From Synechococcus sp. NB0720_010 (lineage in GTDB: Bacteria; Cyanobacteriota; Cyanobacteriia; PCC-6307; Cyanobiaceae): 64,000 nucleotides of DNA. This document shows, in pieces, positions 1 to 64,000 of the stretch; the stretch's first letter is position 1, and each line of letters opens with the position of its first letter. The DNA lies in the NCBI RefSeq assembly GCF_023078835.1, contig NZ_CP090898.1, positions 808,045-872,044 of the forward strand, given 5' to 3'. Both the position numbers and the translations under genes were made by a program. A model generated the notes under the pieces. That model did no database searches. It saw only the letters and a program-made list of their open reading frames with translations, and was not told the DNA's origin.

Positions 1-1385
1 CGCTCGATCTGCAGCTGGGGTGTTCCGGCCTGGCTATACCAACGCCTGAACTGCTGAAAATCAAACCGGGGCAGGTCGCCAGCCGTCTTCGCAGCATCCT
101 CCATGGCCTGCACAAAGTCCTGGCAGGTGGCGGCGGTGCCGTCATGACGGCTCACATAGAGAGCCATGCCACGCATGAACGTCTCCTCCCCCAACAGGGT
201 GTGCAGAACACGGATGACCTCCGCGCCCTTCTCGTAGATCGTCGTTGTGTAGAAGTTGTCGATGGCCTGGTAGTGATCCGGCTGGATCGGATGGGCCGTC
301 GGACCGGCGTCCTCGCGGAACTGGGTGTTGCGCAGCAGCGCCACGTCTTCAATGCGCTTGACCTCGGGGGAATGCAGGTCTGCCGTGAAGCTGGCATCGC
401 GGAAGACCGTCAGTCCCTCCTTCAGCGAGAGCTGGAACCAGTCCCGGCAGGTGATGCGGTTCCCCGTCCAGTTGTGGAAGTACTCGTGGCCAATGACGCT
501 TTCGATGCGCTCCAGCTCGCCGTCGGTGGCGGTCTCCGCGTCCGCCAGGACCAACTTGGAATTGAAGATATTGAGACTCTTGTTCTCCATCGCGCCCATG
601 TTGAAGTGGCGCACCGCAACGAGATTGAACTCGTCGAGGTCATATTCCAAGCCATAGCGACGCTCATCCCAGGCCATCGAGCGCTTCAGTGACGCCATCG
701 CGTGGGCCGTGAAGCCCGCATCTCCAGGCTCGACGTGAATCCGCAGTTGAACCGTTCGGCCGCTGCAGGTCACGAATTGATCGCGCACCTCCTCCAGGGC
801 ACCCGCCACCAGGGCGAACAAATAGGAGGGCTTGGGGAAGGGGTCATCCCAGACGGCGTAGTGACGGTCGGGTTCGCCCGCAAGCGGACCGGTCTCCAGG
901 CAGTTTCCGTTCGAGAGCAGCACAGGGCAGCTGGCCAGGTCCGCTTCGATGCGCACCCGAAAGCGGCTGAGCAGATCCGGGCGATCCGGGTGGAAGGTGA
1001 TCCGCCGAAAGCCCTCGGCCTCGCATTGGGTGGTGAAGAGGCCGCCGCTGACGTACAGCCCTTCCAGGCTGGTGTTGGTCTGGGGCTGAATCTTGACCCG
1101 CGTTCGCAGCCGGCAGGCCTCTGTCGGTGGCTTGAGCAACACCAACTTGCTGCTCTCCAGGCGATAGGTCTCTGGCGCCAGGGGCTGGCCGTCGAGCTCA
1201 ATCGAGAGCAGCTCGAGTTGTTCCCCCAAGAACTCCCAGGAAGCCGCATCCGCTGCAGCTCCTGCGGGAACCAGCTGGAACTCCGCCTCGACGACGGCAT
1301 GATCGGCGTGGAGCTGGAACAGCAGCTCGGTGTGCTCGATCGTGAACGGGGCCGGGCGGTAGTCAGCGAGGCGAACGGTGGCCAT
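1..1385 (-). CDS. pepN: Aminopeptidase N (M1 zinc metallopeptidase), 3' part beyond the window
   Basis: This is a cytosolic aminopeptidase that removes N-terminal residues from peptides. The reading frame is open from an ATG at 1383-1385 to the window edge, about 461 residues, which is roughly half of a normal PepN. The exopeptidase motif GAMEN lies near residues 264-268. The zinc site HEYFH is at 300-304, with the third ligand expected at E323 (LKEGL). The N-terminal beta domain is complete. It sits 12 bases downstream of a small exported protein gene on the same strand, so the two may be cotranscribed. Identification is secure; the C-terminal domains cannot be seen here. Confidence 0.95.
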   Translation of the reverse strand, partial: MATVRLADYRPAPFTIEHTELLFQLHADHAVVEAEFQLVPAGAAADAASWEFLGEQLELLSIELDGQPLAPETYRLESSKLVLLKPPTEACRLRTRVKIQPQTNTSLEGLYVSGGLFTTQCEAEGFRRITFHPDRPDLLSRFRVRIEADLASCPVLLSNGNCLETGPLAGEPDRHYAVWDDPFPKPSYLFALVAGALEEVRDQFVTCSGRTVQLRIHVEPGDAGFTAHAMASLKRSMAWDERRYGLEYDLDEFNLVAVRHFNMGAMENKSLNIFNSKLVLADAETATDGELERIESVIGHEYFHNWTGNRITCRDWFQLSLKEGLTVFRDASFTADLHSPEVKRIEDVALLRNTQFREDAGPTAHPIQPDHYQAIDNFYTTTIYEKGAEVIRVLHTLLGEETFMRGMALYVSRHDGTAATCQDFVQAMEDAAKTAGDLPRFDFQQFRRWYSQAGTPQLQIE

Positions 1386-1397
1386 GCGGGGGAAGAA

Positions 1398-1772
1398 TCA
1401 CCAAGGAACGGGACCCCGCCCCGTCGCCACGCTGCAGCCCATCTGGGAGCCGAGCAGAGCACCGAGGGGAATCGCCCATGCCCGACCATCCTGGCGGGAG
1501 AGGGCATAGGCCGCCGCCCCACCGGTTAATCCACCCCAAAGCCGACCGGTGTTGCAGGAGACCGCCGGGGTCTGCGCGACCGGAAGGGCTCTGGTTTGGC
1601 GCTCACGCCAGGTTGTTTCCTGTCGAGGCCTCCGGACCGGCCTCCAAACCTGATGGTGATGCTGCCTGTGCCAGCGCTCGCCATGGGCGAACGCTGGAGC
1701 AGGCAGAAGGCCCGACACGGGGGACAGCGCTACGCAGATCAGCAGCAGCGTCAACGGAGAACGAGAGGTCAT
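1398..1772 (-). CDS. Small exported protein with glycine-zipper-like segment
   Basis: The product is 124 residues. It has a clear signal peptide (hydrophobic stretch at about residues 7-27, ending AFA-HGE), then a His/Arg-rich middle, then a Gly/Ala-rich C-terminal segment around 77-115 (WGGLTGGAAAYAL and GALLGSQMGC) that resembles glycine-zipper/2TM surface proteins. I do not recognise a named family. It lies between pepN and another exported-protein gene on the same strand. The Arg/His-rich region suggests interaction with envelope components, but that is only inference. Confidence 0.6.
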   Translation of the reverse strand: MTSRSPLTLLLICVALSPVSGLLPAPAFAHGERWHRQHHHQVWRPVRRPRQETTWRERQTRALPVAQTPAVSCNTGRLWGGLTGGAAAYALSRQDGRAWAIPLGALLGSQMGCSVATGRGPVPW

Positions 1773-1862
1773 CGAATCAGTCCAAAGGGGACCTCTTCAG
1801 ACAATCTCCGGCGCTGCGGTGATCTCTGACTGAACGTCCCCTGAAGGACGACTAGATGCGAC

Positions 1863-2321
1863 TCAGGGCTTCTTGGCCGGCTTCTGGGGTTGTGCAGCGC
1901 GGCCTTTAACCGCTTCCTCAACCTTGGCCTTCACATCGGCTGGGACCTCGTTGGGGCAGACCTCAACGGCACCCAAGACCGCCGAATTAATCGAACCGCG
2001 GCGCAGCTCTTCGATCGAGAGGGGTTTGTTACCCACCTGAGCGATCTGGGACTGATGCCCCCCTTGAATCACCTGCGCGATCGTCTCACCAGCAATCGCC
2101 ACGGCCTTATCAAAGTCCGTATCTGCAGCCCGGGCGATGCAGACATTGAGTGCCGCAATGCGGGTGTAGAGGTTCATCTCTGCCTCGGTAGCCGGAGCCG
2201 CCTGGACCGGCAGTGGTGCGATCCAGAGCACCACGGGCAGGAGGACGAGGCCCAGGTGAATCCGAGACAGGCGCACGCGAACAGCAGCAATTGGCTCTAA
2301 TCCTGATGCACGCCGCACCAA
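1863..2321 (-). CDS. Conserved cyanobacterial exported protein, unknown function
   Basis: The product is 152 residues. It has a basic N-terminus, a hydrophobic signal segment (about residues 22-41, ending VQA-APA), a helical middle with two cysteines (LNVCIARA and EVCPNEV), and a Lys/Pro/Ala-rich tail. The block around IEELRRGSINSAVLGAVEV looks strongly conserved and resembles a hypothetical protein found across picocyanobacteria. Export with paired cysteines suggests a disulfide-containing periplasmic or lumenal protein. The extra N-terminal residues before the signal may mean the real start is internal. No function is assigned. Confidence 0.7.
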   Translation of the reverse strand: MVRRASGLEPIAAVRVRLSRIHLGLVLLPVVLWIAPLPVQAAPATEAEMNLYTRIAALNVCIARAADTDFDKAVAIAGETIAQVIQGGHQSQIAQVGNKPLSIEELRRGSINSAVLGAVEVCPNEVPADVKAKVEEAVKGRAAQPQKPAKKP

Positions 2322-2327
2322 GGGGCA

Positions 2328-2912
2328 CTAGTCGTCGCTGCGCAACGGCGGACCAGCCTCCTCAACCCGAATTTCGTGGTGGGTTTCCACCAGCTCCAAG
2401 TTGCCGTCACGCCAGGAATAAATCGAACGCGCCCGGAACTGGTCTTGGTTCACCAGACGGATGTGCTCAAGGATGTCCCACTCCTGGTAGTGCGACTCAA
2501 AGACCACCTCGTGCTCATCCGCCTGGCGGATCTGACTTTTGGTGGGGGATCCGCAGAGATAACCCCGGCTGCGGCGCAGCTGATGGCCGCAAAGGGTCGC
2601 ATCCATCGTGCCCTCGCGGACATAACGGGGCTTGAGCTCAAAAAAGTCGTATTCCTTCTCTGGCCACCAGGTGAAGCGATAACGGGGTTCAGATTCGACC
2701 TGATCCTCAAAGGTCTGAACCCTGAGGAACATGTCCACCCGCAGGACTTCATCGTCCGGGAAAAAGTATTGGCGGCGCGAGCGCCATAGCCCCAGGTTTC
2801 GGTTGAACCAACGCCGCAGGGTGTTATCGAATTGGATAGGGCGCCTTCCTGGAGCAGAAGGCGCCCACGAGACCGGATGGACTCGCGTCGATAGCTCCCG
2901 ATGATGGACCAC
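2328..2912 (-). CDS. Lipocalin-like conserved protein, possibly CpcS/CpeS-related
   Basis: The product is 194 residues. The core from about residue 40 (LWRSRRQYFF) alternates beta-type segments: DMFLRVQTFED, YRFTWWPEK, LRRSRGYLCG, EVVFESHYQEWDILEHIRLV and a C-terminal HHEIRVEE. This order (WxSxRxY start, inner strands, final arginine-containing strand) is like lipocalin-fold chromophore lyases and related cyanobacterial proteins, so a CpcS/CpeS-type lyase relative is possible. Sequence similarity to true lyases is weak by eye. The N-terminal 28 residues look non-conserved, but no other start codon is available in frame. It is divergent from sasA. Confidence 0.6.
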   Translation of the reverse strand: MVHHRELSTRVHPVSWAPSAPGRRPIQFDNTLRRWFNRNLGLWRSRRQYFFPDDEVLRVDMFLRVQTFEDQVESEPRYRFTWWPEKEYDFFELKPRYVREGTMDATLCGHQLRRSRGYLCGSPTKSQIRQADEHEVVFESHYQEWDILEHIRLVNQDQFRARSIYSWRDGNLELVETHHEIRVEEAGPPLRSDD

Positions 2913-3018
2913 TGGGACTAAGCGAACAACGACTCATCACAGTCGTCATAGCGAGGCCTGCAGGTCTTGAAAAACCCCCATAGGGTGAAACAACAATTTC
3001 TCCAGGTTTCATCCTCCG

Positions 3019-4239
3019 GTGCACCCTGTTGGGGATCCGATCCCCGCTGGCAACGATTTGATCCGTAGCGATGGCACGGAAGGCCTTGAGGCGCCCATCC
3101 AAGGCAGCGTTGATGGCTGGGCAGAACCCGATGACGATGACTCCCCGCAACGCCGCCGTCTGAAGTTGTTGCTGGTAGCCGGCACCCACCACCGGGCCAG
3201 CGCCGATGTGCGAAGCCTGGTGGCGTTTTTGGAACGGGAAGACTTTGGCTTCGAAGTCGGCCTGGAGCTGGCGGACCCTGCGCAACGTCCGGAACTGCTG
3301 GAGCTCCACCGGCTGGTGGCCACCCCAGCACTGATCAAGCTCGAGCCCGCTCCCAAGCAGGTCTTTGCGGGCAACATGCTGCTGCAACAGCTGCGCAACT
3401 GGTTGCCGCGCTGGCAGCAGCTGGAGGTCGTGAGCGGCCTGGGCATGAGCCTCAGGCCCGCGGAGAGCGATGGCAGCCGAACGCAGCGGGAACTGCAACT
3501 GGAAGACCAGGTCCTGGTGCTGCGCCAAGAAAACGAAACGCTGATCGAACGCCTACGCGGCCAGGAGCGTCTGCTGCGGATGGTCGCCCACGAATTGAGA
3601 ACCCCCCTCACGGCCTCCAAGCTGGCGCTGCAAAGCCTGAACCTCGGGCAAATCGATCAAACCCGCTTCCGCGATGTCCTCGATCGGCGCCTCGACGACA
3701 TCGAGCAGTTGTCGAAGGATCTGCTGGAGGTGGGAACCACCCGCTGGGAAGCCCTGTTCAACCCCCAGCGCATCGCCCTGGGCCCCCTCGCCGCGGAGGC
3801 CATTCTTGAGCTGGAGAAGCGCTGGGTGGGCCGAGGCCTCGAGCTGATCACCGATATCCCAAGCGACCTTCCCGATGTCTATGCGGACCAGCGTCGAATG
3901 CGACAAGTGTTCCTCAACCTGCTGGAGAACGCCTTCAAGTACACGCCCGACGCCGGGCAGGTGCGCATGTCCATCTTTCACCGCACCAGCCAGTGGATCG
4001 AGGTCAGCGTCTGCGATTCCGGCCCGGGGATTCCTGTCGATGAGCAGGAGCGGATTTTTCAGGATCGGGTACGCCTCCCCCAGACCTCATCCACCACCTC
4101 TGGCTTTGGGGTCGGCCTCTCGGTCTGCCGGCGCATCACGGAAGTGCACGGGGGCCGGATCTGGGTGGTTTCCGAGCCGGATGAGGGCGCCTGCTTCTAC
4201 TTCACGGTGCCCGTCTGGGACGGCCAAGGGGCCAGTTGA
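3019..4239 (+). CDS. sasA: Circadian clock output histidine kinase SasA
   Basis: This sensor kinase reads the KaiC clock and phosphorylates the response regulator RpaA. It is 406 residues. A KaiB/thioredoxin-like domain spans about 47-140 ([25 protein letters not shown]). A short helix leads to the HisKA domain with the phosphoacceptor H191 in HELRTP. The HATPase domain follows with N box [12 protein letters not shown]1 DSGPGIP and G2 GFGVGLSVC. The first ~45 acidic residues are not part of the usual fold, so the true start may be internal. The next feature downstream is tRNA-Glu. Cytosolic and monocistronic by spacing. Confidence 0.92.
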
Positions 4240-4362
4240 GTGGCAGGTCATGACCTTGATTGACGAAGGGACCCTCCGACCCGTAATTTCTATCCATCGG
4301 ACGCAGCGGTCAAACGCCAAGCGCTGCAAGGGAATCTGAATTCCTTTGTCATCCGAGTCCTA

Positions 4363-4435
4363 GCCCCCATCGTCTAGAGGCCTAGGACACCTCCCTTTCA
4401 CGGAGGCGACAGGGGTTCGAATCCCCTTGGGGGTA
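4363..4435 (+). tRNA. tRNA-Glu (anticodon UUC)
   Basis: This is a 73-nt cloverleaf. The acceptor stem GCCCCCA pairs with TGGGGGT, including a G-U first pair. The D arm contains TAGAGGCCTAGGA, the anticodon loop is CTTTCAC with TTC at the centre, and the T arm is GGGGTTCGAATCCCC. The CCA end is not encoded. In cyanobacteria this tRNA also supplies activated glutamate for chlorophyll, haem and bilin synthesis through glutamyl-tRNA reductase. It is the only tRNA gene seen in the window and is followed by its own terminator. Confidence 0.97.
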
Positions 4436-4446
4436 TCTCAAAGACA

Positions 4447-4468
4447 AGCGGCTTCGGCCGCTTTTTTT
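4447..4468 (+). terminator. Intrinsic terminator of tRNA-Glu
   Basis: A GC-rich stem AGCGGC / GCCGCT closes a UUCG tetraloop and is followed directly by seven T residues, 12 bases after the tRNA end. Confidence 0.9.
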
Positions 4469-4487
4469 GTGTCAACCGCTCAGCGGA

Positions 4488-5066
4488 TCAGACCAGCGCT
4501 TCTCGGCGCTGAGCCTCGGCCTGCACAGCACGCAAGTTGGCGGCCAGATCTTCCTGCAGGCGCTGTTCAATCAGCCCGATCGGCATCCCGACGCAGCCCT
4601 GAACCGTTAATTCGTAGAGCAGGGTTGTGGTCTCTCCGTCGAAACCAATAGTCCAAACCCCATCAAAGCGGCGAAAATCCCCCTTCAACATCGTGAAGGT
4701 CAGCTGCCGAGCCTCGGGATGTTCCGTGAGCTCGAGCTGCACCCTGGCCTTGAACTGCATCCCCATAAAGCGCTGGGCACCTTCCTGCTCGAGGCCAACG
4801 ACGGACCCACGCCGCCAGAGCAAGCGTGAGGTCTGGAGATTGGGGATGAAGCGGCTCAGCTGGTCGTAATCCGTCAGGACCGCCCAGATCCAGGTCGGAT
4901 CAATGGCCAGGCGAAGCTGAACCGCAAGCCGGCGGGTGCCGCCTGGCAAGCGCTCCATCTCCTGCTGGATGGTGTCAAGCGAGCAGGCACCCTGGCCTGA
5001 GGACGCTGCATTCAGCGGTTCACTCAGCGCAGAGGTCGAATCCGGTGGCACCGACAACTGTGTCAA
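4488..5066 (-). CDS. SRPBCC (START-like) family protein, cyclase/dehydrase type
   Basis: The product is 192 residues. From about residue 35 the pattern is that of a helix-grip fold: RLAVQLRLAIDPTWIWAVLTDYDQLSRFIPNL, then a strand-rich section ending LLYELTVQGC, then a long C-terminal helix. The VLTDYDQLSRFIPNL motif is typical of cyanobacterial proteins annotated as polyketide cyclase/dehydrase or ligand-binding START-like proteins. No substrate can be read from the sequence. It faces tRNA-Glu convergently and petH divergently. The N-terminal ~30 residues are Ser/Ala rich and probably disordered. Confidence 0.8.
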   Translation of the reverse strand: MTQLSVPPDSTSALSEPLNAASSGQGACSLDTIQQEMERLPGGTRRLAVQLRLAIDPTWIWAVLTDYDQLSRFIPNLQTSRLLWRRGSVVGLEQEGAQRFMGMQFKARVQLELTEHPEARQLTFTMLKGDFRRFDGVWTIGFDGETTTLLYELTVQGCVGMPIGLIEQRLQEDLAANLRAVQAEAQRREALV

Positions 5067-5171
5067 GGAATGCGCCGGGAGGGCTCAAGCTCAAGAAGCG
5101 TCAACCTAGCCCGCTCCGGAATGCAACGGAGAGAGGCCTCTGGCGCTTGAAGCTCTGCGGATTACCTATGA

Positions 5172-6377
<1,206 letters not shown>

Positions 6378-6407
6378 GCCAACGCCTCAGGTCAGCCTTT
6401 GCTCAAA

Positions 6408-6431
6408 AGCCCGCCTCGGCGGGCTTTTTTT
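6408..6431 (+). terminator. Intrinsic terminator of petH
   Basis: The 8-bp stem AGCCCGCC / GGCGGGCT with a 2-base loop is followed by a run of seven T residues, about 30 bases after the petH stop. Confidence 0.92.
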
Positions 6432-6444
6432 GTGACGTCCGGAT

Positions 6445-6481
6445 GCGTCCCCCAGTCAACGCCGTTAAACCTGGGGGACGC
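6445..6481 (+). promoter_or_regulatory. Hairpin in the zwf leader
   Basis: A perfect 11-bp inverted repeat, GCGTCCCCCAG (6445-6455) and CTGGGGGACGC (6471-6481), encloses a 15-base loop and ends 11 bases before the zwf ATG. There is no T-run after it, so it is unlikely to be a terminator. It could be a protein-binding palindrome or an RNA hairpin affecting zwf translation. Confidence 0.6.
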
Positions 6482-6492
6482 GCGCATCGCCC

Positions 6493-8016
6493 ATGCCGGC
6501 CCAGCAAACCAACCCTCTGCGGGTAGGCCTTCGACAAGAGCGTGTCATCTCACCCCAGTGCCTGGTGATCTTTGGTGCGAGTGGTGACCTCACCCATCGC
6601 AAGTTGATCCCGGCGCTGTTCGAGCTGTTCCGCCAACGCCGATTACCCACGGAGTTCGCCATCCTCGGCTGCGCACGCAGGCCCTGGAGTGATGAGGACT
6701 TCCGCGGGCGCATGGCCGAGGCGATGGCCAGCGAAATCCAGCAGCACCAAAGCGCCTGGGAGCAATTCAGCGGCTGCCTCTTCTACGAGCCGGTGGACCT
6801 GCAGAAGGACGAAGACGTCGTCAAATTGGGCACGCGACTCGAGGCCCTCGATCGGCTCAAGGCCACCCGCGGCAACCGAACCTTCTATCTCTCGGTATCA
6901 CCGGCCTATTACGGCAGCGGTTGCCGGGCCCTGGCCAACGCCGGTCTCCTCCAGGATCCCGGCCGCAGCCGGGTTGTGATCGAGAAACCCTTTGGCACGG
7001 ACTACAGCAGCGCCCAAACCCTGAACCGCATCGTCCAAAGCTGCGGCAAGGAATCCCAGATCTTCCGAATCGACCACTACCTGGGCAAAGAGACCGTCCA
7101 GAACATCCTGGTGTTGCGCTTCGCCAACGCCATCTTTGAGCCGATCTGGAACCGGAATTACATCTCCAGCGTCCAGATCACAGCGGCGGAAACCGTCGGC
7201 GTGGAAGAGCGGGCCGGGTACTACGAAACCAGTGGTGCCCTGCGGGACATGGTGCAGAACCACCTCACCCAAATGCTGGCCCTCACCGCCATGGAAGCGC
7301 CCGGGCACTTCGACCCCGAGGCCATTCGCAACGAAAAGGCCAAGGTGCTGCAGGCCGCCCGGCTCGCCAATGAAGACGAGCCATGGAAATGCTGCGTGCG
7401 CGGGCAATACAGCCGCGGCGGCAGTCCGGCCAGTCCCCTAGCGGGCTACCGGGAGGAACCGGGGGTGAATCCCGACAGCACCACCGAAACCTATGTGGCG
7501 ATGAAGCTGTTCATCGACAACTGGCGCTGGCAAGGGGTGCCCTTCTACCTGCGTACGGGCAAACGTCTACCCAAACGCCTCTCAGAAGTTGTGCTGACCT
7601 TCCGCAAGGCTCCCGTGCAGCTCTTTGATGCGGCGGGTGGCACCCCGACCGCCAACCAACTGGTGCTGAGGATCCAACCGGATGAAGGCGCTGGCTTTGT
7701 CTTTGACGTCAAAGCACCCGGCTCGGGCATGCGCAGCCGACCGGTGGACATGCACTTCAGCTACGAGGAGAGCTTCGGTGAGCCCTCCGATGAGGGCTAT
7801 GTCCGCCTTCTAGCCGACGCGATGCTCGGCGATCCCACCCTCTTCACCCGCAGTGATGAGGTGGAGGCCGCCTGGAGGCTCTACACCCCCTTGCTGGAAC
7901 TGATTGAGGACGCCCCAGCCCGCCTGCCGGTCTACCCCTACGAAGCCCGGACCTGGGGTCCCGCCGCCTCCGATTCCCTCCTGGCCGAGGACGGCCTGAT
8001 GTGGCGACGCCCGTAA
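6493..8016 (+). CDS. zwf: Glucose-6-phosphate 1-dehydrogenase
   Basis: This enzyme oxidises glucose 6-phosphate to 6-phosphogluconolactone with NADP+, the entry to the oxidative pentose phosphate pathway used for dark metabolism. It is 507 residues, the usual length. The dinucleotide-binding motif GASGDL lies near the N-terminus, and the active-site motif RIDHYLGKE is at 192-200. The start is the ATG 11 bases after a strong hairpin. opcA follows at 37 bases, the standard cyanobacterial pairing. Cysteines such as those in WKCCVRG may allow thioredoxin-type redox control, as in other cyanobacterial enzymes; that is inference. Confidence 0.97.
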   Translation: MPAQQTNPLRVGLRQERVISPQCLVIFGASGDLTHRKLIPALFELFRQRRLPTEFAILGCARRPWSDEDFRGRMAEAMASEIQQHQSAWEQFSGCLFYEPVDLQKDEDVVKLGTRLEALDRLKATRGNRTFYLSVSPAYYGSGCRALANAGLLQDPGRSRVVIEKPFGTDYSSAQTLNRIVQSCGKESQIFRIDHYLGKETVQNILVLRFANAIFEPIWNRNYISSVQITAAETVGVEERAGYYETSGALRDMVQNHLTQMLALTAMEAPGHFDPEAIRNEKAKVLQAARLANEDEPWKCCVRGQYSRGGSPASPLAGYREEPGVNPDSTTETYVAMKLFIDNWRWQGVPFYLRTGKRLPKRLSEVVLTFRKAPVQLFDAAGGTPTANQLVLRIQPDEGAGFVFDVKAPGSGMRSRPVDMHFSYEESFGEPSDEGYVRLLADAMLGDPTLFTRSDEVEAAWRLYTPLLELIEDAPARLPVYPYEARTWGPAASDSLLAEDGLMWRRP

Positions 8017-8053
8017 TTCCTGCTTTTCGACGTTCTGTTCTTCAGCACTTGCC

Positions 8054-9358
8054 ATGGCTCCCCAACTCACCCTCCAGGCCCCCATCGAGATGGCTCCCCA
8101 GGAGGTCCCGGACTATCTCAACCGGCTCTGGAGTGACCATCTCAAGGACTCCAGCGGTGCCTCCACCTTCACCCTGGTGGTGTGGGAGCCCTCCTGGCTA
8201 CAGCAGCAGCTGATTCGAACCGGCCGTGCGGATGGTCCCTTGAGCGGGCTGCTCAACGATCAACTGCTGGAGGCCGCACGGCGGGCGAGCAGCGAGCTGG
8301 GGCTTCCCACCGGCACGGCTCCCACCGCGCCCCAGGTGGCCTGGGCCCTCGGGCAAGAGCCCGGGCAACACAGCGCCGAGGATCTACGCGGGCAATTCGT
8401 TGACCGTGCCATCAGCGCCCACCAACCCCGGCGCCTGATCACCCTGGCCCCCACCCTGGCGGCGGATCAGCAGTTGCAGTCGATGGTGGCGGCCTACTGC
8501 CCCCTGCCGGAAGAGCGCGGCACCACGAGCGATGCCTGCGGTGATGTGGTGGTCCTGCGGGGTGGCATGGGAGCGATGTCCCATGGCTTGTCGATGCTCC
8601 AGGAGCTGATCCCCTCAGACCTGCCCTGCTGGGTCTGGTGGAACGGGAGCATGGATGAATCACCCGAGCTCCTCGAAGGGTTGGCAACCGTGCCGCGCCG
8701 TTTGGTGGTGGACAGCTCCATCGGAGAGCCCAGGCGCTGCCTCGATCTACTGGCCCAGCGCATTGCCCTTGGACAGGCCGTCAACGACCTCAACTGGCTG
8801 CGGCTGCGGACCTGGCGGGAATCGCTGGCGATGGTCTTTGACCCCCCGACCCGCCAGAGCGCCCTCGATCAGGTGGTTCAACTGGATATCGATGTCGAAG
8901 GGCAGCATCCGGTCAAAGGACTGCTGCTGGCCGCCTGGATTGCCGATCGGCTCGGCTGGCACCTGGTAAGCAGCTTCTGGATCGATGGATCAAGCCCAGC
9001 GGAGCGGGGGATCGGGGCTGAATTCCAGCGCTCCGATGGCCAAAGCGTTCAGTTCCGCCTGATGCCTGTCCCAGTCGGCATGAGCAAGGTCCATCCCGGG
9101 GCCCTGGTCGGCCTACGCCTGATCTGCGCACCGCCGAACCGCTCGCCCCTCTGCGTGATCCTCTGCTCGGAATCAGGAGGCTGCATGCGTCTGGAGGCCG
9201 GTGGCGTCGCCTCGATGGAACTGGCCGAGGAGGTCGTGCCCCTGCCCAACGAAAGCGAGGAGATGGAAATGGCCCGCCTGCTGGGGGGAGGACATGACAG
9301 CACCAACCCACTGATGGCCGCAGCCGTCGCCCTGGCTGCCAAGCTGCTGCCCAGTTAG
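8054..9358 (+). CDS. opcA: Glucose-6-phosphate dehydrogenase assembly/activator protein OpcA
   Basis: OpcA is a redox-sensitive allosteric activator needed for full activity and oligomerisation of cyanobacterial G6PDH. This one is 434 residues, the usual size. It lies directly downstream of zwf in the same orientation, the conserved context. Family landmarks include the N-terminal EVPDYLNRLW region, LITLAPTLAADQQLQ and the C-terminal EEVVPLPNESEEMEMARLL. No transmembrane segment is evident, consistent with a soluble protein. Identification rests on these blocks plus context. Confidence 0.92.
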   Translation: MAPQLTLQAPIEMAPQEVPDYLNRLWSDHLKDSSGASTFTLVVWEPSWLQQQLIRTGRADGPLSGLLNDQLLEAARRASSELGLPTGTAPTAPQVAWALGQEPGQHSAEDLRGQFVDRAISAHQPRRLITLAPTLAADQQLQSMVAAYCPLPEERGTTSDACGDVVVLRGGMGAMSHGLSMLQELIPSDLPCWVWWNGSMDESPELLEGLATVPRRLVVDSSIGEPRRCLDLLAQRIALGQAVNDLNWLRLRTWRESLAMVFDPPTRQSALDQVVQLDIDVEGQHPVKGLLLAAWIADRLGWHLVSSFWIDGSSPAERGIGAEFQRSDGQSVQFRLMPVPVGMSKVHPGALVGLRLICAPPNRSPLCVILCSESGGCMRLEAGGVASMELAEEVVPLPNESEEMEMARLLGGGHDSTNPLMAAAVALAAKLLPS

Positions 9359-9366
9359 GACGCACC

Positions 9367-10737
9367 ATGCCCTGCCTGATTGCCGCTCCTGCCAGCGGCA
9401 GCGGCAAGACCCTGGTCAGCCTCGCCCTCGCCGCCCTGGCGCGTCGCCGCGGCCTCAACCTGCAGACCTTCAAGGTGGGGCCGGACTACCTGGACCCCCA
9501 GCTGTTGTCCCTGGCCAGTGGCCGGGCCTGCCGAAACCTCGACGCCCTGCTCTGCGGCGAAGACTGGCTGCGGCAGAGCTTCCAGCGCCACGGCAGCCAA
9601 GGGGATCTCTGCCTGGTGGAGGGGGTGATGGGCCTCTTCGATGGCAAGGGTCCCTCCGCCGAGGGGAGTTCCGCCCACGTGGCTGCGCTGTTGCAGCTCC
9701 CGGTGGTCCTGGTGGTGGAGGCCAGCCGGCAGGCCGGCTCCCTCGCCGCCCTGGTGCGGGGCTTCCGGGACCATGACCCGCAGCTGACCATCGCCGGGGT
9801 GGTGCTCAACGGGGTGGGCAGTGCCCGCCACGAAGCCCTGCTGCGGGAGGCCCTGGCCTCGATCGCCATGCCGGTGCTTGGGGCCCTGCCCCGGCACAGC
9901 AGCCTGGAATTGCCCTCGAGACACCTGGGGCTGCTGCCCGCCCATGAACTGGAGGATGTACAGACGCGACTGGAGGCCTGGGCGGAACTGGCCCAGGAGC
10001 ATCTCGACCTCGAGCAGCTCTGGCCGCTGCTAAGCGCGCCGCCTCCAGCCGAACCCCCACCAACACCAGCCCCGCCCGGGCAAGGAGTACGAGCACCGAT
10101 CAAGGTGGCCCTGGCCAGCGATGCCGCCTTTCACTTCCGCTACCCCGAGGCAATCGAGCTGCTGGAGCAGAACGGATTAACCGTCGAGGCCTGGTCACCG
10201 TTAGCGGATGAACCCCTCCCTTCGGATTGCCGTGGCGTGATCCTGCCGGGGGGCTATCCGGAACTGCATGCAGGCAGCTTGAGTGCAAGCCAACGCAGCC
10301 TCAGCGACCTACGGCAGGCGCGGGCGATGGGGCTCCCGATCTACGCCGAATGCGGTGGGTTGCTGCTGCTCGGGCGCGGCCTGGAGGACCAACAGGGCAT
10401 CCTGCATCCCATGGCGGATCTGCTGCCCTTTCAGGCGAGGCGCGGGAGCTTGAGCCTGGGCTATCGCCAAGCCTCCCCGCTGGGCGATGGGCTGGTGCTG
10501 CGCCAAGGCGAGACGCTCTGGGGGCACGAGTTTCACCGCTGGCAGCTCGACGCTGAGAACTCCGAGGCCTCAAGCCTTTGGCAGCTGGAGGGCTGGGGCA
10601 GTCCGGCCCGCCGAGAAGGCTGGGGCGATGGCCAGCTCCATGCCAGCTGGCTACACCTGCATTGGGGGGGCTGCCCGGCGATCCCGCAGCGCTTTGCCGC
10701 CGCCGCCCGCCAGGTCTCACCACTGGTCCCTGATTAA
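9367..10737 (+). CDS. cobB: Cobyrinate a,c-diamide synthase
   Basis: This glutamine-dependent ligase amidates the a and c carboxylates of cobyrinate in corrin synthesis (CobB/CbiA family). It is 456 residues. The N-terminal ATPase half carries the P-loop PASGSGKT at 8-15 and the KVGPDYLDP motif. A Pro-rich linker around 225-240 joins it to a class I glutamine amidotransferase half with the nucleophile C329 (YAECGGLLLLG) and GHEFHRW near the end. The gene starts 8 bases after opcA and is followed after 2 bases by a phosphatase gene. Picocyanobacteria make pseudocobalamin, so this is expected core metabolism. Confidence 0.95.
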   Translation: MPCLIAAPASGSGKTLVSLALAALARRRGLNLQTFKVGPDYLDPQLLSLASGRACRNLDALLCGEDWLRQSFQRHGSQGDLCLVEGVMGLFDGKGPSAEGSSAHVAALLQLPVVLVVEASRQAGSLAALVRGFRDHDPQLTIAGVVLNGVGSARHEALLREALASIAMPVLGALPRHSSLELPSRHLGLLPAHELEDVQTRLEAWAELAQEHLDLEQLWPLLSAPPPAEPPPTPAPPGQGVRAPIKVALASDAAFHFRYPEAIELLEQNGLTVEAWSPLADEPLPSDCRGVILPGGYPELHAGSLSASQRSLSDLRQARAMGLPIYAECGGLLLLGRGLEDQQGILHPMADLLPFQARRGSLSLGYRQASPLGDGLVLRQGETLWGHEFHRWQLDAENSEASSLWQLEGWGSPARREGWGDGQLHASWLHLHWGGCPAIPQRFAAAARQVSPLVPD

Positions 10738-10739
10738 CC

Positions 10740-11342
10740 ATGGCCGCCTTGCACCTTTGGCTGTTGCGCCACGGCGCTACCGAATGGGCACTGAATGGAC
10801 GCCACACCGGCAACACCGATCTCCCCCTGCTGCCCCAAGGCGAAGCGGAAGCGCAGGGACTCGCGCCGGTTCTGGCCCAGCACCGCTTTACCGCCGTCTT
10901 AAGCAGCCCCCTGCAACGGGCCAGACGCACCTGTGAACTGGCAGGGCTTGGCGAGCAGGCCCAGATCGAACCCGATCTCAAGGAATGGGACTACGGCGAC
11001 TACGAGGGGCTGACCACCGCCGCGATTCGCCAGAGCGTCCCGGACTGGACCGTCTTCAGCCACCCCTGCCCAGGGGGAGAGAGCAGCGATCAGGTGCAGC
11101 AGCGCTGTGAGCGGGTGATTGCCCGTGCCAGCGCATACGCCAGCGGTGCACCAGGGGAGCGCTGTGACGTGGCGCTCTTTGCCCATGGCCACATCCTGCG
11201 CAGCCTCGCGGGGTGCTGGCTGGGGCAGGGCCCCGCCGGCGGCGCCCGACTGGTGCTGGGTACCGGCAGCTTCTGCGTTCTGGGCTATGAGCGCCAGACC
11301 CGCGCCCTGATCCACTGGAATGCCCCTGCCAAACCGGCCTAA
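10740..11342 (+). CDS. Histidine phosphatase family protein (phosphoglycerate mutase-like, possible CobC)
   Basis: The product is 200 residues. It has the catalytic RHG motif (R10-H11-G12 in LLRHGATEW), the acid residue region LKEWDYGDYEG, and the second histidine near H149 in LFAHGHILRSL. This is the cofactor-dependent mutase/acid phosphatase fold. With cobB two bases upstream, a role as the phosphatase acting on the (pseudo)cobalamin 5'-phosphate intermediate (CobC-like) is attractive. GpmB-type and sugar-phosphate phosphatases share the same motifs, so the substrate is not determined. Confidence 0.88.
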   Translation: MAALHLWLLRHGATEWALNGRHTGNTDLPLLPQGEAEAQGLAPVLAQHRFTAVLSSPLQRARRTCELAGLGEQAQIEPDLKEWDYGDYEGLTTAAIRQSVPDWTVFSHPCPGGESSDQVQQRCERVIARASAYASGAPGERCDVALFAHGHILRSLAGCWLGQGPAGGARLVLGTGSFCVLGYERQTRALIHWNAPAKPA

Positions 11343-11378
11343 AGCCGGCCGTGGCCGAAAGCCAAAACCCATGCCACC

Positions 11379-11831
11379 TTGAAGACACCAGGCCTTCGCA
11401 GGGGGGGGTGGATGACGCGGGATGACAGCCCACAACGCCAGTCAGGGACACCGGGCTGGCTGATTGCCGATACGCGGCCCCTCACCCGAGGAAACCGCAG
11501 CGCCAAAGTGCGGCAATGGGTGCGCCAGGAGCAGCGCCACAACAGCCAAAGCGCGCTTCGGATTGAGCGCTGGCAGCTGCAGATCCGAGGCCATGTGCAA
11601 GGCGTCGGCTTCCGTGAAAGTTGCAGCCGCATGGCCAAAGACCTTGACCTCAGCGGCTGGGTGAGGAATTGCCCGGACGGCTCCGTGGAAGTGCAGGCCG
11701 AGGGCCAGCCCCATCATCTGACCCAATTGCGCCTCTGGTGTGAACGGGGTCCCAGGGAGGCGGAGGTGCTGAGCGTGAACCAAAGCCAGCTCCCGCCCCT
11801 CAAGGAAGACTGGTTCGAAATTCGCCGTTAG
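11379..11831 (+). CDS. Acylphosphatase
   Basis: The C-terminal ~90 residues form an acylphosphatase domain, which hydrolyses carboxyl-phosphate bonds. The signature IRGHVQGVGFRES holds the phosphate-binding arginine R79, and LSGWVRNCPDGSVEV holds the catalytic asparagine N97. The reading frame has about 55 extra N-terminal residues, rich in Arg/Gln, which normal acylphosphatases lack. In-frame GTG codons at 11508 and 11520 would give a more usual length and are likely alternative starts. The stop is immediately followed by the start of the next gene, so the two are probably cotranscribed. Confidence 0.88.
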   Translation: MKTPGLRRGGWMTRDDSPQRQSGTPGWLIADTRPLTRGNRSAKVRQWVRQEQRHNSQSALRIERWQLQIRGHVQGVGFRESCSRMAKDLDLSGWVRNCPDGSVEVQAEGQPHHLTQLRLWCERGPREAEVLSVNQSQLPPLKEDWFEIRR

Positions 11832-12518
11832 ATGACCAATGGCACCCTCTGGGCCGAGTTGCTGGCCTACGGCAGTGGGATCGCCCTGAGCCCGCTGCAT
11901 ATCGGCCTGCTGCTGCTGCTCCTGCTCGGGCCAAACCCGCTGCGGCGCGGCGGGCTGCTCGTGCTCGGCTGGATGCTCACCGTCACCGCCATGGTGGTGC
12001 TGCTGCTGACCGTGGGCCATGGCCTCCTGCTCACGATGGAGAAAGGCACCAGCCATCGCACAGGCTTGGATTTGCTCGCGGCCGGTGCCTTGCTGGCCCT
12101 GGGGCTCAAAGAATTACTGGATCGCAAAGAAGACGGTGCCGAGGCCCCCGGCTGGACCCGTCAGCTCGATCGCTTCTGCGCCATGCCCCTGCCGTTGCTG
12201 CTGGGGGTGAGTTCAGCCCTGGAGGTCATCAGCCCCGACGATCTCTTCCTCTTTGCCAAAGCCGCCTCAGCCCTGCTGTCCTCTGGGCTGAGCCAACTGC
12301 AAGAGACGCTCTACACCAGCGGCTTCGCCCTGGCCTGCAGCACGGCGCTCCTGCTGCCCTTCCTCGCGGTGCTCATCGGCCGCGACCGGGTGTTGCCCCT
12401 GCTCGAGCGCGGTAAAACCCTGCTGTTCAACAAGGGGGATCTGCTGGTGGGGGGGCTGAGCTTGGTCTTGGCGGGCTACCTCGGCTGGCAGGGCATCGAA
12501 GGCTTGCAGCTCAGCTAG
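11832..12518 (+). CDS. GAP-family integral membrane protein
   Basis: The product is 228 residues and almost entirely hydrophobic. About six membrane segments are visible, starting with the amphipathic entry LLAYGSGIALSPLHIGLLLLLLL, which matches the GAP (Sap-like) family of membrane proteins related to small-molecule exporters. A short hydrophilic loop lies near 95-115 (LKELLDRKEDGAEAPG). It begins at the base right after the acylphosphatase stop and overlaps the convergent helicase gene by 8 bases. No substrate can be assigned. Confidence 0.75.
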   Translation: MTNGTLWAELLAYGSGIALSPLHIGLLLLLLLGPNPLRRGGLLVLGWMLTVTAMVVLLLTVGHGLLLTMEKGTSHRTGLDLLAAGALLALGLKELLDRKEDGAEAPGWTRQLDRFCAMPLPLLLGVSSALEVISPDDLFLFAKAASALLSSGLSQLQETLYTSGFALACSTALLLPFLAVLIGRDRVLPLLERGKTLLFNKGDLLVGGLSLVLAGYLGWQGIEGLQLS

Positions 12519-13971
12519 CACCCTTGAGCCAGCGGCTCCAGCGATCACGCTCCTGGGTGGCCCCGGCACTGGCCAGACGCTGATCGGCACTGAGCCAAAC
12601 CGCCTGCGAGGCCCGGCTGACCGCCACATAGACCAACTGGCGCCGCAGGGTGTCATCACTGGGCCAGAAGACGTCACCAGCAATGAAGACCTCGCCAAAG
12701 GTGCTGCCCTGGCTGCGGTGCACCGTCAGCACCGCAGCGGGACCCAGGGAGGCGAAGGCATCGCGCACCAGGAAATAACGCCGCCACAGACTGCGGCCCT
12801 GCTGCTTGCCGGCTTCCCGGGCCTGGAGGCGCAGGGAGCGCATGACCCCATCGAGGGCTTGGCGTCCGGCACTGCCCACCGGCGGGAGGAGACGCAGGGT
12901 GAGCCGGGTCTCGCCAGCCTCCACCTCGGCATTGAGGGTGTCGATTACGGCCGGCGTCAGGCCGTCGCCGCTGCCCACCCCAAAGTCCGCCAGGTCACAG
13001 CGCTCGGGGGTGACATCGCGGACCACCAATTCACGGTTGGAGCCGAGCAGCATGTCGGGCTCCTCCGCGGCCTCCTCCCCGGCCCGGCACGCCGGGGCCA
13101 TCACCGCCGAGCGTGTCATCAAGACCTCCCCCGGCAGGACGGGGAGCTGATCGGCCATCTCGCCATGGATGGCGCGGCGGGCCAGCGGAACCAACTGCTC
13201 CAGGGCCCGGTTTGTGTAGCAAAGGATCCTGGCGTGATCGGGGTTATCGAGCTCCGCGCCGCGCTTCAGGGCCGCCTGGGCCGCCTCCAGCCACTGGGAG
13301 CGGGGCAGGACCGCCACCTGCCCCTGGGGATCCCGAACCAGACCCAAGGCGGGGGGCTGACGGCAAGGAAGATCACCACTGCGCAGACCGGTGGCGAGCT
13401 GCAACACCGGACCTTGATGGCGCACTACCTCGGTCAAGCTGGCGTTGACGGAGCGGCCCATCGAGAACACCGGGCTCTGCGGCTCCCCCACGGGCGGCAA
13501 CTGGGCCGGATCGCCGACAAAGACCAAGCGGGTCTTGAAGGGGTGGGCGCAGCGCAGGGCAATCTCCAGGAGGGCGCTGTCGACCATCGAGGCCTCGTCG
13601 ATCAGCACCAAGGAGAGATTCTCGAGGGAGCCAGCGGTCTGCTCGGTTTCTTCGCACCGTTCCAGATCCCCCTGGCGCTTGAGCTTCAGCCGCAGCAAAC
13701 GGTGGATGGTGCTCGGGTACCAGGTGGGCTGAAGGCCGGCCCAGGACAGCTGCTGCCGCAGGACACCCACCGCCTTGTGGGTGGGGGCCACCACGGTCCA
13801 ACACCAATCCCTCTGCTCCACCAGAGCCAGCAGGTGGCAGGAGAGGAAGGTCTTCCCGGTGCCAGCAAAACCACTGAGGACAAACGGAGTGCCGTCGTAG
13901 GGGGCCTTGAGCCACTGCTCAAACGCCTCGGTCGCCGCCGTTTGGCCGCTGGTTAGCCCCCCCTCAGCCAA
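12511..13971 (-). CDS. RecD-like ATP-dependent DNA helicase (superfamily 1B)
   Basis: The product is 486 residues. Walker A is GFAGTGKTF (about 34-42), Walker B is LVLIDEASMVD (121-131), motif III is VFVGDPAQLPPVG, and the UvrD_C_2 motif VLTVHRSQGSTFGEVFI is near the C-terminus. This organisation matches short RecD/Pif1-type 5'-3' helicases that lack the N-terminal RecD2 domains. It may act on recombination or replication intermediates. The stop of this gene overlaps the start of the next (DUF212) arrangement by 8 bases, so the minus-strand genes here look cotranscribed. Confidence 0.88.
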   Translation of the reverse strand: MAEGGLTSGQTAATEAFEQWLKAPYDGTPFVLSGFAGTGKTFLSCHLLALVEQRDWCWTVVAPTHKAVGVLRQQLSWAGLQPTWYPSTIHRLLRLKLKRQGDLERCEETEQTAGSLENLSLVLIDEASMVDSALLEIALRCAHPFKTRLVFVGDPAQLPPVGEPQSPVFSMGRSVNASLTEVVRHQGPVLQLATGLRSGDLPCRQPPALGLVRDPQGQVAVLPRSQWLEAAQAALKRGAELDNPDHARILCYTNRALEQLVPLARRAIHGEMADQLPVLPGEVLMTRSAVMAPACRAGEEAAEEPDMLLGSNRELVVRDVTPERCDLADFGVGSGDGLTPAVIDTLNAEVEAGETRLTLRLLPPVGSAGRQALDGVMRSLRLQAREAGKQQGRSLWRRYFLVRDAFASLGPAAVLTVHRSQGSTFGEVFIAGDVFWPSDDTLRRQLVYVAVSRASQAVWLSADQRLASAGATQERDRWSRWLKGAS

Positions 13972-14440
13972 TCGCCATCCAGCCCAAGTGCTGGGCCAGG
14001 GTCAAGGGAGAGCCCACCAGCACCAGCCCCGGCAAGGAAACCAGGGGGCCCATCAGGCTGCCGACCAGCACCTCCAAGGGGGTGTGGCCGAGCTTCTCCT
14101 TGAGCGGCGCCTGCTCCTCCCCCCCATCACTCAGGGCATTCACGCGGGCTGCCGTGAGCCCAGCGGAATAGCGGACGTGGGAGGCGTCATAGAGGACCAC
14201 GAAGCACATGGTCGCCGCCAGGGCAAACAGGCCGGAATCAAACCCCTGCTGCCAGCCCAGAGCGGCGGCAGTCCCGGTCAGCAAGGCCGAATGGCTCGAG
14301 GGCATGCCACCGGTCTCGACGAGCACCTTTGGGTTCCAGCGTCGGTGCACCACCAGCTCAATCACCAGCTTGGAGAACTGGGCCGTGCCACAGGCGGCGA
14401 GCCCCCACCACAGGGCCCCGTTGTCCAAAAGAGCGTTCAT
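13964..14440 (-). CDS. Divergent PAP2 (DUF212) family membrane protein
   Basis: The product is 158 residues with several hydrophobic segments. It carries the family signatures [10 protein letters not shown] (about 44-53) and [11 protein letters not shown], and a conserved [13 protein letters not shown]. These correspond to the phosphatase motifs of acid phosphatase/vanadium haloperoxidase-like membrane proteins. The substrate is unknown; lipid phosphates are a possibility. It overlaps crtE by four bases (ATGA type), which in cyanobacteria may hint at a polyprenyl-phosphate connection, but this is inference only. Confidence 0.88.
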
Positions 14441-15375
14441 CGATCGCGGCTGGTGATGTAGTCCGCCAGGGCAAGCAGCGGAGCCGCCGAGCCATTGCTG
14501 TTAAACGGCTCCAGCGCTTGCTTGGCTTCCGCCACCAGGGCATCAGCCCGCTGGCGGGACTCCTCAAGACCAAGAAGCTTGGGATAGGTGGTCTTATCGG
14601 CCGTCAGGTCCTTGCCGGCGGTCTTGCCCAGCACTTCGCTGCTGGCGGTGACATCAAGGATGTCGTCAATGATCTGGAAGGCCAGACCGATGCCGCGGGC
14701 ATAGGTCGTCAGGGCCGCCAGCAGGGCCTCAGAGGCGCCAGCAATCAGGGCGCCGGTCAGCACGCAGGAGCGCAGCAGCGCTCCGGTTTTGTGGAGATGG
14801 ATGTACTCGAGGGTCTCGAGGTCAACGTCCTTGCCTTCGCACTCCAGGTCCACCACCTGACCGCCCACCAGGCCGGGGGCACCGGAGGCCAAAGACAGCT
14901 CGCCCACCACCTTGATCAACTGCTCGGCAGGGACCCCAGGGCTGCGCAGCGCCACCATCTCAAAGGCGCGGGTCAGCAGGGCATCGCCAGCAAGGATCGC
15001 GTTGGCTTCGCCGTAAACCTTGTGGTTCGTCGGCATTCCCCGGCGCAGGTCATCGTTGTCCATGGCCGGCAGGTCGTCATGGATCAGCGACATGGTGTGG
15101 ATCATTTCCAGAGCCACAGCCGTTGGCATCGCCAAGGCCGCATCACCGCCGGCCAACTCGCAGGCCGCCAAGCAAAGGATGGGACGCAGGCGCTTGCCCC
15201 CCGCCAGGAGTGAGTAGCGCATGGCCTCCCGCAGGCTCTCGGGGCGCTCCGGCCCCAGGGAGCCATCAAGGGCCTGCTCCACCTGCTGCCGGGATGACTC
15301 CAGGTAGGCAGCGAAATCAAAGTGGCCCGGCTCCCCCGTGGAGGTGCTGTCAGTCGTCGTCACCGCCGCGCTCAT
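14437..15375 (-). CDS. crtE: Geranylgeranyl diphosphate synthase
   Basis: This is a trans-prenyltransferase that builds GGPP for carotenoids, the phytyl chains of chlorophyll and quinones. Starting from the ATG at 15373-15375 it is 312 residues. The first aspartate-rich motif [10 protein letters not shown] is at 100-109 and the second, IIDDILDV, at 235-242. The frame extends upstream to 15489, but that would overlap folD and is not conserved, so the internal ATG is preferred. The order folD-crtE-DUF212 on one strand suggests a transcription unit. Confidence 0.95.
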
Positions 15376-15430
15376 GGGAGATCTGGGCCCAGGGCCATCG
15401 CTCGGGCGGATTCTCTCAGGCCGCGCCCCG

Positions 15431-16327
15431 CTATGGGAGCAAATCCGCCAAGGGCTGATCCAAACCGCAGCGTTGACACCAACTGGCAACGGTGTTGACC
15501 AGCAGGAGGGTCACGGTCATCGGACCGACGCCGCCCGGGACGGGGGTGATGGCGCTGGCGATCGGCTCGACCTCCTCAAAACGCACATCACCACACAACT
15601 TGGCCTTCGCTCCCGGCTCGCTGGGCAGGCGGTGAATCCCCACATCAACGACCACAGCGCCTGGCTTGACGTGCTCGGCGCCAATCATCCGGGGACGTCC
15701 AGCGGCCACCACCAGCACATCGGCCTGACGGGTGAGTTCCACCAGGTCCTTGGTGCGGGAATGGCCAATGCTCACCGTGGCGTTGGCCGCCTGCAGCATC
15801 AGGGCCATGGGCTGCCCCACCAGGATGCTGCGGCCGACCACCACGGCCCGCTTGCCCGAGAGCTCAACGCCACCCGCCGCAAGCAGGGCCATGACGCCGG
15901 CGGGGGTGCAGCTGCGGGGGCCGGGCTCCCCCTTCAGCAGGCGGCCGAGGTTGAGGGTGTGCAATCCATCGGCATCTTTTTCGGGATCGATCGCCGCCAG
16001 GAGGGGACCTTCGTCCAGTCCGTCCGGCAGCGGCAGCTGCAGAAGGATTCCATCGACCGCAGGGTCGGCATTGAGGCGTTGGATTGTGCTCAACACCTCC
16101 GCCGCCGGGGTCTCGGCGGGCAGATGGGCGCCCAGGTTGGTGATGCCAATGCGACCGCAGGCCTTCTCTTTATTGGCGACATACACACCGCTGGCCGGGT
16201 CATCCCCCACCCGCAGCACCGCCAGGCCCGGGGGCCGGCCGGCCTGGGCGAGACGTTCGGCCACGACGCGCTCGAGGCGCTCTTCCAACGCAGCTGCCAA
16301 TTGACGGCCGTCGAGACGCTGAGCCAT
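15431..16327 (-). CDS. folD: Bifunctional methylenetetrahydrofolate dehydrogenase/cyclohydrolase
   Basis: FolD interconverts 5,10-methylene-THF and 10-formyl-THF for purine and formyl-Met synthesis. From the ATG at 16325-16327 (MAQRLDG) the protein is 298 residues, a normal size. The active-site motif YVANKEK starts at residue 49 with catalytic K53. The Rossmann motif [17 protein letters not shown] and the C-terminal [11 protein letters not shown] are intact. An upstream in-frame start at 16357 would add ten non-conserved residues. It is divergent from the 7TM-HD gene. Confidence 0.96.
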
Positions 16328-16398
16328 GGCGAGGGGCAGGCAATCTCCTCTCAGCATGCAACGGCAGGGCTAGCGTGGGGACCTGTCATGCCCTCGCC

Positions 16399-18504
16399 GT
16401 GACTCGCCTGAGCACCCTGCCCCAGCTCTGGCGAAGGATCCAGCGTCTCTGGAGGCAGTTGTTGCGGCTGGAGATGCCGCGTCAGGTGCTGACGCCCTGG
16501 AAGCGCGGTGCGAGCGCAAGCGTCGTCCTAATGGCCCTGGTGGTGGCCCTGGTCTCCAGCTGGCCCTGGTTGGTGGAACCAAGCCTGCGGCCGGGCATCC
16601 CTGCCCCCTTCACCGCTAAAGCGCCGAAGGCCGCCACGGTGGTGGACTCCGATGCCCTGGAGCAGCGCCGCTCCCAACTGGGCCTGCGGACCTATGTCCA
16701 GGTGGTGGATGAGCGCCAAAGCCAGGACCTCGAGGCGCGGCTGGAGCGCCAACTCGACGCCGTCAACCGTCTTGCTGCGAGCGATCAAGAGCAGGTCGCT
16801 CCAATCGACATCAACCCACAGGAGCGGGCTTGGCTGAGGCGCTCGAGTCGCCGGCAGCTCCTGCGCTGGGAGCAGGAACTGCGCCAGGCCCAATCGCGGA
16901 TGTTGCGCCAAGGGGTGGTGGGCAATGTCGCCCGGCAACAGCTGGTGAAAGCGGCCCGCCATCAATTGGAGGGAATGCAGGAGCCGGAGCTAGGCCTCGG
17001 CGCACGCCTGATCGCTAATTCCCTGCAGGGGCGCACCAACCTCCGCATCGACCCGGCCCTCAGCCAGCGGATGTTGGAGGACCTGCTCACCCAGCAGGGG
17101 ATCCCCACCATTCAAGTCAGGAAGGGTGAACTGATCGCCCGGCAGGGAGAACCGATCAGTCAGCAGGCCTATGCGGTCCTCGACTACTTCGGCCTGGTGA
17201 ACCGGCGCCCCCTGATTGGCGCCTGGTTGCAGCACTTCGCGGAAGCCCTGGCCGCCTCCAGCGTGATGGTGCTGCTGATCCGAAACCGCCGGGTCAGCCT
17301 GGAGCCCCGTCAGGCCCTCCTCGCCCTGGGCCTGCTGGCGCTCGTCCAAGGCCTGAAGCTCTGGCTCGGTGCGGCCGCCAGCCCCCTGGCACTGCTCGTT
17401 CCGCCGACGCTTCTGCTCGCCCAGGGACTGGGAACCACCGCCGGACTGGCCTGGCTGGCGATGGCCAGCCTGCTCTGGCCGCTTCCCCTCTCTCCCTTTT
17501 TTGACCAGCGGATTTTGATCGCGGCGGCCGTGGCCGCCATCACCGCCGTTCTGGCCGATCGCCAACGCAACCGCGCCCAGCTGCTGCAGCTGGCCCTGCT
17601 GGTGCCACTGGGTGCGCTCCTGGCTGAATGGTTGCTGCTGCAGCTGGAGCTCTTCCGCGGTGTTCGGGAGGGGGGCCTCCCGATCGGATCGGACCTCACC
17701 GGAGAAGCGCTGGTGCTGGGCGGCCTGCTGCTGGGGGTCCTGCTGATCGGCCCGATGGTCGAGAGCTTTTTTGACCTCCTGACCCGCAGTCGCTTGATGG
17801 AATTGGCGGATCTGGAGCGGCCACTGCTGCGGCGTCTCTCCTGCGAAGCCCCTGGCACCTTCGAGCACACCTTGATGATTTGCGGCCTAGCCGAAGAGGG
17901 GGCCCGCTCCATCGGCGCCGACATCGACTTGACCCGCACGGGGGCGCTGTATCACGACGTGGGCAAACTCCATGGCCCCCAGTGGTTCATCGAGAACCAA
18001 GAGGGGGGTGACAACCCCCACGACCAACTCGATGACCCCCAACTGAGTGCGGGGATCCTCCAGGCCCACGTGGATGAGGGCCTGAAGCTGGCGAAGCGCT
18101 ACCGGCTGCCGAAACCCCTGGCGGACTTCATCCCTGAACACCAGGGGACGTTGAAGATGGGCTACTTCCTCCATGAAGCCCGCCGGCGTGATCCCCAGAT
18201 CCGCGAGGAGGATTACCGCTACCGCGGTCCAACACCCAGGAGCCGGGAGACGGCGGTGCTGATGCTGGCCGATGGCTGCGAGGCGGCCTTGCGTTCGCTC
18301 CCCCCCGACACCAGCGAAACCCAGGCCCGCGATGTGGTGCGCAGCATCGTCGAGGCCCGCTGGCGCGATGGCCAACTCACAGACAGCGGCCTGACCCCTG
18401 CAGAGTTGGAGCTGTTGGTCCGCGCCTTCGTTCGGGTGTGGCGGCGGATGCGCCATCGCCGCATTCCCTATCCAATCCCCGCCCGCAAGAGTTTCAGCGC
18501 CTGA
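16399..18504 (+). CDS. 7TM-HD family membrane phosphohydrolase (PgpH-like, putative cyclic-di-AMP phosphodiesterase)
   Basis: The product is 701 residues from the GTG at 16399; an earlier in-frame GTG at 16375 is less likely. It has an N-terminal membrane anchor, a long extracytoplasmic region (7TMR-HDED, Gln/Arg-rich helices), seven membrane segments at roughly 275-450, and a C-terminal HD domain. Metal ligands are H490 (FEHTLM) and H519-D520 (HDVGKLHGP). Family members such as PgpH hydrolyse cyclic-di-AMP. The stop codon overlaps the next gene's ATG by one base (TGATG), implying translational coupling to the Rieske protein. Confidence 0.9.
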   Translation: MTRLSTLPQLWRRIQRLWRQLLRLEMPRQVLTPWKRGASASVVLMALVVALVSSWPWLVEPSLRPGIPAPFTAKAPKAATVVDSDALEQRRSQLGLRTYVQVVDERQSQDLEARLERQLDAVNRLAASDQEQVAPIDINPQERAWLRRSSRRQLLRWEQELRQAQSRMLRQGVVGNVARQQLVKAARHQLEGMQEPELGLGARLIANSLQGRTNLRIDPALSQRMLEDLLTQQGIPTIQVRKGELIARQGEPISQQAYAVLDYFGLVNRRPLIGAWLQHFAEALAASSVMVLLIRNRRVSLEPRQALLALGLLALVQGLKLWLGAAASPLALLVPPTLLLAQGLGTTAGLAWLAMASLLWPLPLSPFFDQRILIAAAVAAITAVLADRQRNRAQLLQLALLVPLGALLAEWLLLQLELFRGVREGGLPIGSDLTGEALVLGGLLLGVLLIGPMVESFFDLLTRSRLMELADLERPLLRRLSCEAPGTFEHTLMICGLAEEGARSIGADIDLTRTGALYHDVGKLHGPQWFIENQEGGDNPHDQLDDPQLSAGILQAHVDEGLKLAKRYRLPKPLADFIPEHQGTLKMGYFLHEARRRDPQIREEDYRYRGPTPRSRETAVLMLADGCEAALRSLPPDTSETQARDVVRSIVEARWRDGQLTDSGLTPAELELLVRAFVRVWRRMRHRRIPYPIPARKSFSA

Positions 18505-19802
18505 TGTCCTCCAACCGCTGGCAGAACGCCTGGTTCCCCGTGGCGTTCCTGCGCGACCTGGACCGCGACCGCCCCACCCCCTTCACCCTGGTGGGGCAAG
18601 ACCTGGTGCTTTGGTTCGACCGCCAAGCCGATGAGTGGAGGGCGTTTGCGGATGTCTGCCCCCACCGGCTGGTGCCCCTTTCGGACGGCCGTCTCAACGC
18701 CGCCGGAGAACTGGAGTGTCCCTATCACGGCTGGAGTTTTGACGGGTCGGGGCGCTGCACACTGCAGCCCCAGGCGGAACCGGGCAGCAGCATCAGTGGC
18801 CGCAGCCACTGCCGCAGCTACGCCACGGCCTGCGCCCAGGGGTTGTTGTTCGTCTTCAGCGGGCCAAGCGAGCAGGCAAGGGAGCAGCCCCTACCGCTGG
18901 TCCCGGTTCTCGATGAGGCCGGCTGGGTGGTGCAGGACACCTTCCGGGATCTGCCGATGGATGCCCTGACCCTGCTGGAGAACGTGCTCGACGCCAGCCA
19001 CGTTCCCTTCACCCACCACGCCACCGTTGGCCGCCGAGAGAACGCGGCCCCCGTCGCACTGGCCCTAACGGGGTTCGATCGCGACGGCTTTAGCGGACTG
19101 TGGGAAGAGGGCCCCAGACGCGGAAAGCTCGGGAGCCAGCACACCCGATTCCTGGCCCCGGGGCTGATGTGGCACGACCTCACCGCCAAAGGGTTCGCCC
19201 GCATCCTCACGGTCGTCTATGCCGTCCCCACCCGTCCTGGGGAATGCCGATTGATCGCCCGCTTTCCCTTTCAATTCAGCTCCCCCTGGCCGGGACGCCT
19301 GCTGCGGCTGCGCCCCCAATGGCTCCAGCACATCGGCAACCACACGGTGCTGGAAGACGACCAGCTCTTCCTGCACTGGCAGGAGCGGGTCATCGAACAG
19401 CGGGGCGGCCGCCATGACGCCCTGCGCCAGTACCACCTCCCCACCCAGGCGGATCTCTACGTCAGAGCACTGCACGACTGGGTCAATCGCTACGGCGGCG
19501 AGCCATTCCCAGGCCAACCGCTACCGCAGCGGCAAAACCGCCAGGCCTTGATGGAGCGGTTTGAGGCCCACACCCGCCATTGCCGCAGCTGCGCCGGCGC
19601 CGATCGGCGGCTGAAGCGCCTGCAGCCGCTCTGCTGGATTCTGGTGGCCCTTGCAGGACTGGGCGCGGCCTGGAGTGGTCCGGGCTGGGCAGGCGGCATC
19701 GCCCTCGCCTTCGGCGTTGCCCTGGCCTTTGGGGCCTGGCGCATTCGGCGCTGGCGCCAGCTGCTGCGCTTTGGCAGCGGGCTGCCCCCCCGCAACCACT
19801 AG
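18504..19802 (+). CDS. Rieske mononuclear iron oxygenase of the PaO/Tic55 type
   Basis: The product is 432 residues. The Rieske [2Fe-2S] ligands are C52-x-H54 and C72-x2-H75 (CPHR and CPYHGW). The mononuclear iron site is in ENVLDASHVPFTHH. The C-terminal CxxC C360-C363 is a hallmark of the pheophorbide a oxygenase/Tic55/chlorophyllide oxygenase group, and two C-terminal hydrophobic segments would anchor it to a membrane. The likely substrate class is a tetrapyrrole or similar hydrophobic ring compound, but this is inferred. The start is the ATG overlapping the previous stop; upstream frame extension to 18438 is inside the preceding gene. Confidence 0.9.
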   Translation: MSSNRWQNAWFPVAFLRDLDRDRPTPFTLVGQDLVLWFDRQADEWRAFADVCPHRLVPLSDGRLNAAGELECPYHGWSFDGSGRCTLQPQAEPGSSISGRSHCRSYATACAQGLLFVFSGPSEQAREQPLPLVPVLDEAGWVVQDTFRDLPMDALTLLENVLDASHVPFTHHATVGRRENAAPVALALTGFDRDGFSGLWEEGPRRGKLGSQHTRFLAPGLMWHDLTAKGFARILTVVYAVPTRPGECRLIARFPFQFSSPWPGRLLRLRPQWLQHIGNHTVLEDDQLFLHWQERVIEQRGGRHDALRQYHLPTQADLYVRALHDWVNRYGGEPFPGQPLPQRQNRQALMERFEAHTRHCRSCAGADRRLKRLQPLCWILVALAGLGAAWSGPGWAGGIALAFGVALAFGAWRIRRWRQLLRFGSGLPPRNH

Positions 19803-20431
19803 GGCAAGACAAACGGAACGGGAGAGTCGAAGTGCATCCAGCGGCCATCGCTTGGATGGCTGAACTCCAGGCCGCAGGCATGCAAGTGCAAGCGCGCCGC
19901 AGAACGCTCGCCGTAGAGGGGATCACCCAAGATCGGATGCCCCAGCGCCTGCAGATGCACGCGCAGCTGATGGGAGCGTCCCGTCAGGGGCTGCAACGCC
20001 AAGCGACTGCAGCTGGAGTGCTGAGACGACAGGCGCCAGTGGGTTCGGCAGGGTTTACCGGCGGGGTCGACGCCATAGAGCGGAGGCCTGTGTTGTCGCT
20101 TGGCGATCGGATGATCAATCCAGCCCTCCTCGCCATCGGGCACGCCGGAGACATCGGCGACGTAGCGCTTCTCAACCCGCCGCTCGGCAAAGGCCTGGCT
20201 CAAGGCGCGGTGGACCAGCGCTGAACGGGCGACGACGATCAAACCGGAGGTGTCCCGGTCGAGGCGATGCACCAAACGGGCTTCGGGCCACTCGGACTGG
20301 ACCGCCGTGATCAAGGAGGCCTTCAGCTCGGGGCCGAGTCCGGGTTGAGACAACAGGCCGCTGGGTTTCTCGAGCACCAGCAAGGCCGCATCCTCGTAGA
20401 CCAACCAAAGCGGATCAAACAACGCAGGCAA
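19799..20431 (-). CDS. RluA-family pseudouridine synthase
   Basis: The product is 210 residues. The catalytic aspartate is D58 in HRLDRDTSG. Other family landmarks are VLEKPSGLLSQPG, KRYVADVSG and LTGRSHQLRVHLQALGHPILGDPLYG. It lacks an N-terminal S4 domain, so it resembles the short RluA/TruC type acting on rRNA or tRNA. Specificity is not readable from sequence. Its stop overlaps the convergent Rieske gene by four bases (CTAG). Confidence 0.93.
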   Translation of the reverse strand: MPALFDPLWLVYEDAALLVLEKPSGLLSQPGLGPELKASLITAVQSEWPEARLVHRLDRDTSGLIVVARSALVHRALSQAFAERRVEKRYVADVSGVPDGEEGWIDHPIAKRQHRPPLYGVDPAGKPCRTHWRLSSQHSSCSRLALQPLTGRSHQLRVHLQALGHPILGDPLYGERSAARLHLHACGLEFSHPSDGRWMHFDSPVPFVLP

Positions 20432-20475
20432 GAACGCTCGACCCTGGCCACACTGGCCCTAGTAGTAGCCGGGCC

Positions 20476-20847
20476 ATGGCACTCGATCAGTTCAAACGGG
20501 CGCTCTCCGCCCTGCTCGAGCAGGCCCCCGAGGATCCCCTCGAGCGCGATGAGTACTTCGAGCTGAACACCCTCCCCAGCTACGGCGGCAGCGGCTTTGA
20601 AGTCGTGATTTGCGATGAAGAGCACGAGATCTTTGCCGTGATCTACACCGATCGCCTGTTCGACGAGGGGGAAGAGGGCCAGGATGCGGTTGAAGCACTC
20701 GTGCCCCCATTCCTTGAGGCCGCCTACGGCCTGACGCCCGAGGAATGGCAAAGCACCGAACCGTTTGATCTCGGCTGGCGGAGCCGCGAATACCTCTGGT
20801 TCATGGAATTCAGCGTGCCCGGGCTCAAACCCACCTGCAGCTACTGA
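20476..20847 (+). CDS. Conserved cyanobacterial protein, unknown function
   Basis: The product is 123 residues, acidic and soluble. Blocks that look conserved are SYGGSGFEVVICDEEHEIFAV and FDLGWRSREYLWFMEF. No transmembrane segment or known catalytic motif is present. It is a single gene between the divergent RluA-type synthase and the convergent next gene, with a gap of only 3 bases to the latter. I do not recognise the family. Confidence 0.65.
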   Translation: MALDQFKRALSALLEQAPEDPLERDEYFELNTLPSYGGSGFEVVICDEEHEIFAVIYTDRLFDEGEEGQDAVEALVPPFLEAAYGLTPEEWQSTEPFDLGWRSREYLWFMEFSVPGLKPTCSY

Positions 20848-20850
20848 GGC

Positions 20851-21189
20851 TCAAGCGCTCCACTGGAGCAGCTGCAGCTCACTTGAGCGCCGGCTGATCA
20901 AAACCAACTGATCGCCATCCACCGCAACAGGCAGTCCCGTCACCCGGCGCAGTTGTTGGCAATCCACCAAGGCCACACCACAGGTCTCCACCAGCAGCGC
21001 GGGCATCAACCCAGGCCCACCCCGCATGCCCAACAGATCCAAGGCCTGACGGACGGCACGGGCCGAGGTGTCGGCTCCCAGCCGCTCCACCAGCTGAGGC
21101 CAAAGATGGTTCACCGGCTCAAAGCCAGAGAGATCGACGTCAAACACCTGCATCGATTCACTGTCTGCCGCCGGCTGGACCGCGGTCAA
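20851..21189 (-). CDS. Hypothetical protein in the sepF-like operon
   Basis: The product is 112 residues, soluble, with mixed alpha/beta character (VFDVDLSGFEPVNHLWPQLVERLG; DLLGMRGGPGLMPALLVETCG; LPVAVDGDQLVLISRR). I see no known motif. Its start overlaps the stop of the short SepF-like gene by four bases, and that gene in turn overlaps the 92-residue gene upstream, so the three are almost certainly one transcription unit. A role linked to division is possible only by association. Confidence 0.6.
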   Translation of the reverse strand: MTAVQPAADSESMQVFDVDLSGFEPVNHLWPQLVERLGADTSARAVRQALDLLGMRGGPGLMPALLVETCGVALVDCQQLRRVTGLPVAVDGDQLVLISRRSSELQLLQWSA

Positions 21190-21467
21190 GCCCGATTCAG
21201 TTGGACGTAGTGCGGGGCATAGAGAAACACCCGCTCCCCCAGGCGCACCTGTTGGGCATCCAAGGCCACCGCTGCACCCGCCAGAAAATCGACGGCCCGC
21301 TGCAGCTGGTCTTCGGCCAAGGCGCTGAAGTTCACCACAACCGTGGCCTGATCACGCAGGGCCGTAATCGCCTCTTGAACCGCATCAAAGCTGGGCGGAT
21401 GGATCACGATCACCTCCGGCCCCCAGCCGGGAGCGTCCTGCTCCGATGGCGGAAAAAATGGATCCAT
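21186..21467 (-). CDS. Short SepF-domain protein
   Basis: The product is 93 residues. It matches the core domain of the cell-division protein SepF: VIVIHPPSFDAVQEAITALRD, VVVNFSALAEDQLQRAVDFLAG and the ending RLGERVFLYAPHYVQL. Normal SepF proteins are about twice as long and begin with an amphipathic membrane-binding helix, which is absent here. It is therefore either a divergent paralog or a truncated SepF. It overlaps both neighbours on the same strand by 1-4 bases. Whether it binds FtsZ is unknown. Confidence 0.75.
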   Translation of the reverse strand: MDPFFPPSEQDAPGWGPEVIVIHPPSFDAVQEAITALRDQATVVVNFSALAEDQLQRAVDFLAGAAVALDAQQVRLGERVFLYAPHYVQLNRA

Positions 21468-21745
21468 CAGCCGCTCGGCTCTTCAGAGGATTCAGGTTCC
21501 TCCTGGGGGCGGAAACGCTCAAGCATTTCGGCCGTCGGATGAATCGTCTCCAGGGCATCCTCGTTATCCAGGAAGGCCTCAAAGGAGCGGAAGCGACAGA
21601 TTGTGGGCTTGATCTCAGGGTCACTGCAGACCTCCTGCCAGCTCAGATGCTTCGGTCTGAGCTCCTGGAAATGGACCAAGGCCTCCTCCAGATCACCCGC
21701 GTCACCGCAGTTTTCTCCCTTCCAGAGCAACTCAAAAAAGGTCAC
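21467..21745 (-). CDS. Hypothetical acidic protein
   Basis: The product is 92 residues with a strongly acidic Glu/Ser-rich tail. The body reads as helices (FFELLWKGENCG, EEALVHFQEL, RFRSFEAFLDNEDAL). No family is recognised. It is the first gene of a three-gene minus-strand unit with the SepF-like gene, overlapping it by one base. There are no signal or membrane segments. Confidence 0.55.
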   Translation of the reverse strand: MTFFELLWKGENCGDAGDLEEALVHFQELRPKHLSWQEVCSDPEIKPTICRFRSFEAFLDNEDALETIHPTAEMLERFRPQEEPESSEEPSG

Positions 21746-21790
21746 GGCCCGTTGCGCTCGGTTGCCCTGAGCCTACGAAGAACCAAGCAC

Positions 21791-21821
21791 AAAAAAAGCT
21801 GGACCACAGATGCGGTCCAGC
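21791..21821 (-). terminator. Intrinsic terminator of the CyAbrB gene
   Basis: Read on the minus strand, the 8-bp stem GCTGGACC / GGTCCAGC with an 8-base loop is followed by seven T residues. It lies 28 bases past the stop of the CyAbrB gene. Confidence 0.9.
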
Positions 21822-21848
21822 CAGGAATCGAAGCCTTGTAGAGAGGGA

Positions 21849-22214
21849 TCAGTCCTCTTCCGCCTCAGCGCCGGCGGGGATCAGCTTGATCTGCTTACGG
21901 CCGAGTTTGATCTCAAACTCATCGCCGGGCTCCAGACCCAGCAGCGCGGTGTAGGCCTTACCCACCAGCAGGTTGCCGTTGCCCTGAACCGTGGCCACAT
22001 AGCTGAGCTTGCGGCCGCCCTTGCCGGTACCACCACCGCCGCCGCCAATGCTGAGACCTTTGGCCTCCAGCAGAGCCTCATAGAAGGCAGTGAAGTTCAG
22101 ACGCTCTGAACCATCTTTTTTGTTGCTGACATACCCGCAGGAGCGAACAAGATCAGACTTGCTGACATCACCCAACTCTTTGACCTTGGCGAGAAGATCA
22201 GATCCGGTCAGCAT
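21849..22214 (-). CDS. CyAbrB-family transcriptional regulator
   Basis: CyAbrB proteins are cyanobacterial DNA-binding regulators, implicated in carbon/nitrogen balance and stress. The protein is 121 residues from the ATG at 22212-22214 (MLTGSDLLAK). It has the family N-terminal region DLVRSCGYVS...LNFTAFYEALLEAKGL, a glycine-rich linker (SIGGGGGG), and a C-terminal AbrB-like SpoVT domain (YVATVQGNGNLLVGKAYTALLGLEPGDEFEIKLGRKQIKL would span it). The frame extends 15 residues further upstream to 22259, but that part is not family-like. It ends in a strong terminator, so it is monocistronic. Confidence 0.92.
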   Translation of the reverse strand: MLTGSDLLAKVKELGDVSKSDLVRSCGYVSNKKDGSERLNFTAFYEALLEAKGLSIGGGGGGTGKGGRKLSYVATVQGNGNLLVGKAYTALLGLEPGDEFEIKLGRKQIKLIPAGAEAEED

Positions 22215-22352
22215 TGAATAGAAATTCGGTTGCGGGAAAGATAGCGGGCCAAGCCACACTCACCAAGGGGGATGGTGTGCATGAAGAGACATTGCACACT
22301 CAAGCAACATCAAACGAAATCCCTAGCGTCAAACCAGACACAGGCGTTCACC

Positions 22353-22550
22353 ATGTTCGTTGGCGAAGTTTTCCTCGAGAGTGTCTCGACCGGCGTCATC
22401 ACAGCTGAAGAAATCGCCTGGATCGCGGCAAAGCAAAGCCAGTTCGACCGGCAAGAAGAGGCGATGGCCCTCAAGCTGGGGCGCTTGCTCGATGAGGGCG
22501 TGATTCAAATCGGCTGCCGCATGCTCGGCGACCACGCCTGCTCGGCCTAG
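22353..22550 (+). CDS. Small conserved picocyanobacterial protein
   Basis: The product is 65 residues from the ATG at 22353; the frame is open further upstream to 22272, but that part has no protein-like character. The sequence is mainly helical (FLESVSTGVITAEEIAWIAAKQ, EEAMALKLGRLLDEG), ending GDHACSA. No known motif. The stop overlaps the convergent DUF427 gene by four bases (CTAG). Similar small proteins are common in Synechococcus and Prochlorococcus genomes; function unknown. Confidence 0.65.
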   Translation: MFVGEVFLESVSTGVITAEEIAWIAAKQSQFDRQEEAMALKLGRLLDEGVIQIGCRMLGDHACSA

Positions 22551-23026
22551 ATCAATTCCGGATGACGGGGGTCCCCTTTAAACGGACCCTCAACGGCTGA
22601 GGTGATCCAACCGCCGTAGAAGCCACCCGGCTGGGGAATCACCAGCTCCTGATCAATCCAACAGCCATCCATCAGCGCGGGGTAGAGCGCGATCCACCCT
22701 GCGATCGGCGCAAACGATGCTGTGGGTTGGACATAGGTCCAGGCCGCCTTGGGCAAGCAGCGATCGCCCAAGACGACGTCGAAGTAGCTCGCGACCCCCT
22801 TCCACTCACAAAAGCTGCGTCCGCCAGCGGGCACCAAGGCACCGGCGGTAAACGCCTCCGCCGGCAGGTAGTAGGTGGGCGGATGGAAGGTTTCCAAGAC
22901 ACGAAAACTCTGCTGGGTCTCCGCCAACAGGGCTCCGAGGGCCCGCACCTGAATGTGCTGTGCGGAAGCCTGCAGGGCAGGAGGCCTGGGGTAATCACAA
23001 ACCCGCTCTGGAGTGGGGGCCATCAA
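22547..23026 (-). CDS. DUF427 domain protein
   Basis: The product is 159 residues. It contains the DUF427 pattern PPTYYLPAEAF, the central GRSFCEWKGVASYFDVV and later IAGWIALYPALMDGCWID. DUF427 proteins are small beta-rich soluble proteins, often single-domain, without an established reaction. No transmembrane segment. It follows the Nif11-like gene on the same strand at about 10 bases, so the two may be cotranscribed. Confidence 0.88.
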   Translation of the reverse strand: MMAPTPERVCDYPRPPALQASAQHIQVRALGALLAETQQSFRVLETFHPPTYYLPAEAFTAGALVPAGGRSFCEWKGVASYFDVVLGDRCLPKAAWTYVQPTASFAPIAGWIALYPALMDGCWIDQELVIPQPGGFYGGWITSAVEGPFKGDPRHPELI

Positions 23027-23035
23027 GCTTCAGCC

Positions 23036-23281
23036 TCAACCAGGAATGAAATTGCGCAATTTCCGAGCCTCTTCTCCGGCGCGGTGCTGGAGCTCGGTAT
23101 CGCTGAGCTGTTCGTCCTCGCGCACCATGGCCGCAATCACGTCGGCCTCCTCGACCTGGAACTGAAGCTCCGCAGCCCAGCCCAGGAGTTCCGCCAGATC
23201 CATCGGTGTCTTCAGCCGTTCAGCCATCTGCGGCTGCGAGCGGGCATACGCAAGAAAGGCATCCAACTGCTGCAGCGACAC
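23036..23281 (-). CDS. Nif11-like peptide
   Basis: The product is 81 residues from the GTG at 23281 (reads MSLQQLDAFLAYARSQ), which matches how Nif11 proteins begin. The domain continues MAERLKTPMDLAELLGWAAELQFQVEEADVIAAM. Nif11 domains serve as leader peptides of ribosomal natural products (for example prochlorosins) in some cyanobacteria, but here no Gly-Gly cleavage site or cysteine-rich core follows; the tail is AGEEARKLRNFIPG. The frame is open up to 23380, but that extension overlaps the divergent gene and is not family-like. Confidence 0.75.
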   Translation of the reverse strand: MSLQQLDAFLAYARSQPQMAERLKTPMDLAELLGWAAELQFQVEEADVIAAMVREDEQLSDTELQHRAGEEARKLRNFIPG

Positions 23282-23372
23282 GACCCTTTTTCGAAAGCAC
23301 CGGTCTAACGGAACCCAGCCCTCGTCAAAGGACCGATCGCGCATCAAACTTGCCCCAGACGCGTGCATCGGC

Positions 23373-23735
23373 ATGTCCACCCCCCTCCCTCAATGGATGC
23401 GCCTGCTCGGTGCGGGGCTCACGGGGCTGCTGGCCGTGCTGTTTGTCGTGGTGCTGCAACAGACCCGTGAACAGGGTCAACGGCTGCAGCAACTGCAGGA
23501 CAAGGTGCAGACGATCGAAAACGCCAACGACCTGGAGCGCACCAACGCCCTCGAAGAGCAACTGCGCTCGACGGTGGAACGGCTGCAGGCCCTGGAGGGC
23601 ATCGAGCAAAAAGTCCAGAGCCTCAGCAGCCAGGTCCAGACCCTGCGGGATCTGCAGCGGTCCCGCTCCTCACTCTTCCCCTATGAGTCAGGCGGGCCTT
23701 CGCGGCCCCTGCCTGCGCTTCCGCAGCTGCCTTAA
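23373..23735 (+). CDS. Membrane-anchored coiled-coil protein, unknown
   Basis: The product is 120 residues. One hydrophobic segment near residues 10-28 (LLGAGLTGLLAVLFVVVL) is followed by a long Gln/Glu/Leu-rich coiled coil (about 30-95) and a Pro-rich C-terminus. The pattern suggests an inner-membrane or thylakoid protein with a helical soluble part. No family is recognised. It ends one base into the start of the aminotransferase gene, implying cotranscription. Confidence 0.6.
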   Translation: MSTPLPQWMRLLGAGLTGLLAVLFVVVLQQTREQGQRLQQLQDKVQTIENANDLERTNALEEQLRSTVERLQALEGIEQKVQSLSSQVQTLRDLQRSRSSLFPYESGGPSRPLPALPQLP

Positions 23736-24895
23736 TGGCGGCCGCTCAACGCTTCGATCAGATCCAGACACCGGTCATCCCCGTGATGGCCCAGTTGATC
23801 GCGGCCACCCCAGGAACCCTCTCCCTCGGGCAAGGCGTGGCCCCCTGGGCGCCACCGGAGGAGGTGCTCCAAGCTATGGCGGCGGCACTGCGCAACGATC
23901 CCGACCTGCATCGCTATGGACCGGTGGCCGGGGATCCAGAGCTTCGCGCCGAGCTACGGCACTGGCTTGAGCAGCAACACCAGATCGACTGCAGCGCCAG
24001 CGAGATCCTGATCACAGCCGGCAGCAACATGGCCTTTCAGGCGGTGGTGCAGGCGCTGTGCGATCCAGGGGATGAGGTCATCCTCCCGGTCCCCTACTAC
24101 TTCAACCACGAGATGGCAGTCCGCATCGCCGGAGGACATCCGCGAGCGGTTGAGGCGGGGGTCATCCCTGATCCCGCTCTGCTGGAGGAGGCCATCACGG
24201 AGCGAACTCGGGCGATCGTGACCGTCTCACCCAACAACCCCAGCGGCGCGATCGTTCCGCGGCCGGTTCTTGCGGCTATCAATCAGCTCTGCGCCCGCCG
24301 CGGCCTGATCCACATCAGCGATGAGGCCTACGCCCTGTTCCATTACGGAGCGGAGCGCCCCTGGAGCCCCGGTGCCAGAGCCGGCAGCGGCGGGCACACC
24401 ATCACCCTGGGATCCCTCTCCAAAAGCCATGGCATGGCGGGCTACCGCATCGGCTGGGCCGTGGTGCCGCCGGAGCTGATGTCAGCCCTGACCAAGGTGC
24501 AGGACACCTCCTTGATCGGGCCGCCCAAGCTGAACCAATGGGCCGCCCGGGCCGCCTTAGCCGTGGGACCCCAGTGGTGCCGGGACAAGATCCAGACCCT
24601 GGCGGAGCGGCGGGAGCAGGTCCTCGGTGCCCTTGGGCCAGCGAGCCCCAAGCGACCCTGGCGTCTGTTGAACCAACCGGAGGGTGCCTTTTATGCCCTG
24701 CTTGAACTGGACAGCAGCCTGAGCGCAGACCAGATGATGAAGCGCCTCATCGTTGACCATCAAGTAGCCCTGGCCAGCGGCAGCAGCTTTGGGCTGAAGG
24801 GTGCCTGCCTGCGGCTGAGTTACGGGATGCTCAGCGGAGACGACCTCGCCGAAGCCCTAAGGCGACTCGAGCGCGGGCTCTTGGCCTTGAGCTAA
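23735..24895 (+). CDS. PLP-dependent class I/II aminotransferase
   Basis: The product is 386 residues. The PLP lysine is in the motif SLSKSHGMAGYRIGW, typical of fold-type I aminotransferases of the AspC/MalY group. Other landmarks are GSNMAFQAVVQAL, SPNNPSGAIVP and the C-terminal LRLSYG. The amino-acid substrate is not determined; aspartate, aromatic or methionine-cycle transamination are all possible. The stop abuts the convergent ABC permease stop with no gap. Confidence 0.9.
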   Translation: MAAAQRFDQIQTPVIPVMAQLIAATPGTLSLGQGVAPWAPPEEVLQAMAAALRNDPDLHRYGPVAGDPELRAELRHWLEQQHQIDCSASEILITAGSNMAFQAVVQALCDPGDEVILPVPYYFNHEMAVRIAGGHPRAVEAGVIPDPALLEEAITERTRAIVTVSPNNPSGAIVPRPVLAAINQLCARRGLIHISDEAYALFHYGAERPWSPGARAGSGGHTITLGSLSKSHGMAGYRIGWAVVPPELMSALTKVQDTSLIGPPKLNQWAARAALAVGPQWCRDKIQTLAERREQVLGALGPASPKRPWRLLNQPEGAFYALLELDSSLSADQMMKRLIVDHQVALASGSSFGLKGACLRLSYGMLSGDDLAEALRRLERGLLALS

Positions 24896-25744
24896 TCAGC
24901 CCTTCACCGCATCGCCGGTGGCGCTGGGGAGGATGAAGCGCTGGAGTCCAATGAACAACACCAGCACCGGCACGATCGAGACGACCGCACCGGCGGCCAC
25001 CAGGCGCCAATCGAGGGAAAAACTGCTGGCCAGTTGTTGCAGCCCCAGGGGCAGGGTGTAGAGGTTCCGGTCATCCAGGATCACCAGCGGCCAGAGGAAA
25101 TCACTCCAGGTGCCGATAAAGACAAACATCGCCAGGGTGATCAAATCCGCCTTGGCCGCAGGGATCATCACGTTCCACCACTCACCCAGGCGACTGCAGC
25201 CATCAATCCGAGCCGCCTCCTCCAGTTCCACTGGCACGCCAGCAAAGCTTTGCCGCAGCAGAAAAATGCCAAAGGCCGTTGCCGCCTGGGGAATGATCAG
25301 GGCCCAGAGGGTGTTGCGTAGACCCAGCTGCACCATCAGTAGGTAGAGCGGGATCATCACCACCTGAAAAGGAATCAGGATCGTCGCCACCACCAAAGCC
25401 AGCACCAGGCCTCGCCCGGCAAAGCGCATCCGCGCCAAGGGGTAGGCGGCCAGGGAGCAGAACAGCAGGTTGGCGAACACCGCGCAGCCGCTGACGATGG
25501 TGCTGTTGAGGATGTAGCCCCACATGGGGTTGTCCTCGAACAAGCGCAGGTAGGCCTCCAGGCTCGGTTGGCTCGGGAAGAGCGCCGGGGGGCTGGTGAA
25601 GATGTCTTCGGCCGGCCCCTTCAAGGACGTGCTCACCAGCCAGAGCAGGGGCACGAGCATCGCCACCGCAATCAGCAGCAGCGCAATCAACTGGAGGCCG
25701 CGGAGCAACACAGACCGCCGGCGGCCGCTGATGGGCTCAGCCAT
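24896..25744 (-). CDS. Sugar-type ABC transporter permease, MalG/GgtD-like
   Basis: The product is 282 residues with about six membrane segments. The cytoplasmic EAA loop, which contacts the ATPase, is visible as ELEEAARIDGCS. The family imports sugars or compatible solutes such as glucosylglycerol (GgtD) in cyanobacteria. Its ATG overlaps the leuA stop by one base (TGATG on the minus strand), so it is translated from the leuA transcript. No partner permease, binding protein or ATPase gene is in the window, so the substrate is not known. Confidence 0.85.
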   Translation of the reverse strand: MAEPISGRRRSVLLRGLQLIALLLIAVAMLVPLLWLVSTSLKGPAEDIFTSPPALFPSQPSLEAYLRLFEDNPMWGYILNSTIVSGCAVFANLLFCSLAAYPLARMRFAGRGLVLALVVATILIPFQVVMIPLYLLMVQLGLRNTLWALIIPQAATAFGIFLLRQSFAGVPVELEEAARIDGCSRLGEWWNVMIPAAKADLITLAMFVFIGTWSDFLWPLVILDDRNLYTLPLGLQQLASSFSLDWRLVAAGAVVSIVPVLVLFIGLQRFILPSATGDAVKG

Positions 25745-27384
25745 CAGAGGCGAGGGCGATCGGCAGGGGCCATCTCACCCACCGGCAAGGGTGCTTTCTG
25801 GGGGTGCAGGGGTGAGTGTTGACTGCCCGCCACCAAGCGATTGAGGGCATTCACAAAGGCCTGGGCAGAGGCCACGACGATGTCGGTGTCGGCGGCATGG
25901 CCCGAGTAGAGCACCCCATCCGCCCGCAGGCGAATCGTGACTTCCCCCATGGCGTCAATGCCTTCGGTGACCGACTTCACCGAGAACTCCACAAGCTCAT
26001 TCGGCACCTGGGCCAGCTGGTTGAGGGCCTGGCAGACGGCATCCACCGGACCGGTGCCAATGGCGGCTTCGGTCAGCTCTGCACCCTCGCTGTTCAGCAG
26101 GGTGACCGTGGCCGTCGGTTGCAGGCTGGTGCCCGTGCTGACCTGCACCAACTTCAGGCTGTAGGTCGCCTGATCCTGCTGCTGCACCTGCTCGCTGACG
26201 ATGGCCTCGAGATCGCGGTCGGAGATCTCACGCTTGCGGTCGGCCAACTCCTTGAAGCGGGCAAAGGCATCGTCGAGGTCCTCGCGCTCGAGGTTGTAAC
26301 CGAGCTCCTCCAGGCGGGCGCGGAACGCACTACGGCCGCTGAGCTTGCCCAAGGAGATGCGGTTATCGGCCAGACCGATGGTGCGGGCATCGATGATTTC
26401 GTAGGTCAGGCGGTTCTTCAGAACGCCGTCCTGGTGGATGCCGCTTTCGTGGGCGAAGGCATTGGCACCGACGATGGCCTTGTTGGGCTGTACCGCCATG
26501 CCGGTGAGGTTGCTCACCAAACGGGAGGTCTTGTAGATCTCCTCGGTGCGGATGCCGGTGAGGGGTTCGCTGCTGCTGACGTCGCGGCCCAGGAAGGGGT
26601 TGAAGTAGCTGCGGCGCACATGCATCGCCATCACCAACTCCTCCAGGGAGGCGTTGCCGGCCCGCTCACCAATGCCGTTGATCGTGCACTCCAACTGGCG
26701 GGCACCGTTTTTCACGGCCTCGAGGAAGTTGGCCACGGCCAAACCGAGGTCGTTGTGGCCGTGCACCGAGATCACCGCTTGATCGATGTTGGGCACATGG
26801 CGGTTGATCCCATCGATCAGCGCACCGAACTCCGAAGGCGTCGTGTAGCCAACGGTGTCGGGGATGTTGATCGTCGTGGCTCCAGCGGCAATCGCAACTT
26901 CGATCACCTGATACATGAACTCCGGATCGGAGCGGCCAGCGTCCTCGCAGGAGAACTCGACGTCATCCACCAGGGAGCGGGCGTAGGCCACCATCTCGCC
27001 GGCGATGCTCAGGACCTCCGCGCGACTTTTGCGGAGCTTGTGCTCCAGGTGGATGTCGCTGGTGGCAATAAAGGTATGGATGCGGCGATGGGCCGCCGGA
27101 GCGACTGCATCCGCGCAGGCCTTGATGTCGCCCTTGGCGGCCCGCGCCAAGCCACAGATCACCGGACCCTCGGCGGTACCGACCGTCTGGGCGATGCGTT
27201 GCACCGCATTGAAGTCACCAGGGCTTGCGAAAGGGAAGCCCGCCTCGATGATGTCGACGCCAAGCCGGGAGAGCTGCTGAGCGATCGCCAGCTTCTCCTC
27301 CAGGTTGAGGCTGGCCCCAGGGGACTGCTCACCATCACGCAGGGTGGTGTCGAAGATCAATACCCGGCCGGGATCGCGGGCCAT
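25744..27384 (-). CDS. leuA: 2-Isopropylmalate synthase
   Basis: This enzyme condenses 2-oxoisovalerate and acetyl-CoA, the first committed step of leucine synthesis. It is 546 residues, the long form. The catalytic [10 protein letters not shown] is at 14-23, and metal-binding HGHNDLGLA follows further along. The C-terminal regulatory domain, which mediates leucine feedback, is present. A hairpin at 27415-27439 lies in the leader. The gene is followed without a gap by a sugar permease gene, an unusual partner. It is preceded by the NYN gene on the same strand. Confidence 0.97.
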
Positions 27385-27414
27385 GGCGGCTACAAGTCGG
27401 AATGGTTATGAGTT

Positions 27415-27439
27415 AGGCCCACTCTAGTCGGGTGGGCCT
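27415..27439 (-). promoter_or_regulatory. Hairpin in the leuA leader
   Basis: An 8-bp inverted repeat, AGGCCCAC and GTGGGCCT, with a 9-base loop lies about 31-55 bases upstream of the leuA start. No T-run follows on either strand, so it is not an obvious terminator. It may be a leader structure or an operator. Confidence 0.45.
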
Positions 27440-27457
27440 GGATGCGGCTCAGCCGCT

Positions 27458-27970
27458 TCAGTGACCGTCGGTCTTCTCGAGCTGCGGCTTCAGGCTGGAG
27501 AGATCCACAAACCGATCCGCCGCATTACGCAGCTCCCGCGGAACCATGCCTTCGGTGCTCATCAAGACCACCTTCAGCCCCCGGATCCGCAGGACCTCCA
27601 ACAGACGCTCCAGATCACGGCTACCGCTCATCACCCAGACCTCATCGATGCGATGGGCCACGGCCATCAGATCAATGGCGATTTCCACGTCCAAATTGGC
27701 GCGGGCGAACTGCCGTTGATCGGAGTCATGCCCAACTTCCCTCAGGGGCTTGGTGCGAACCGTGAAGCCCAGGCTGGTGAGGGCATCACGGAAGGGACGC
27801 TGATCGGTCGCGTCCTTCAGGCCCGTGTACCAAAACGCTGAGCCGAGCTCGACGCCGGATTGCGCCGTGGCGTACTCCAGCAGCCGACGGGGATCGAAAA
27901 ACCAGCCGAGTTTTTGCTGCACGTAAAACATGCTGTGGCCATCGACCGCCAGAGCCAGCTGCATCCGCAC
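27458..27970 (-). CDS. NYN-domain (LabA/DUF88) family protein
   Basis: The product is 170 residues. It has the NYN (PIN-like) nuclease fold: ALAVDGHSMFYV with the acidic residue D10, NLDVEIAIDLMAVA, and VWVMSGSRDLERLLEVLR. NYN proteins are thought to cleave or bind RNA, and LabA members act in clock-related regulation in cyanobacteria. The acidic residues for metal binding appear preserved. It sits upstream of leuA on the same strand, separated by about 74 bases that contain a hairpin. Confidence 0.85.
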   Translation of the reverse strand: MRMQLALAVDGHSMFYVQQKLGWFFDPRRLLEYATAQSGVELGSAFWYTGLKDATDQRPFRDALTSLGFTVRTKPLREVGHDSDQRQFARANLDVEIAIDLMAVAHRIDEVWVMSGSRDLERLLEVLRIRGLKVVLMSTEGMVPRELRNAADRFVDLSSLKPQLEKTDGH

Positions 27971-28030
27971 CCCTTCACTCCGTCGAGCCTAGAAGTTGCA
28001 CCTAAAGTCGCCTCACTCTGAGCAGGGGCG

Positions 28031-29617
28031 TTGGCCGCAGGACCCGCTGACGCTGGCGATCTAGCGCTTGTTCTACACGCGCACCTGCCGTACGTGCACT
28101 CCAGCGCAGCGGGATCCCTGGAGGAGGACTGGTATTTCCAGGCCCTTCTCGAGTGCTACCTGCCTCTGCTGGACACCCTCGAGGCCGCCGCCGCTGACCC
28201 CAGCCAGCGACCGCGGCTGACCATGGGGCTCTCGCCCACGCTGCTGTCCCTACTGAGCAACAAGGTCCTCAGTCAGCGCTTTATCCCCTGGCTGGAGGTC
28301 CGCCAAGAGCTCTTGCGCCAGGCACCCCAGGACCATGCGGCAGCCGCGGCCGGCCTCGGGCTGCAACTCCAGCGGGCCAAGCAGGCCTGGAAGCAGGCGA
28401 AGGGTGATGTGTTGCCGCGCTTTCAGGCGCTACAACAGCAAGGGGTCCTCGACCTGCTGACCTGCGGTGCCACCCACGGCTATCTGCCACTGCTGCGGGA
28501 TTGCCCCGAAGCCGTGCGGGCGCAGCTATTGACGGCTGTGCGGGAGCACGAACGCCTGCTGGGGGTGCGGCCCCTGGGGATCTGGCTTCCGGAATGCGCC
28601 TACTACGAGGGGCTTGATCGGCTGCTGGTCAGCTGCGGGCTGCGCTACGCGATCCTCGATGCCCACGGCCTGCTGCATGGACAGCCGCGGCCCCGCTATG
28701 GGGTCTATGCACCGATCTGCAGTCCCGGCGGGATGGCCTTTTTCGGCCGGGATAGCGAATCGACCCTGCCCGTCTGGAGTGCCCGGGAGGGCTACCCCGG
28801 CGATCCCAGCTACCGCGAATTCCACCGCGATCTGGGCTGGGATCTCTCCGAACAAGAGCTCCAGCAACGCGGCATCACCAGCCCGCGCCCCCTTGGGCTC
28901 AAGCTCCATCGCGTCACCGGGAGGCAGTGCAGCCTGGAGGCCAAGCAGGCCTACGACCCGGCGCAGGCCGCAGCCACCGTGCAGCGCGATGCCCAACACT
29001 TCCTGGCGGGCCGGGCGCAGCAACTGCAGGACCTCAGCGGCTCGATGGAACGTCGACCGCTCCTGGTCGCCCCCTTTGATGCGGAGCTCTTTGGCCATTG
29101 GTGGTTTGAAGGTCCCCAGTTCCTGGCGGAGCTGTTCCAGCAGGCGCCGCGTCAGGGGGTAGGTCTGGCAACCCTGCGGGAGACCCTGAGCCGAGGCGAT
29201 GCGCTTCAGCTCTGCCAACCGTCCCCCTCCAGCTGGGGGCAGGGGGGCTACCACACCTATTGGCTCAACGAGAGCAATGCCTGGGTGATCCCCGAGTGGA
29301 ACCGGGCCTCGCGGGCGATGGTGGATCGGGTCAGCCGCGGAGTCGGCAGCGAGCAGGCCAGGGACTGGCTGCAGCAAGCGGGCCGCGAATTGTTGCTGGC
29401 CCAAAGCTCAGATTGGAGCTTCATCCTGCGGGCCGGCACCACCACCGAACTGGCCAAGGAGCGGATTGAACGCCATCTCAAACGCTTCTGGTGCCTGATC
29501 GAAGCGATCAACACCAACACCCCTCCACCGGAGGGGTGGCTTGAAGCCGTGCAACGGGAAGACGGCCTCTTTCCCCTGATCAACGCCGCCGACTGGGCCA
29601 GGCTGCCGGCCCCATGA
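28031..29617 (+). CDS. Glycoside hydrolase family 57, 1,4-alpha-glucan branching type
   Basis: The product is 528 residues, the usual size for GH57 branching enzymes. The N-terminal motif LVLHAHLPYVHS, the catalytic nucleophile region WLPECAYYEGLD (E188), and the acid region PFDAELFGHWWFEGP (D350) are intact, followed by the DUF1957-type helical C-terminal domain. The reaction is likely glucan branching in glycogen metabolism. The start is TTG at 28031. The gene overlaps arsS by four bases (ATGA), so they share a transcript. Confidence 0.9.
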   Translation: MAAGPADAGDLALVLHAHLPYVHSSAAGSLEEDWYFQALLECYLPLLDTLEAAAADPSQRPRLTMGLSPTLLSLLSNKVLSQRFIPWLEVRQELLRQAPQDHAAAAAGLGLQLQRAKQAWKQAKGDVLPRFQALQQQGVLDLLTCGATHGYLPLLRDCPEAVRAQLLTAVREHERLLGVRPLGIWLPECAYYEGLDRLLVSCGLRYAILDAHGLLHGQPRPRYGVYAPICSPGGMAFFGRDSESTLPVWSAREGYPGDPSYREFHRDLGWDLSEQELQQRGITSPRPLGLKLHRVTGRQCSLEAKQAYDPAQAAATVQRDAQHFLAGRAQQLQDLSGSMERRPLLVAPFDAELFGHWWFEGPQFLAELFQQAPRQGVGLATLRETLSRGDALQLCQPSPSSWGQGGYHTYWLNESNAWVIPEWNRASRAMVDRVSRGVGSEQARDWLQQAGRELLLAQSSDWSFILRAGTTTELAKERIERHLKRFWCLIEAINTNTPPPEGWLEAVQREDGLFPLINAADWARLPAP

Positions 29618-30639
29618 GCGATCCCCGTCCGTCCCTGCTGGAGCCCCAGGCCCAGCGTGAGCTGCTTATGGCGGCGCTGCCCGCCGAGTTGGCCTTTGAG
29701 CGGAGCTTGGCGGGCCAGGCCGCTGCCGAGCCGGAGCACGACCGGCTACGGGTGCTGCAGCTGAATCTCGGCAAGCTCTGCAACATGCAGTGCTCCCACT
29801 GCCATGTGGATGCTGGCCCCCATCAAGGCCACACCCAGATGGGCGATGCGGTGGTCGACGCCTGCATCGCCGCCATCGAGCGACTCCGCCCTGCGGTGCT
29901 TGACCTCACCGGTGGAGCACCGGAACTGCACCCGCGCTTTCGCGATTTGATTCGTGCGGCACGCCAACGGGGCTGCCACGTGATCGACCGCTGCAATCTC
30001 ACGGTGCTGCTCCTGCCAGCCCTCTCGGATCTGGTGGGTTTCCTGGCGGAGCACCAGGTGGAGATCGTGGCCAGCCTGCCCCAGCCGGAGGAGACCAGCA
30101 CCGATGCGCAACGGGGCGATGGCACCTGGGAGGCCTCGATTGAAGCCCTGAGACGTCTCAATGCCAACGGCTACGGCCAGGGGCAAAGCGAGCGTCAGTT
30201 GACCTTGATGAGCAATCCGTGCGGCACCCAACTGCAACAGCTCACCGCCTGCGACGAGCTGCGCTGGAAACGGGAGTTACAGGAGAAAGCCGGAGTCCAA
30301 TTCGATCGTCTGATCGGCCTGAACAACATGCCGATCGCCCGCTTCCTGCAGCAACTGCAGGCCGATGGTCACGTCAACTGTTATTTGAAGCTGCTGCAGG
30401 GCGCCTTCAATCCCAGCGCCCTCGCCGGTCTGATGTGCCGCGACACGCTTTCAGTGGCCGCCGATGGCTCGATCTACGACTGCGACTTCAACCAGATGCT
30501 GGACCTACCGCTGAGCGGAGGGGCCGACATTCGCTCCATCGATCTCGAGCAGTGGAAGGCACAGCCGATCCGTTGGGGCAACCACTGCTTTGGCTGCACC
30601 GCAGGCCAAGGGAGCTCCTGCGCAGGCGCTACGGCTTAA
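29614..30639 (+). CDS. arsS: Arsenosugar-type radical SAM protein ArsS
   Basis: This is a radical SAM enzyme of the ArsS/selenobiotic family. The iron-sulfur site is C56-x3-C60-x2-C63 (CNMQCSHCHVD). The C-terminal domain has the family motifs NPSALAGLMCRDTLSVAADG, YDCDFNQMLDL and the ending NHCFGCTAGQGSSC, which likely binds an auxiliary cluster. It is 341 residues. Family members act in converting dimethylated arsenic to arsenosugars. No arsM or arsenic regulator is in the window. Its tail overlaps crtL convergently by 11 bases. Confidence 0.92.
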   Translation: MSDPRPSLLEPQAQRELLMAALPAELAFERSLAGQAAAEPEHDRLRVLQLNLGKLCNMQCSHCHVDAGPHQGHTQMGDAVVDACIAAIERLRPAVLDLTGGAPELHPRFRDLIRAARQRGCHVIDRCNLTVLLLPALSDLVGFLAEHQVEIVASLPQPEETSTDAQRGDGTWEASIEALRRLNANGYGQGQSERQLTLMSNPCGTQLQQLTACDELRWKRELQEKAGVQFDRLIGLNNMPIARFLQQLQADGHVNCYLKLLQGAFNPSALAGLMCRDTLSVAADGSIYDCDFNQMLDLPLSGGADIRSIDLEQWKAQPIRWGNHCFGCTAGQGSSCAGATA

Positions 30640-31876
30640 GCAGACGCAGCACCAAGGGCAACTCACGCCCCTGCTGCTGCATCAAGCCCCAACGGACAGT
30701 CCAGGGGGCGACGGCAAACAGCCGCAGCATCGCCGCGATCAACGCGGGAAGGGTGAGGGTATTGGTCAAGAACCCATACCACTGCTCACTGGGCAGGGCG
30801 AAGAACGTGGCAAAAAACTGCCGGAGTTGGTCTTCGGGATAACGCATCAGCTTCTCCAGGCCAAAGCGATAGAGGGCGTGCTTGCGCTGCAACTCGAGCG
30901 GCCACAGCGCCTGCCAGGCCTCACGCGCGAGGGACGGCGCAGAACGGTTGCCATCGGCAAGGCCAACGGCGATGGCCTCTGCCAGCAGCGGTGCCCGCCG
31001 CAGCAAGGAGCCCACCATGTAGCCCGAGGCGGGATGGACCAAGGTGGCGGCGCCTCCGAAGGCCAGCAACTGCTGCTCCAAATCCGGCAGGGGCATGTTC
31101 ATCGGGAAGAGGCAGAACTCCTCCTCCTCCATGGCGAGCAGCTCAACACCGCGATGGGCCAGCCGCTTCAGCAGACGATCCTTCAAAACCGCGTAGGGAA
31201 CGGCCGGGGCCAGGGCCAAGGAGGTTTCCTCCACGAAAAAGCGACCTTCGCCGAAGTCCATCGCATACAAAAACGTTGGAGCTCCGCAGCGGCGCTCCGC
31301 CTCACTGAGGTGATCGCAGCGGTAATCCATCAGGACAAATTGGCCGGGCTCCACCGGGGGCTTGGAGAAGCGCCCAACAATTCCGTAGGCCGCCTGCCCC
31401 GCCACCGGACCTTCATCCGGGCGCCTGAGGAACGGGCTGTGGTGGCCGCTGCAATCAATCACCAGGCGCGCTTCGAGGCGCTCCCCTTGATCCATCGTCA
31501 CCACCGAACCCTGGCTGTGGTGCTCAATCCCGGTGACTGCAGCGCAGGTCCAGGGCACACCAGCGGCTTGGCAGGGGGTCAGCCAGTGGCGCTGCAGCGC
31601 AGCCTTGTCGAAGAGGCCGTAGTCGATGCCATGGGCAAAGGCCTCGGTCCCGAGCGCTGCACCGAAGTAACTCGTGGTGTGGCTCCAGCGGTGTCCCAAC
31701 AGATGGGCCATCCCCAAAGCATCCACCTCCGGTCCCCAGATGCCGTAGGTGTTCCGCCATGGCGCTTCGGGCGAGGTAGGAGCCACACCCGCCACACTGA
31801 CGCCCCGCTCAACCAGGGCTGCGGCGATGCAAAGGGCCGCAGGGCCAGCGCCGATGACGAGGACGTCAACACCCAT
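30629..31876 (-). CDS. crtL: Lycopene cyclase (CrtL type)
   Basis: This flavoprotein cyclises lycopene ends to give beta-carotene-type rings. It is 415 residues. The FAD-binding motif VIGAGPAAL is at 6-14, and the cyclase block WRNTYGIWGPEVDALGM follows. A conserved VDCSGH-like motif (LVIDCSGHHSP) and FLYAMDFGEGRFFVEETSLA are also present. Picocyanobacteria carry more than one CrtL; which ring specificity (beta or epsilon) applies cannot be decided from sequence alone. gyrA lies upstream on the same strand. Confidence 0.92.
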   Translation of the reverse strand: MGVDVLVIGAGPAALCIAAALVERGVSVAGVAPTSPEAPWRNTYGIWGPEVDALGMAHLLGHRWSHTTSYFGAALGTEAFAHGIDYGLFDKAALQRHWLTPCQAAGVPWTCAAVTGIEHHSQGSVVTMDQGERLEARLVIDCSGHHSPFLRRPDEGPVAGQAAYGIVGRFSKPPVEPGQFVLMDYRCDHLSEAERRCGAPTFLYAMDFGEGRFFVEETSLALAPAVPYAVLKDRLLKRLAHRGVELLAMEEEEFCLFPMNMPLPDLEQQLLAFGGAATLVHPASGYMVGSLLRRAPLLAEAIAVGLADGNRSAPSLAREAWQALWPLELQRKHALYRFGLEKLMRYPEDQLRQFFATFFALPSEQWYGFLTNTLTLPALIAAMLRLFAVAPWTVRWGLMQQQGRELPLVLRLLKP

Positions 31877-31923
31877 GAATCAGGCCATTCACCCTGTGGG
31901 CGATCGAACGATCGCCCCGGTGA

Positions 31924-34554
31924 TCAGACATCCGCGCTAACGGCCTCGCTGCTGGCGTCCTCGCCCGACTCCTCGTCCTCCTCCAGGGCTGGCGGAACCA
32001 GCACCACTTCGGAGAGGCGATCCCCACTATCGAGGCGTTGCAGCTTCACGCCCGTGGCGGCACGGGACTGCTGGGGCACCGCGTCGGCTTGCATCCGCAC
32101 GATCACACCGCGCTCGCTGACCAGCAGCAACTCCTCACCAGCACCAAGCACCCGCAGGCCCACGAGCACATCGCCGTCCCGGCGGAACTTCATCGCCCGC
32201 AGGCCCATGCCGGCGCGCTTCTGGAGGCGGAACTGATCCACAGGGACCCGCTTACCCAGGCCGCTGGCCGAGGCCACCAAAACCCATGGCCCCTCGCTGG
32301 GCGCCACATCCTCTGCATCGTCCTCGTCGCTCGCAGCACTGCTGCCCTCGACACGGTCGGCAAGTTCCACCGGGAGCACGTCCATGCTCACCAGCTGGTC
32401 CCCAGGCCGCAGGTTCATCGCCCGCACGCCCCGGGCGGTACGGCCCAAAGGCCTCAGCTCCTCATCGCTGAGGCGGAAGTGGATGGTCATGCCATTGCGC
32501 GAGCCGATCAGGACGCTGTCGCCCGGCTGGGCAAGGCGGACCCAGGTCAGGGCGTCGCCCTCTTCCAAGGAGATGGCAATCAAGCCATTGGAGCGGATGT
32601 TGGCGAAGGCCGAGAGACGGGTGCGCTTGACGTAGCCACCGCTGGTGAGCATCACAAGAACGGCGTCCTCAGTGAACTCACTCACCGCCAGCAGTGAGGT
32701 GATCTGCTCCTCCCGCGGGATCGGCAACAGCTGGACGATGGGCGTGCCCTTGGCCGCACGACTGCACATCGGCACCCGGTAGGCGGGCACGGTGTAGACG
32801 ACGCCACGGTCGGAGAACAGCAGCAGCGAGTCGTGGTCGTTGCAGCTGATGAACAGACGGACCGCCTCTTCCCCTTGGGTTTTGGTGCCGGCCTTACCGC
32901 GGGTGCCGCGGCTGGTGGCCTCGAACTCACTGACCGGCATCCGCTTGAGGTAGCCGTTCTCGGTCAGCAGCACGACGGAGCGCTCGTTGGCGATCAAATC
33001 GATGTCTTCGAGACCGCCTTCGACATCGAGAATCTCGGTGCGGCGTGGGGAGTCGTAGCGGGAGCGGATGACGCCCAGCTCGTCGGTGATCAGGCCATAG
33101 ACCCGCTCCTTGCGGGCCAGGATGTCCTTGTAGTCCGTGATCTTGGCGAGCAGATCCTCGTGCTCGAGGCGAATCTTGTCGGCCTCAAGGGCGGTGAGGC
33201 GGCGAAGCTGCATCTGCAGGATCGCGTCCGCCTGAACTTCACTCAGTCCAAATTGCTCAACCAGCTCCAATCGGGCGCTGGCGGTATCTGCAGCACCGCG
33301 AATCAGGGCAATGATGGCGTCGAGATTGTCGAGCGCAATCAGCAGGCCCAGCAGAATGTGGTCGCGCTCTTCGGCCTTGCGCAGCAGGTATCGCGTCCGG
33401 CGCTCAATCGTCTCGACCCGGAAGTCGAGGAAGACCTGCAACATCTTTCGCAGGGTGAGCAGCACGGGCTCGCCATTGACCAGCGCCAACATGTAGGCAC
33501 TGAAGTTGCTCTGCAGCGGCGTGAGCTTGAACAGGTTGTTCAGCACCACCTGGGGGTAGGCATCCCGACGCAGCTCAATGACGATCCGCATCCCGTCGCG
33601 GTCGGATTCATCGCGGATATCCGCGATGCCTTCGAGCTTTTTGTCATTGACCAACTCAGCAATGCGCTCAATCAGCGCCGCTTTGTTGGTTTGGTAAGGC
33701 AGCTCGGTGATGATCACCGCATCGCGATCGGGGCGCCCCTTGGCCTCAACCGTCTCAATCGCAGCGACGCCACGCATCGTGACGGAGCCGCGGCCCGTTT
33801 CGTACATCTCACGGATGCCGCGGCGGCCAAGGATTTGGCCACCCGTGGGGAAGTCGGGTCCCGAGACGTAACCCGTTAACTCGCGATCGGTGAGTTCAGG
33901 GTTGGCGATGAGGGCCAGCAGGCCATCAATCAGCTCGGTGAGGTTGTGGGGAGGAATGTTGGTGGCCATGCCCACCGCAATTCCTGTCGATCCGTTCAGC
34001 AAGAGCTGGGGGATGCGCGCAGGCATCACCGTTGGCTCTTGCTGCGAACCGTCAAAGTTGTCGATGAAATCGACGGTTTCGCTCTCGATGTCCTCGAGAA
34101 GGCTGTCGGTGGTGAGAGCCCTAAGCCGCGATTCGGTGTATCGCATGGCGGCCGGGGGATCGTTATCCACCGAACCGAAGTTGCCGTGACCGTCGATCAG
34201 CGGCATGCGCATGGAGAAGTCCTGCGCCATGCGCACCAGCGCGTCATACACAGCCGTATCGCCGTGGGGGTGGTACTTACCCAGCACCTCCCCCACAACA
34301 CGGGCGCACTTTCTGTAGGGCCGATCGCTCGTCAGGCCCAGCTCGTACATCGCATACAGGATGCGGCGATGCACAGGTTTGAGACCGTCGCGGGCATCGG
34401 GCAGGGCCCGTCCCACGATGACGCTCATCGCGTACTCCAGATAGGAGCGCGACATCTCGTTGCGAAGGTCAGCCTGAATAATTCGGCCGTCGGATCCGCC
34501 TGGTCCTTCTCCGTCCCCCGCGGGCATCTCACGGGGTTCGGTTGGATCCGCCAT
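31924..34554 (-). CDS. gyrA: DNA gyrase subunit A
   Basis: Gyrase introduces negative supercoils with GyrB. The protein is 876 residues. The active tyrosine is Y139 in AMRYTESRL. The quinolone region reads [10 protein letters not shown], with Thr at the position of E. coli Ser83. The six beta-pinwheel repeats of the C-terminal domain are present. The GyrA box, needed for DNA wrapping, is not the classic QRRGGKG; the equivalent stretch reads SRGTRGKAG, as expected for a cyanobacterial variant. An acidic tail ends the protein. Confidence 0.97.
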
Positions 34555-34599
34555 TCGTGACAGCTTTGATTAGAACGCATTTTATCGGTACTTGCGCCT
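34555..34599. promoter_or_regulatory. Divergent intergenic region of gyrA and the DUF39 gene
   Basis: These 45 bases are AT-rich relative to the surroundings. On the minus strand TAAAAT (34579-34584) could be the -10 box of gyrA. On the plus strand a TTGATT element is present. Both genes must be driven from this short region or from within each other. Confidence 0.35.
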
Positions 34600-35742
34600 G
34601 TGTCTGCCTCCCCTGGGTCAACCCCCACTCGGAGCGAGACAGAACTGCTGCAACTGCAACGGGACGGGGAACTCCAGGTCCGCAGCGCTACGCAATTTCG
34701 TGAGCTGGCCCAGGCGCGAGGACTGGAGCAGGCCTACCTGGAGACCCACGTCGTCGTTGCCAGCGACGCCGAGCTGATGCAGCAGGCCACGCTGGTCCTG
34801 CACCTAGGGCCAAGCGATCCACCGATCCGGATTCGTCAGTTCCGTTTTGGCCCTGCTGAAGGCCACGGCGGTCACGGCAATACCGATCTCGTGATCCCGA
34901 TGGGGACCGGGGGCGCGGCCCTGCTCAGCGCACTGCTTGCGGGGCAACGTCTGCCCCTCTCCATTGGCGGGACGCCGAGTCAGCAGCAGCCGAAGGTTGA
35001 GCTGGAGACCGAACTCGGCCTGGAGGACATCCCGTGTGGCCGCCTGCTGCTGCACCGCGGCATCAGCGAAAACGGCGTAGTGGCGGTCAGCAGTCGAGAA
35101 GGCCTCACCCCAACCCCCTGGGGGCCCGTGCTCGGCCCATGGACCAGCGCGCTCTACAGCTGCCGCGGTCCAGGAAGCATCGGTCTGAGCATGCCTGGCT
35201 TGACGGCCCTTGGAGCGGGATCCCCCGTCCTGGTAGGGGGAGCCATCGGCTGGGTCAGCGGCCCTGGAAGCGGCCACAACCCCAAAACGAAACGAAGCAG
35301 GGACGGGTTTGCGCTCGGGCCCGGGGCCTGCTGTGCCCTGGAGGTGGACCTGCATGGACTCAGGCCATCGGCCATCCGGGCGACCCGACTTGCCGACGGC
35401 AGCAGCGGCCTGCTCGTGGCCATCGCCGCCCCCATCCCGCTGTTGAGCCTCAGCACTGCGGAGCAACTGACAGCAACAGCCGAAGAACTGTCAGCGCCGG
35501 TCTTGGACTACGGCATCCCCAGGCGGGTGCGTCCCTCCCCCGCAAGCGCCCGCTACAGCGAGCTGCACAGCGGATCCATTCGGCTCGGTGATCGGCAACT
35601 CACGGCCGCACCAGCCCACAGCCCCCGGCTCGCGGCGGAAGCCGAAGCGCAACTGGCGGAGATGCTGCAAAGCGATGCCTTCCCCCTGCGCCTGCCCCTC
35701 GCACCACTGCCCAGCGACCGGACTGTGCGGGCGCTGAACTAA
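34600..35742 (+). CDS. DUF39 / HcyBio homocysteine-biosynthesis-type protein
   Basis: The product is 380 residues from the GTG at 34600. It matches the archaeal homocysteine-biosynthesis family (DUF39): SDPPIRIRQF, the glycine-rich PVLVGGAIGWVSGPGSGHNP, LLVAIAAPIPLLS and the ending VLDYGIPRRVRP...YSEL. In methanogens this protein helps form homocysteine from aspartate semialdehyde. Of the cysteines implicated in the archaeal protein, the position preceding SDPP is not Cys here (ATLVLHLGPSDPP), while one Cys remains in LEDIPCGRL. It lacks the ferredoxin/CBS parts. Reaction in cyanobacteria is unproven. Confidence 0.82.
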   Translation: MSASPGSTPTRSETELLQLQRDGELQVRSATQFRELAQARGLEQAYLETHVVVASDAELMQQATLVLHLGPSDPPIRIRQFRFGPAEGHGGHGNTDLVIPMGTGGAALLSALLAGQRLPLSIGGTPSQQQPKVELETELGLEDIPCGRLLLHRGISENGVVAVSSREGLTPTPWGPVLGPWTSALYSCRGPGSIGLSMPGLTALGAGSPVLVGGAIGWVSGPGSGHNPKTKRSRDGFALGPGACCALEVDLHGLRPSAIRATRLADGSSGLLVAIAAPIPLLSLSTAEQLTATAEELSAPVLDYGIPRRVRPSPASARYSELHSGSIRLGDRQLTAAPAHSPRLAAEAEAQLAEMLQSDAFPLRLPLAPLPSDRTVRALN

Positions 35743-35811
35743 CACCAACCGAACCGACAACGATCAAAAACGGCCGTAAGCTCCCGGACCATTGATCTCA
35801 AACCCCAAGCC

Positions 35812-36429
35812 ATGGCTGATGCTCCTGCCCCCCAGCCGGACGCCGAGCAGCAGCCCGAAGTCGAGGCTCTCGAGGTCCAAGCCACTGAAACCGTCGCAAC
35901 GACTGAAACCGTCGAAAGCGAGCTAATCGAGACGGCAGCAGAGACCGCCGCGGAAGCCACAGTCGAGGTCGCACCGGAGCCCGAACCGACTCCAGCGCCG
36001 GAGCCGGAGCCCGTTCCTGCTGCTGAACCGGTGAATGCCTGGACCCCCCAGGTCGCCAGTACCACCGATGTGCCGGCCAGCCCAGCGGCGGTGGCCACCG
36101 CGAACGAAGGCGAGGGCGGCGAATGGGAGTTGCTGGTTGAGAAGGTCAAGCAGTGGATTGCCAGCGGCCAACTGCAGCAGCAGTGGCAAACCGCTCGCAC
36201 CCCCATCACCCTGGTTGCCGGCCTGATCGGCCTTCTGCTCGTTCTGCGGATCTATGGCGCCCTGCTGGGCGTGGTGGAAAGCGTGCCCCTGCTGCCTGGG
36301 TTGCTGGAGCTGGTGGGTGTGATCAGCGTCGTGAGATTCAGCCTGACGCGCCTGGTCAAGAGCGACGATCGCCATCAGGTGATCGACGGCCTGAAGCAGC
36401 GCTGGAGCAGCTTCCGGGGTCAGCGGTAG
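35812..36429 (+). CDS. CAAD-domain (CURT1-like) membrane protein
   Basis: The product is 205 residues. Residues 1-100 are acidic and Pro/Glu/Ala rich with PEPEP-type repeats. From about 105 the CAAD domain starts (WELLVEKVKQWIASGQLQQQW), with two membrane segments (PITLVAGLIGLLLVLRIYGAL; LLPGLLELVGVISVVRFSL) and a C-terminal amphipathic helix (IDGLKQRWSSF). CAAD/CURT1 proteins sit in thylakoid membranes and affect membrane curvature. Monocistronic by spacing; guaB3 follows at 69 bases. Confidence 0.88.
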   Translation: MADAPAPQPDAEQQPEVEALEVQATETVATTETVESELIETAAETAAEATVEVAPEPEPTPAPEPEPVPAAEPVNAWTPQVASTTDVPASPAAVATANEGEGGEWELLVEKVKQWIASGQLQQQWQTARTPITLVAGLIGLLLVLRIYGALLGVVESVPLLPGLLELVGVISVVRFSLTRLVKSDDRHQVIDGLKQRWSSFRGQR

Positions 36430-36498
36430 CAGACGATTGAGGGCCAGAAGCAGTCAGGCCGGTTGATAGCTTGGCTTGATTGCTTCAAAAGGTCTCAG

Positions 36499-37662
36499 GT
36501 GGACATTCAGCTCGGCCGTTCCCGTACTGTGCGCCGCGCCTACGGCATCGATGAAATCGCCTTGGTGCCAGGCGGTCGCACGGTCGATCCGGCCGTCACC
36601 GACAGCAGCTGGACCCTGGGGGGCATCACCCGTGAGATTCCGATCATCGCCAGCGCCATGGATGGCGTGGTTGATGTGGGGATGTGCGTCGAGCTGGCCA
36701 AGCAGGGCGCCCTGGGCGTTCTGAACCTTGAAGGGGTTCAGTGCCGCTACGACGACCCCAACCCTGCGCTCGATCGGATCGCCTCGGTGGGCAAGGAAGA
36801 GTTCGTGCCCCTGATGCAGGAGCTCTACAGCCAGCCCGTGCGGGAAGACCTGATCCGCAAGCGGATCGCTGAAATCAAAGAGCGCGGCGGGATTGCCGCC
36901 GTCAGCGGCACGCCCGTGGCCGCCCTGAAGTTCGGCAAGGCCATCGCCGAGGCCGGTGCTGATCTGTTCTTTGTGCAGGCCACGGTGGTCAGCACGGAAC
37001 ACATCGGACCGGAGGGCCAAGAGAGCCTGGACCTCGAGGCCCTGTGCCGCGATTTCGGCGTTCCCGTGATCATCGGCAACTGCGTCACCTATGACGTGGC
37101 CCTCAAACTGATGCGCGCCGGCGCCGCTGGCGTGATGGTGGGCATCGGCCCTGGAGCCGCTTGCACCTCCCGCGGCGTCCTCGGCATCGGCATTCCCCAA
37201 GCCACCTCGGTCGCCGACTGCGCTGCAGCCCGCGACGACTACATGAAGGAGAGCGGCCGTTACGTGCCGATCGTTGCCGATGGCGGCATCGTCACCGGCG
37301 GTGACATTTGCAAGTGCATCGCCTGCGGCGCCGATGCCGTGATGATCGGTTCACCGATCGCCCGCTCCGCCGAAGCCCCCGGTCGTGGCTTCCACTGGGG
37401 GATGGCCACACCCAGTCCCGTTCTTCCCCGCGGCACCCGCATCAAGGTGGGAACAACCGGCAGCCTCGAGAAAATCCTGCGCGGCCCGGCCTCCCTCGAC
37501 GACGGCACCCAAAACCTGCTGGGCTGCATCAAGACCTCGATGGGCACCCTGGGGGCACGCACCCTCAAGGAGATGCAGCAGGTGGAGGTGGTTGTCGCCC
37601 CCTCCCTGCTGACCGAAGGCAAGGTTTATCAGAAGGCCCAGCAATTGGGCATGGGTAAGTAA
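36499..37662 (+). CDS. GuaB3-family IMP dehydrogenase-related protein
   Basis: The product is 387 residues from the GTG at 36499 (MDIQLGRSRTVRRAYG). It has the TIM-barrel of IMP dehydrogenase: the loop with the catalytic cysteine GPGAACTSRGVLG, the phosphate-binding VADGGIVTGGDICKCIACGADAVMIG, and no CBS domains. GuaB3 proteins are the actinobacterial/cyanobacterial short form related to IMPDH in guanine nucleotide synthesis. The frame extends 12 residues upstream to 36463, but that part is not conserved. Yfr1 and trxA follow. Confidence 0.94.
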   Translation: MDIQLGRSRTVRRAYGIDEIALVPGGRTVDPAVTDSSWTLGGITREIPIIASAMDGVVDVGMCVELAKQGALGVLNLEGVQCRYDDPNPALDRIASVGKEEFVPLMQELYSQPVREDLIRKRIAEIKERGGIAAVSGTPVAALKFGKAIAEAGADLFFVQATVVSTEHIGPEGQESLDLEALCRDFGVPVIIGNCVTYDVALKLMRAGAAGVMVGIGPGAACTSRGVLGIGIPQATSVADCAAARDDYMKESGRYVPIVADGGIVTGGDICKCIACGADAVMIGSPIARSAEAPGRGFHWGMATPSPVLPRGTRIKVGTTGSLEKILRGPASLDDGTQNLLGCIKTSMGTLGARTLKEMQQVEVVVAPSLLTEGKVYQKAQQLGMGK

Positions 37663-37680
37663 GCGACCGCGTTAGCCTCC

Positions 37681-37712
37681 GGAGTGTGTGGGGCCAAAAG
37701 CCCTCACACTCC
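37681..37712 (+). other. Inverted repeat overlapping the 5' part of Yfr1
   Basis: GGAGTGTG (37681-37688) is fully complementary to CACACTCC (37705-37712), with an inner GGGC/GCCC stem. The right arm includes the first bases of the Yfr1 core motif. A guaB3 readthrough RNA could fold here and hide the core. Confidence 0.7.
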
Positions 37713-37752
37713 TCACACCCCCCGGCTCGGCGCGTCCGAGCTTTCATTCTTT
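37690..37752 (+). ncRNA. yfr1: Small regulatory RNA Yfr1
   Basis: Yfr1 is a cyanobacterial sRNA that base-pairs with target mRNAs (outer-membrane proteins in Prochlorococcus). The evidence is location (between guaB3 and trxA, the conserved site) and structure: a 5' hairpin GGGC/GCCC (37691-37703), the unpaired ultraconserved core ACTCCTCACAC (37708-37718), and a 3' stem GCTCGG/CCGAGC (37725-37741) with a T-rich tail, acting as terminator. Ends are estimated from the structure; the exact 5' end is not determined. Confidence 0.9.
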
Positions 37753-37835
37753 GGCCGGGACTGGCGGCATCGCCGCCGGCTCCACTCCACCCAGTTACGA
37801 GTTCCTCCAGGCCTCAGCCGAAGCCGAAAACTCGT

Positions 37836-37844
37836 TGCTACATT
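37836..37844 (+). promoter_or_regulatory. Extended -10 element, likely trxA promoter
   Basis: TGCTACATT is a TGn-extended -10 box 24 bases before the trxA ATG, with no clear -35. Its position after the Yfr1 terminator suggests an independent trxA promoter. Confidence 0.35.
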
Positions 37845-37867
37845 CCGAAAACACTGATCCTGACCGG

Positions 37868-38191
37868 ATGTCCAGCGCCGCAGCCGTCACCGACGCTTCC
37901 TTCGAGCAAGACGTGCTCAAGAGCGATGTACCCGTTCTTGTGGATTTCTGGGCGCCCTGGTGCGGCCCCTGCCGCATGGTCGCTCCGATCGTCGACGAAA
38001 TCTCGAAGGAGTTCGAAGGCAAGATCAAGGTCTTCAAACTCAACACCGACGAGAACCCCAACGTCGCCAGCCAGTACGGGATCCGTAGCATCCCCACCTT
38101 GATGATCTTCAAGGACGGGCAAAAGGTCGACACCGTTGTCGGTGCTGTGCCCAAGACCACCCTCTCCGGCACCATCTCCAAGTACCTCTGA
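37868..38191 (+). CDS. trxA: Thioredoxin
   Basis: This is a small dithiol reductant for redox control of metabolic enzymes. It is 107 residues from the ATG at 37868. The active site is W31-C32-G33-P34-C35, and the cis-proline is in [10 protein letters not shown] longer in-frame reading from 37688 is not real, since it runs through Yfr1. It has its own likely promoter and ends in a terminator. m-type family by overall sequence. Confidence 0.97.
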
Positions 38192-38222
38192 GCGTCAGCG
38201 GCACCGCCCAAGACCTCCCCTC

Positions 38223-38248
38223 AAGCCCGGCCTTTGGCCGGGCTTTTC
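38223..38248 (+). terminator. Intrinsic terminator of trxA
   Basis: The 10-bp stem AAGCCCGGCC / GGCCGGGCTT with a TTT loop is followed by T residues, about 32 bases after the trxA stop and 18 before the next gene. Confidence 0.9.
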
Positions 38249-38265
38249 TGTCCTGATCCCAAACG

Positions 38266-39324
38266 ATGGCGATCGAGCGAAGCCCCCTGGACGCGTTGGC
38301 CGATGCCCTTGAGGGCCATCCCCAACGCCGCTCCATCGAGCGCAGTGTGGTTCAGCTGCTGGAGATCTCACGCAGTAGCCGTGATGCCGATGAGTGGCGA
38401 CTGATCACCGGTGCCCTGGCGGACATCCGCGATGGCTTCAACGTCTTTGCCCCCCATCGCCAGACCCGCAAGGTGACCGTGTTTGGGTCCGCCCGAACCC
38501 AGCCGGAAGAGCCGGCCTATGCGCTGGCCGAGGAGCTCGCCCGCGAAGCAGCCCGGCGCGGGTTTGAAGTGATGACGGGAGCCGGCGGCGGCGTCATGGA
38601 GGCGGCGAACCGCGGCGCGGGCTGCGAGAGCAGCATTGGCCTGAATGTGGACCTGCCGTTTGAGCAGCACGCCAATCGCTACGTCAATGCCTGCGACGGG
38701 CGCCTGCTCCACTTCCGCTACTTCTTCACCCGCAAGCTCTTCTTCCTGCGTGAAAGCGACGCCCTGGTGGTTATGCCCGGCGGTTTCGGGACCTTCGATG
38801 AGCTGTTCGAATCGCTGACCCTGATTCAGACCGGACGAACCCCGCCGATCCCCCTGGTCCTCCTGGCTCCAAAGGACGACAGCTTCTGGAGCGATTGGCT
38901 CAAGACCATTGACGGCACCCTGCAGGACAGGGCGTTGATCTCTAGCGAGGACACCTCCCTGTTCAAACAGGCCCGCAGTGCCGCCGAGGCCCTGGAGCAG
39001 ATCAGCCGCTTCTACCGGGTGTTCCACGGCGCTCAACTCGCGGGGGAGCAGACGGAGCTGCTGCTGCACTGCCCTCTGCCTGCCGCCACGGTGGCCGAGC
39101 TCAACCAACGCTTTGATCTCCTGGTGGATGAGGGGAACATCAGCCAAGGGGAGAGCTGCGACCCCAACGGCATCCTTCGGCCCTGCCTGCGTTTCCAGCT
39201 CGATCGCCGCAAGGTCGGGCTGCTCTACCAACTCATCGACGCGCTCAATGGCCTGCCGCTCGAGCTGCCCCCCTCGATCGAGCAACCTGGACAACGTCTC
39301 TGCTCGCTCCCGCCCACCCCATGA
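38266..39324 (+). CDS. LOG-family protein (cytokinin riboside 5'-monophosphate phosphoribohydrolase-like)
   Basis: The product is 352 residues, longer than plain LOG proteins. The Rossmann core has GAGGGVMEAANRGA (about 106-119) and the catalytic signature PGGFGTFDE at 171-179. Family members release free base from nucleoside 5'-monophosphates. There is an extra N-terminal helical part (1-65) and a C-terminal extension (~250-352) with no motif I recognise. The gene overlaps hisH by four bases (ATGA). Confidence 0.9.
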   Translation: MAIERSPLDALADALEGHPQRRSIERSVVQLLEISRSSRDADEWRLITGALADIRDGFNVFAPHRQTRKVTVFGSARTQPEEPAYALAEELAREAARRGFEVMTGAGGGVMEAANRGAGCESSIGLNVDLPFEQHANRYVNACDGRLLHFRYFFTRKLFFLRESDALVVMPGGFGTFDELFESLTLIQTGRTPPIPLVLLAPKDDSFWSDWLKTIDGTLQDRALISSEDTSLFKQARSAAEALEQISRFYRVFHGAQLAGEQTELLLHCPLPAATVAELNQRFDLLVDEGNISQGESCDPNGILRPCLRFQLDRRKVGLLYQLIDALNGLPLELPPSIEQPGQRLCSLPPTP

Positions 39325-39947
39325 CGCGCATCGGCCTGATCGACTACGGGATGGGCAACCTGCATTCCGTGCAGCGGGCTCTAGAGCGCCTGGGCTGTGA
39401 AGTGCGGATCCTGCAGCAGGCCGAAGCCCTGGAGGACTGCCAGGCCCTGGTCCTGCCCGGGGTGGGGGCCTTCGACCCAGCCATGGAGCGTCTCCATGCC
39501 TCCGGGCTCGTGCCCGCGATCAAGGCCTGGTGCAATGCGGGGCGCCCCCTCCTGGGGATCTGCCTGGGCTTGCAACTGCTCTTTGAGAGCAGTGATGAGG
39601 GTTCAGCCTCCGGCCTTGGACTGCTCGCAGGTCACATCGCAGCGCTGCCAAAGGTTCCGGGTCATCCCATCCCCCACATGGGCTGGGAAGCCCTGATTCC
39701 TGGAACACCCTCCCCGCTACTGCCCGAGGGAGCGTCAGACAGCTGGGTCTATTTCGTCCACTCCTTTGCAGCCCAGCCCAAGGATCAGAGCTGCATCACC
39801 GCCTCGGTGTCCTTTGCCGGCCAGGACGTCACCGCAGCCGTCTGGCAAGGCAGCGTCGCGGCCTGCCAGTTCCACCCTGAAAAATCCTCAGAAGCGGGTG
39901 AGCAGCTGCTTCGCCGCTGGCTGCACTGGGTCGAGGAGCAGGCATGA
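39321..39947 (+). CDS. hisH: Imidazole glycerol phosphate synthase, glutamine amidotransferase subunit
   Basis: HisH releases ammonia from glutamine for HisF in histidine synthesis. It is 208 residues. The catalytic triad is C81 (GICLGLQLLFE), H185 and E187 (CQFHPEKS). Other family blocks are LIDYGMGNLHSV and LPGVGAF. It overlaps both its neighbours by four bases, forming a tight LOG-hisH-rsmD unit. hisF is not in the window. Confidence 0.97.
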   Translation: MTRIGLIDYGMGNLHSVQRALERLGCEVRILQQAEALEDCQALVLPGVGAFDPAMERLHASGLVPAIKAWCNAGRPLLGICLGLQLLFESSDEGSASGLGLLAGHIAALPKVPGHPIPHMGWEALIPGTPSPLLPEGASDSWVYFVHSFAAQPKDQSCITASVSFAGQDVTAAVWQGSVAACQFHPEKSSEAGEQLLRRWLHWVEEQA

Positions 39948-40492
39948 GCCTGCGACTCAGTGGCGGACGCAAACTGCTGAGTCCCCCTGGAGACATCGCT
40001 CGCCCCACGGCCTCTCGGGTGCGCCTAGCCGTCATGAACATGCTGGCGACCGAGCTCCCTGGAGCCCACTGGCTTGATCTCTTCTGCGGGAGCGGAGTGA
40101 TGGGCTGCGAAGCGCTCTTGCGCGGTGCAGCCAAGGTGGTGGCGGTGGAACAGGACCGTCGCGTCGGCGCCACAGCCCGCAGCAACCTGGAGCTGGTGGC
40201 CTCCAGCCTGCAACCGAGACCTTCGGTCCAGGTGATCCAACAGGAGGCGATCCGTTGGCTGGGATCAGCCCAAGGGGAGAGCTTTGATCTGGTCTATGCC
40301 GATCCGCCCTATGCCGCTGGCCTCTATGGCGCGTTGCTTGAGCGCCTGGCTGCCGGAGATTGGCTCCATCCACAGGCCCTTGTGCTGCTGGAGCACGCAA
40401 CAAAAAACCCGCCGGAGATCCCGGCGGGCTGGGTGGTCGAGAAGCAAAAGCACTACGGCAGCTGCGGCCTTCTGGTGCTCGCTCGCTCTTGA
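39944..40492 (+). CDS. rsmD: 16S rRNA (guanine966-N2)-methyltransferase
   Basis: RsmD methylates G966 of 16S rRNA using SAM. It is 182 residues. The N-terminal GGRKLLSPPGDIARPTASRVRLAVMN, SAM motif LDLFCGSGVMGCEAL and catalytic DPPYAAG are present. It overlaps hisH by four bases. The 3' end of its coding region carries, on the opposite strand, the hairpin and T-run that appear to terminate petG transcription. Confidence 0.93.
   Translation: MSLRLSGGRKLLSPPGDIARPTASRVRLAVMNMLATELPGAHWLDLFCGSGVMGCEALLRGAAKVVAVEQDRRVGATARSNLELVASSLQPRPSVQVIQQEAIRWLGSAQGESFDLVYADPPYAAGLYGALLERLAAGDWLHPQALVLLEHATKNPPEIPAGWVVEKQKHYGSCGLLVLARS
40402..40428 (-). terminator. Intrinsic terminator of petG, inside rsmD
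   Basis: On the minus strand, the 8-bp stem CCCGCCGG / CCGGCGGG with a 5-base loop is followed by six T residues. It is 67 bases past the petG stop and lies wholly within the 3' coding region of rsmD on the other strand. Confidence 0.85.
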
Positions 40493-40494
40493 GA

Positions 40495-40608
40495 TCAGCC
40501 GCCCAGGGCGCTGCCGCGGCGGTATTGGTTCCAGGCGGCCACGAACAGACCCAGCAAGGTCACGGGAATCAGACCGAGCACGATGCCGCAGAGCAGGGGT
40601 TCGATCAT
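40495..40608 (-). CDS. petG: Cytochrome b6f complex subunit PetG
   Basis: PetG is a 37-residue single-span subunit of the thylakoid b6f complex. The start at 40606-40608 gives [15 protein letters not shown], then the membrane helix and the basic tail [11 protein letters not shown], matching the family end to end. An in-frame upstream reading to 40680 is not real. Divergent from cytM with about 74 bases between. The short 3' spacing places its terminator inside rsmD. Confidence 0.96.
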
Positions 40609-40682
40609 GGACGGAGCAACCAGCTTTGGTTGCACAATTCTCCCACGCCCATGGCTGGGTTCGTGACCGATCTCCATCAACC

Positions 40683-41069
40683 GTGACTGCAGAGACCCCC
40701 ACCCCCGCGCAGCAACCCCAGCGGGGCCTGATCTCGGCGCTGGTTCTGTTGACGGCGATCTGCGTGACGATCGTGATGCTGGTGGTCGTGATCCCAGCTG
40801 CCCGCAGCGATCCCTACACCCGAACCACCCTGCAGCTCAGCGGCTCCGCCGAACAAGGCGAGCAGCTGTTTTTACTGAACTGCGCTGGCTGCCATGGCAT
40901 CGCCGCCCAGGGCTTGGTGGGGCCCAACCTCCACAAGGTGGATAACCGCAAGAACAATCGCCAGTTGATTCAGCAGGTGGTCAGCGGACGAACGCCGCCC
41001 ATGCCGCGCTTCCAACCGGAACCCCAAGCCATGGCGGATCTCCTGGCCTACCTCCACAGCCTCTCGTGA
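40683..41069 (+). CDS. cytM: Cytochrome cM, membrane-anchored c-type cytochrome
   Basis: CytM is a cyanobacterial cytochrome linked to low-level respiratory/photosynthetic electron transfer control. From the GTG at 40683 it is 128 residues: a short N-terminus, an uncleaved-type membrane segment at 15-39, then the haem domain with C67-x2-C70-H71 (CAGCH) and the axial methionine M107 in TPPMPRF. The block [15 protein letters not shown] at the end is typical of the family. Its stop overlaps the next gene's GTG. The longer frame upstream runs through rsmD and petG and is spurious. Confidence 0.92.
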
Positions 41070-41785
41070 GCCTGGCGGTGGTGCTGGTGGAGCCGGCGGG
41101 CCCCCTGAATGTGGGCAGCGTCGCGCGCCTCTGCGCCAATTTCTCGGTGGATGAACTGCGGCTGGTTGCCCCCCGCTGCGATCACCTGGGCGATGAGGCC
41201 CGTCTGATGGCCGTGCATGGCGAGGCACTGCTGGAGCAGGCCCAACTCTTCCCCACCCTTGAGGCCGCCCTTGCCGATTGCCGCCGCGTGGTGGCCACCA
41301 GCGGCCGCATCGAGGAGGAGGCCTTGCCCCTGAACGGTCCTGCAGAAGCCCTCTCCTGGCTGCAGGCCTCCGACACGGATGCCTCCTCCGCCCCAGCGGC
41401 GCTGGTCTTTGGCCGAGAAGACCGCGGCCTGAGCAATGCAGAACTGCTGCAGGCGGGGCGAATCCTGCGCCTGGAGACCAGCGAGGCCTACGCCTCGATG
41501 AACCTCTCCCATGCCGTTGCGGTCTGCCTGCATGAACTGCGGCGCTGCCCCGCACCCACCGCCCCCCAGCCGGAGCCCTGCCAGCGGGAGCAACTGGAGG
41601 CCGCACTCAGCGATGCGGAAGACCTGCTGCTGGAGGTGGGCTTCCTTTATCCCCATACCGCCCAGGCGCGCATGGCCAAGCTGCGGGCGCTGCTGCAACG
41701 CGCTGAGATCCGCGACGAGGAAGTCGCCCTGCTGCGGGGAATGGTGCGTCAATTGCGCTGGGCATCACAGCGAGACTGCCCCTAA
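41066..41785 (+). CDS. TrmJ-like SPOUT tRNA/rRNA methyltransferase
   Basis: The product is 239 residues of the SpoU/TrmH superfamily. Motif 1 is NVGSVARLCANF (16-27), motif 2 ALVFGREDRGLSNAEL and motif 3 SMNLSHAVAVCLHEL, forming the trefoil-knot SAM site. It resembles TrmJ, which makes 2'-O-methylation at position 32 of tRNAs; the rRNA alternative is not excluded. The C-terminal extension (LEVGFLYPHTAQARMAKLRALLQRAEI) is typical. Start is GTG overlapping the cytM stop by four bases. Confidence 0.92.
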   Translation: MSLAVVLVEPAGPLNVGSVARLCANFSVDELRLVAPRCDHLGDEARLMAVHGEALLEQAQLFPTLEAALADCRRVVATSGRIEEEALPLNGPAEALSWLQASDTDASSAPAALVFGREDRGLSNAELLQAGRILRLETSEAYASMNLSHAVAVCLHELRRCPAPTAPQPEPCQREQLEAALSDAEDLLLEVGFLYPHTAQARMAKLRALLQRAEIRDEEVALLRGMVRQLRWASQRDCP

Positions 41786-41813
41786 CGTCTGAGCCCAAGC
41801 TTCGATCGCTTCC

Positions 41814-42920
41814 GTGGGCGCAGGTCGGTCACAACGTTCAAACCGCTCCAGCTGGGGAGCACCGCTGCGCTTGGTCCTCCGTCTCCTGGTGATGGGGCTG
41901 GGGCTGGGGGTGATTGCCGGAACCGGCCTGAAACTGCTGGCTCCAAAACTGGGGCAAGGGGCGGCCCAAGTCGCCAAACCCCAATCGCTGCTCGCACCCC
42001 CAGGACGGCCGCTTCCTCGCGGCCTGGATCTCGGCCGCTTTGAGCCAAGGCTCGAGCTGACCGCCCTGAGCAAGCGCTGGGCCCAACTCGCCGCGCAATA
42101 CAAGGACCTGACCGTCAGCGGCTATCTGCTGGTGCTCGATGACGGCCGCTTTGCCGAGCTCTCCCCACAACGGCCCCTGCCCGCCGCCAGCTCCATCAAG
42201 ACCCCAATCCTGCTGGTGGCTCTTGAGGATCTCGATGCCGGGAAACTGCGCTGGGACGAACGGCTACCGATGACCAAAGAGGTGGTCGGCGGCGGCGCGG
42301 GCTGGATGGCGAACAAGCCCGTCGGCACCACCTTTCCCTTCTGGGAAGCGGCCAACGAAATGATCCGCGTCAGCGACAACACGGCCACCAACCTCTTGAT
42401 CAAACGGGTGGGCGGCAAAGCCGTCATCAACGCCCGCTTCCAGGCCCTGGGGCTCAGCAGCACCGTCGTCAACAACTGGCTGCCGGACCTCGACGGCACC
42501 AACACCACCAGCGCCTACGACCTCGCCCGCTCCATCGCCCTGGTGGATACGGGCGAAAAACTCAGCCCGCGGGCCCGCGATCTCTTCCGTGAGGTCATGG
42601 GCCGCTCCCGCACCAACACCCTCCTGCCCCTTGGGATGTTGATGGGCCTTGGGGGAGATTCGGCGACCCCCGACAGCGAGCTGATGGCCCACGGGGTGAC
42701 CGTCTACAACAAGACCGGTGACATCGGCATTGCCTACGCCGATGCGGGCCTGATCGAATTGCCCGACGGCAAACGGGCCGTGGCCGCCTTCATGGTCAAG
42801 GGGCCGTTCAACGACCCGCGCTCCACCAACTTGATCCGGGCCATGGCGGGGGAGATCTCCAAAAACCTGGTGCGCAAACCAGCGCCTGCGCCTGCCAAGC
42901 CAAAGAAAACCACCGCCTGA
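41814..42920 (+). CDS. Serine hydrolase, class A beta-lactamase/PBP-like
   Basis: The product is 368 residues with a hydrophobic N-terminal segment (about 18-37) that anchors or exports it. The active-site triad of the family is intact: S126-S-I-K129, S187-D-N189, and K300-T-G302. It lacks a known transpeptidase extension. Physiological role (peptidoglycan trimming, beta-lactam hydrolysis or other) is not readable; a beta-lactamase is possible but no omega-loop Glu signature was clearly found. Start is GTG. Confidence 0.88.
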   Translation: MGAGRSQRSNRSSWGAPLRLVLRLLVMGLGLGVIAGTGLKLLAPKLGQGAAQVAKPQSLLAPPGRPLPRGLDLGRFEPRLELTALSKRWAQLAAQYKDLTVSGYLLVLDDGRFAELSPQRPLPAASSIKTPILLVALEDLDAGKLRWDERLPMTKEVVGGGAGWMANKPVGTTFPFWEAANEMIRVSDNTATNLLIKRVGGKAVINARFQALGLSSTVVNNWLPDLDGTNTTSAYDLARSIALVDTGEKLSPRARDLFREVMGRSRTNTLLPLGMLMGLGGDSATPDSELMAHGVTVYNKTGDIGIAYADAGLIELPDGKRAVAAFMVKGPFNDPRSTNLIRAMAGEISKNLVRKPAPAPAKPKKTTA

Positions 42921-42931
42921 GGACTCCTTCG

Positions 42932-44269
42932 ATGCTTCCTGTCCTTCTGGCGGCAAGCCCCCAAGCGGCACCCATCCTTCGCCCGCAACAGGTCCACCCC
43001 CTGCCGGGGAGCCTCGATGCGGTGTTGATGCTCAACGACAACAATCCCGAGTTGATCAGTGGGCCAGGGATCCTGCTCTCGACCTTCGCCGACCCGAGGC
43101 ACAGCGACGCCCACCTGGATCTGCCGTTGAACGGTCGCTTCGACCTCTTTAGCCACCACGTCTATGCGGGCACCCCAGAGAAACCGGACTCGACCATCTG
43201 GCTGGCGGTGGTGGCCCAACCCAGAGGCGAGCAAGCGGTTGAGCTCTCGCTCTTGAGTGGCTCCACCGCCCTCTCCCAATCCACGGACGGACGCGAACCC
43301 CAGGCGCCCTTCCTGCCCCTACCGGAGCGGATGCGGCAGGACGGCTCCACCTACGCAGGCCCTGGAAGCCGGGTGGCCACGGAACTGCTGCTGCGCCAAC
43401 GCAACCCCAACCTGCCGAAACGCTGGACATTGCGCCCGGGGTCCCCCACCACCCTGCTGCTGCTGCCGATTCCGGTGCAGGGACTCGATCCACTGCTGAA
43501 TGGCCGCAATCTGCAACTGCGGCTCCAGGCCAGCGGTGCGATCAGCGTCGCCACCCTGGCGGCCTTCGGGAACGGAAACGAGCCGCCAAACCAGCAGGCA
43601 CTCGCACAAATTCTGAGCTCGGGCGTATTGAGCCCCAAGGAGCACAAACCCACCCCAAGGGGCGCCCGGGGGCGCATGGTCTATTCCCGCGTCAGCGGCG
43701 TGCAAATCGGGAGTACCTGGAGCGCCACCGTGAGCGATCCGGGCAAGAGCTGCCTCTCCACCACCTCGGCCCCCATCTCCTGGCCGATTGCCTCGCTGGA
43801 GCGTGGGCGCCTCGGAACCGGCCAGGTGCAGACCGCCGAGCTCAAGGCGCACTATCCGGGCACGGCCTGGGCCGCCCACGGCAACTACGGGGTCGCCTAC
43901 GACATTCGGATTCCGCTCTGCAATCGCTCCAAGAGCCCCGCAGCGCTGGCCGTCGCCCTGGAGTCACCACTCAAGACCGATAAGGCCGTCGGCGGACTGC
44001 AGTTCAACAGCCGTCCATCGCGCTCCGTGATGTTTCGCGGCACGGTGGAACTCAACGGGCTCGACGGTCAACCCAGCCGCCAGAGCTTCCATCTGGTCCA
44101 GCGGGCGGGCCAGCAAGGTCCTGAACTGGGCCGCATCAGCCTGACGCCAGGGGAGACGCGGGAGCTGCGCGTGCGTCTGATCTACCCCGCCGATGCCACC
44201 CCGCCGCAGGTGCTCAGCCTGCTGCCTGTGAAACAATCGCCAGCACCGCCAGACAGCCGCCAGCCGTGA
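42932..44269 (+). CDS. DUF3370 domain protein
   Basis: The product is 445 residues and matches the cyanobacterial DUF3370 family: the N-terminal LRPQQVHPLPGSLDAVLMLN, the DGSTYAGPGSRVA region, and CNRSKSPAALAVALESPL near the end. A short hydrophobic N-terminus (MLPVLLAASPQAAP) suggests export, but a full signal is weak. Function unknown. It overlaps chlI by four bases (GTGA), so it is likely cotranscribed with it. Confidence 0.88.
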   Translation: MLPVLLAASPQAAPILRPQQVHPLPGSLDAVLMLNDNNPELISGPGILLSTFADPRHSDAHLDLPLNGRFDLFSHHVYAGTPEKPDSTIWLAVVAQPRGEQAVELSLLSGSTALSQSTDGREPQAPFLPLPERMRQDGSTYAGPGSRVATELLLRQRNPNLPKRWTLRPGSPTTLLLLPIPVQGLDPLLNGRNLQLRLQASGAISVATLAAFGNGNEPPNQQALAQILSSGVLSPKEHKPTPRGARGRMVYSRVSGVQIGSTWSATVSDPGKSCLSTTSAPISWPIASLERGRLGTGQVQTAELKAHYPGTAWAAHGNYGVAYDIRIPLCNRSKSPAALAVALESPLKTDKAVGGLQFNSRPSRSVMFRGTVELNGLDGQPSRQSFHLVQRAGQQGPELGRISLTPGETRELRVRLIYPADATPPQVLSLLPVKQSPAPPDSRQP

Positions 44270-45354
44270 CGCAAGCCCGCAAGCGCAGGGTCTTTCCCTT
44301 CACCGCCATCGTGGGTCAGGAGGAGATGAAGCTGGCCCTGCTGTTGAACGTGATCGACCCCCGCATCGGCGGGGTGATGATCATGGGAGACCGCGGCACC
44401 GGCAAGAGCACCACCATCCGCGCCCTGGCTGATCTGCTACCGGAGATCGACGTCGTCGCCGGCGACCCCTACAACAGCTCCTCCAGCGACCCTGACCTGC
44501 AGAGCAGCGAGGTGCGTCAGCGGGCCGAACAGGGTGAGCAACTACCCACCGAGAAGCGCCAGGTGCCCATGGTGGACCTGCCCCTGGGGGCCACCGAAGA
44601 CCGCCTCTGCGGCACCATCGACATTGAAAAGGCCCTCAGCGAAGGTGTTCGCGCCTTTGAGCCCGGCCTGCTGGCGAAAGCCAACCGCGGCCTGCTCTAC
44701 GTCGATGAGGTCAACCTGCTGGACGACCACCTGGTGGACGTGCTGCTCGACTCCGCCGCCTCCGGTTGGAACACCGTTGAGCGCGAGGGCGTGAGCGTTC
44801 GCCACCCTGCTCGCTTCGTCCTGATTGGCTCCGGCAACCCGGAAGAGGGTGAACTGCGTCCCCAGCTGCTGGACCGCTTCGGCATGAGCGTCGAGGTGCG
44901 CACCGTGCGCGACCCTGAACTGCGGGTGCAGGTGGTGGACCAACGCACCGCCTTTGACAACGACCCCGACGGCTTCAACAACGCCGTTCAGGGAACACAG
45001 GACGGCCTCCAGGCCCGTGTTGTTGAGGCGCAGAACCGTCTCCCTCACGTTCAAATCGACGACGACCTGCGCATTCGCATCTCCGCCATCTGCGGTGAGC
45101 TGGATGTGGATGGCCTGCGCGGCGACATCGTCACCAACCGGGCCGCCCGGGCCCTGGCCGCCTTCGAAGGGCGCACGGAAGTCACCGAAGACGACGTGGC
45201 CCGCGTGGCCGCCTGCTGCCTGCGCCACCGCCTGCGCAAGGACCCCCTCGAGCAGATCGACTCGGGCGATCGCGTGGTCAAGGTCTTCTGCAAGGTGTTT
45301 GAGCGCCCCGAAAGCAGCGACAAGGCCGCCTTCGAACTGGCCCTCGCCGCCTAA
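44266..45354 (+). CDS. chlI: Magnesium chelatase ATPase subunit I
   Basis: ChlI is the AAA+ motor that, with ChlD and ChlH, inserts Mg into protoporphyrin IX, the first chlorophyll-specific step. It is 362 residues. Walker A is GDRGTGKST (41-49), and the Walker B region includes [16 protein letters not shown]. The sensor and arginine-finger motifs QLLDRFG are present. Start is GTG at 44266, overlapping the DUF3370 stop. Stromal/cytosolic side. No chlD or chlH nearby. Confidence 0.97.
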
Positions 45355-45359
45355 GGCCG

Positions 45360-45833
45360 TTGCGAATCCTCGGCATCGATCCCGGCCTGGCTCGCGTGGG
45401 CTACGGAGTGATTGATGTCGAGGAGGGTCCTGGCGGGGCCCAAACCATGCTCGATTGCGGGATCATCCGCACCGACCCGGGCCGCAGTGATGGCGAGCGG
45501 ATGGTGGAAATCGCGAAGGATCTACGGGTCCTGATCCGCAACTGGGAGCCTGATCTAGCGGCGGTGGAGAAGTTTTTCTTCTACCGCTCCAGCACCACGA
45601 TCTCGGTGGTGCAAGCCCGGGGGGTGCTGATGATGACCCTGGCCCGCTTCAGCATCCCGGTGGTGGAGTTCCCGCCCATGCAGATCAAGTTGGCCTTGGC
45701 CGGCCACGGCCATGCCGACAAGGACGATGTGCTCGATGCGGTGATGCGAGAGCTCAACCTCGAGACCCCGCCGCGGCCCGATGATGCCGCCGATGCCCTG
45801 GCGGTCGCGCTCACCGGCTGGTTTCAGCGCTGA
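45360..45833 (+). CDS. ruvC: Holliday junction resolvase RuvC
   Basis: RuvC cleaves Holliday junctions with RuvAB. It is 157 residues from a TTG start 5 bases after chlI. The first acidic residue D7 is in ILGIDPG; the second is in [22 protein letters not shown] and [13 protein letters not shown] supply the last. It is immediately followed by the folate cyclo-ligase gene, whose ATG overlaps the ruvC stop by one base. Confidence 0.95.
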
Positions 45834-46417
45834 TGGAGGGTCAGAAAGGGCCCTTACGCCAAACCTTCAAACAGCGGCGGCTGAACCTGCACGCCAGCTG
45901 CGCCCCCCGGCTTCAGGCCCAGGCGATCCAGCACCTACCCGGCCTGCTTCCCGAAGGACGCCTGCTCGGGCTGTACTGGCCCTTGCCCGGAGAGGTGGAC
46001 CTGCTGTGCCTCGCTGATCTTCCGTCGCTCAGCGGCCGGATCGCCCTGCCCTGCATCGCCGGGGGCCGTTTGCAGTACCGGCGTTGGCGTCCCGGTGATC
46101 CCACCGCAGCGGATGAGACCGGGATCCCCGCCCCCAGCGACGCAGCTTCAGTCCTGGAGGCGGAACAACTTGGACTCCTGCTGGCCCCTGCCCTGGCCTT
46201 CGATCAATCCGGGATCCGCCTGGGCTACGGCGGTGGCTGGTTTGACCGATTGAGGCAGTCCTCCCCCTGGAGGGACATCCCAGCCCTGGCGGTGGTTACG
46301 AGCGGATGCCTGGTGGAGCACCTCCCCGCTGAGGCCTGGGATGTGCCCTTCCCAGGCTGGCTGGATGAGGAGGGGGTGCACTGGCGGCCTGGGTTGCAAC
46401 CTGTTGAGCAACCGTGA
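45833..46417 (+). CDS. 5-Formyltetrahydrofolate cyclo-ligase family protein
   Basis: The product is 194 residues. The family signature GYGGGWFDR is intact, with preceding LLLAPALAFDQSGIRLG. The N-terminal basic part (KGPLRQTFKQRRLNL) corresponds to the ATP/folate-binding region. The enzyme converts 5-formyl-THF to methenyl-THF. It overlaps the next small gene by four bases and is part of a long plus-strand series. Confidence 0.9.
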   Translation: MEGQKGPLRQTFKQRRLNLHASCAPRLQAQAIQHLPGLLPEGRLLGLYWPLPGEVDLLCLADLPSLSGRIALPCIAGGRLQYRRWRPGDPTAADETGIPAPSDAASVLEAEQLGLLLAPALAFDQSGIRLGYGGGWFDRLRQSSPWRDIPALAVVTSGCLVEHLPAEAWDVPFPGWLDEEGVHWRPGLQPVEQP

Positions 46418-46719
46418 AGTCCAGGCGCACCGGCGCGCTGGATTTGGCAGGATCGGAGCAGTTCAGGGCGGCACCGGTGGATCTGGCTGGCAACGACGCA
46501 TTCCTCTCCGCCATCACTGCCGGGCGTCAATCTGCCTCCGAGGAGCAGCGCCGCGGACCAAGCATTGCCATCAACCGCGGCACGGCAGCCGAGCAGGTCA
46601 TGGCCTCGGAGCTCAAAGGGCGCGATGAGAGCAGCGACGCCCTCTCGATGATGGTGAGCTCCATGGTTCACATGGTTCAGGCCGGCAAAACCAAGACAGA
46701 CAGCCGCTGGTCCGCTTAA
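46414..46719 (+). CDS. Hypothetical protein
   Basis: The product is 101 residues, soluble and rich in Ala, Ser and Arg (AITAGRQSASEEQRRGPS; AEQVMASELKGRDESSDALSMMVSSMVHMVQAGK). Start is GTG overlapping the cyclo-ligase stop by four bases. I recognise no family. It is compatible with a real gene given its tight packing, but evidence is weak beyond context and an uninterrupted frame. Confidence 0.5.
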   Translation: MKSRRTGALDLAGSEQFRAAPVDLAGNDAFLSAITAGRQSASEEQRRGPSIAINRGTAAEQVMASELKGRDESSDALSMMVSSMVHMVQAGKTKTDSRWSA

Positions 46720-46724
46720 TCCAG

Positions 46725-47177
46725 ATGCGAGCCGCTGCTGTCCTCTGCGCCGCCACCCCAGTTCTGATCTGGGCCTCAACGCCGCCAGCCAGGGCCCATG
46801 GCATTGAGACAAGCATCAACCGGCTCGAGGCTCTCAATGCGCAGCTGGTGCTCCAGAGCCAGTTCTCCACCGGAGAGCCCACCCAAGATGCCCTCGTCCG
46901 GCTGATTGGCCCGGACGGAAGCAGCCAGGAGCTGGGCCGCACTGACGCGAGCGGTCGACTGAGCTTTGCCCTGCCCCCTGGCAGCCAAGGCTCCTTTGAA
47001 CTGCAGGTGGATGGGGGACCAGGCCATCGCGACTACCTGGAGATGCCGGTCCAGGGCGGTCAGGTCCAGCTCGATCAGATCAGCGCAGGGCCCCGGCAAC
47101 GTCCGCTGCTCTGGCTCAGTGCCCTGGGTGCAACTGCCATGCTGCTGGGACTTCAGCGCACCAGACGCAACCGTTAA
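46725..47177 (+). CDS. Membrane/exported protein with carboxypeptidase-regulatory-like domain
   Basis: The product is 150 residues. The N-terminal signal (AAAVLCAATPVLIWASTPPARA-HG) precedes a beta-sandwich-like region (VRLIGPDGSSQELGRTDASGRLSFALPPG), and a hydrophobic segment near 125-143 with a basic tail anchors it. Similar exported proteins with a short C-terminal anchor are found near metal-uptake or stress genes in some bacteria, but no such context is seen here. Its stop overlaps the SufE gene start by one base. Confidence 0.6.
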   Translation: MRAAAVLCAATPVLIWASTPPARAHGIETSINRLEALNAQLVLQSQFSTGEPTQDALVRLIGPDGSSQELGRTDASGRLSFALPPGSQGSFELQVDGGPGHRDYLEMPVQGGQVQLDQISAGPRQRPLLWLSALGATAMLLGLQRTRRNR

Positions 47178-47599
47178 TGGCCACCGGCAGCCAGAAGCTC
47201 GATCAAATCGTTGACCGCCTCAAAGGCACGGCCGACCCCAAGCGCCGCTACGAATACGTGCTCTGGCTCGCCAAGAAGTTGGAGCCCCTTCCGGAGGAGT
47301 TCCGCAACGACGTCTTCAAGGTCAAGGGCTGCGTCTCACAGGTGTACGTGGTCGGTCAGCTCGTGGATGGAAAACTCCACTGGCAGGGCGATTCCGATGC
47401 CGCCATCACCAAAGGCCTCCTCGCTCTATTGATTGAGGGCACCGAGGGCCTGGATCCCTCGGCCATCGCCGGCATTGACCCGGCCTTCTTGAGTGAAACG
47501 GGTCTGCAGGCCAGCCTGACCCCCTCGCGGGCCAATGGCTTTCTCAACATCTTCAAGATGATGCAGGCCCAGGCCAGCGCCCTCAGCTCAGCCGACTAG
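47177..47599 (+). CDS. SufE-family sulfur acceptor protein
   Basis: SufE accepts persulfide from SufS for iron-sulfur cluster assembly. The protein is 140 residues, the usual length. The acceptor cysteine is C52 in VKGCVSQVYV, and the body YEYVLWLAKKLEPLPEEFR fits the family. No sufBCDS cluster is in the window. It lies one base into the preceding gene and 39 bases before hom. Confidence 0.92.
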   Translation: MATGSQKLDQIVDRLKGTADPKRRYEYVLWLAKKLEPLPEEFRNDVFKVKGCVSQVYVVGQLVDGKLHWQGDSDAAITKGLLALLIEGTEGLDPSAIAGIDPAFLSETGLQASLTPSRANGFLNIFKMMQAQASALSSAD

Positions 47600-47638
47600 G
47601 TCGATTTCTAGGATCAGTCGTTTCGGAACGGCGTCAGG

Positions 47639-48949
47639 ATGACCATCGGCATCGGCTTGCTCGGGCTCGGCACTGTGGGAGCAGGCGTTGCGGAAATCCT
47701 GCAGACCCCTGACGGTCGCCATCCACTGGTGGGAGAACTGGCTCTGAAACGGGTCGCCGTAAGGGATCTGAACCGCCCTCGGCCCATCGATCTCCCCAGC
47801 GACATCCTCTGCACCGACCCTGAAGCGGTGGTCCAGGACCCCGCGGTCGACATCGTCGTTGAGGTCATGGGCGGCCTCGAGCCCGCCCGCAGCCTGATCC
47901 TGGCGGCGATTGCAGCTGGCAAACCCGTAGTCACCGCAAACAAAGCGGTCATTGCCCGCCATGGCGAAGAAATTGCGGCTGCGGCCGCCGAACAAGGGGT
48001 TTATGTGCTGATCGAAGCCGCCGTTGGCGGCGGGATCCCGATCATCGAACCCCTCAAGCAATCCCTAGGGGGCAACCGCATCCAACGGGTGAGCGGGATC
48101 ATCAATGGCACCACCAACTACATCCTCAGCCGCATGGCCGATGAGGGTGCGGCCTATGCCGAGGTGCTCGCTGATGCCCAACGGCTGGGCTATGCCGAGG
48201 CCGATCCCGCTGCCGATGTGGGTGGTGGCGATGCCGCCGACAAGATCGCCATCCTCTCGGGCCTGGCCTATGGCGGACCGATCGAGCGCGCGGCTATTCC
48301 AACCGAAGGCATCGATCGCCTGGATGGCTGCGATGTGACCTACGCCGAGCAACTGGGCTACGTCGTGAAACTGGTGGCCCAAGCCCAGAATCTGGGCACC
48401 GCCAGCGATGGCACCGTGCAGCTGGATGTACGCGTCAGCCCCACCCTGCTGCCGAAGGATCACCCCCTCGCCGGGGTGCATGGCGTGAACAACGCCATCC
48501 TGGTGGAAGGCGACCCGGTGGGTCGTGTGATGTTCTACGGCCCTGGAGCCGGATCCGGGCCCACCGCCTCCGCCGTGGTGGCTGACATCTTGAACATTGC
48601 CGGGATCCGGGCGGCCACCGGCAACAGCGGCGGACTCGACCCGCTGCTGGCGGCCAGCCGTTGGCGCAATTGCGCCCTGGTGGATGCGGGCGAGACCCTG
48701 CAGCGTCACTACGTGCGTCTGCAAACCGGTGATGAAGCCGGAGTGATCGGCCGCATTGGCAGCTGCTTTGGCGAGCAAGGGGTCTCGATCCGCTCCATCG
48801 TCCAGTTCGAAACCACCGGGGATGCGGCCGACGCCGAGATCGTGGTGATCACCCATGTGGTGAAGCAGCAGCACTTCGCGGCGGCACTCGCCGCCATCAA
48901 GGCCCTACCAGAGGTGAAAGCCGTGGCCGCCTGCCTACCCACGCTCTAG
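47639..48949 (+). CDS. hom: Homoserine dehydrogenase
   Basis: Hom reduces aspartate semialdehyde to homoserine, the branch point for Thr, Met and Ile. It is 436 residues. The NAD(P) motif GLGTVGAG is at 8-15, TANKAVI and the catalytic INGTTNYIL region follow, and a C-terminal ACT domain (VIGRIGSCFGEQGVSIRSIVQ) suggests threonine feedback control. It is the last gene of the tight plus-strand series starting at cytM; a ~160-base gap follows. Confidence 0.96.
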   Translation: MTIGIGLLGLGTVGAGVAEILQTPDGRHPLVGELALKRVAVRDLNRPRPIDLPSDILCTDPEAVVQDPAVDIVVEVMGGLEPARSLILAAIAAGKPVVTANKAVIARHGEEIAAAAAEQGVYVLIEAAVGGGIPIIEPLKQSLGGNRIQRVSGIINGTTNYILSRMADEGAAYAEVLADAQRLGYAEADPAADVGGGDAADKIAILSGLAYGGPIERAAIPTEGIDRLDGCDVTYAEQLGYVVKLVAQAQNLGTASDGTVQLDVRVSPTLLPKDHPLAGVHGVNNAILVEGDPVGRVMFYGPGAGSGPTASAVVADILNIAGIRAATGNSGGLDPLLAASRWRNCALVDAGETLQRHYVRLQTGDEAGVIGRIGSCFGEQGVSIRSIVQFETTGDAADAEIVVITHVVKQQHFAAALAAIKALPEVKAVAACLPTL

Positions 48950-49111
48950 TGGCAGCGGAGCTGGCACCTGGGCCAGAGTTGGGGGATCGATTCGTGCCGT
49001 TCCCCTGACCCAAGCGCAGTTTTGTAGCCCCACAAACGTTTTGAGCGCAAACAAGGCGGAATTCTTGGCGGGTCAGTTGGTTTGAGCCTCGGCCTCTTTG
49101 CTCTGTTGGCC

Positions 49112-49303
49112 ATGAACCCATCTCGCGCCTTCCATCAAGGCGATTGCGTCAACCTGATCAGTGATTCCCACACCTATCAAGTGGTGGGAATCGATGACAG
49201 CCACGACCGCTGCTGGGTGCGGCGCTGGCCCCTGGCCCGCCATGGGTGCCCGGTGTTTGAGATTTCCCTGCAACAGCTCGAGCCCCGCAAATCGATGTCT
49301 TAG
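49112..49303 (+). CDS. Small conserved protein, unknown
   Basis: The product is 63 residues from the ATG at 49112 (MNPSRAFHQGDCVNL); the frame is open to 49082. A beta-rich, SH3-like pattern (FHQGDCVNLISDSHTYQVVGIDDSHDRCWVRRWP) is suggestive of a small barrel fold, ending in SLQQLEPR. Cysteines are at two places. Family unknown to me; the sequence looks like a real short protein because of its balanced composition and position after a gap. Confidence 0.6.
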   Translation: MNPSRAFHQGDCVNLISDSHTYQVVGIDDSHDRCWVRRWPLARHGCPVFEISLQQLEPRKSMS

Positions 49304-49313
49304 GGCTTGAATA

Positions 49314-49335
49314 GGGGCGCTCAGCCAAGCGCCCC
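49314..49335 (+). other. Hairpin at the start of the peptide-transporter gene
   Basis: An 8-bp stem GGGGCGCT / AGCGCCCC with a 6-base loop. No T-run follows (next bases ATCACTC), so it is not a classic terminator. It lies directly before the likely signal-peptide region of the binding-protein gene. Confidence 0.6.
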
Positions 49336-49371
49336 ATCACTCGCCTTCCCGCTGCTGCCGGCCTGCTCGCC

Positions 49372-50913
49372 TTGCTGCCGGCCCTGCAGCTGCTGATGGG
49401 CTGCCAACCACCCCATCCCGCTGGCCAGCTGGTGGTGGCCAACAAGAGCAGCCTGGACTCCGTCGACCCGGTGGACGTCTATCTGCTGGCCGGAACGCAA
49501 CTGCTGAGCGCAGTCGGCGACCCGCTTTACACCGCCGATCGCCAGGGGCAACTCCAACCCAGGCTGGCCACGGCCCTGCCGCAATTCAGTGCGGATGGAC
49601 TCAGCGCCCGGATTCCACTGCGCCAAGGCGTGCTCTTCCACGACGGAACCCGCTTCGACGCCGAGGCGATGGTCTTCAACCTCAACCGCTTTCGGCGCCT
49701 GGGGAAACTCAGTTACCTACTGGATGATCGGATCGAATCCGTCCGCAGCGTTGGGCCCTACGCGATCGAAGTCCGCCTGACGCGGCCCTACCGCGCCCTG
49801 GCGGCGCTGCTGAGTTCGATCACCTTCACCCCGGTTTCCCCGACGGCCTACCGGGACTACGGCGAGCGCTCCTTGACGGGCCGCTTTGTCGGCACGGGGC
49901 CCTACCGCTTGGTGAGCTTCAGCCCGCGCAAACAGCAGTTGCTCCCCTTTGCGGACTACTGGGGCGAGCCCGCCAAGAACGCGGGGATCCACCTCATCAC
50001 CCTGAGCAACTCCACGGCCCTCTTTGGCTCCCTCATCAGCGGAGAGGTGGACCTGCTGATCTCCAGTGGCCTCGAGAGTGACCAGCAGCAGGCCCTCGAT
50101 GCCCGCGTGGCGCGCGGTGAGCTGGTGAGCGGAGAAGGGCCGGCGATCGAGATCGCCCTGATGGCCCTCAACAGCCAACGCCCTCCCTTCAACCGCAGCA
50201 GGCTGCGGCAGGCGGTGACCCTCAGCCTGGATCGCCGGCTGATCAGCCAACGGGTCAGCTTTGACATGAGCGAACCCCTGCGCTCCCTGGTGCCCCCACC
50301 GCTGGCCGGCTCGAGGCCCCCCAGCTGGCCGGCCTACGACCCCAAGGCTGCTCGGGCCCTCTACCGGAAGGAGGGCTACTGCTCAGGGCAACGGCTGACG
50401 CTGCCGCTGACCTTCCGCTCGAACCATGCCTCGGATCGTCTCTTTGCCCTGACCTGGCAAGCCCAGCTGCGCCGGGACCTCGGAGACTGCGTGCGCCTGG
50501 AGATCACAGGGGTTGAGTCCACCAGCGCCTACCGGCAGCTGTCCCAGGGTGTCTTCCCCATGATCATTTACGACTGGATTGGCGATTACCCCGACCCCGA
50601 CACCTACCTGGCCCCCCTACTGGGCTGCCGCAGGAGCAAGGGCGACCAATGCCTCTCAGGCAGCAGCGTCGATTCCGGTAGCTTCTGGACCAGGCCAGGC
50701 CTGCAACAGCAGCTCCAGGCCAGTGAGAGCCGTACGGGTGCGGCGCGCCAATCCACCCTGTTGACGATTCAACGGGAGGCGGCGGATGGGGCCTCCTTTG
50801 TTCCGCTCTGGCAAGTCAATGCGCGCGCCTGGGGGCAGCGAAACCTCAGCGCGCCAAAGTTCGATGGAAGCGGTCGGGTGATCCTGCAGCAGCTGGAGCC
50901 GGTGAAGCGATGA
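49372..50913 (+). CDS. ABC transporter substrate-binding protein, family 5 (peptide/nickel type)
   Basis: The product is at least 513 residues from a TTG at 49372. It has the Bac_extracellular family 5 pattern: RIPLRQGVLFHDGTRFDAEAMVFNLNRF, RFVGTGPYRLVSF, and a C-terminal PFNRSRLRQAVTLSLDRRLI. The lipobox LMGC is followed by QPPHPAG, so it is a lipoprotein. The given start leaves only 10 residues before the cysteine; the frame upstream (from 49336, ATC) reads ITRLPAAAGLLALLPALQL, a proper signal. Substrate may be peptides or metal chelates. It overlaps the permease gene by four bases. Confidence 0.88.
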   Translation: MLPALQLLMGCQPPHPAGQLVVANKSSLDSVDPVDVYLLAGTQLLSAVGDPLYTADRQGQLQPRLATALPQFSADGLSARIPLRQGVLFHDGTRFDAEAMVFNLNRFRRLGKLSYLLDDRIESVRSVGPYAIEVRLTRPYRALAALLSSITFTPVSPTAYRDYGERSLTGRFVGTGPYRLVSFSPRKQQLLPFADYWGEPAKNAGIHLITLSNSTALFGSLISGEVDLLISSGLESDQQQALDARVARGELVSGEGPAIEIALMALNSQRPPFNRSRLRQAVTLSLDRRLISQRVSFDMSEPLRSLVPPPLAGSRPPSWPAYDPKAARALYRKEGYCSGQRLTLPLTFRSNHASDRLFALTWQAQLRRDLGDCVRLEITGVESTSAYRQLSQGVFPMIIYDWIGDYPDPDTYLAPLLGCRRSKGDQCLSGSSVDSGSFWTRPGLQQQLQASESRTGAARQSTLLTIQREAADGASFVPLWQVNARAWGQRNLSAPKFDGSGRVILQQLEPVKR

Positions 50914-51929
50914 GCCGACGCCATCACCTCTGGGGCTACCTGCTGAGCCGCCTGGCCCTGGTGCCGGTCATGCTCTGGCTGATCGCGAGTCTGGTCTTTC
51001 TCCTGCTTCGGGTTGCCCCTGGCGATCCCATCGATGCCCTGCTTGGCCCGCGGGCACCGCAAAGCGCTCGAGAAGCCCTCCGGCAACAACTGGGCCTCGA
51101 TCAAAGTCTTCCGGTCCAGTACGGCCAGTACCTGAGCGACCTGCTGCACGGCCAGCTCGGGACCTCCTTGACAAACCAAGAGCCTGTGACGGCGGTGATT
51201 GCCCGCAGCCTGCCCGCCAGCCTGGAGCTCGGCCTGACGGCCCTGCTGATCGCTGCGGTCGTTGGCCTGGCCGTTGGCTTCAGTGGCATTGCCAGGCCCG
51301 AGGGGAAGCTCGATCTCTCCGCCCGGCTCTATGGGATTGGGACCTACGCCATGCCGCCGTTTTGGGCGGCGATGATGGTCCAGCTGGTCTTCGCGGTCTG
51401 GCTGGGATGGCTGCCGGTCGGCGGACGCTTCCCCGCCACCTTGATCCCACCGGATGGAAGTGGCTTTTATCTGCTCGACAGCCTGCTGCAGGGGAACGGC
51501 CAGCAGTTCTGGGGAGCGATCCGGCATCTCGTGCTGCCCGCCAGCACCTTGGGGATCCTGCTCAGCGGGATCTTCGCCAATGCCCTGCGCCTCAATCTGC
51601 GCCGGGCCTTGGATTCCGACTACGTGGAAGCGGCCCGCAGCCGCGGCCTGAGTGAACGCCGGGTCGTGCTTCGCCATGCCCTGCCCAACGCCCTGCTGCC
51701 GGTCCTGACCATCGCCGGGATCACCGTGGCCTCCTTGATCGGTGGAGCCCTGTTAATCGAGGTCACCTATTCCTGGCCTGGGGTGGCCTTCCGTCTGCAG
51801 GAGGCCATTAGCCAACGCAACTACCCCGTTGTCCAGGGGATCGTCGTGGTGGTGGCCAGCCTGGTGGTGGCGGTCAGCGTGCTGGTGGACCTGCTGGTGG
51901 CGCTACTCGATCCACGCGTGAAGTTCTGA
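50910..51929 (+). CDS. ABC transporter permease, DppB/NikB type
   Basis: The product is 339 residues with about six membrane segments. The EAA-type loop YVEAARSRGLSERRVVLRHALPNALLPVL is in place, and the N-terminal VFLLLRVAPGDPIDALLG is typical of DppB-like permeases. It overlaps the binding-protein gene by four bases. No DppC-type partner permease or ATPases are next to it; these may be elsewhere in the genome. Its last 56 bases overlap the convergent DUF1400 gene. Confidence 0.9.
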   Translation: MSRRHHLWGYLLSRLALVPVMLWLIASLVFLLLRVAPGDPIDALLGPRAPQSAREALRQQLGLDQSLPVQYGQYLSDLLHGQLGTSLTNQEPVTAVIARSLPASLELGLTALLIAAVVGLAVGFSGIARPEGKLDLSARLYGIGTYAMPPFWAAMMVQLVFAVWLGWLPVGGRFPATLIPPDGSGFYLLDSLLQGNGQQFWGAIRHLVLPASTLGILLSGIFANALRLNLRRALDSDYVEAARSRGLSERRVVLRHALPNALLPVLTIAGITVASLIGGALLIEVTYSWPGVAFRLQEAISQRNYPVVQGIVVVVASLVVAVSVLVDLLVALLDPRVKF

Positions 51930-53583
51930 CCTCGATGCGTTCCTGCCAGAGCTTGGCCAGGTCGTGGTCAAGCACATAGGCACTGACACCACCAACGTGC
52001 CGGCGCTGGGGCGGTAGGTCCCGCTTCAGCCCCCCTTGATCGAGGCCCCAGAGAAACTCACTGCTCAAGCTCAAGATCAAGTTCTGCACCCGGGCGGGAT
52101 CAACCCCAACCCACTCCTCGCCGAACTTGAACAGGGGGGCCTCGCCTCCGGCCTGCATCCGAACCGGGGAGAAATGACTCGCCCCCTCCAACAACACCAA
52201 ACGGCTGCGGGGATTGGGATCAGGCAAAAACAGATGCAGCTGCTCACTGAGCGGCGGCGTAATCAAGTCCAGGCTTCCGCCGACCATCAACACCGGCGCC
52301 TCCAGGCCACGCAGACCCCGATGGGGCCAAAGCAGGCTGCCGAAACCGTTGAGGGTCACCACCCCTGCAATCGGCTGGGCCAGCGGTTGGACCGGCGGCA
52401 GGGGCACCTCGGGGAGCTGGCACTGGAGCAGCCGCGAGAGGTTGATTAGGGGTAGATCCGCCAGGGATCGCTTGCAACGGCGCTGCAGTCCTGGTTCCGG
52501 ACGCAGCCCTGCCGCCAACAGGCTCGTCAGCCCCGCCAGGGAGTGACCCATCAGGACCACCCGCTGCCCCAGTTGCGGCAATCCCCCGGTTTGCGCCGCG
52601 GCCACCACGGCCTGCAGGTCTTGCACCCGGCCGGGAAGGGTCTCAGCTCCAGGGGGGAGACGTCGCCCCTGGACCAACTCCCGCACCGCCAGTTCGTTAC
52701 TACCGGGGTGATCGAGCAGGACCACGGGCCAGTCCCGTTCATGCAGGGCCTGGGCCAACCAGCGCAACTGATCGGTACTGCCCCCCAAGCCAGGCATGAG
52801 CAACACCCAGGTCTTGGCATCAGGGACCGGCCAGAGCTCAAGCCCCAGGGGCTGCTGGCGATGGGGAACCGGCAAACGCCAGCGCTGGGGAGCCTGATCA
52901 GCCGCAGAGGATTGCTGATCCAGCAGCACGCCATCGGAGAGCGGCAGCAGCGGGGTCCCCTGCGGCAGCGGCAAGGTCTGCAGGGCCTTGAGCGCCAGCT
53001 CCTGATCGAACAACTGCTGCTGCCAACCGCGGGCGAGCAGCTGGAGTCCATCGAGATTGATGGTGAGCTGCTGGGCCGGCAGTGCCCGCATCAGCTCGAT
53101 CACCGTCACCTGCCGCTGCTCTTTGAGCAAGGTGTTGAGGGTGCTGAGAACCAGCGGACCGGCATTGCCGTTCTCGGTGCTGATCAAGACGCCCAGTTCT
53201 TCGGCGACCCGCTGGCCCGCCCAACTGCGCATCATCTGTTGGGTGAAGCTGCGCTCCCGCACCAATGGGGCATTGAGCAGCTGATGCAACTGCTGCTGGC
53301 TTTGGGGATCGAGCAGGTTGAGCCAGACCACCAGCTCCCCAGCGCGCGTGGACGGATCCCTGCTCCAGCGTTCCAGTTCCACCAGGTTGAGGGGCAGGTC
53401 CAACCCCTCCAGGTGGATGTCGAGTTGCTCAGCGGCCCGCAGTGGCGGAGCCAGCAGGGAGCCCAAGGACAGAACGCCAGCCAGCAGACTGCTGGTCAGT
53501 GCACGGCGGCGACGCAAGCGGGTTGGCTCAACCACGGATGCAGGCAACAGGCTGGAGCTGGTGGCACCAGTTTCCCCCGGCAC
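51874..53583 (-). CDS. DUF1400 / alpha-beta hydrolase protein, exported
   Basis: The product is up to 569 residues. A basic stretch and hydrophobic segment (RRRRALTSSLLAGVLSLGSLLAPPLRA) form a signal peptide. The N-terminal DUF1400 domain includes LNLVELERWSRDP and lies before the hydrolase domain with the nucleophile motif VVLMGHSLAGLTSLLAAG. Such cyanobacterial proteins may be lipases or esterases. An in-frame GTG at 53535 gives a tidier signal and avoids overlap with the divergent MFS gene. The 3' end overlaps the permease gene by 56 bases. Confidence 0.85.
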   Translation of the reverse strand: MPGETGATSSSLLPASVVEPTRLRRRRALTSSLLAGVLSLGSLLAPPLRAAEQLDIHLEGLDLPLNLVELERWSRDPSTRAGELVVWLNLLDPQSQQQLHQLLNAPLVRERSFTQQMMRSWAGQRVAEELGVLISTENGNAGPLVLSTLNTLLKEQRQVTVIELMRALPAQQLTINLDGLQLLARGWQQQLFDQELALKALQTLPLPQGTPLLPLSDGVLLDQQSSAADQAPQRWRLPVPHRQQPLGLELWPVPDAKTWVLLMPGLGGSTDQLRWLAQALHERDWPVVLLDHPGSNELAVRELVQGRRLPPGAETLPGRVQDLQAVVAAAQTGGLPQLGQRVVLMGHSLAGLTSLLAAGLRPEPGLQRRCKRSLADLPLINLSRLLQCQLPEVPLPPVQPLAQPIAGVVTLNGFGSLLWPHRGLRGLEAPVLMVGGSLDLITPPLSEQLHLFLPDPNPRSRLVLLEGASHFSPVRMQAGGEAPLFKFGEEWVGVDPARVQNLILSLSSEFLWGLDQGGLKRDLPPQRRHVGGVSAYVLDHDLAKLWQERIEVRTSRVDRVAPPAGPPAR

Positions 53584-54755
53584 TCCGGGAACTGGCCAGT
53601 GTTCGATTGGTCGCGAGTTTTGGCGCCGGTGGGATTTTGTATCTCACCCCGATGGTGTTTCACCAGCAGGGCTTCAATGCCGCCTCCATAGGCCTGGGTT
53701 TGGCCCTCGCTGCGCTGGCTGGCACCGTTGGGCGCTTCATCAGTGGAGCCCTCCTGGATCAGGGCCGCAGTTGCGGGACCCCGGTGCTGATGGCGGCGGC
53801 CTGTGGATTTGCCGGTGACGCTCTGCTGCTACAGGCCAGCAGCATGGGGGGCTACATCGCTGGCCAGGTCTGCATCGGCATGGCCGGAGGCCTCTACTGG
53901 CCAGCGGTTGAACTCGCTGTGCCGCAGTGCGCGAACCCACTGCCGTCGGCGAAGGGCTACGCCCTGGTGCGCAGCAGTGATGCCCTCGGTGTGGCCTCAG
54001 GAACCCTCTGCGGTTCGCTGCTCGCGGCCGCCGGGCTGTTGCGCGGGGTCTACTGGATCGACATCGCGGCGGTCCTCGCCCTGGCGGCGCTGCTGTTACT
54101 CAAACCCCTGCCCAAAGCCGCCAAGGCCAGCGAGTACGCGGAGGGGCAACGTCCCCTGCGGCAATGGCTGCCAGCCCTGGTGCCGATGCTTGGCATCTCG
54201 GTGGTGGCCACCTCCATCCCAGCGCTGATGCAGAGCGCACTGCCGCTGGATCTGGTCCGCGGCGGCCTGAACCGAGCTGGCCAGACAGAAAGCCTGAGCG
54301 CCCTGCTGATCGGTCTGCAACTGGGTCTGCTGGTGTTGATCCAATGGCCCGTTGGCCGAGCCCTGGCCCTGCGGCCAGTGGGGACCGGCCTGGGGCTGAG
54401 CCTGATCTGCTTCAGCAGCGGGACCCTGCTCCTGGCCGCCTCAGCCCTGAGCCACTCCGGCCTCGTTCTGGTGGTCATCGCCCTCACGATCATCGCCCTG
54501 GGCGAAGCCGCCTTCCTACCGACAGCCACGGAGGCGGTGATTGAGCTCAGTCCCCGTGGCCACGGCGGCCTGGCGATGGCCCTCTTCTCTCAGTGCTTCG
54601 CGCTCAGTGCCTTCGCCGCACCGCTGCTGGCGGGGGTTTTGCTGGATGGCCATGGCCATGGCGTGGGCCTGTGGTTCGCGACAGCGGCGATCTGTGCGCT
54701 GAGCTTGCTGCTGGTCAGACCGGTGCAGAACCGCTCGAAGCGGCGGGTGGGTTAA
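53538..54755 (+). CDS. Major facilitator superfamily transporter
   Basis: The product is 405 residues from the ATG at 53538; the frame is open from 53442, but that part lies across the neighbour on the other strand. About twelve membrane segments are visible. Conserved MFS-like motif between segments 2 and 3 reads GRFISGALLDQGRSCG. The mid-loop is short and polar (LPKAAKASEYAEGQRPL). Substrate unknown. The stop overlaps the convergent 60-residue gene by four bases (TTAA). Confidence 0.85.
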   Translation: MQATGWSWWHQFPPALRELASVRLVASFGAGGILYLTPMVFHQQGFNAASIGLGLALAALAGTVGRFISGALLDQGRSCGTPVLMAAACGFAGDALLLQASSMGGYIAGQVCIGMAGGLYWPAVELAVPQCANPLPSAKGYALVRSSDALGVASGTLCGSLLAAAGLLRGVYWIDIAAVLALAALLLLKPLPKAAKASEYAEGQRPLRQWLPALVPMLGISVVATSIPALMQSALPLDLVRGGLNRAGQTESLSALLIGLQLGLLVLIQWPVGRALALRPVGTGLGLSLICFSSGTLLLAASALSHSGLVLVVIALTIIALGEAAFLPTATEAVIELSPRGHGGLAMALFSQCFALSAFAAPLLAGVLLDGHGHGVGLWFATAAICALSLLLVRPVQNRSKRRVG

Positions 54756-54934
54756 GAGGCCTTGTCTTTGGCGTTCTTTGCAGCCCAGGCCTCGTGGGGC
54801 AGGGGCTCGGTGCCGTACTCCCAATCGTCGTAATCGGGATCGTTGCGGATCTGCTTATGCAGCTCCTTCTGGCGATCGAAATCGTGGGCCTGACGGTCGT
54901 CACCGGTGGTTTCAGGGGAGGGCTGAGCCGTCAT
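54752..54934 (-). CDS. Small acidic/basic protein, unknown
   Basis: The product is 60 residues, fully hydrophilic, with a central block ELHKQIRNDPDYDDWEYG and a tail of Ala/Lys. Such short soluble proteins are common in picocyanobacteria; the YDDWEYGTEPLPHEAW stretch looks conserved. It follows a 40-residue candidate gene on the same strand by about 33 bases. Function unknown. Confidence 0.6.
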   Translation of the reverse strand: MTAQPSPETTGDDRQAHDFDRQKELHKQIRNDPDYDDWEYGTEPLPHEAWAAKNAKDKAS

Positions 54935-54967
54935 GGCAGACCTGGAGCTGACGCCATTGTGGAACAG

Positions 54968-55090
54968 CTACTTGGATTTGGAAGGCAAGAGCCGCAACCA
55001 AGCCCAGAAAAGCAATCCCACCGGAAGGATGGCGAGCAGCAGCAACGTCAGAACAAAGCGCAGTTCCTCGTCCACCAGATCAGGAGCCAT
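54968..55090 (-). CDS. Candidate 40-residue single-span membrane protein
   Basis: A 40-codon frame starts with ATG at 55088-55090: an acidic N-terminus (MAPDLVDEELRF), one hydrophobic span of about 20 residues (LTLLLLAILPVGLLFWAWL) and a basic C-terminus (RLLPSKSK). This topology is like small photosynthetic or NDH-1 subunits, but I cannot match it to a specific one. It is on the same strand as the 60-residue gene, and no other gene covers this stretch. Confidence 0.5.
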   Translation of the reverse strand: MAPDLVDEELRFVLTLLLLAILPVGLLFWAWLRLLPSKSK

Positions 55091-55120
55091 TTCCGCGAGA
55101 CTGATCGTGCCCGATCACCC

Positions 55121-55285
55121 ATGGACCTGATGCATCAGCTCTGGCTGCTGGTTCCCTGGGTCGTCTTCGCCCTGGCCGCGGGGGTCAAGTTCTGGCGACT
55201 CACCCAGCCCTTCCGCCGCCAGCTCGCCGAGCCCAGCACGGAGCAGGTCCGTGCCTCCCTAGAGCGCAGCTGGAACAGTCGCTGA
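55121..55285 (+). CDS. Small membrane protein, unknown
   Basis: The product is 54 residues from the ATG at 55121. One membrane segment (LWLLVPWVVFALAAGVKFW) is followed by a hydrophilic tail (RRQLAEPSTEQVRASLERSW). The longer frame from 54593 crosses other genes and is not real. It begins 31 bases from the divergent 40-residue candidate and overlaps the zinc-knuckle gene convergently by 27 bases. Confidence 0.6.
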   Translation: MDLMHQLWLLVPWVVFALAAGVKFWRLTQPFRRQLAEPSTEQVRASLERSWNSR

Positions 55286-55741
55286 GGGGCGCTGGCCAGA
55301 GCAGGCCAAGCAGCCTCCGTTGATGCGATAGGGAGCCAAGTGATCACGCAGGCAGCGCGTGCCACGAAAAAACAGCACCTGACCCTGTTCGCGGGCATGG
55401 GCATCGGTCAGGGGCAAGGCGAGCCAGCTCTCTGGGACAAGGCCCTTGAGCGCCTGGCGGTTGGCCAAAGCCTCACGACGCCGTTGCCGCTCCTCACGGT
55501 CGTTCTTCTCGCAGACCGCCTCGACTTGAAGTTCACGGGAGCAGGCCGCACAGGCCTGAACTGTGGGCTTTTGGCGCGCGAGGTTGTGGGAGAGCTTGTC
55601 GCTCGGCACCTCGCGCTCCTGACCGCAGCTACAGCGACACCACCAGTAGGCATTGCCCGCCTTGGAGCGCTTCTCTGACGCGCGTACAACGGTGAGCTGG
55701 CCATACACCTCACCGATGCGATTGCGCGGCTTGGAAGGCAT
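55259..55741 (-). CDS. Zinc-knuckle protein, HNH/phage-like
   Basis: The product is 160 residues. The N-terminal GEVYGQLTVVRASEKRSKAG followed by WWCRCSCGQEREV and CAACSR resembles the zinc-binding part of phage-type HNH/AP2-like proteins. Near the end, RCLRDHLAPYRINGGCLACSG is a C..H..R..G.C..C knuckle as found in phage HNH proteins. No HNH catalytic triad is obvious. It may bind DNA. A signal or membrane segment is absent. It is divergent from the next gene with only 8 bases between. Confidence 0.6.
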   Translation of the reverse strand: MPSKPRNRIGEVYGQLTVVRASEKRSKAGNAYWWCRCSCGQEREVPSDKLSHNLARQKPTVQACAACSRELQVEAVCEKNDREERQRRREALANRQALKGLVPESWLALPLTDAHAREQGQVLFFRGTRCLRDHLAPYRINGGCLACSGQRPSATVPAAL

Positions 55742-55749
55742 TCACCCCA

Positions 55750-56037
55750 ATGAACTCTGCTAAAAACCCTACGGAGGGAATTGCAGAAAACAAAGAAGCG
55801 ATGACGCGACGCAACAGCGCATTGATTCGACTGCTGCTCTCGGCCCTCTGGATCTTGCTCTGGCTGTTTGCCTTCTTGAGCCTCACCAGAGTGTTGCTCT
55901 GGGGCCTGAGTTGGTATTTCATCCGAGCCGCCATCGCCATCGGCTTGGCGTACTACCTGATCGATCGCCTACGGCGCCTGCGTCAGGTCCAGCACCTACG
56001 CGCCCTGACTTTCCGGGCCTGGCTGGAGGAGGACTAG
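55750..56037 (+). CDS. Small membrane protein, unknown
   Basis: The product is 95 residues. Two hydrophobic segments (about 25-48, LIRLLLSALWILLWLFAFL, and 55-73) are followed by an Arg-rich cytoplasmic tail (DRLRRLRQVQHLRALTFRAWLEED). No family recognised. It is followed after 9 bases by the ArfB-like gene and likely shares its transcript. Confidence 0.6.
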   Translation: MNSAKNPTEGIAENKEAMTRRNSALIRLLLSALWILLWLFAFLSLTRVLLWGLSWYFIRAAIAIGLAYYLIDRLRRLRQVQHLRALTFRAWLEED

Positions 56038-56046
56038 CTCCCAACC

Positions 56047-56481
56047 GTGGCCCTTGAGCTTGTGATTCATCCACGGCTGGTCATTCCAGCGGCGGATTTG
56101 ACCTGGTCCTTTCGCCGCAGCGCTGGCCCGGGAGGACAAAACGTCAACAAGCTGGAAACGGCTGTTGAGCTCAGTTTTGACATCGAAGCCTGCTCAGTTC
56201 TTGGACCATTTCAGAAACAACGACTGCAGGCACGACTGCCGCAGCTGAAAGGCTCGAGCGTGCTCAGCATTCAGGCCTCCGAGCACCGTTCCCAGTACAA
56301 AAACCGCTGCCTCGCCCTTGAAAAGATGGCCTCGGTGCTGCGCGAGGCCCTGAAGCCAGACCCCAAACCACGCCGCGCCACCAAGCCCTCGAAAGCAGCC
56401 ACTCGCCGGCGTCTGGACAGTAAAAAAATGCGAGGTGATGTCAAACGCAACCGGCAACATCGGCCGCGCCTGGATGACTGA
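56047..56481 (+). CDS. arfB: Ribosome-rescue peptidyl-tRNA hydrolase ArfB (YaeJ)
   Basis: ArfB releases nascent chains from ribosomes stalled at the 3' end of non-stop mRNAs. The protein is 144 residues. The release-factor catalytic motif is present as AGPGGQNVNK. The C-terminus is long, basic and disordered (PRRATKPSKAATRRRLDSKKMRGDVKRN in part), as needed for mRNA channel binding. It is not a full release factor, since the codon-recognition domains are missing. Start is GTG. Confidence 0.92.
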   Translation: MALELVIHPRLVIPAADLTWSFRRSAGPGGQNVNKLETAVELSFDIEACSVLGPFQKQRLQARLPQLKGSSVLSIQASEHRSQYKNRCLALEKMASVLREALKPDPKPRRATKPSKAATRRRLDSKKMRGDVKRNRQHRPRLDD

Positions 56482-56499
56482 TCTCTCGAGGACGAAGGC

Positions 56500-56727
56500 C
56501 TAGACGTAGCGCCCCGGGTATTCCCCCGGATGGTCAATGCGGGTCACCCTCACACCAGATGCCGATTGCCCCGAGAAGCGCAGGATGTCACTGCCCGAGA
56601 CCTCAAAGCCAAGGTCCTGGGCCAAGCGGGCGACATCGTCGGCAGTCATCGCCTCCTCCAGCGCTTGCCGCAGTGCTGGCTCAGCCTGAACCCGCACAAA
56701 AAACTGCTGCAACTGCTGGAAAGACAA
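56500..56727 (-). CDS. Nif11-like peptide with HPGEYPGRYV tail
   Basis: The product is 75 residues. The Nif11 domain reads SFQQLQQFFVRVQAEPALRQ, then MTADDVARLAQDLGFEVSGSDILRF. After it the tail GVRVTRIDHPGEYPGRYV has no cysteine, so it is not a typical lanthipeptide core. Similar tails occur in picocyanobacterial Nif11 proteins. No modification enzyme is nearby. Start ATG at 56725-56727. Confidence 0.85.
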   Translation of the reverse strand: MSFQQLQQFFVRVQAEPALRQALEEAMTADDVARLAQDLGFEVSGSDILRFSGQSASGVRVTRIDHPGEYPGRYV

Positions 56728-56852
56728 CGTGCTCTATCCTCAGGAGGTCAGGCTAAAAGCTGTCGGCTCGAGCACAGCCGCCGGTGGCCTAGAGCGCAAC
56801 GGAATCCAGTCAGATCAGGCACTCTGAGGCCGCGAATGCCATCTCGGCCTGA

Positions 56853-56999
56853 ATGGAAGCCACCCTCCCCGTGGTCATCACCCCGGATCACGAGACCCGC
56901 GCACTGTGGCCGGAATGGCCGGAGCACACCTTCTCCATTCCCGCTCGAATCCTCCAGAACGATTGGCTGAGTTGGGATGAGCTGCTGGGGCAGCGCTGA
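56853..56999 (+). CDS. Candidate 48-residue protein
   Basis: A 48-codon frame (56853-56999) begins MEATLPVVITPDHETRALW and ends WDELLGQR. It has balanced amino-acid composition, a Pro/Trp-rich middle (PEWPEHTFSIPARIL), and no membrane segment. It overlaps the next gene's possible start at 56977 by about 23 bases, and is not in any other gene. Real status uncertain; the codon choice looks typical of the genome. Confidence 0.45.
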   Translation: MEATLPVVITPDHETRALWPEWPEHTFSIPARILQNDWLSWDELLGQR

Positions 57000-57291
57000 A
57001 GACCCCAAACTGGTGCGACTGCGCCTCCATCGCCCCATGCCAGGCCCCACCGCCGTCAGCGCGAAAGACAAAAACGAGTGGGCAAACTTTGTCGTTCAGG
57101 AAGTGGTGAGCTTCCTTGGTGCGCGCAAAGAAGAGATCTACGCCAACTACGCCGCGCAAAGCGAGGGAAAGCTCAGCCGAGAGACCATCGAAGAGGCCGG
57201 ACTGATGGATTTTGAAATCGCCCTGACCTATCTGCAGGACCGCAGCTCAGGTCTGGGCCGCGGTTTTCTTGGGATGAATCTGATTCGCTAA
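56977..57291 (+). CDS. Conserved small protein, unknown
   Basis: The product is up to 104 residues. The core DKNEWANFVVQEVVSFLGARKEEIYANYA and the end YLQDRSSGLGRGFLGMNLIR look conserved. A better start may be the ATG at 57037 (MPGPTAVSAKDKN), giving 84 residues and avoiding overlap with the 48-residue candidate. No signal or membrane segment. It ends 9 bases before the first copy of the ychF repeat. Confidence 0.6.
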   Translation: MSCWGSAEDPKLVRLRLHRPMPGPTAVSAKDKNEWANFVVQEVVSFLGARKEEIYANYAAQSEGKLSRETIEEAGLMDFEIALTYLQDRSSGLGRGFLGMNLIR

Positions 57292-57867
57292 CGGCTCGAC
57301 TTATACGTTGAAGAGGCACTCCATAGGCTCCAGTCATTACAATGGATCTCAGCCACAAAATGCCAGTAGACTTTTGGTGGACTTTTAGCCGGCTGAAACG
57401 GTAGACAAACCGTCTTATCTACCGGCGTAGAGCGGGGTAGTCATACAGGACCGAGTGACACCCCTCGTATTTGCATTTTCGTTACAGGGGCACCTGAGCA
57501 GCGGCTTCTGACACTCAAGCTCCAGCTGATCCAAGCAAGTGCGTACCGCTGGGTTCATTGGAGGGCTGCCCAGTTACCGGCTATCGCTGGCACTAGATGT
57601 AGTGGGAGTACGAGATAGGGGCTTGGAAATTTGCGGTGGCAAATTGTCGTGAGAAGCTCACTCATCCAGGATGACGCTGGAAATGGCTCACTGGCTCTGC
57701 AAGCTTTCCGGCACAAGAGGCTGACCAGCAAATCAATGCAACGCTGTGCTTTTGATTACATCTGCTGCTTACTGGTCAATCAATTATGTGAAGCAGTGCC
57801 TTCGGATGAAACTGCAGTTGAGTAACACTTCTGATCTGGCGCCGTAATTAAGTTTACCGTCTTTTGA
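57292..57867. other. Gene-poor part of the ychF-flanked insertion
   Basis: About 575 bases of lower-GC sequence. It includes the short ychF-end repeat (57301-57324), two GACTTTT repeats spaced 11 bases apart (57369 and 57380), and a 7-bp hairpin CGGTAGA / TCTACCG (57399-57424). No convincing gene was found; a 64-codon frame at 57631-57825 starts with TTG and has no family character. No tRNA or tmRNA was recognised. Confidence 0.6.
57301..57324 (-). repeat. Left copy of the ychF-end direct repeat (att-like)
   Basis: Read on the minus strand, this 24-base block encodes MECLFNV and a TAA stop, against MEFLFNV in ychF. It matches the true gene end at 22 of 24 positions, and similarity ends abruptly on both sides. 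Confidence 0.8.
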
Positions 57868-58338
57868 TTATTGACCAACCTTTTTATATCGCTCAGATTT
57901 GACCACGTACTGGTCTCCAGACTCAATCAGCATGAGTTGAATGACTCCACCTGAGACCAACCTACCCCTAAACGCCCCACGCTCTACCGTTTCTGCTAAC
58001 CCAATCTGACAGCTACCAGCATCTATGACGCCAACCACACGTTCGCGGTCCGCCTTTGTTTTAACGCCATCTTTGGTAAATCCATAGCTATTGAGAGACT
58101 GCCATGATCGCCACCCACTAATTACACCATTTTTATCAACCTTTAAATCTAACTTGGATGATCCCATTGTAGACCCTAACCTGTTAACACCTTTTCCTTC
58201 CCCAATGTAGGAGCCAGATAGCCGTGTCAGATCGGATGGAGCACTGCATAGCGGCCCGTCAGGGCGAACTTGATTGCCACTAGAGCATGCGGCCAGGGCA
58301 GCAACCACAACTGGCATTACAAAAGACTTTCTCTTCAT
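57868..58338 (-). CDS. Lipoprotein of unknown function in the insertion
   Basis: The product is 156 residues from the ATG at 58336-58338. The signal peptide MKRKSFVMPVVVAALAAC has a perfect lipobox L15-A-A-C18, so it is a lipoprotein. The mature part is polar with beta-strand character (LSGSYIGEGKGVNRLG, KLDLKVDKNGVISGW, RLVSGGVIQLMLIES) and a possible disulfide pair. Codon use is AT-richer than its neighbours, in line with acquisition. The frame extends to 58431, but that region has no signal features. No named family is recognised. Confidence 0.75.
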   Translation of the reverse strand: MKRKSFVMPVVVAALAACSSGNQVRPDGPLCSAPSDLTRLSGSYIGEGKGVNRLGSTMGSSKLDLKVDKNGVISGWRSWQSLNSYGFTKDGVKTKADRERVVGVIDAGSCQIGLAETVERGAFRGRLVSGGVIQLMLIESGDQYVVKSERYKKVGQ

Positions 58339-58661
58339 GCTTGATTCGCGGCTGCCAATTATGGCGCATTCATCTCCGACTTGCAACAAATAAGCCAGGC
58401 TTTCTTGGTGATTGATGCTTTCATGAATCAAATCTAGCCGTCGCTGAACAACTCAAGTCACGGACTCAGAGCAAGGAATTGAACTTCGTCGTTGTTAGGC
58501 AGATAGAGGATGGCGATCTGACAACTGGACTAGAGAGCAGCGGTAGTGCCGCTGACGTTCTGCTGCCGGAGTAGAGAAGTAGCCAGTGACGATTTAGCGG
58601 GAGTGTGAGCCCTAGAACAGAGTCGTAGCTAGAGACGCTGAATAAAGACTCTGCTCAAGTT
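58339..58661. other. Right part of the insertion, no gene seen
   Basis: About 320 bases between the lipoprotein start and the ychF stop. It holds a short hairpin AGCGG / CCGCT around 58530-58550 but no convincing reading frame, tRNA or recombinase. The promoter of the lipoprotein gene is expected near 58340-58400, though no clear consensus was found. Confidence 0.5.
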
Positions 58662-58685
58662 TTACACGTTGAAGAGGAACTCCAT
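58662..58685 (-). repeat. Right copy of the ychF-end direct repeat, within the live gene
   Basis: The last seven codons and stop of ychF (MEFLFNV, TAA). This is the intact partner of 57301-57324. Confidence 0.8.
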
Positions 58686-59753
58686 CACGTCACCTTCTTC
58701 AACGACGTACTCCTTCCCTTCAGCGCGCAGCCAACCTTTATTACGGGCTTCAGAGAGTGAACCCGCTTCAAGCAACTGCTTGTAGCCAATGGTCTGGGCC
58801 CGAATAAAGCCGCGTTCGAAGTCGGTATGAATCACACCAGCGGCCTGGGGAGCGGTCATGCCGGCTTTGATCGTCCAGGCACGGGTTTCCTTTTCACCGG
58901 TCGTGAAATAGGTCCGCAGGCCCAGCAGGCTGTAGGTGGCCCGGATCAGGCTCTGCAGACCACCCTCTTCAACGCCCAGTCCTTCCAGGAATTCAGCACG
59001 GTCCTCTTCAGGCAGCTCAATCAGTTCCGCCTCCACCTGCGCGGAGATACGCACGGTTCCTGCACCCTCTTTCTCCGCCAAGACCGCGACTTCCTCGCAG
59101 TAGGCATTGCCACTTGAGAGGTCGTCTTCGCTGACGTTGGTGGCGTAGATGATTGGATTGGCCGTCAGCAAGCCCAGGGGCTTGATCATCGCGGCCTCTT
59201 CTTCGCTGAGGCTGACGCTGCGGGCGGCACCGCCCTGCTCCAGCACCGCCTGGATACGCTCAAGCGCCTCGTCTTCGGCCTGGGCTTCTTTGCTGGTACG
59301 CGCTTGCTTTTTCAGACGCTCGCGCCGCTTCTCCACCTGGGACAGGTCCGCCAGGCCCAGCTCAAGGTTGATCACCTCGGCATCGCGGGCCGGTCCAACC
59401 GATCCACTCACGTGGATCACGTCGTCGTCCTCGAAGCAACGCACGACGTGGACGATGGCGTCCACTTCCCGGATGTTGGCCAGAAATTTGTTGCCCAGTC
59501 CTTCCCCTTGGCTGGCGCCCTTCACCAGGCCGGCGATATCGACAAACTCCACCCGCGTCGGGATGAGCTCCTTGCTCTTGCTCAGATCCGAAAGCTGCTG
59601 CAGACGGGGATCTGGAACCGCCACCACACCGGAGTTCGGCTCAATCGTGCAAAAGGGGTAGTTGGCGGCTTCGGCTTGAGCATTGGCCACCAAGGCGTTG
59701 AACAGGGTCGACTTGCCCACATTGGGCAGCCCCACGATTCCGGCTTTAAGCAT
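58662..59753 (-). CDS. ychF: Redox-regulated Obg-like ATPase YchF
   Basis: YchF is a conserved P-loop ATPase of the Obg group that associates with ribosomes and takes part in oxidative-stress response. It is 363 residues, full length. G1 is GLPNVGKST (8-16), and the TGS domain at the C-terminus ends in [10 protein letters not shown]. The frame can be read further upstream, but the ATG at 59751-59753 is the family start. The final codons are duplicated 1.36 kb downstream, marking an integration site. Divergent from the adaptor gene. Confidence 0.97.
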
Positions 59754-59838
59754 CGATGAAATCTACGGTTTGCCCTCGATGGCGGTGATCCCTCCCTGAC
59801 CGAACCCCCGCCCGCTGCCCGCCACCAGGAAGACTGGG

Positions 59839-61068
59839 GTGACACCGGGAGCCAGGCAGGTCAACGCGATGCTCCAAGACCGTCGTCGAAAACAACCTGT
59901 TGCGACCTGGCTGCAAGGCAACACCTTGAGCCTCAAGAGACTGGCGGCTGATCGCCCCTGGCTGGCCCGTCGTCGCTTCTGGGCCGCCGCCCTGGCCGGG
60001 ACCGTTTTGATTGCCGGTGGAGCAACGGCGCTCAACCTCAGCCGTAGCGCCAAGCAAGCCCGCAGCCTGAGCACCTACACCTCAATCGCCGAGGAAGGCT
60101 CCCTGCCGGGCCTGATCACGGCCAGTGGCGAACTGGAGGCCTTCCGCCTGGTCAACGTCAGCCCCAAACGCCAAGGGGTACTCAAGACCCTTTATGTAGA
60201 AGAGGGCGACAGCGTCAAAGCCGGCCAGGCCCTGGCCCTGATGGATGGGGGTGACCTTCAGGACCGGCTCGAGGAGCTCTCCGCCCAACTGCAATCGGCC
60301 AAAGCCCAACAGGCGCGTAGCCAGAGCGAACTGCAACGCCGGGAAAACCTGGTGCGCAACGGCGCCATTAGCCAGGACAACTACAACAGCGCCAAGGCGG
60401 CCTACCTCGTCGACCGCGCCGCCGTCGAGGCTGCCCAACAGCGGCTGGAGCAGCGCGAGATGGAGCGCAGTGAATTGGTCGTCCGAGCGCCCTTTGCAGG
60501 AACCATCACCGCGCGGTTTGCCGACCCTGGGGCCTACGTGACCCCCACCACCTCGGCCTCCGCCTCCGCCGGTGCCAGCAGCTCCTCCATCGTCGAGTTA
60601 GCCCAGGGCCTCGAGGCCGTGGCCAAGGTGCCCGAAAGCGACATCGGTCGGATCAAGCTCGGACAAACCGGCTCGGTGCGCGTCGATGCCTTCCCGGACC
60701 GTCGCTTCAAGGCCCAGGTCCGTCAGATCGCTCCGCGCGCCGCCAAGCTCAACAACGTCACCTCCTTTGAGGTCACCCTGAAGTTCGTCGAGCCGGCGCC
60801 TGAACTGCGCATCGGCATGACCGCCGACATCGACTTCAACACCGGAAACCTCCCCCCGCGGACGCTGGTGCCAACCGTGGCGGTCGTGACCGAGCGGGGT
60901 AAGCCTGGTGTGCTGCTGGTGGGCCCGGGCAACCAGCCCAAGTTCCAAGCCGTGACCCTCGGAGCCAGTAGCGGCCGCAACACCCAAATCCTTGACGGCA
61001 TTAAGCCCGGGACACGGGTCTTTATCGACCTGCCCCCCTGGGCAAAGCGCAAAGGCGATTCGAACTAA
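59839..61068 (+). CDS. HlyD/MacA-like efflux adaptor protein
   Basis: This is a periplasmic membrane-fusion protein of RND/ABC efflux systems. It is 409 residues. A basic N-terminus and a hydrophobic anchor (about 45-66) lead to a lipoyl half (GDSVKAGQALALMDGG), an alpha-helical hairpin (LQSAKAQQARSQSELQRRENLVRNGAISQDNYNSAKA in part), the second lipoyl half (RSELVVRAPFAGTI) and beta-barrel domains. The partner transporter and outer-membrane channel are not adjacent. Start is GTG; an ATG at 59869 is an alternative. Its stop overlaps wecB by four bases. Confidence 0.9.
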   Translation: MTPGARQVNAMLQDRRRKQPVATWLQGNTLSLKRLAADRPWLARRRFWAAALAGTVLIAGGATALNLSRSAKQARSLSTYTSIAEEGSLPGLITASGELEAFRLVNVSPKRQGVLKTLYVEEGDSVKAGQALALMDGGDLQDRLEELSAQLQSAKAQQARSQSELQRRENLVRNGAISQDNYNSAKAAYLVDRAAVEAAQQRLEQREMERSELVVRAPFAGTITARFADPGAYVTPTTSASASAGASSSSIVELAQGLEAVAKVPESDIGRIKLGQTGSVRVDAFPDRRFKAQVRQIAPRAAKLNNVTSFEVTLKFVEPAPELRIGMTADIDFNTGNLPPRTLVPTVAVVTERGKPGVLLVGPGNQPKFQAVTLGASSGRNTQILDGIKPGTRVFIDLPPWAKRKGDSN

Positions 61069-62207
61069 ACCTGCGCCTCATCCGCCGCATGGCGGCGCTC
61101 GTTGAGGAAGCTGCGGCAGGCCTCCAGGATGCGCGTGCTGGCCTGGCCATCCCCGAAGGGGTTGTGCGCCCTGGACATCTCTTCGTAGGCCTCGGCGTCA
61201 TCCAGAAGCAGCGAAGCCTCCCGGAGAATGTCAGCGGAATCCGTGCCGATCAGCTTGGCGGTGCCGGCATCCACGGCCTCGGGCCGCTCGGTGGTGCGCC
61301 GCAGCACCAAGACCGGCTTACCCAGGGCCGGAGCCTCCTCCTGCAGTCCACCGGAGTCCGTCAACAGAAGCGTCGCGCCGCGCATCGCCGCCACCAGACG
61401 GTCGTAGTCCAGCGGTTCGGTCAAGAACGCCCGGGGGTGATCGCCCAGGAGTGCCTGCAGGGGCTCCCGCACCGTTGGGTTGCGATGCAGCGGAAGCAGC
61501 AGCGCCGTATCGGGGTAGCGCTCCAGCACCGCCAAAAAGCCCTTGCCGATCTCCTGGAGCCGCTCGCCCCAGTTCTCCCTGCGGTGGACCGTCGCCAGGA
61601 TCACCCGCTGCTTCTCAAAGTCCAACCCCGGCAGCTCAAACGGGGGAGCTTTTTTCGCCATCAACAACAGCGCATCAATCACCGTGTTTCCGGTGGTGAT
61701 GGTTTGGCCCACCACCCCAGAGGCCGCAAGGTTGCGGGCCGAGACGTGGGTCGGAGCAAAGTGCAGCAAGGCCACCTGGGAGATCAGACGGCGGTTGGCC
61801 TCCTCGGGGTAGGGATCAAAAATATTGTCGGTGCGCAGGCCCGCTTCCACGTGGCCCACAGGGATTTGCTCGTAGAACGCCGCCAAAGCGGAAGCAAAGG
61901 CCGTCGTGGTGTCCCCCTGCACCAAGACCAAGTCAGGGGGGAACTGCTCAAACTCAGCCTTCAAGCCCTGCAGCGCCGCGCAGGTGATGTGGGTCAGGGT
62001 TTGCTTGGGGGCCATCAAGGCCAGGTCGTGGTCGGCCTGCAGGTCAAACAGGTCCATCACCTGGGTCACCATCTCCCGGTGCTGACCGGTCAGCACCACC
62101 CGGGTGTTGAAGTCATCGGACTGCTGGAAGGCCTGGATCACCGGAGCGAGCTTGATCGCCTCCGGACGGGTTCCCAACACGATGCAGACGTTGTGGGGAG
62201 CGCTCAC
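61065..62207 (-). CDS. wecB: UDP-N-acetylglucosamine 2-epimerase (non-hydrolysing)
   Basis: This enzyme interconverts UDP-GlcNAc and UDP-ManNAc for surface polysaccharide synthesis. It is 380 residues. The N-terminal VLGTRPEAIKLAPVI, the VQGDTTTAFASALAAFY block, GHVEAGLRT and TDSGGLQEEAPALGKPVLVLRRTTERPE are all as in the family. Cytosolic. Its stop overlaps the adaptor gene stop convergently (CTAA). The partner dehydrogenase wecC is not adjacent. Confidence 0.96.
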   Translation of the reverse strand: MSAPHNVCIVLGTRPEAIKLAPVIQAFQQSDDFNTRVVLTGQHREMVTQVMDLFDLQADHDLALMAPKQTLTHITCAALQGLKAEFEQFPPDLVLVQGDTTTAFASALAAFYEQIPVGHVEAGLRTDNIFDPYPEEANRRLISQVALLHFAPTHVSARNLAASGVVGQTITTGNTVIDALLLMAKKAPPFELPGLDFEKQRVILATVHRRENWGERLQEIGKGFLAVLERYPDTALLLPLHRNPTVREPLQALLGDHPRAFLTEPLDYDRLVAAMRGATLLLTDSGGLQEEAPALGKPVLVLRRTTERPEAVDAGTAKLIGTDSADILREASLLLDDAEAYEEMSRAHNPFGDGQASTRILEACRSFLNERRHAADEAQV

Positions 62208-62309
62208 TCAGGTGCCGTTGGCAGACCTCTGGATCCTAAAGATGGCGGGCAAAAAAGCTGCCCCTGGTCGGATTTGCAGCAACAGTGACGGCAGCGCGCC
62301 TGCGGGCCA

Positions 62310-63473
62310 GTGAGCAACAGTTCGCCCTTCCCCATCGGGCTGTTCCCAGAGCAGGCAACGGCAGCAGCAGAAAGCCCGACTAAGCCACTGGATGGAGCCC
62401 TCCAAGGGCAGCAACCCAGCTCACTCGAAGGCATCGTCAAACTTGCTGCGGAGCAGGGCTTCTCCGATGTCCACCTTGGGGTGGGCGAGGAACCCCGCTA
62501 CCGCGATCGCGGCGAGATGCTGCGCACGGGCTGGCCCGTCACCGATGTCGCGGGCTTCCAGCACTGGCTCAGAGAAATGCTGAGCCCAGCTCAGATCGAT
62601 GCCTTCCAGCGGGACAAGGAATTTGATGGCTCCCACGCCTTCCCCTTCGTCAGGGTCCGCATCAACCTCCTGGACTCCCTGCGGGGACCCGCGATGGTGC
62701 TGCGGCTGATTCCGCAAACCATCGCCAGCCTTGAGGAGCTCCAGCTCCCCCCAGTGCTGCAGGAGCTGGCCTCCAAACCCAAGGGCCTTGTTCTGATCAC
62801 AGGTCCCACCGGGTCAGGCAAGAGCACAACCCTCGCCGCGATGATCGATTGGATCAATCGCAACCGGGCCTGTCACATCCTCACGATTGAGGACCCGGTG
62901 GAATTTGTGCACCGCAGCCAGCAGTCCTTGATTCGCCACCGCGAAGTCGGGCAGCACACCAAGCACTTTCCGAGTGCCCTCAGGGCTGCCCTCAGGGAAG
63001 ACCCCGACGTGATCCTGATTGGGGAAATTCGCGACGGCGAGACCCTGACCACTGCCCTTGAGGCATCCCAGACCGGTCACCTGGTCTTCGGCACCCTGCA
63101 CACCAATTCGGCCGTCAAAACCGTCGAGCGGGTTCTGGGGATGGTTCCGCCCCAGGACCAAGGCAGTCTGCGGCGCTCCCTGGCGGAAAGCCTGCTCGGG
63201 GTGGTCGCCCAAGGGCTGATCAAAACGAGCGACGGCAAACGCGCCGCCTTTCACGACATCTTGATCAACACCGACGCCTGCAAGGACTACCTCGAGCGCG
63301 GTGAGCTTGAAGAGATCGAATCGATCATGGCCCGCAGCGGCTTTGATGGCATGCAAACCGCCAATCAGGCCCTAATCGCCTTGGTGGAAGGGGGAAGGGC
63401 TTCAGCCGAGGCGGCCCTCGCCCAAAGCCTCAAGCCCAACGAACTTGGCCAAGCCCTGCGGGGCAAGGACTAG
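62310..63473 (+). CDS. pilT: Type IV pilus retraction ATPase PilT
   Basis: PilT drives pilus retraction for twitching motility and DNA uptake. It is 387 residues from the GTG at 62310. The Walker A motif GPTGSGKST is at 165-173, the Asp box is in LTIEDPVEFVH, Walker B in DVILIGEIRDGETL, and the His box in TGHLVFGTLHTNSA. The N-terminal ~45 residues are not conserved, so a later start cannot be excluded. No other pilus genes are adjacent. Its stop overlaps the hli gene convergently by four bases. Confidence 0.95.
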   Translation: MSNSSPFPIGLFPEQATAAAESPTKPLDGALQGQQPSSLEGIVKLAAEQGFSDVHLGVGEEPRYRDRGEMLRTGWPVTDVAGFQHWLREMLSPAQIDAFQRDKEFDGSHAFPFVRVRINLLDSLRGPAMVLRLIPQTIASLEELQLPPVLQELASKPKGLVLITGPTGSGKSTTLAAMIDWINRNRACHILTIEDPVEFVHRSQQSLIRHREVGQHTKHFPSALRAALREDPDVILIGEIRDGETLTTALEASQTGHLVFGTLHTNSAVKTVERVLGMVPPQDQGSLRRSLAESLLGVVAQGLIKTSDGKRAAFHDILINTDACKDYLERGELEEIESIMARSGFDGMQTANQALIALVEGGRASAEAALAQSLKPNELGQALRGKD

Positions 63474-63652
63474 ACCTTGCCGGCGAGGCGGGCAATCAGC
63501 AAGACACTCAAGCCAACGGAGAGGCCCACCATCGCCATGCGGCCGTTCCAGATTTCAGCCTGAGGCGTAAAGCCGCGCTTCCACTGGTTCAGCTCCTCAG
63601 GAGCCGCTTCAACAACCTGGTCTGGGGTAGGGGCGGAGTCTGCAGTGGCCAT
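63470..63652 (-). CDS. High-light-inducible protein
   Basis: Hli proteins are single-helix, chlorophyll-binding relatives of LHC antennae, protecting photosystems. The protein is 60 residues from the ATG at 63650-63652. The binding motif AEIWNGRMAMVGL (ExxNGRxAMxG type) leads the membrane helix (GLSVGLSVLLIARLAG). An in-frame start five codons earlier at 63667 is less likely. It is the typical short form. Confidence 0.93.
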   Translation of the reverse strand: MATADSAPTPDQVVEAAPEELNQWKRGFTPQAEIWNGRMAMVGLSVGLSVLLIARLAGKV

Positions 63653-63688
63653 CGCCTCTGCCTTCAAACTCCAAGCAGCCTACGGAAA

Positions 63689-64000
63689 TCAGAAGGGCGC
63701 CTGGGGTTCATAAAGAACCGGAGCCTGCTCGAGGGGCAGCCTGGGCGTCACAGCCAACTCGATCGAGCTTTGTGCGCCAGCACGGAAGCGCTGTTCGGCC
63801 GCCACACCGATCATTGCGGCGTTATCGGTGCAGTAGGCCAGAGGCGCTACCCGCCACTCGAGCGCAAGCGCCTGGCAACGCTCCTCCAACCGCGCGCGCA
63901 AACGCTGGTTTGCCGCGACTCCACCCACCATGACGATGGTCTTCAGTCCCTGATCGCGGGCGCAGCGGGTCGTGCGCTCGACCAGGACGTCGGCGACCAC
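63689..64000 (-). CDS. tsaD: tRNA N6-threonylcarbamoyladenosine synthase TsaD, C-terminal part
   Basis: TsaD transfers the threonylcarbamoyl group to A37 of ANN-decoding tRNAs. Only the last ~103 residues are in the window; the gene runs off the right edge. The family block VMVGGVAANQRLRARL and APLAYCTDNAAMIGVAA, with the metal-binding aspartate in DNAAM, are clear. Downstream, the hli gene follows on the same strand at about 37 bases. Confidence 0.95.
   Translation of the reverse strand: MVADVLVERTTRCARDQGLKTIVMVGGVAANQRLRARLEERCQALALEWRVAPLAYCTDNAAMIGVAAEQRFRAGAQSSIELAVTPRLPLEQAPVLYEPQAPF

Follow-up and report, generated by a model that had tools for sequence, protein, structure and literature searches.

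The Yfr1 gene described here is a known, ordinary member of its family with a lineage-specific extension at the foot of its 5' stem, and we infer, at a probability of about 70%, that the partial masking of its core in read-through RNA is incidental, arising from variation in a promoter spacer under loose constraint. The gene lies in a 64,000 nucleotide stretch (the window) that is positions 808045–872044 of its source, a complete 2.41 Mb picocyanobacterial genome (G000).

All features given below are on the (+) strand of the window. The Yfr1 gene is matched by Rfam family RF01116 at 37688–37744 with 59.8 bits against a gathering score of 38, and it sits between guaB3 (IMP dehydrogenase-related; open reading frame listed as 36463–37662, stop codon 37660–37662; NCBIfam TIGR01304, 528.7 bits) and the thioredoxin gene trxA (37868–38191; NCBIfam TIGR01068, 141.4 bits, which exceeds the cut-off). 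This guaB-yfr1-trxA order is a feature of most, not all, known Yfr1 genes. The ultraconserved core ACTCCTCACAC (motif as defined in PMC2190773) was read directly at 37708–37718, inside the Rfam match, where a perfect ACUCCUCACAC is flanked by a stem-loop on each side. The 5' hairpin spans 37686–37707 in the register homologous to its relatives, or begins at 37688 according to Rfam, and is supported by the Rfam match, by alignment to the sister locus L013 and by predicted folds. The intrinsic terminator (37724–37744), found both by Rfam and by a terminator search, consists of a hairpin at 37724–37742 followed by the U tail TTCATTCTTT. It is the sole terminator-like site found in the guaB3–trxA interval, so RNA reading through from guaB3 probably ends there as well. 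The predicted length is 57–59 nt (37686 or 37688 to 37744); known Yfr1 RNAs are abundant, 54–69 nt long and made from their own promoter. The gene thus has the two hairpins, the invariant core between them, the intrinsic terminator and the gene order of RF01116, and differs from it in the upstream extension of the 5' stem foot and in a -10-to-stem spacing of 9 (Rfam register) in the window's subclade rather than the usual 6. Yfr10, the second core-bearing RNA of Prochlorococcus (PMC2518516), has the identical core motif, but its location and structure are unlike those of the window gene, which occupies the classic guaB-trxA locus. The "Yfr1" hits of a Red Sea paper proved to be Yfr103 and not Yfr1. 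We note that no stop codon interrupts the trxA frame across Yfr1 as far upstream as a GTG at 37688 (37688–38191, a 167 amino acid ORF), which is probably meaningless.

The 5' ends of Yfr1 were mapped by RACE by Axmann et al. at 1220973–1221029 in MIT 9313 and complement 1000744–1000797 in MED4 (PMC1242208), and these coordinates coincide exactly with the Rfam matches in the same genomes (G148 and G183), so in both strains the first stem base is the start. In both, 6 nt separate a TANNNT hexamer from that start. Among 136 Yfr1 genes from the family, 102 have a gap of 6 nt between such a hexamer and the stem's GTG, 20 a gap of 7 and 10 a gap of 8, a distribution somewhat idealised by a search that favours spacings near 6; a gap of 9 (Rfam register) is confined to the window's own subclade and its four genomes. 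On this spacing TAGCCT (37673–37678) is the probable -10 element of the yfr1 promoter. In the sister genome L013 the -10 box and CCGGA are unchanged and a complementary arm is lacking, and its alignment with the window (TTAGCCTCCGGA-TGTGCGGG against TTAGCCTCCGGAGTGTGTGGGG) places the homologous stem foot at GTG 37686–37688. By this alignment the Rfam start at 37688 is in a register shifted by two bases relative to the sister, and on alignment and -10 spacing together the RNA probably starts near 37686 (±2) rather than at 37688.

Directly 5' of Yfr1, between the -10 box and the foot of the 5' hairpin, the arm GGAGTGTG (37681–37688) is the exact reverse complement of CACACTCC (37705–37712). Direct reading of the sequence bears out both this complementarity and the core position given in the first-pass annotation. 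Yfr1's own stem, in which GTG 37686–37688 pairs with CAC 37705–37707, takes up three of the eight arm bases, and the arm is a straight extension of that stem; with the start taken as 37686, the predicted transcript leaves out only GGAGT (37681–37685), the complement of the core's ACUCC. The match is in part built in, since the foot of the Yfr1 stem is GTG/CAC anyway. The arm-core arrangement is unique within the window and did not occur in 100 shuffles of it. A local null is fairer and gives a weaker result: when the 60 upstream bases were dinucleotide-shuffled 400 times, 10 of the shuffles hid the core equally well or better (p ~0.025), while none of 400 did so when the last 20 upstream bases alone were shuffled. 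No published description of such an arm was found in the open-access literature.

RNAs starting at 37660 or 37681 are predicted to form a 13-pair hairpin (37681–37712, complete only for RNA started at or upstream of 37681) in which core bases ACUCC are paired and UCACAC stays open, and opening the whole core would cost 8.3 or 10.0 kcal/mol, respectively. The cost falls to 0.27 kcal/mol for a start at 37688, where the core is open with probability 0.64, and to 0.28 for one at 37690. These folds agree with the earlier proposal that read-through RNA buries the first bases of the core in a long hairpin, though the hiding extends to five core bases and not to the remaining six. The companion proposal, that only promoter-started RNA exposes the core, stands in silico with one reservation: the native start near 37686 may itself let the first two core bases join the stem, for which reason its predicted opening cost is 3.5 kcal/mol. 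As far as folding calculations go, the structure proposed for read-through RNA is right, but it is not very improbable by chance.

Yfr1 is present in 24 of 25 genomes of the genus and 354 of 392 genomes of the family, and promoter and hairpin were read at 136 distinct family loci, which were gathered by their exact core, so the core is fixed by construction. A pairing-competent arm is kept throughout the window's own subclade of four genomes, as GGAGT or, by way of a G-U pair, as GGGGT, with masking of 6.3–10.8 kcal/mol, although the guaB3 stretches of these genomes have diverged. Beyond the subclade the picture is different, and the supposition that the arm is conserved in relatives, on which the earlier proposal let itself stand or fall, largely fails: most of them lack it, family-wide conservation is rejected, and 100 of the 136 Yfr1 genes (those outside the own subclade and the marine Synechococcus genus g26) hide the core no better than shuffled upstream sequence does (25 shuffles per gene, mean rank 0.47, KS p 0.10). 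Runs of at least five unbroken pairs with the core, counted from -1 in the homologous register, are patchy, being present in 12 of the 136 genes, all in genera g1 and g26, and in none of the 80 genes outside these two; they need six changes on a 64-genome guaB3 tree. Long runs exceed column shuffling in g1 (6 against 1.96 expected, p 0.004), an excess that rests on about two events, and column shuffling within g26 gives no significant excess of them (p 0.13). Turnover is fast. In the CC9605-type clade the arm varies between species whose guaB3 sequences are only a few percent apart, very close species having TAGGAGT, TGGAAGT, TGGAGGT, TGGAGCT and TGGAGTG. A scan of named genomes for the exact pattern returned four Synechococcus records and one Streptomyces match, the latter taken as chance. 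Species outside the family have a different 5' hairpin (GCGGAGAC...GTTTCCGTTC), so the arm is not comparable there.

The spacer in which the arm lies is little constrained: over the 102 promoters of spacing 6, positions -6 to -1 carry 0.07–0.61 bits, and the adjoining first three stem bases 1.7–2.0 bits. Small mutations in the foot of the stem most likely gave rise to the arm. Starting from a sister-like ancestor, the nearest subclade would have gone from CCGGA-TGTGCGGG to CCGGAGTGTGTGGGG by insertion of a G and replacement of a C by T, beside an existing CCGGA promoter spacer, so that GGAGT, which complements core bases one to five, would now immediately precede the start site. We read the pattern as drift of a spacer adjoining a stem whose foot extends easily (GTG/CAC, repetitive with the core's AC). 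Yfr1 itself would have a promoter (-10 TAGCCT, start ~37686) and a terminator of its own; the stem would be lengthened and ACUCC buried in guaB3 read-through RNA, and promoter-started RNA would leave the core unburied except for the possible pairing of its first two bases. We read the masking as a side effect because the arm bases are missing in most relatives.

A variant of this by-product reading concerns the origin of the longer palindromes, above all those of g26, which may stem from quasi-palindrome repair, a template switch at the hairpin that copies the downstream strand into the upstream arm. In L073/L132 (genome G137) and L133 (G141) the upstream sequence GTGTGAGGAGTGTG complements all 11 core bases and is continuous with the stem, with masking of 21–23 kcal/mol (up to 22.9), and a full complement continuous with the stem is the shape typical of such repair. 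Weak opposite-strand Yfr1 matches in G136, G137, G141 and G133 overlie the palindrome and also speak for this origin. Intermediate arms in related species (TGAGGTGTGTG, TAGGAGTGTG) look instead like stepwise change, and we regard template switching as a possible but rather unlikely origin. In L058/L129 (G136), as in L073/L132 and L133, the 5' region of yfr1 forms an almost perfect palindrome, and in G137 and G141 ACTCCTCACAC is present on both strands. A core complement of almost full length is common to three diverged g26 genomes, and masking in g26 as a whole is clearly above the shuffled null (17 of 32 genes rank no higher than 1 in 25 shuffles; KS p 2e-13, a value that overstates independence, as do the other masking p-values, since sequences within a genus are related). 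Neither this masking, nor the excess of runs in g1 and the retention of the arm in the own subclade, is plainly explained by chance.

The other reading is that masking was selected, the arm being a built-in antisense element that silences read-through RNA like a tethered anti-Yfr1 motif of Yfr2. The predicted opening costs (8–10 kcal/mol in read-through and 0.3–3.5 in native RNA) are what it would expect, as are the independent and stronger arms of g26, and with no separate guaB3 terminator found, transcription may plausibly run on into yfr1. Yfr2 pairs with Yfr1 in MED4 and interferes with it (PMC6778093). The window's own genome has seven copies of the core, three of which are antisense to Yfr2/Cyano-1 genes (RF01701; L200, L203 and L206, near 646994, 1782497 and 2361624) that contain GTGTGAGGAGT, a perfect 11-base complement of the core. 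The arm resembles these genes in bearing, in part, the core complement; they differ in encoding a separate, trans-acting RNA, whereas the window's arm lies in cis and has five bases outside the predicted transcript. Against selection stand the arm's absence from most of the family, its turnover between close species and the exposure of UCACAC in the window's own RNA. The loci L034–L037, whose guaB3–yfr1 spacing is equally short, have no arm and a masking of 0.0–2.5 kcal/mol, below or near that of shuffled sequence, which argues against a general need for masking. Inspection of equally short spacers (L034–L037, L053, L060 and L072), which show no excess masking, gives no support to the arm as compensation for a missing guaB3 terminator. 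Finally, in S. elongatus guaB-yfr1 co-transcription was reported to be negligible beside Yfr1 itself (PMC3219970), which gives little sign that read-through is a problem in need of a remedy. The idea that the arm keeps read-through RNA from acting as Yfr1 thus retains its predicted masking and loses ground on distribution and co-transcription; such a silencing role is possible but unsupported, and selected self-masking appears quite unlikely.

Three more copies of the core in the window's genome (L202, L204 and L205, near 1042823, 2341462 and 2342765) lie in near-identical repeats, a few bases upstream of a possible ATG. In G010, a genome of the window's genus, a second copy of the core, followed by a strong terminator (L027), resembles a Yfr10-like RNA, and L025, L026 and L028 are further weak Yfr1-like matches with no exact core near the match.

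A wider form of the proposal is that some picocyanobacteria, most clearly those of g26, carry a cis anti-Yfr1 sequence, the motif of Yfr2, in the yfr1 promoter, by which guaB3 read-through RNA would silence itself and only promoter-started Yfr1 would be active. By analogy with MED4, where Yfr2 binds Yfr1, self-masking is mechanistically plausible in g26, as the long arms there reproduce the Yfr2 motif in cis; we consider the proposal improbable. Least of all do we favour a native start at or upstream of 37681 in the window's subclade, which would put the long stem in the mature RNA and keep the core always partly paired: the subclade's -10-to-stem spacing is the longest of the 136 genes, but a start at 37681 leaves only 2 nt after the -10 hexamer, against 6 in the RACE-mapped RNAs of MIT 9313 and MED4, and would bury ACUCC, part of an unpaired section in the published Yfr1 model (PMC2190773), and it is highly unlikely.

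A by-product of promoter-spacer variation remains the best account of the arm, and what was found in the window is mostly ordinary; the gain is a better prediction of the Yfr1 start site for this subclade, two bases from that of Rfam. Yfr1 is among the most conserved of cyanobacterial small RNAs, and the arrangement touches the general question of how a cell prevents read-through copies of a small RNA from being active. Genus g26, in a few genomes of which nearly the whole core lies within a palindrome, is a more interesting lead than the window and the right place to test self-masking.
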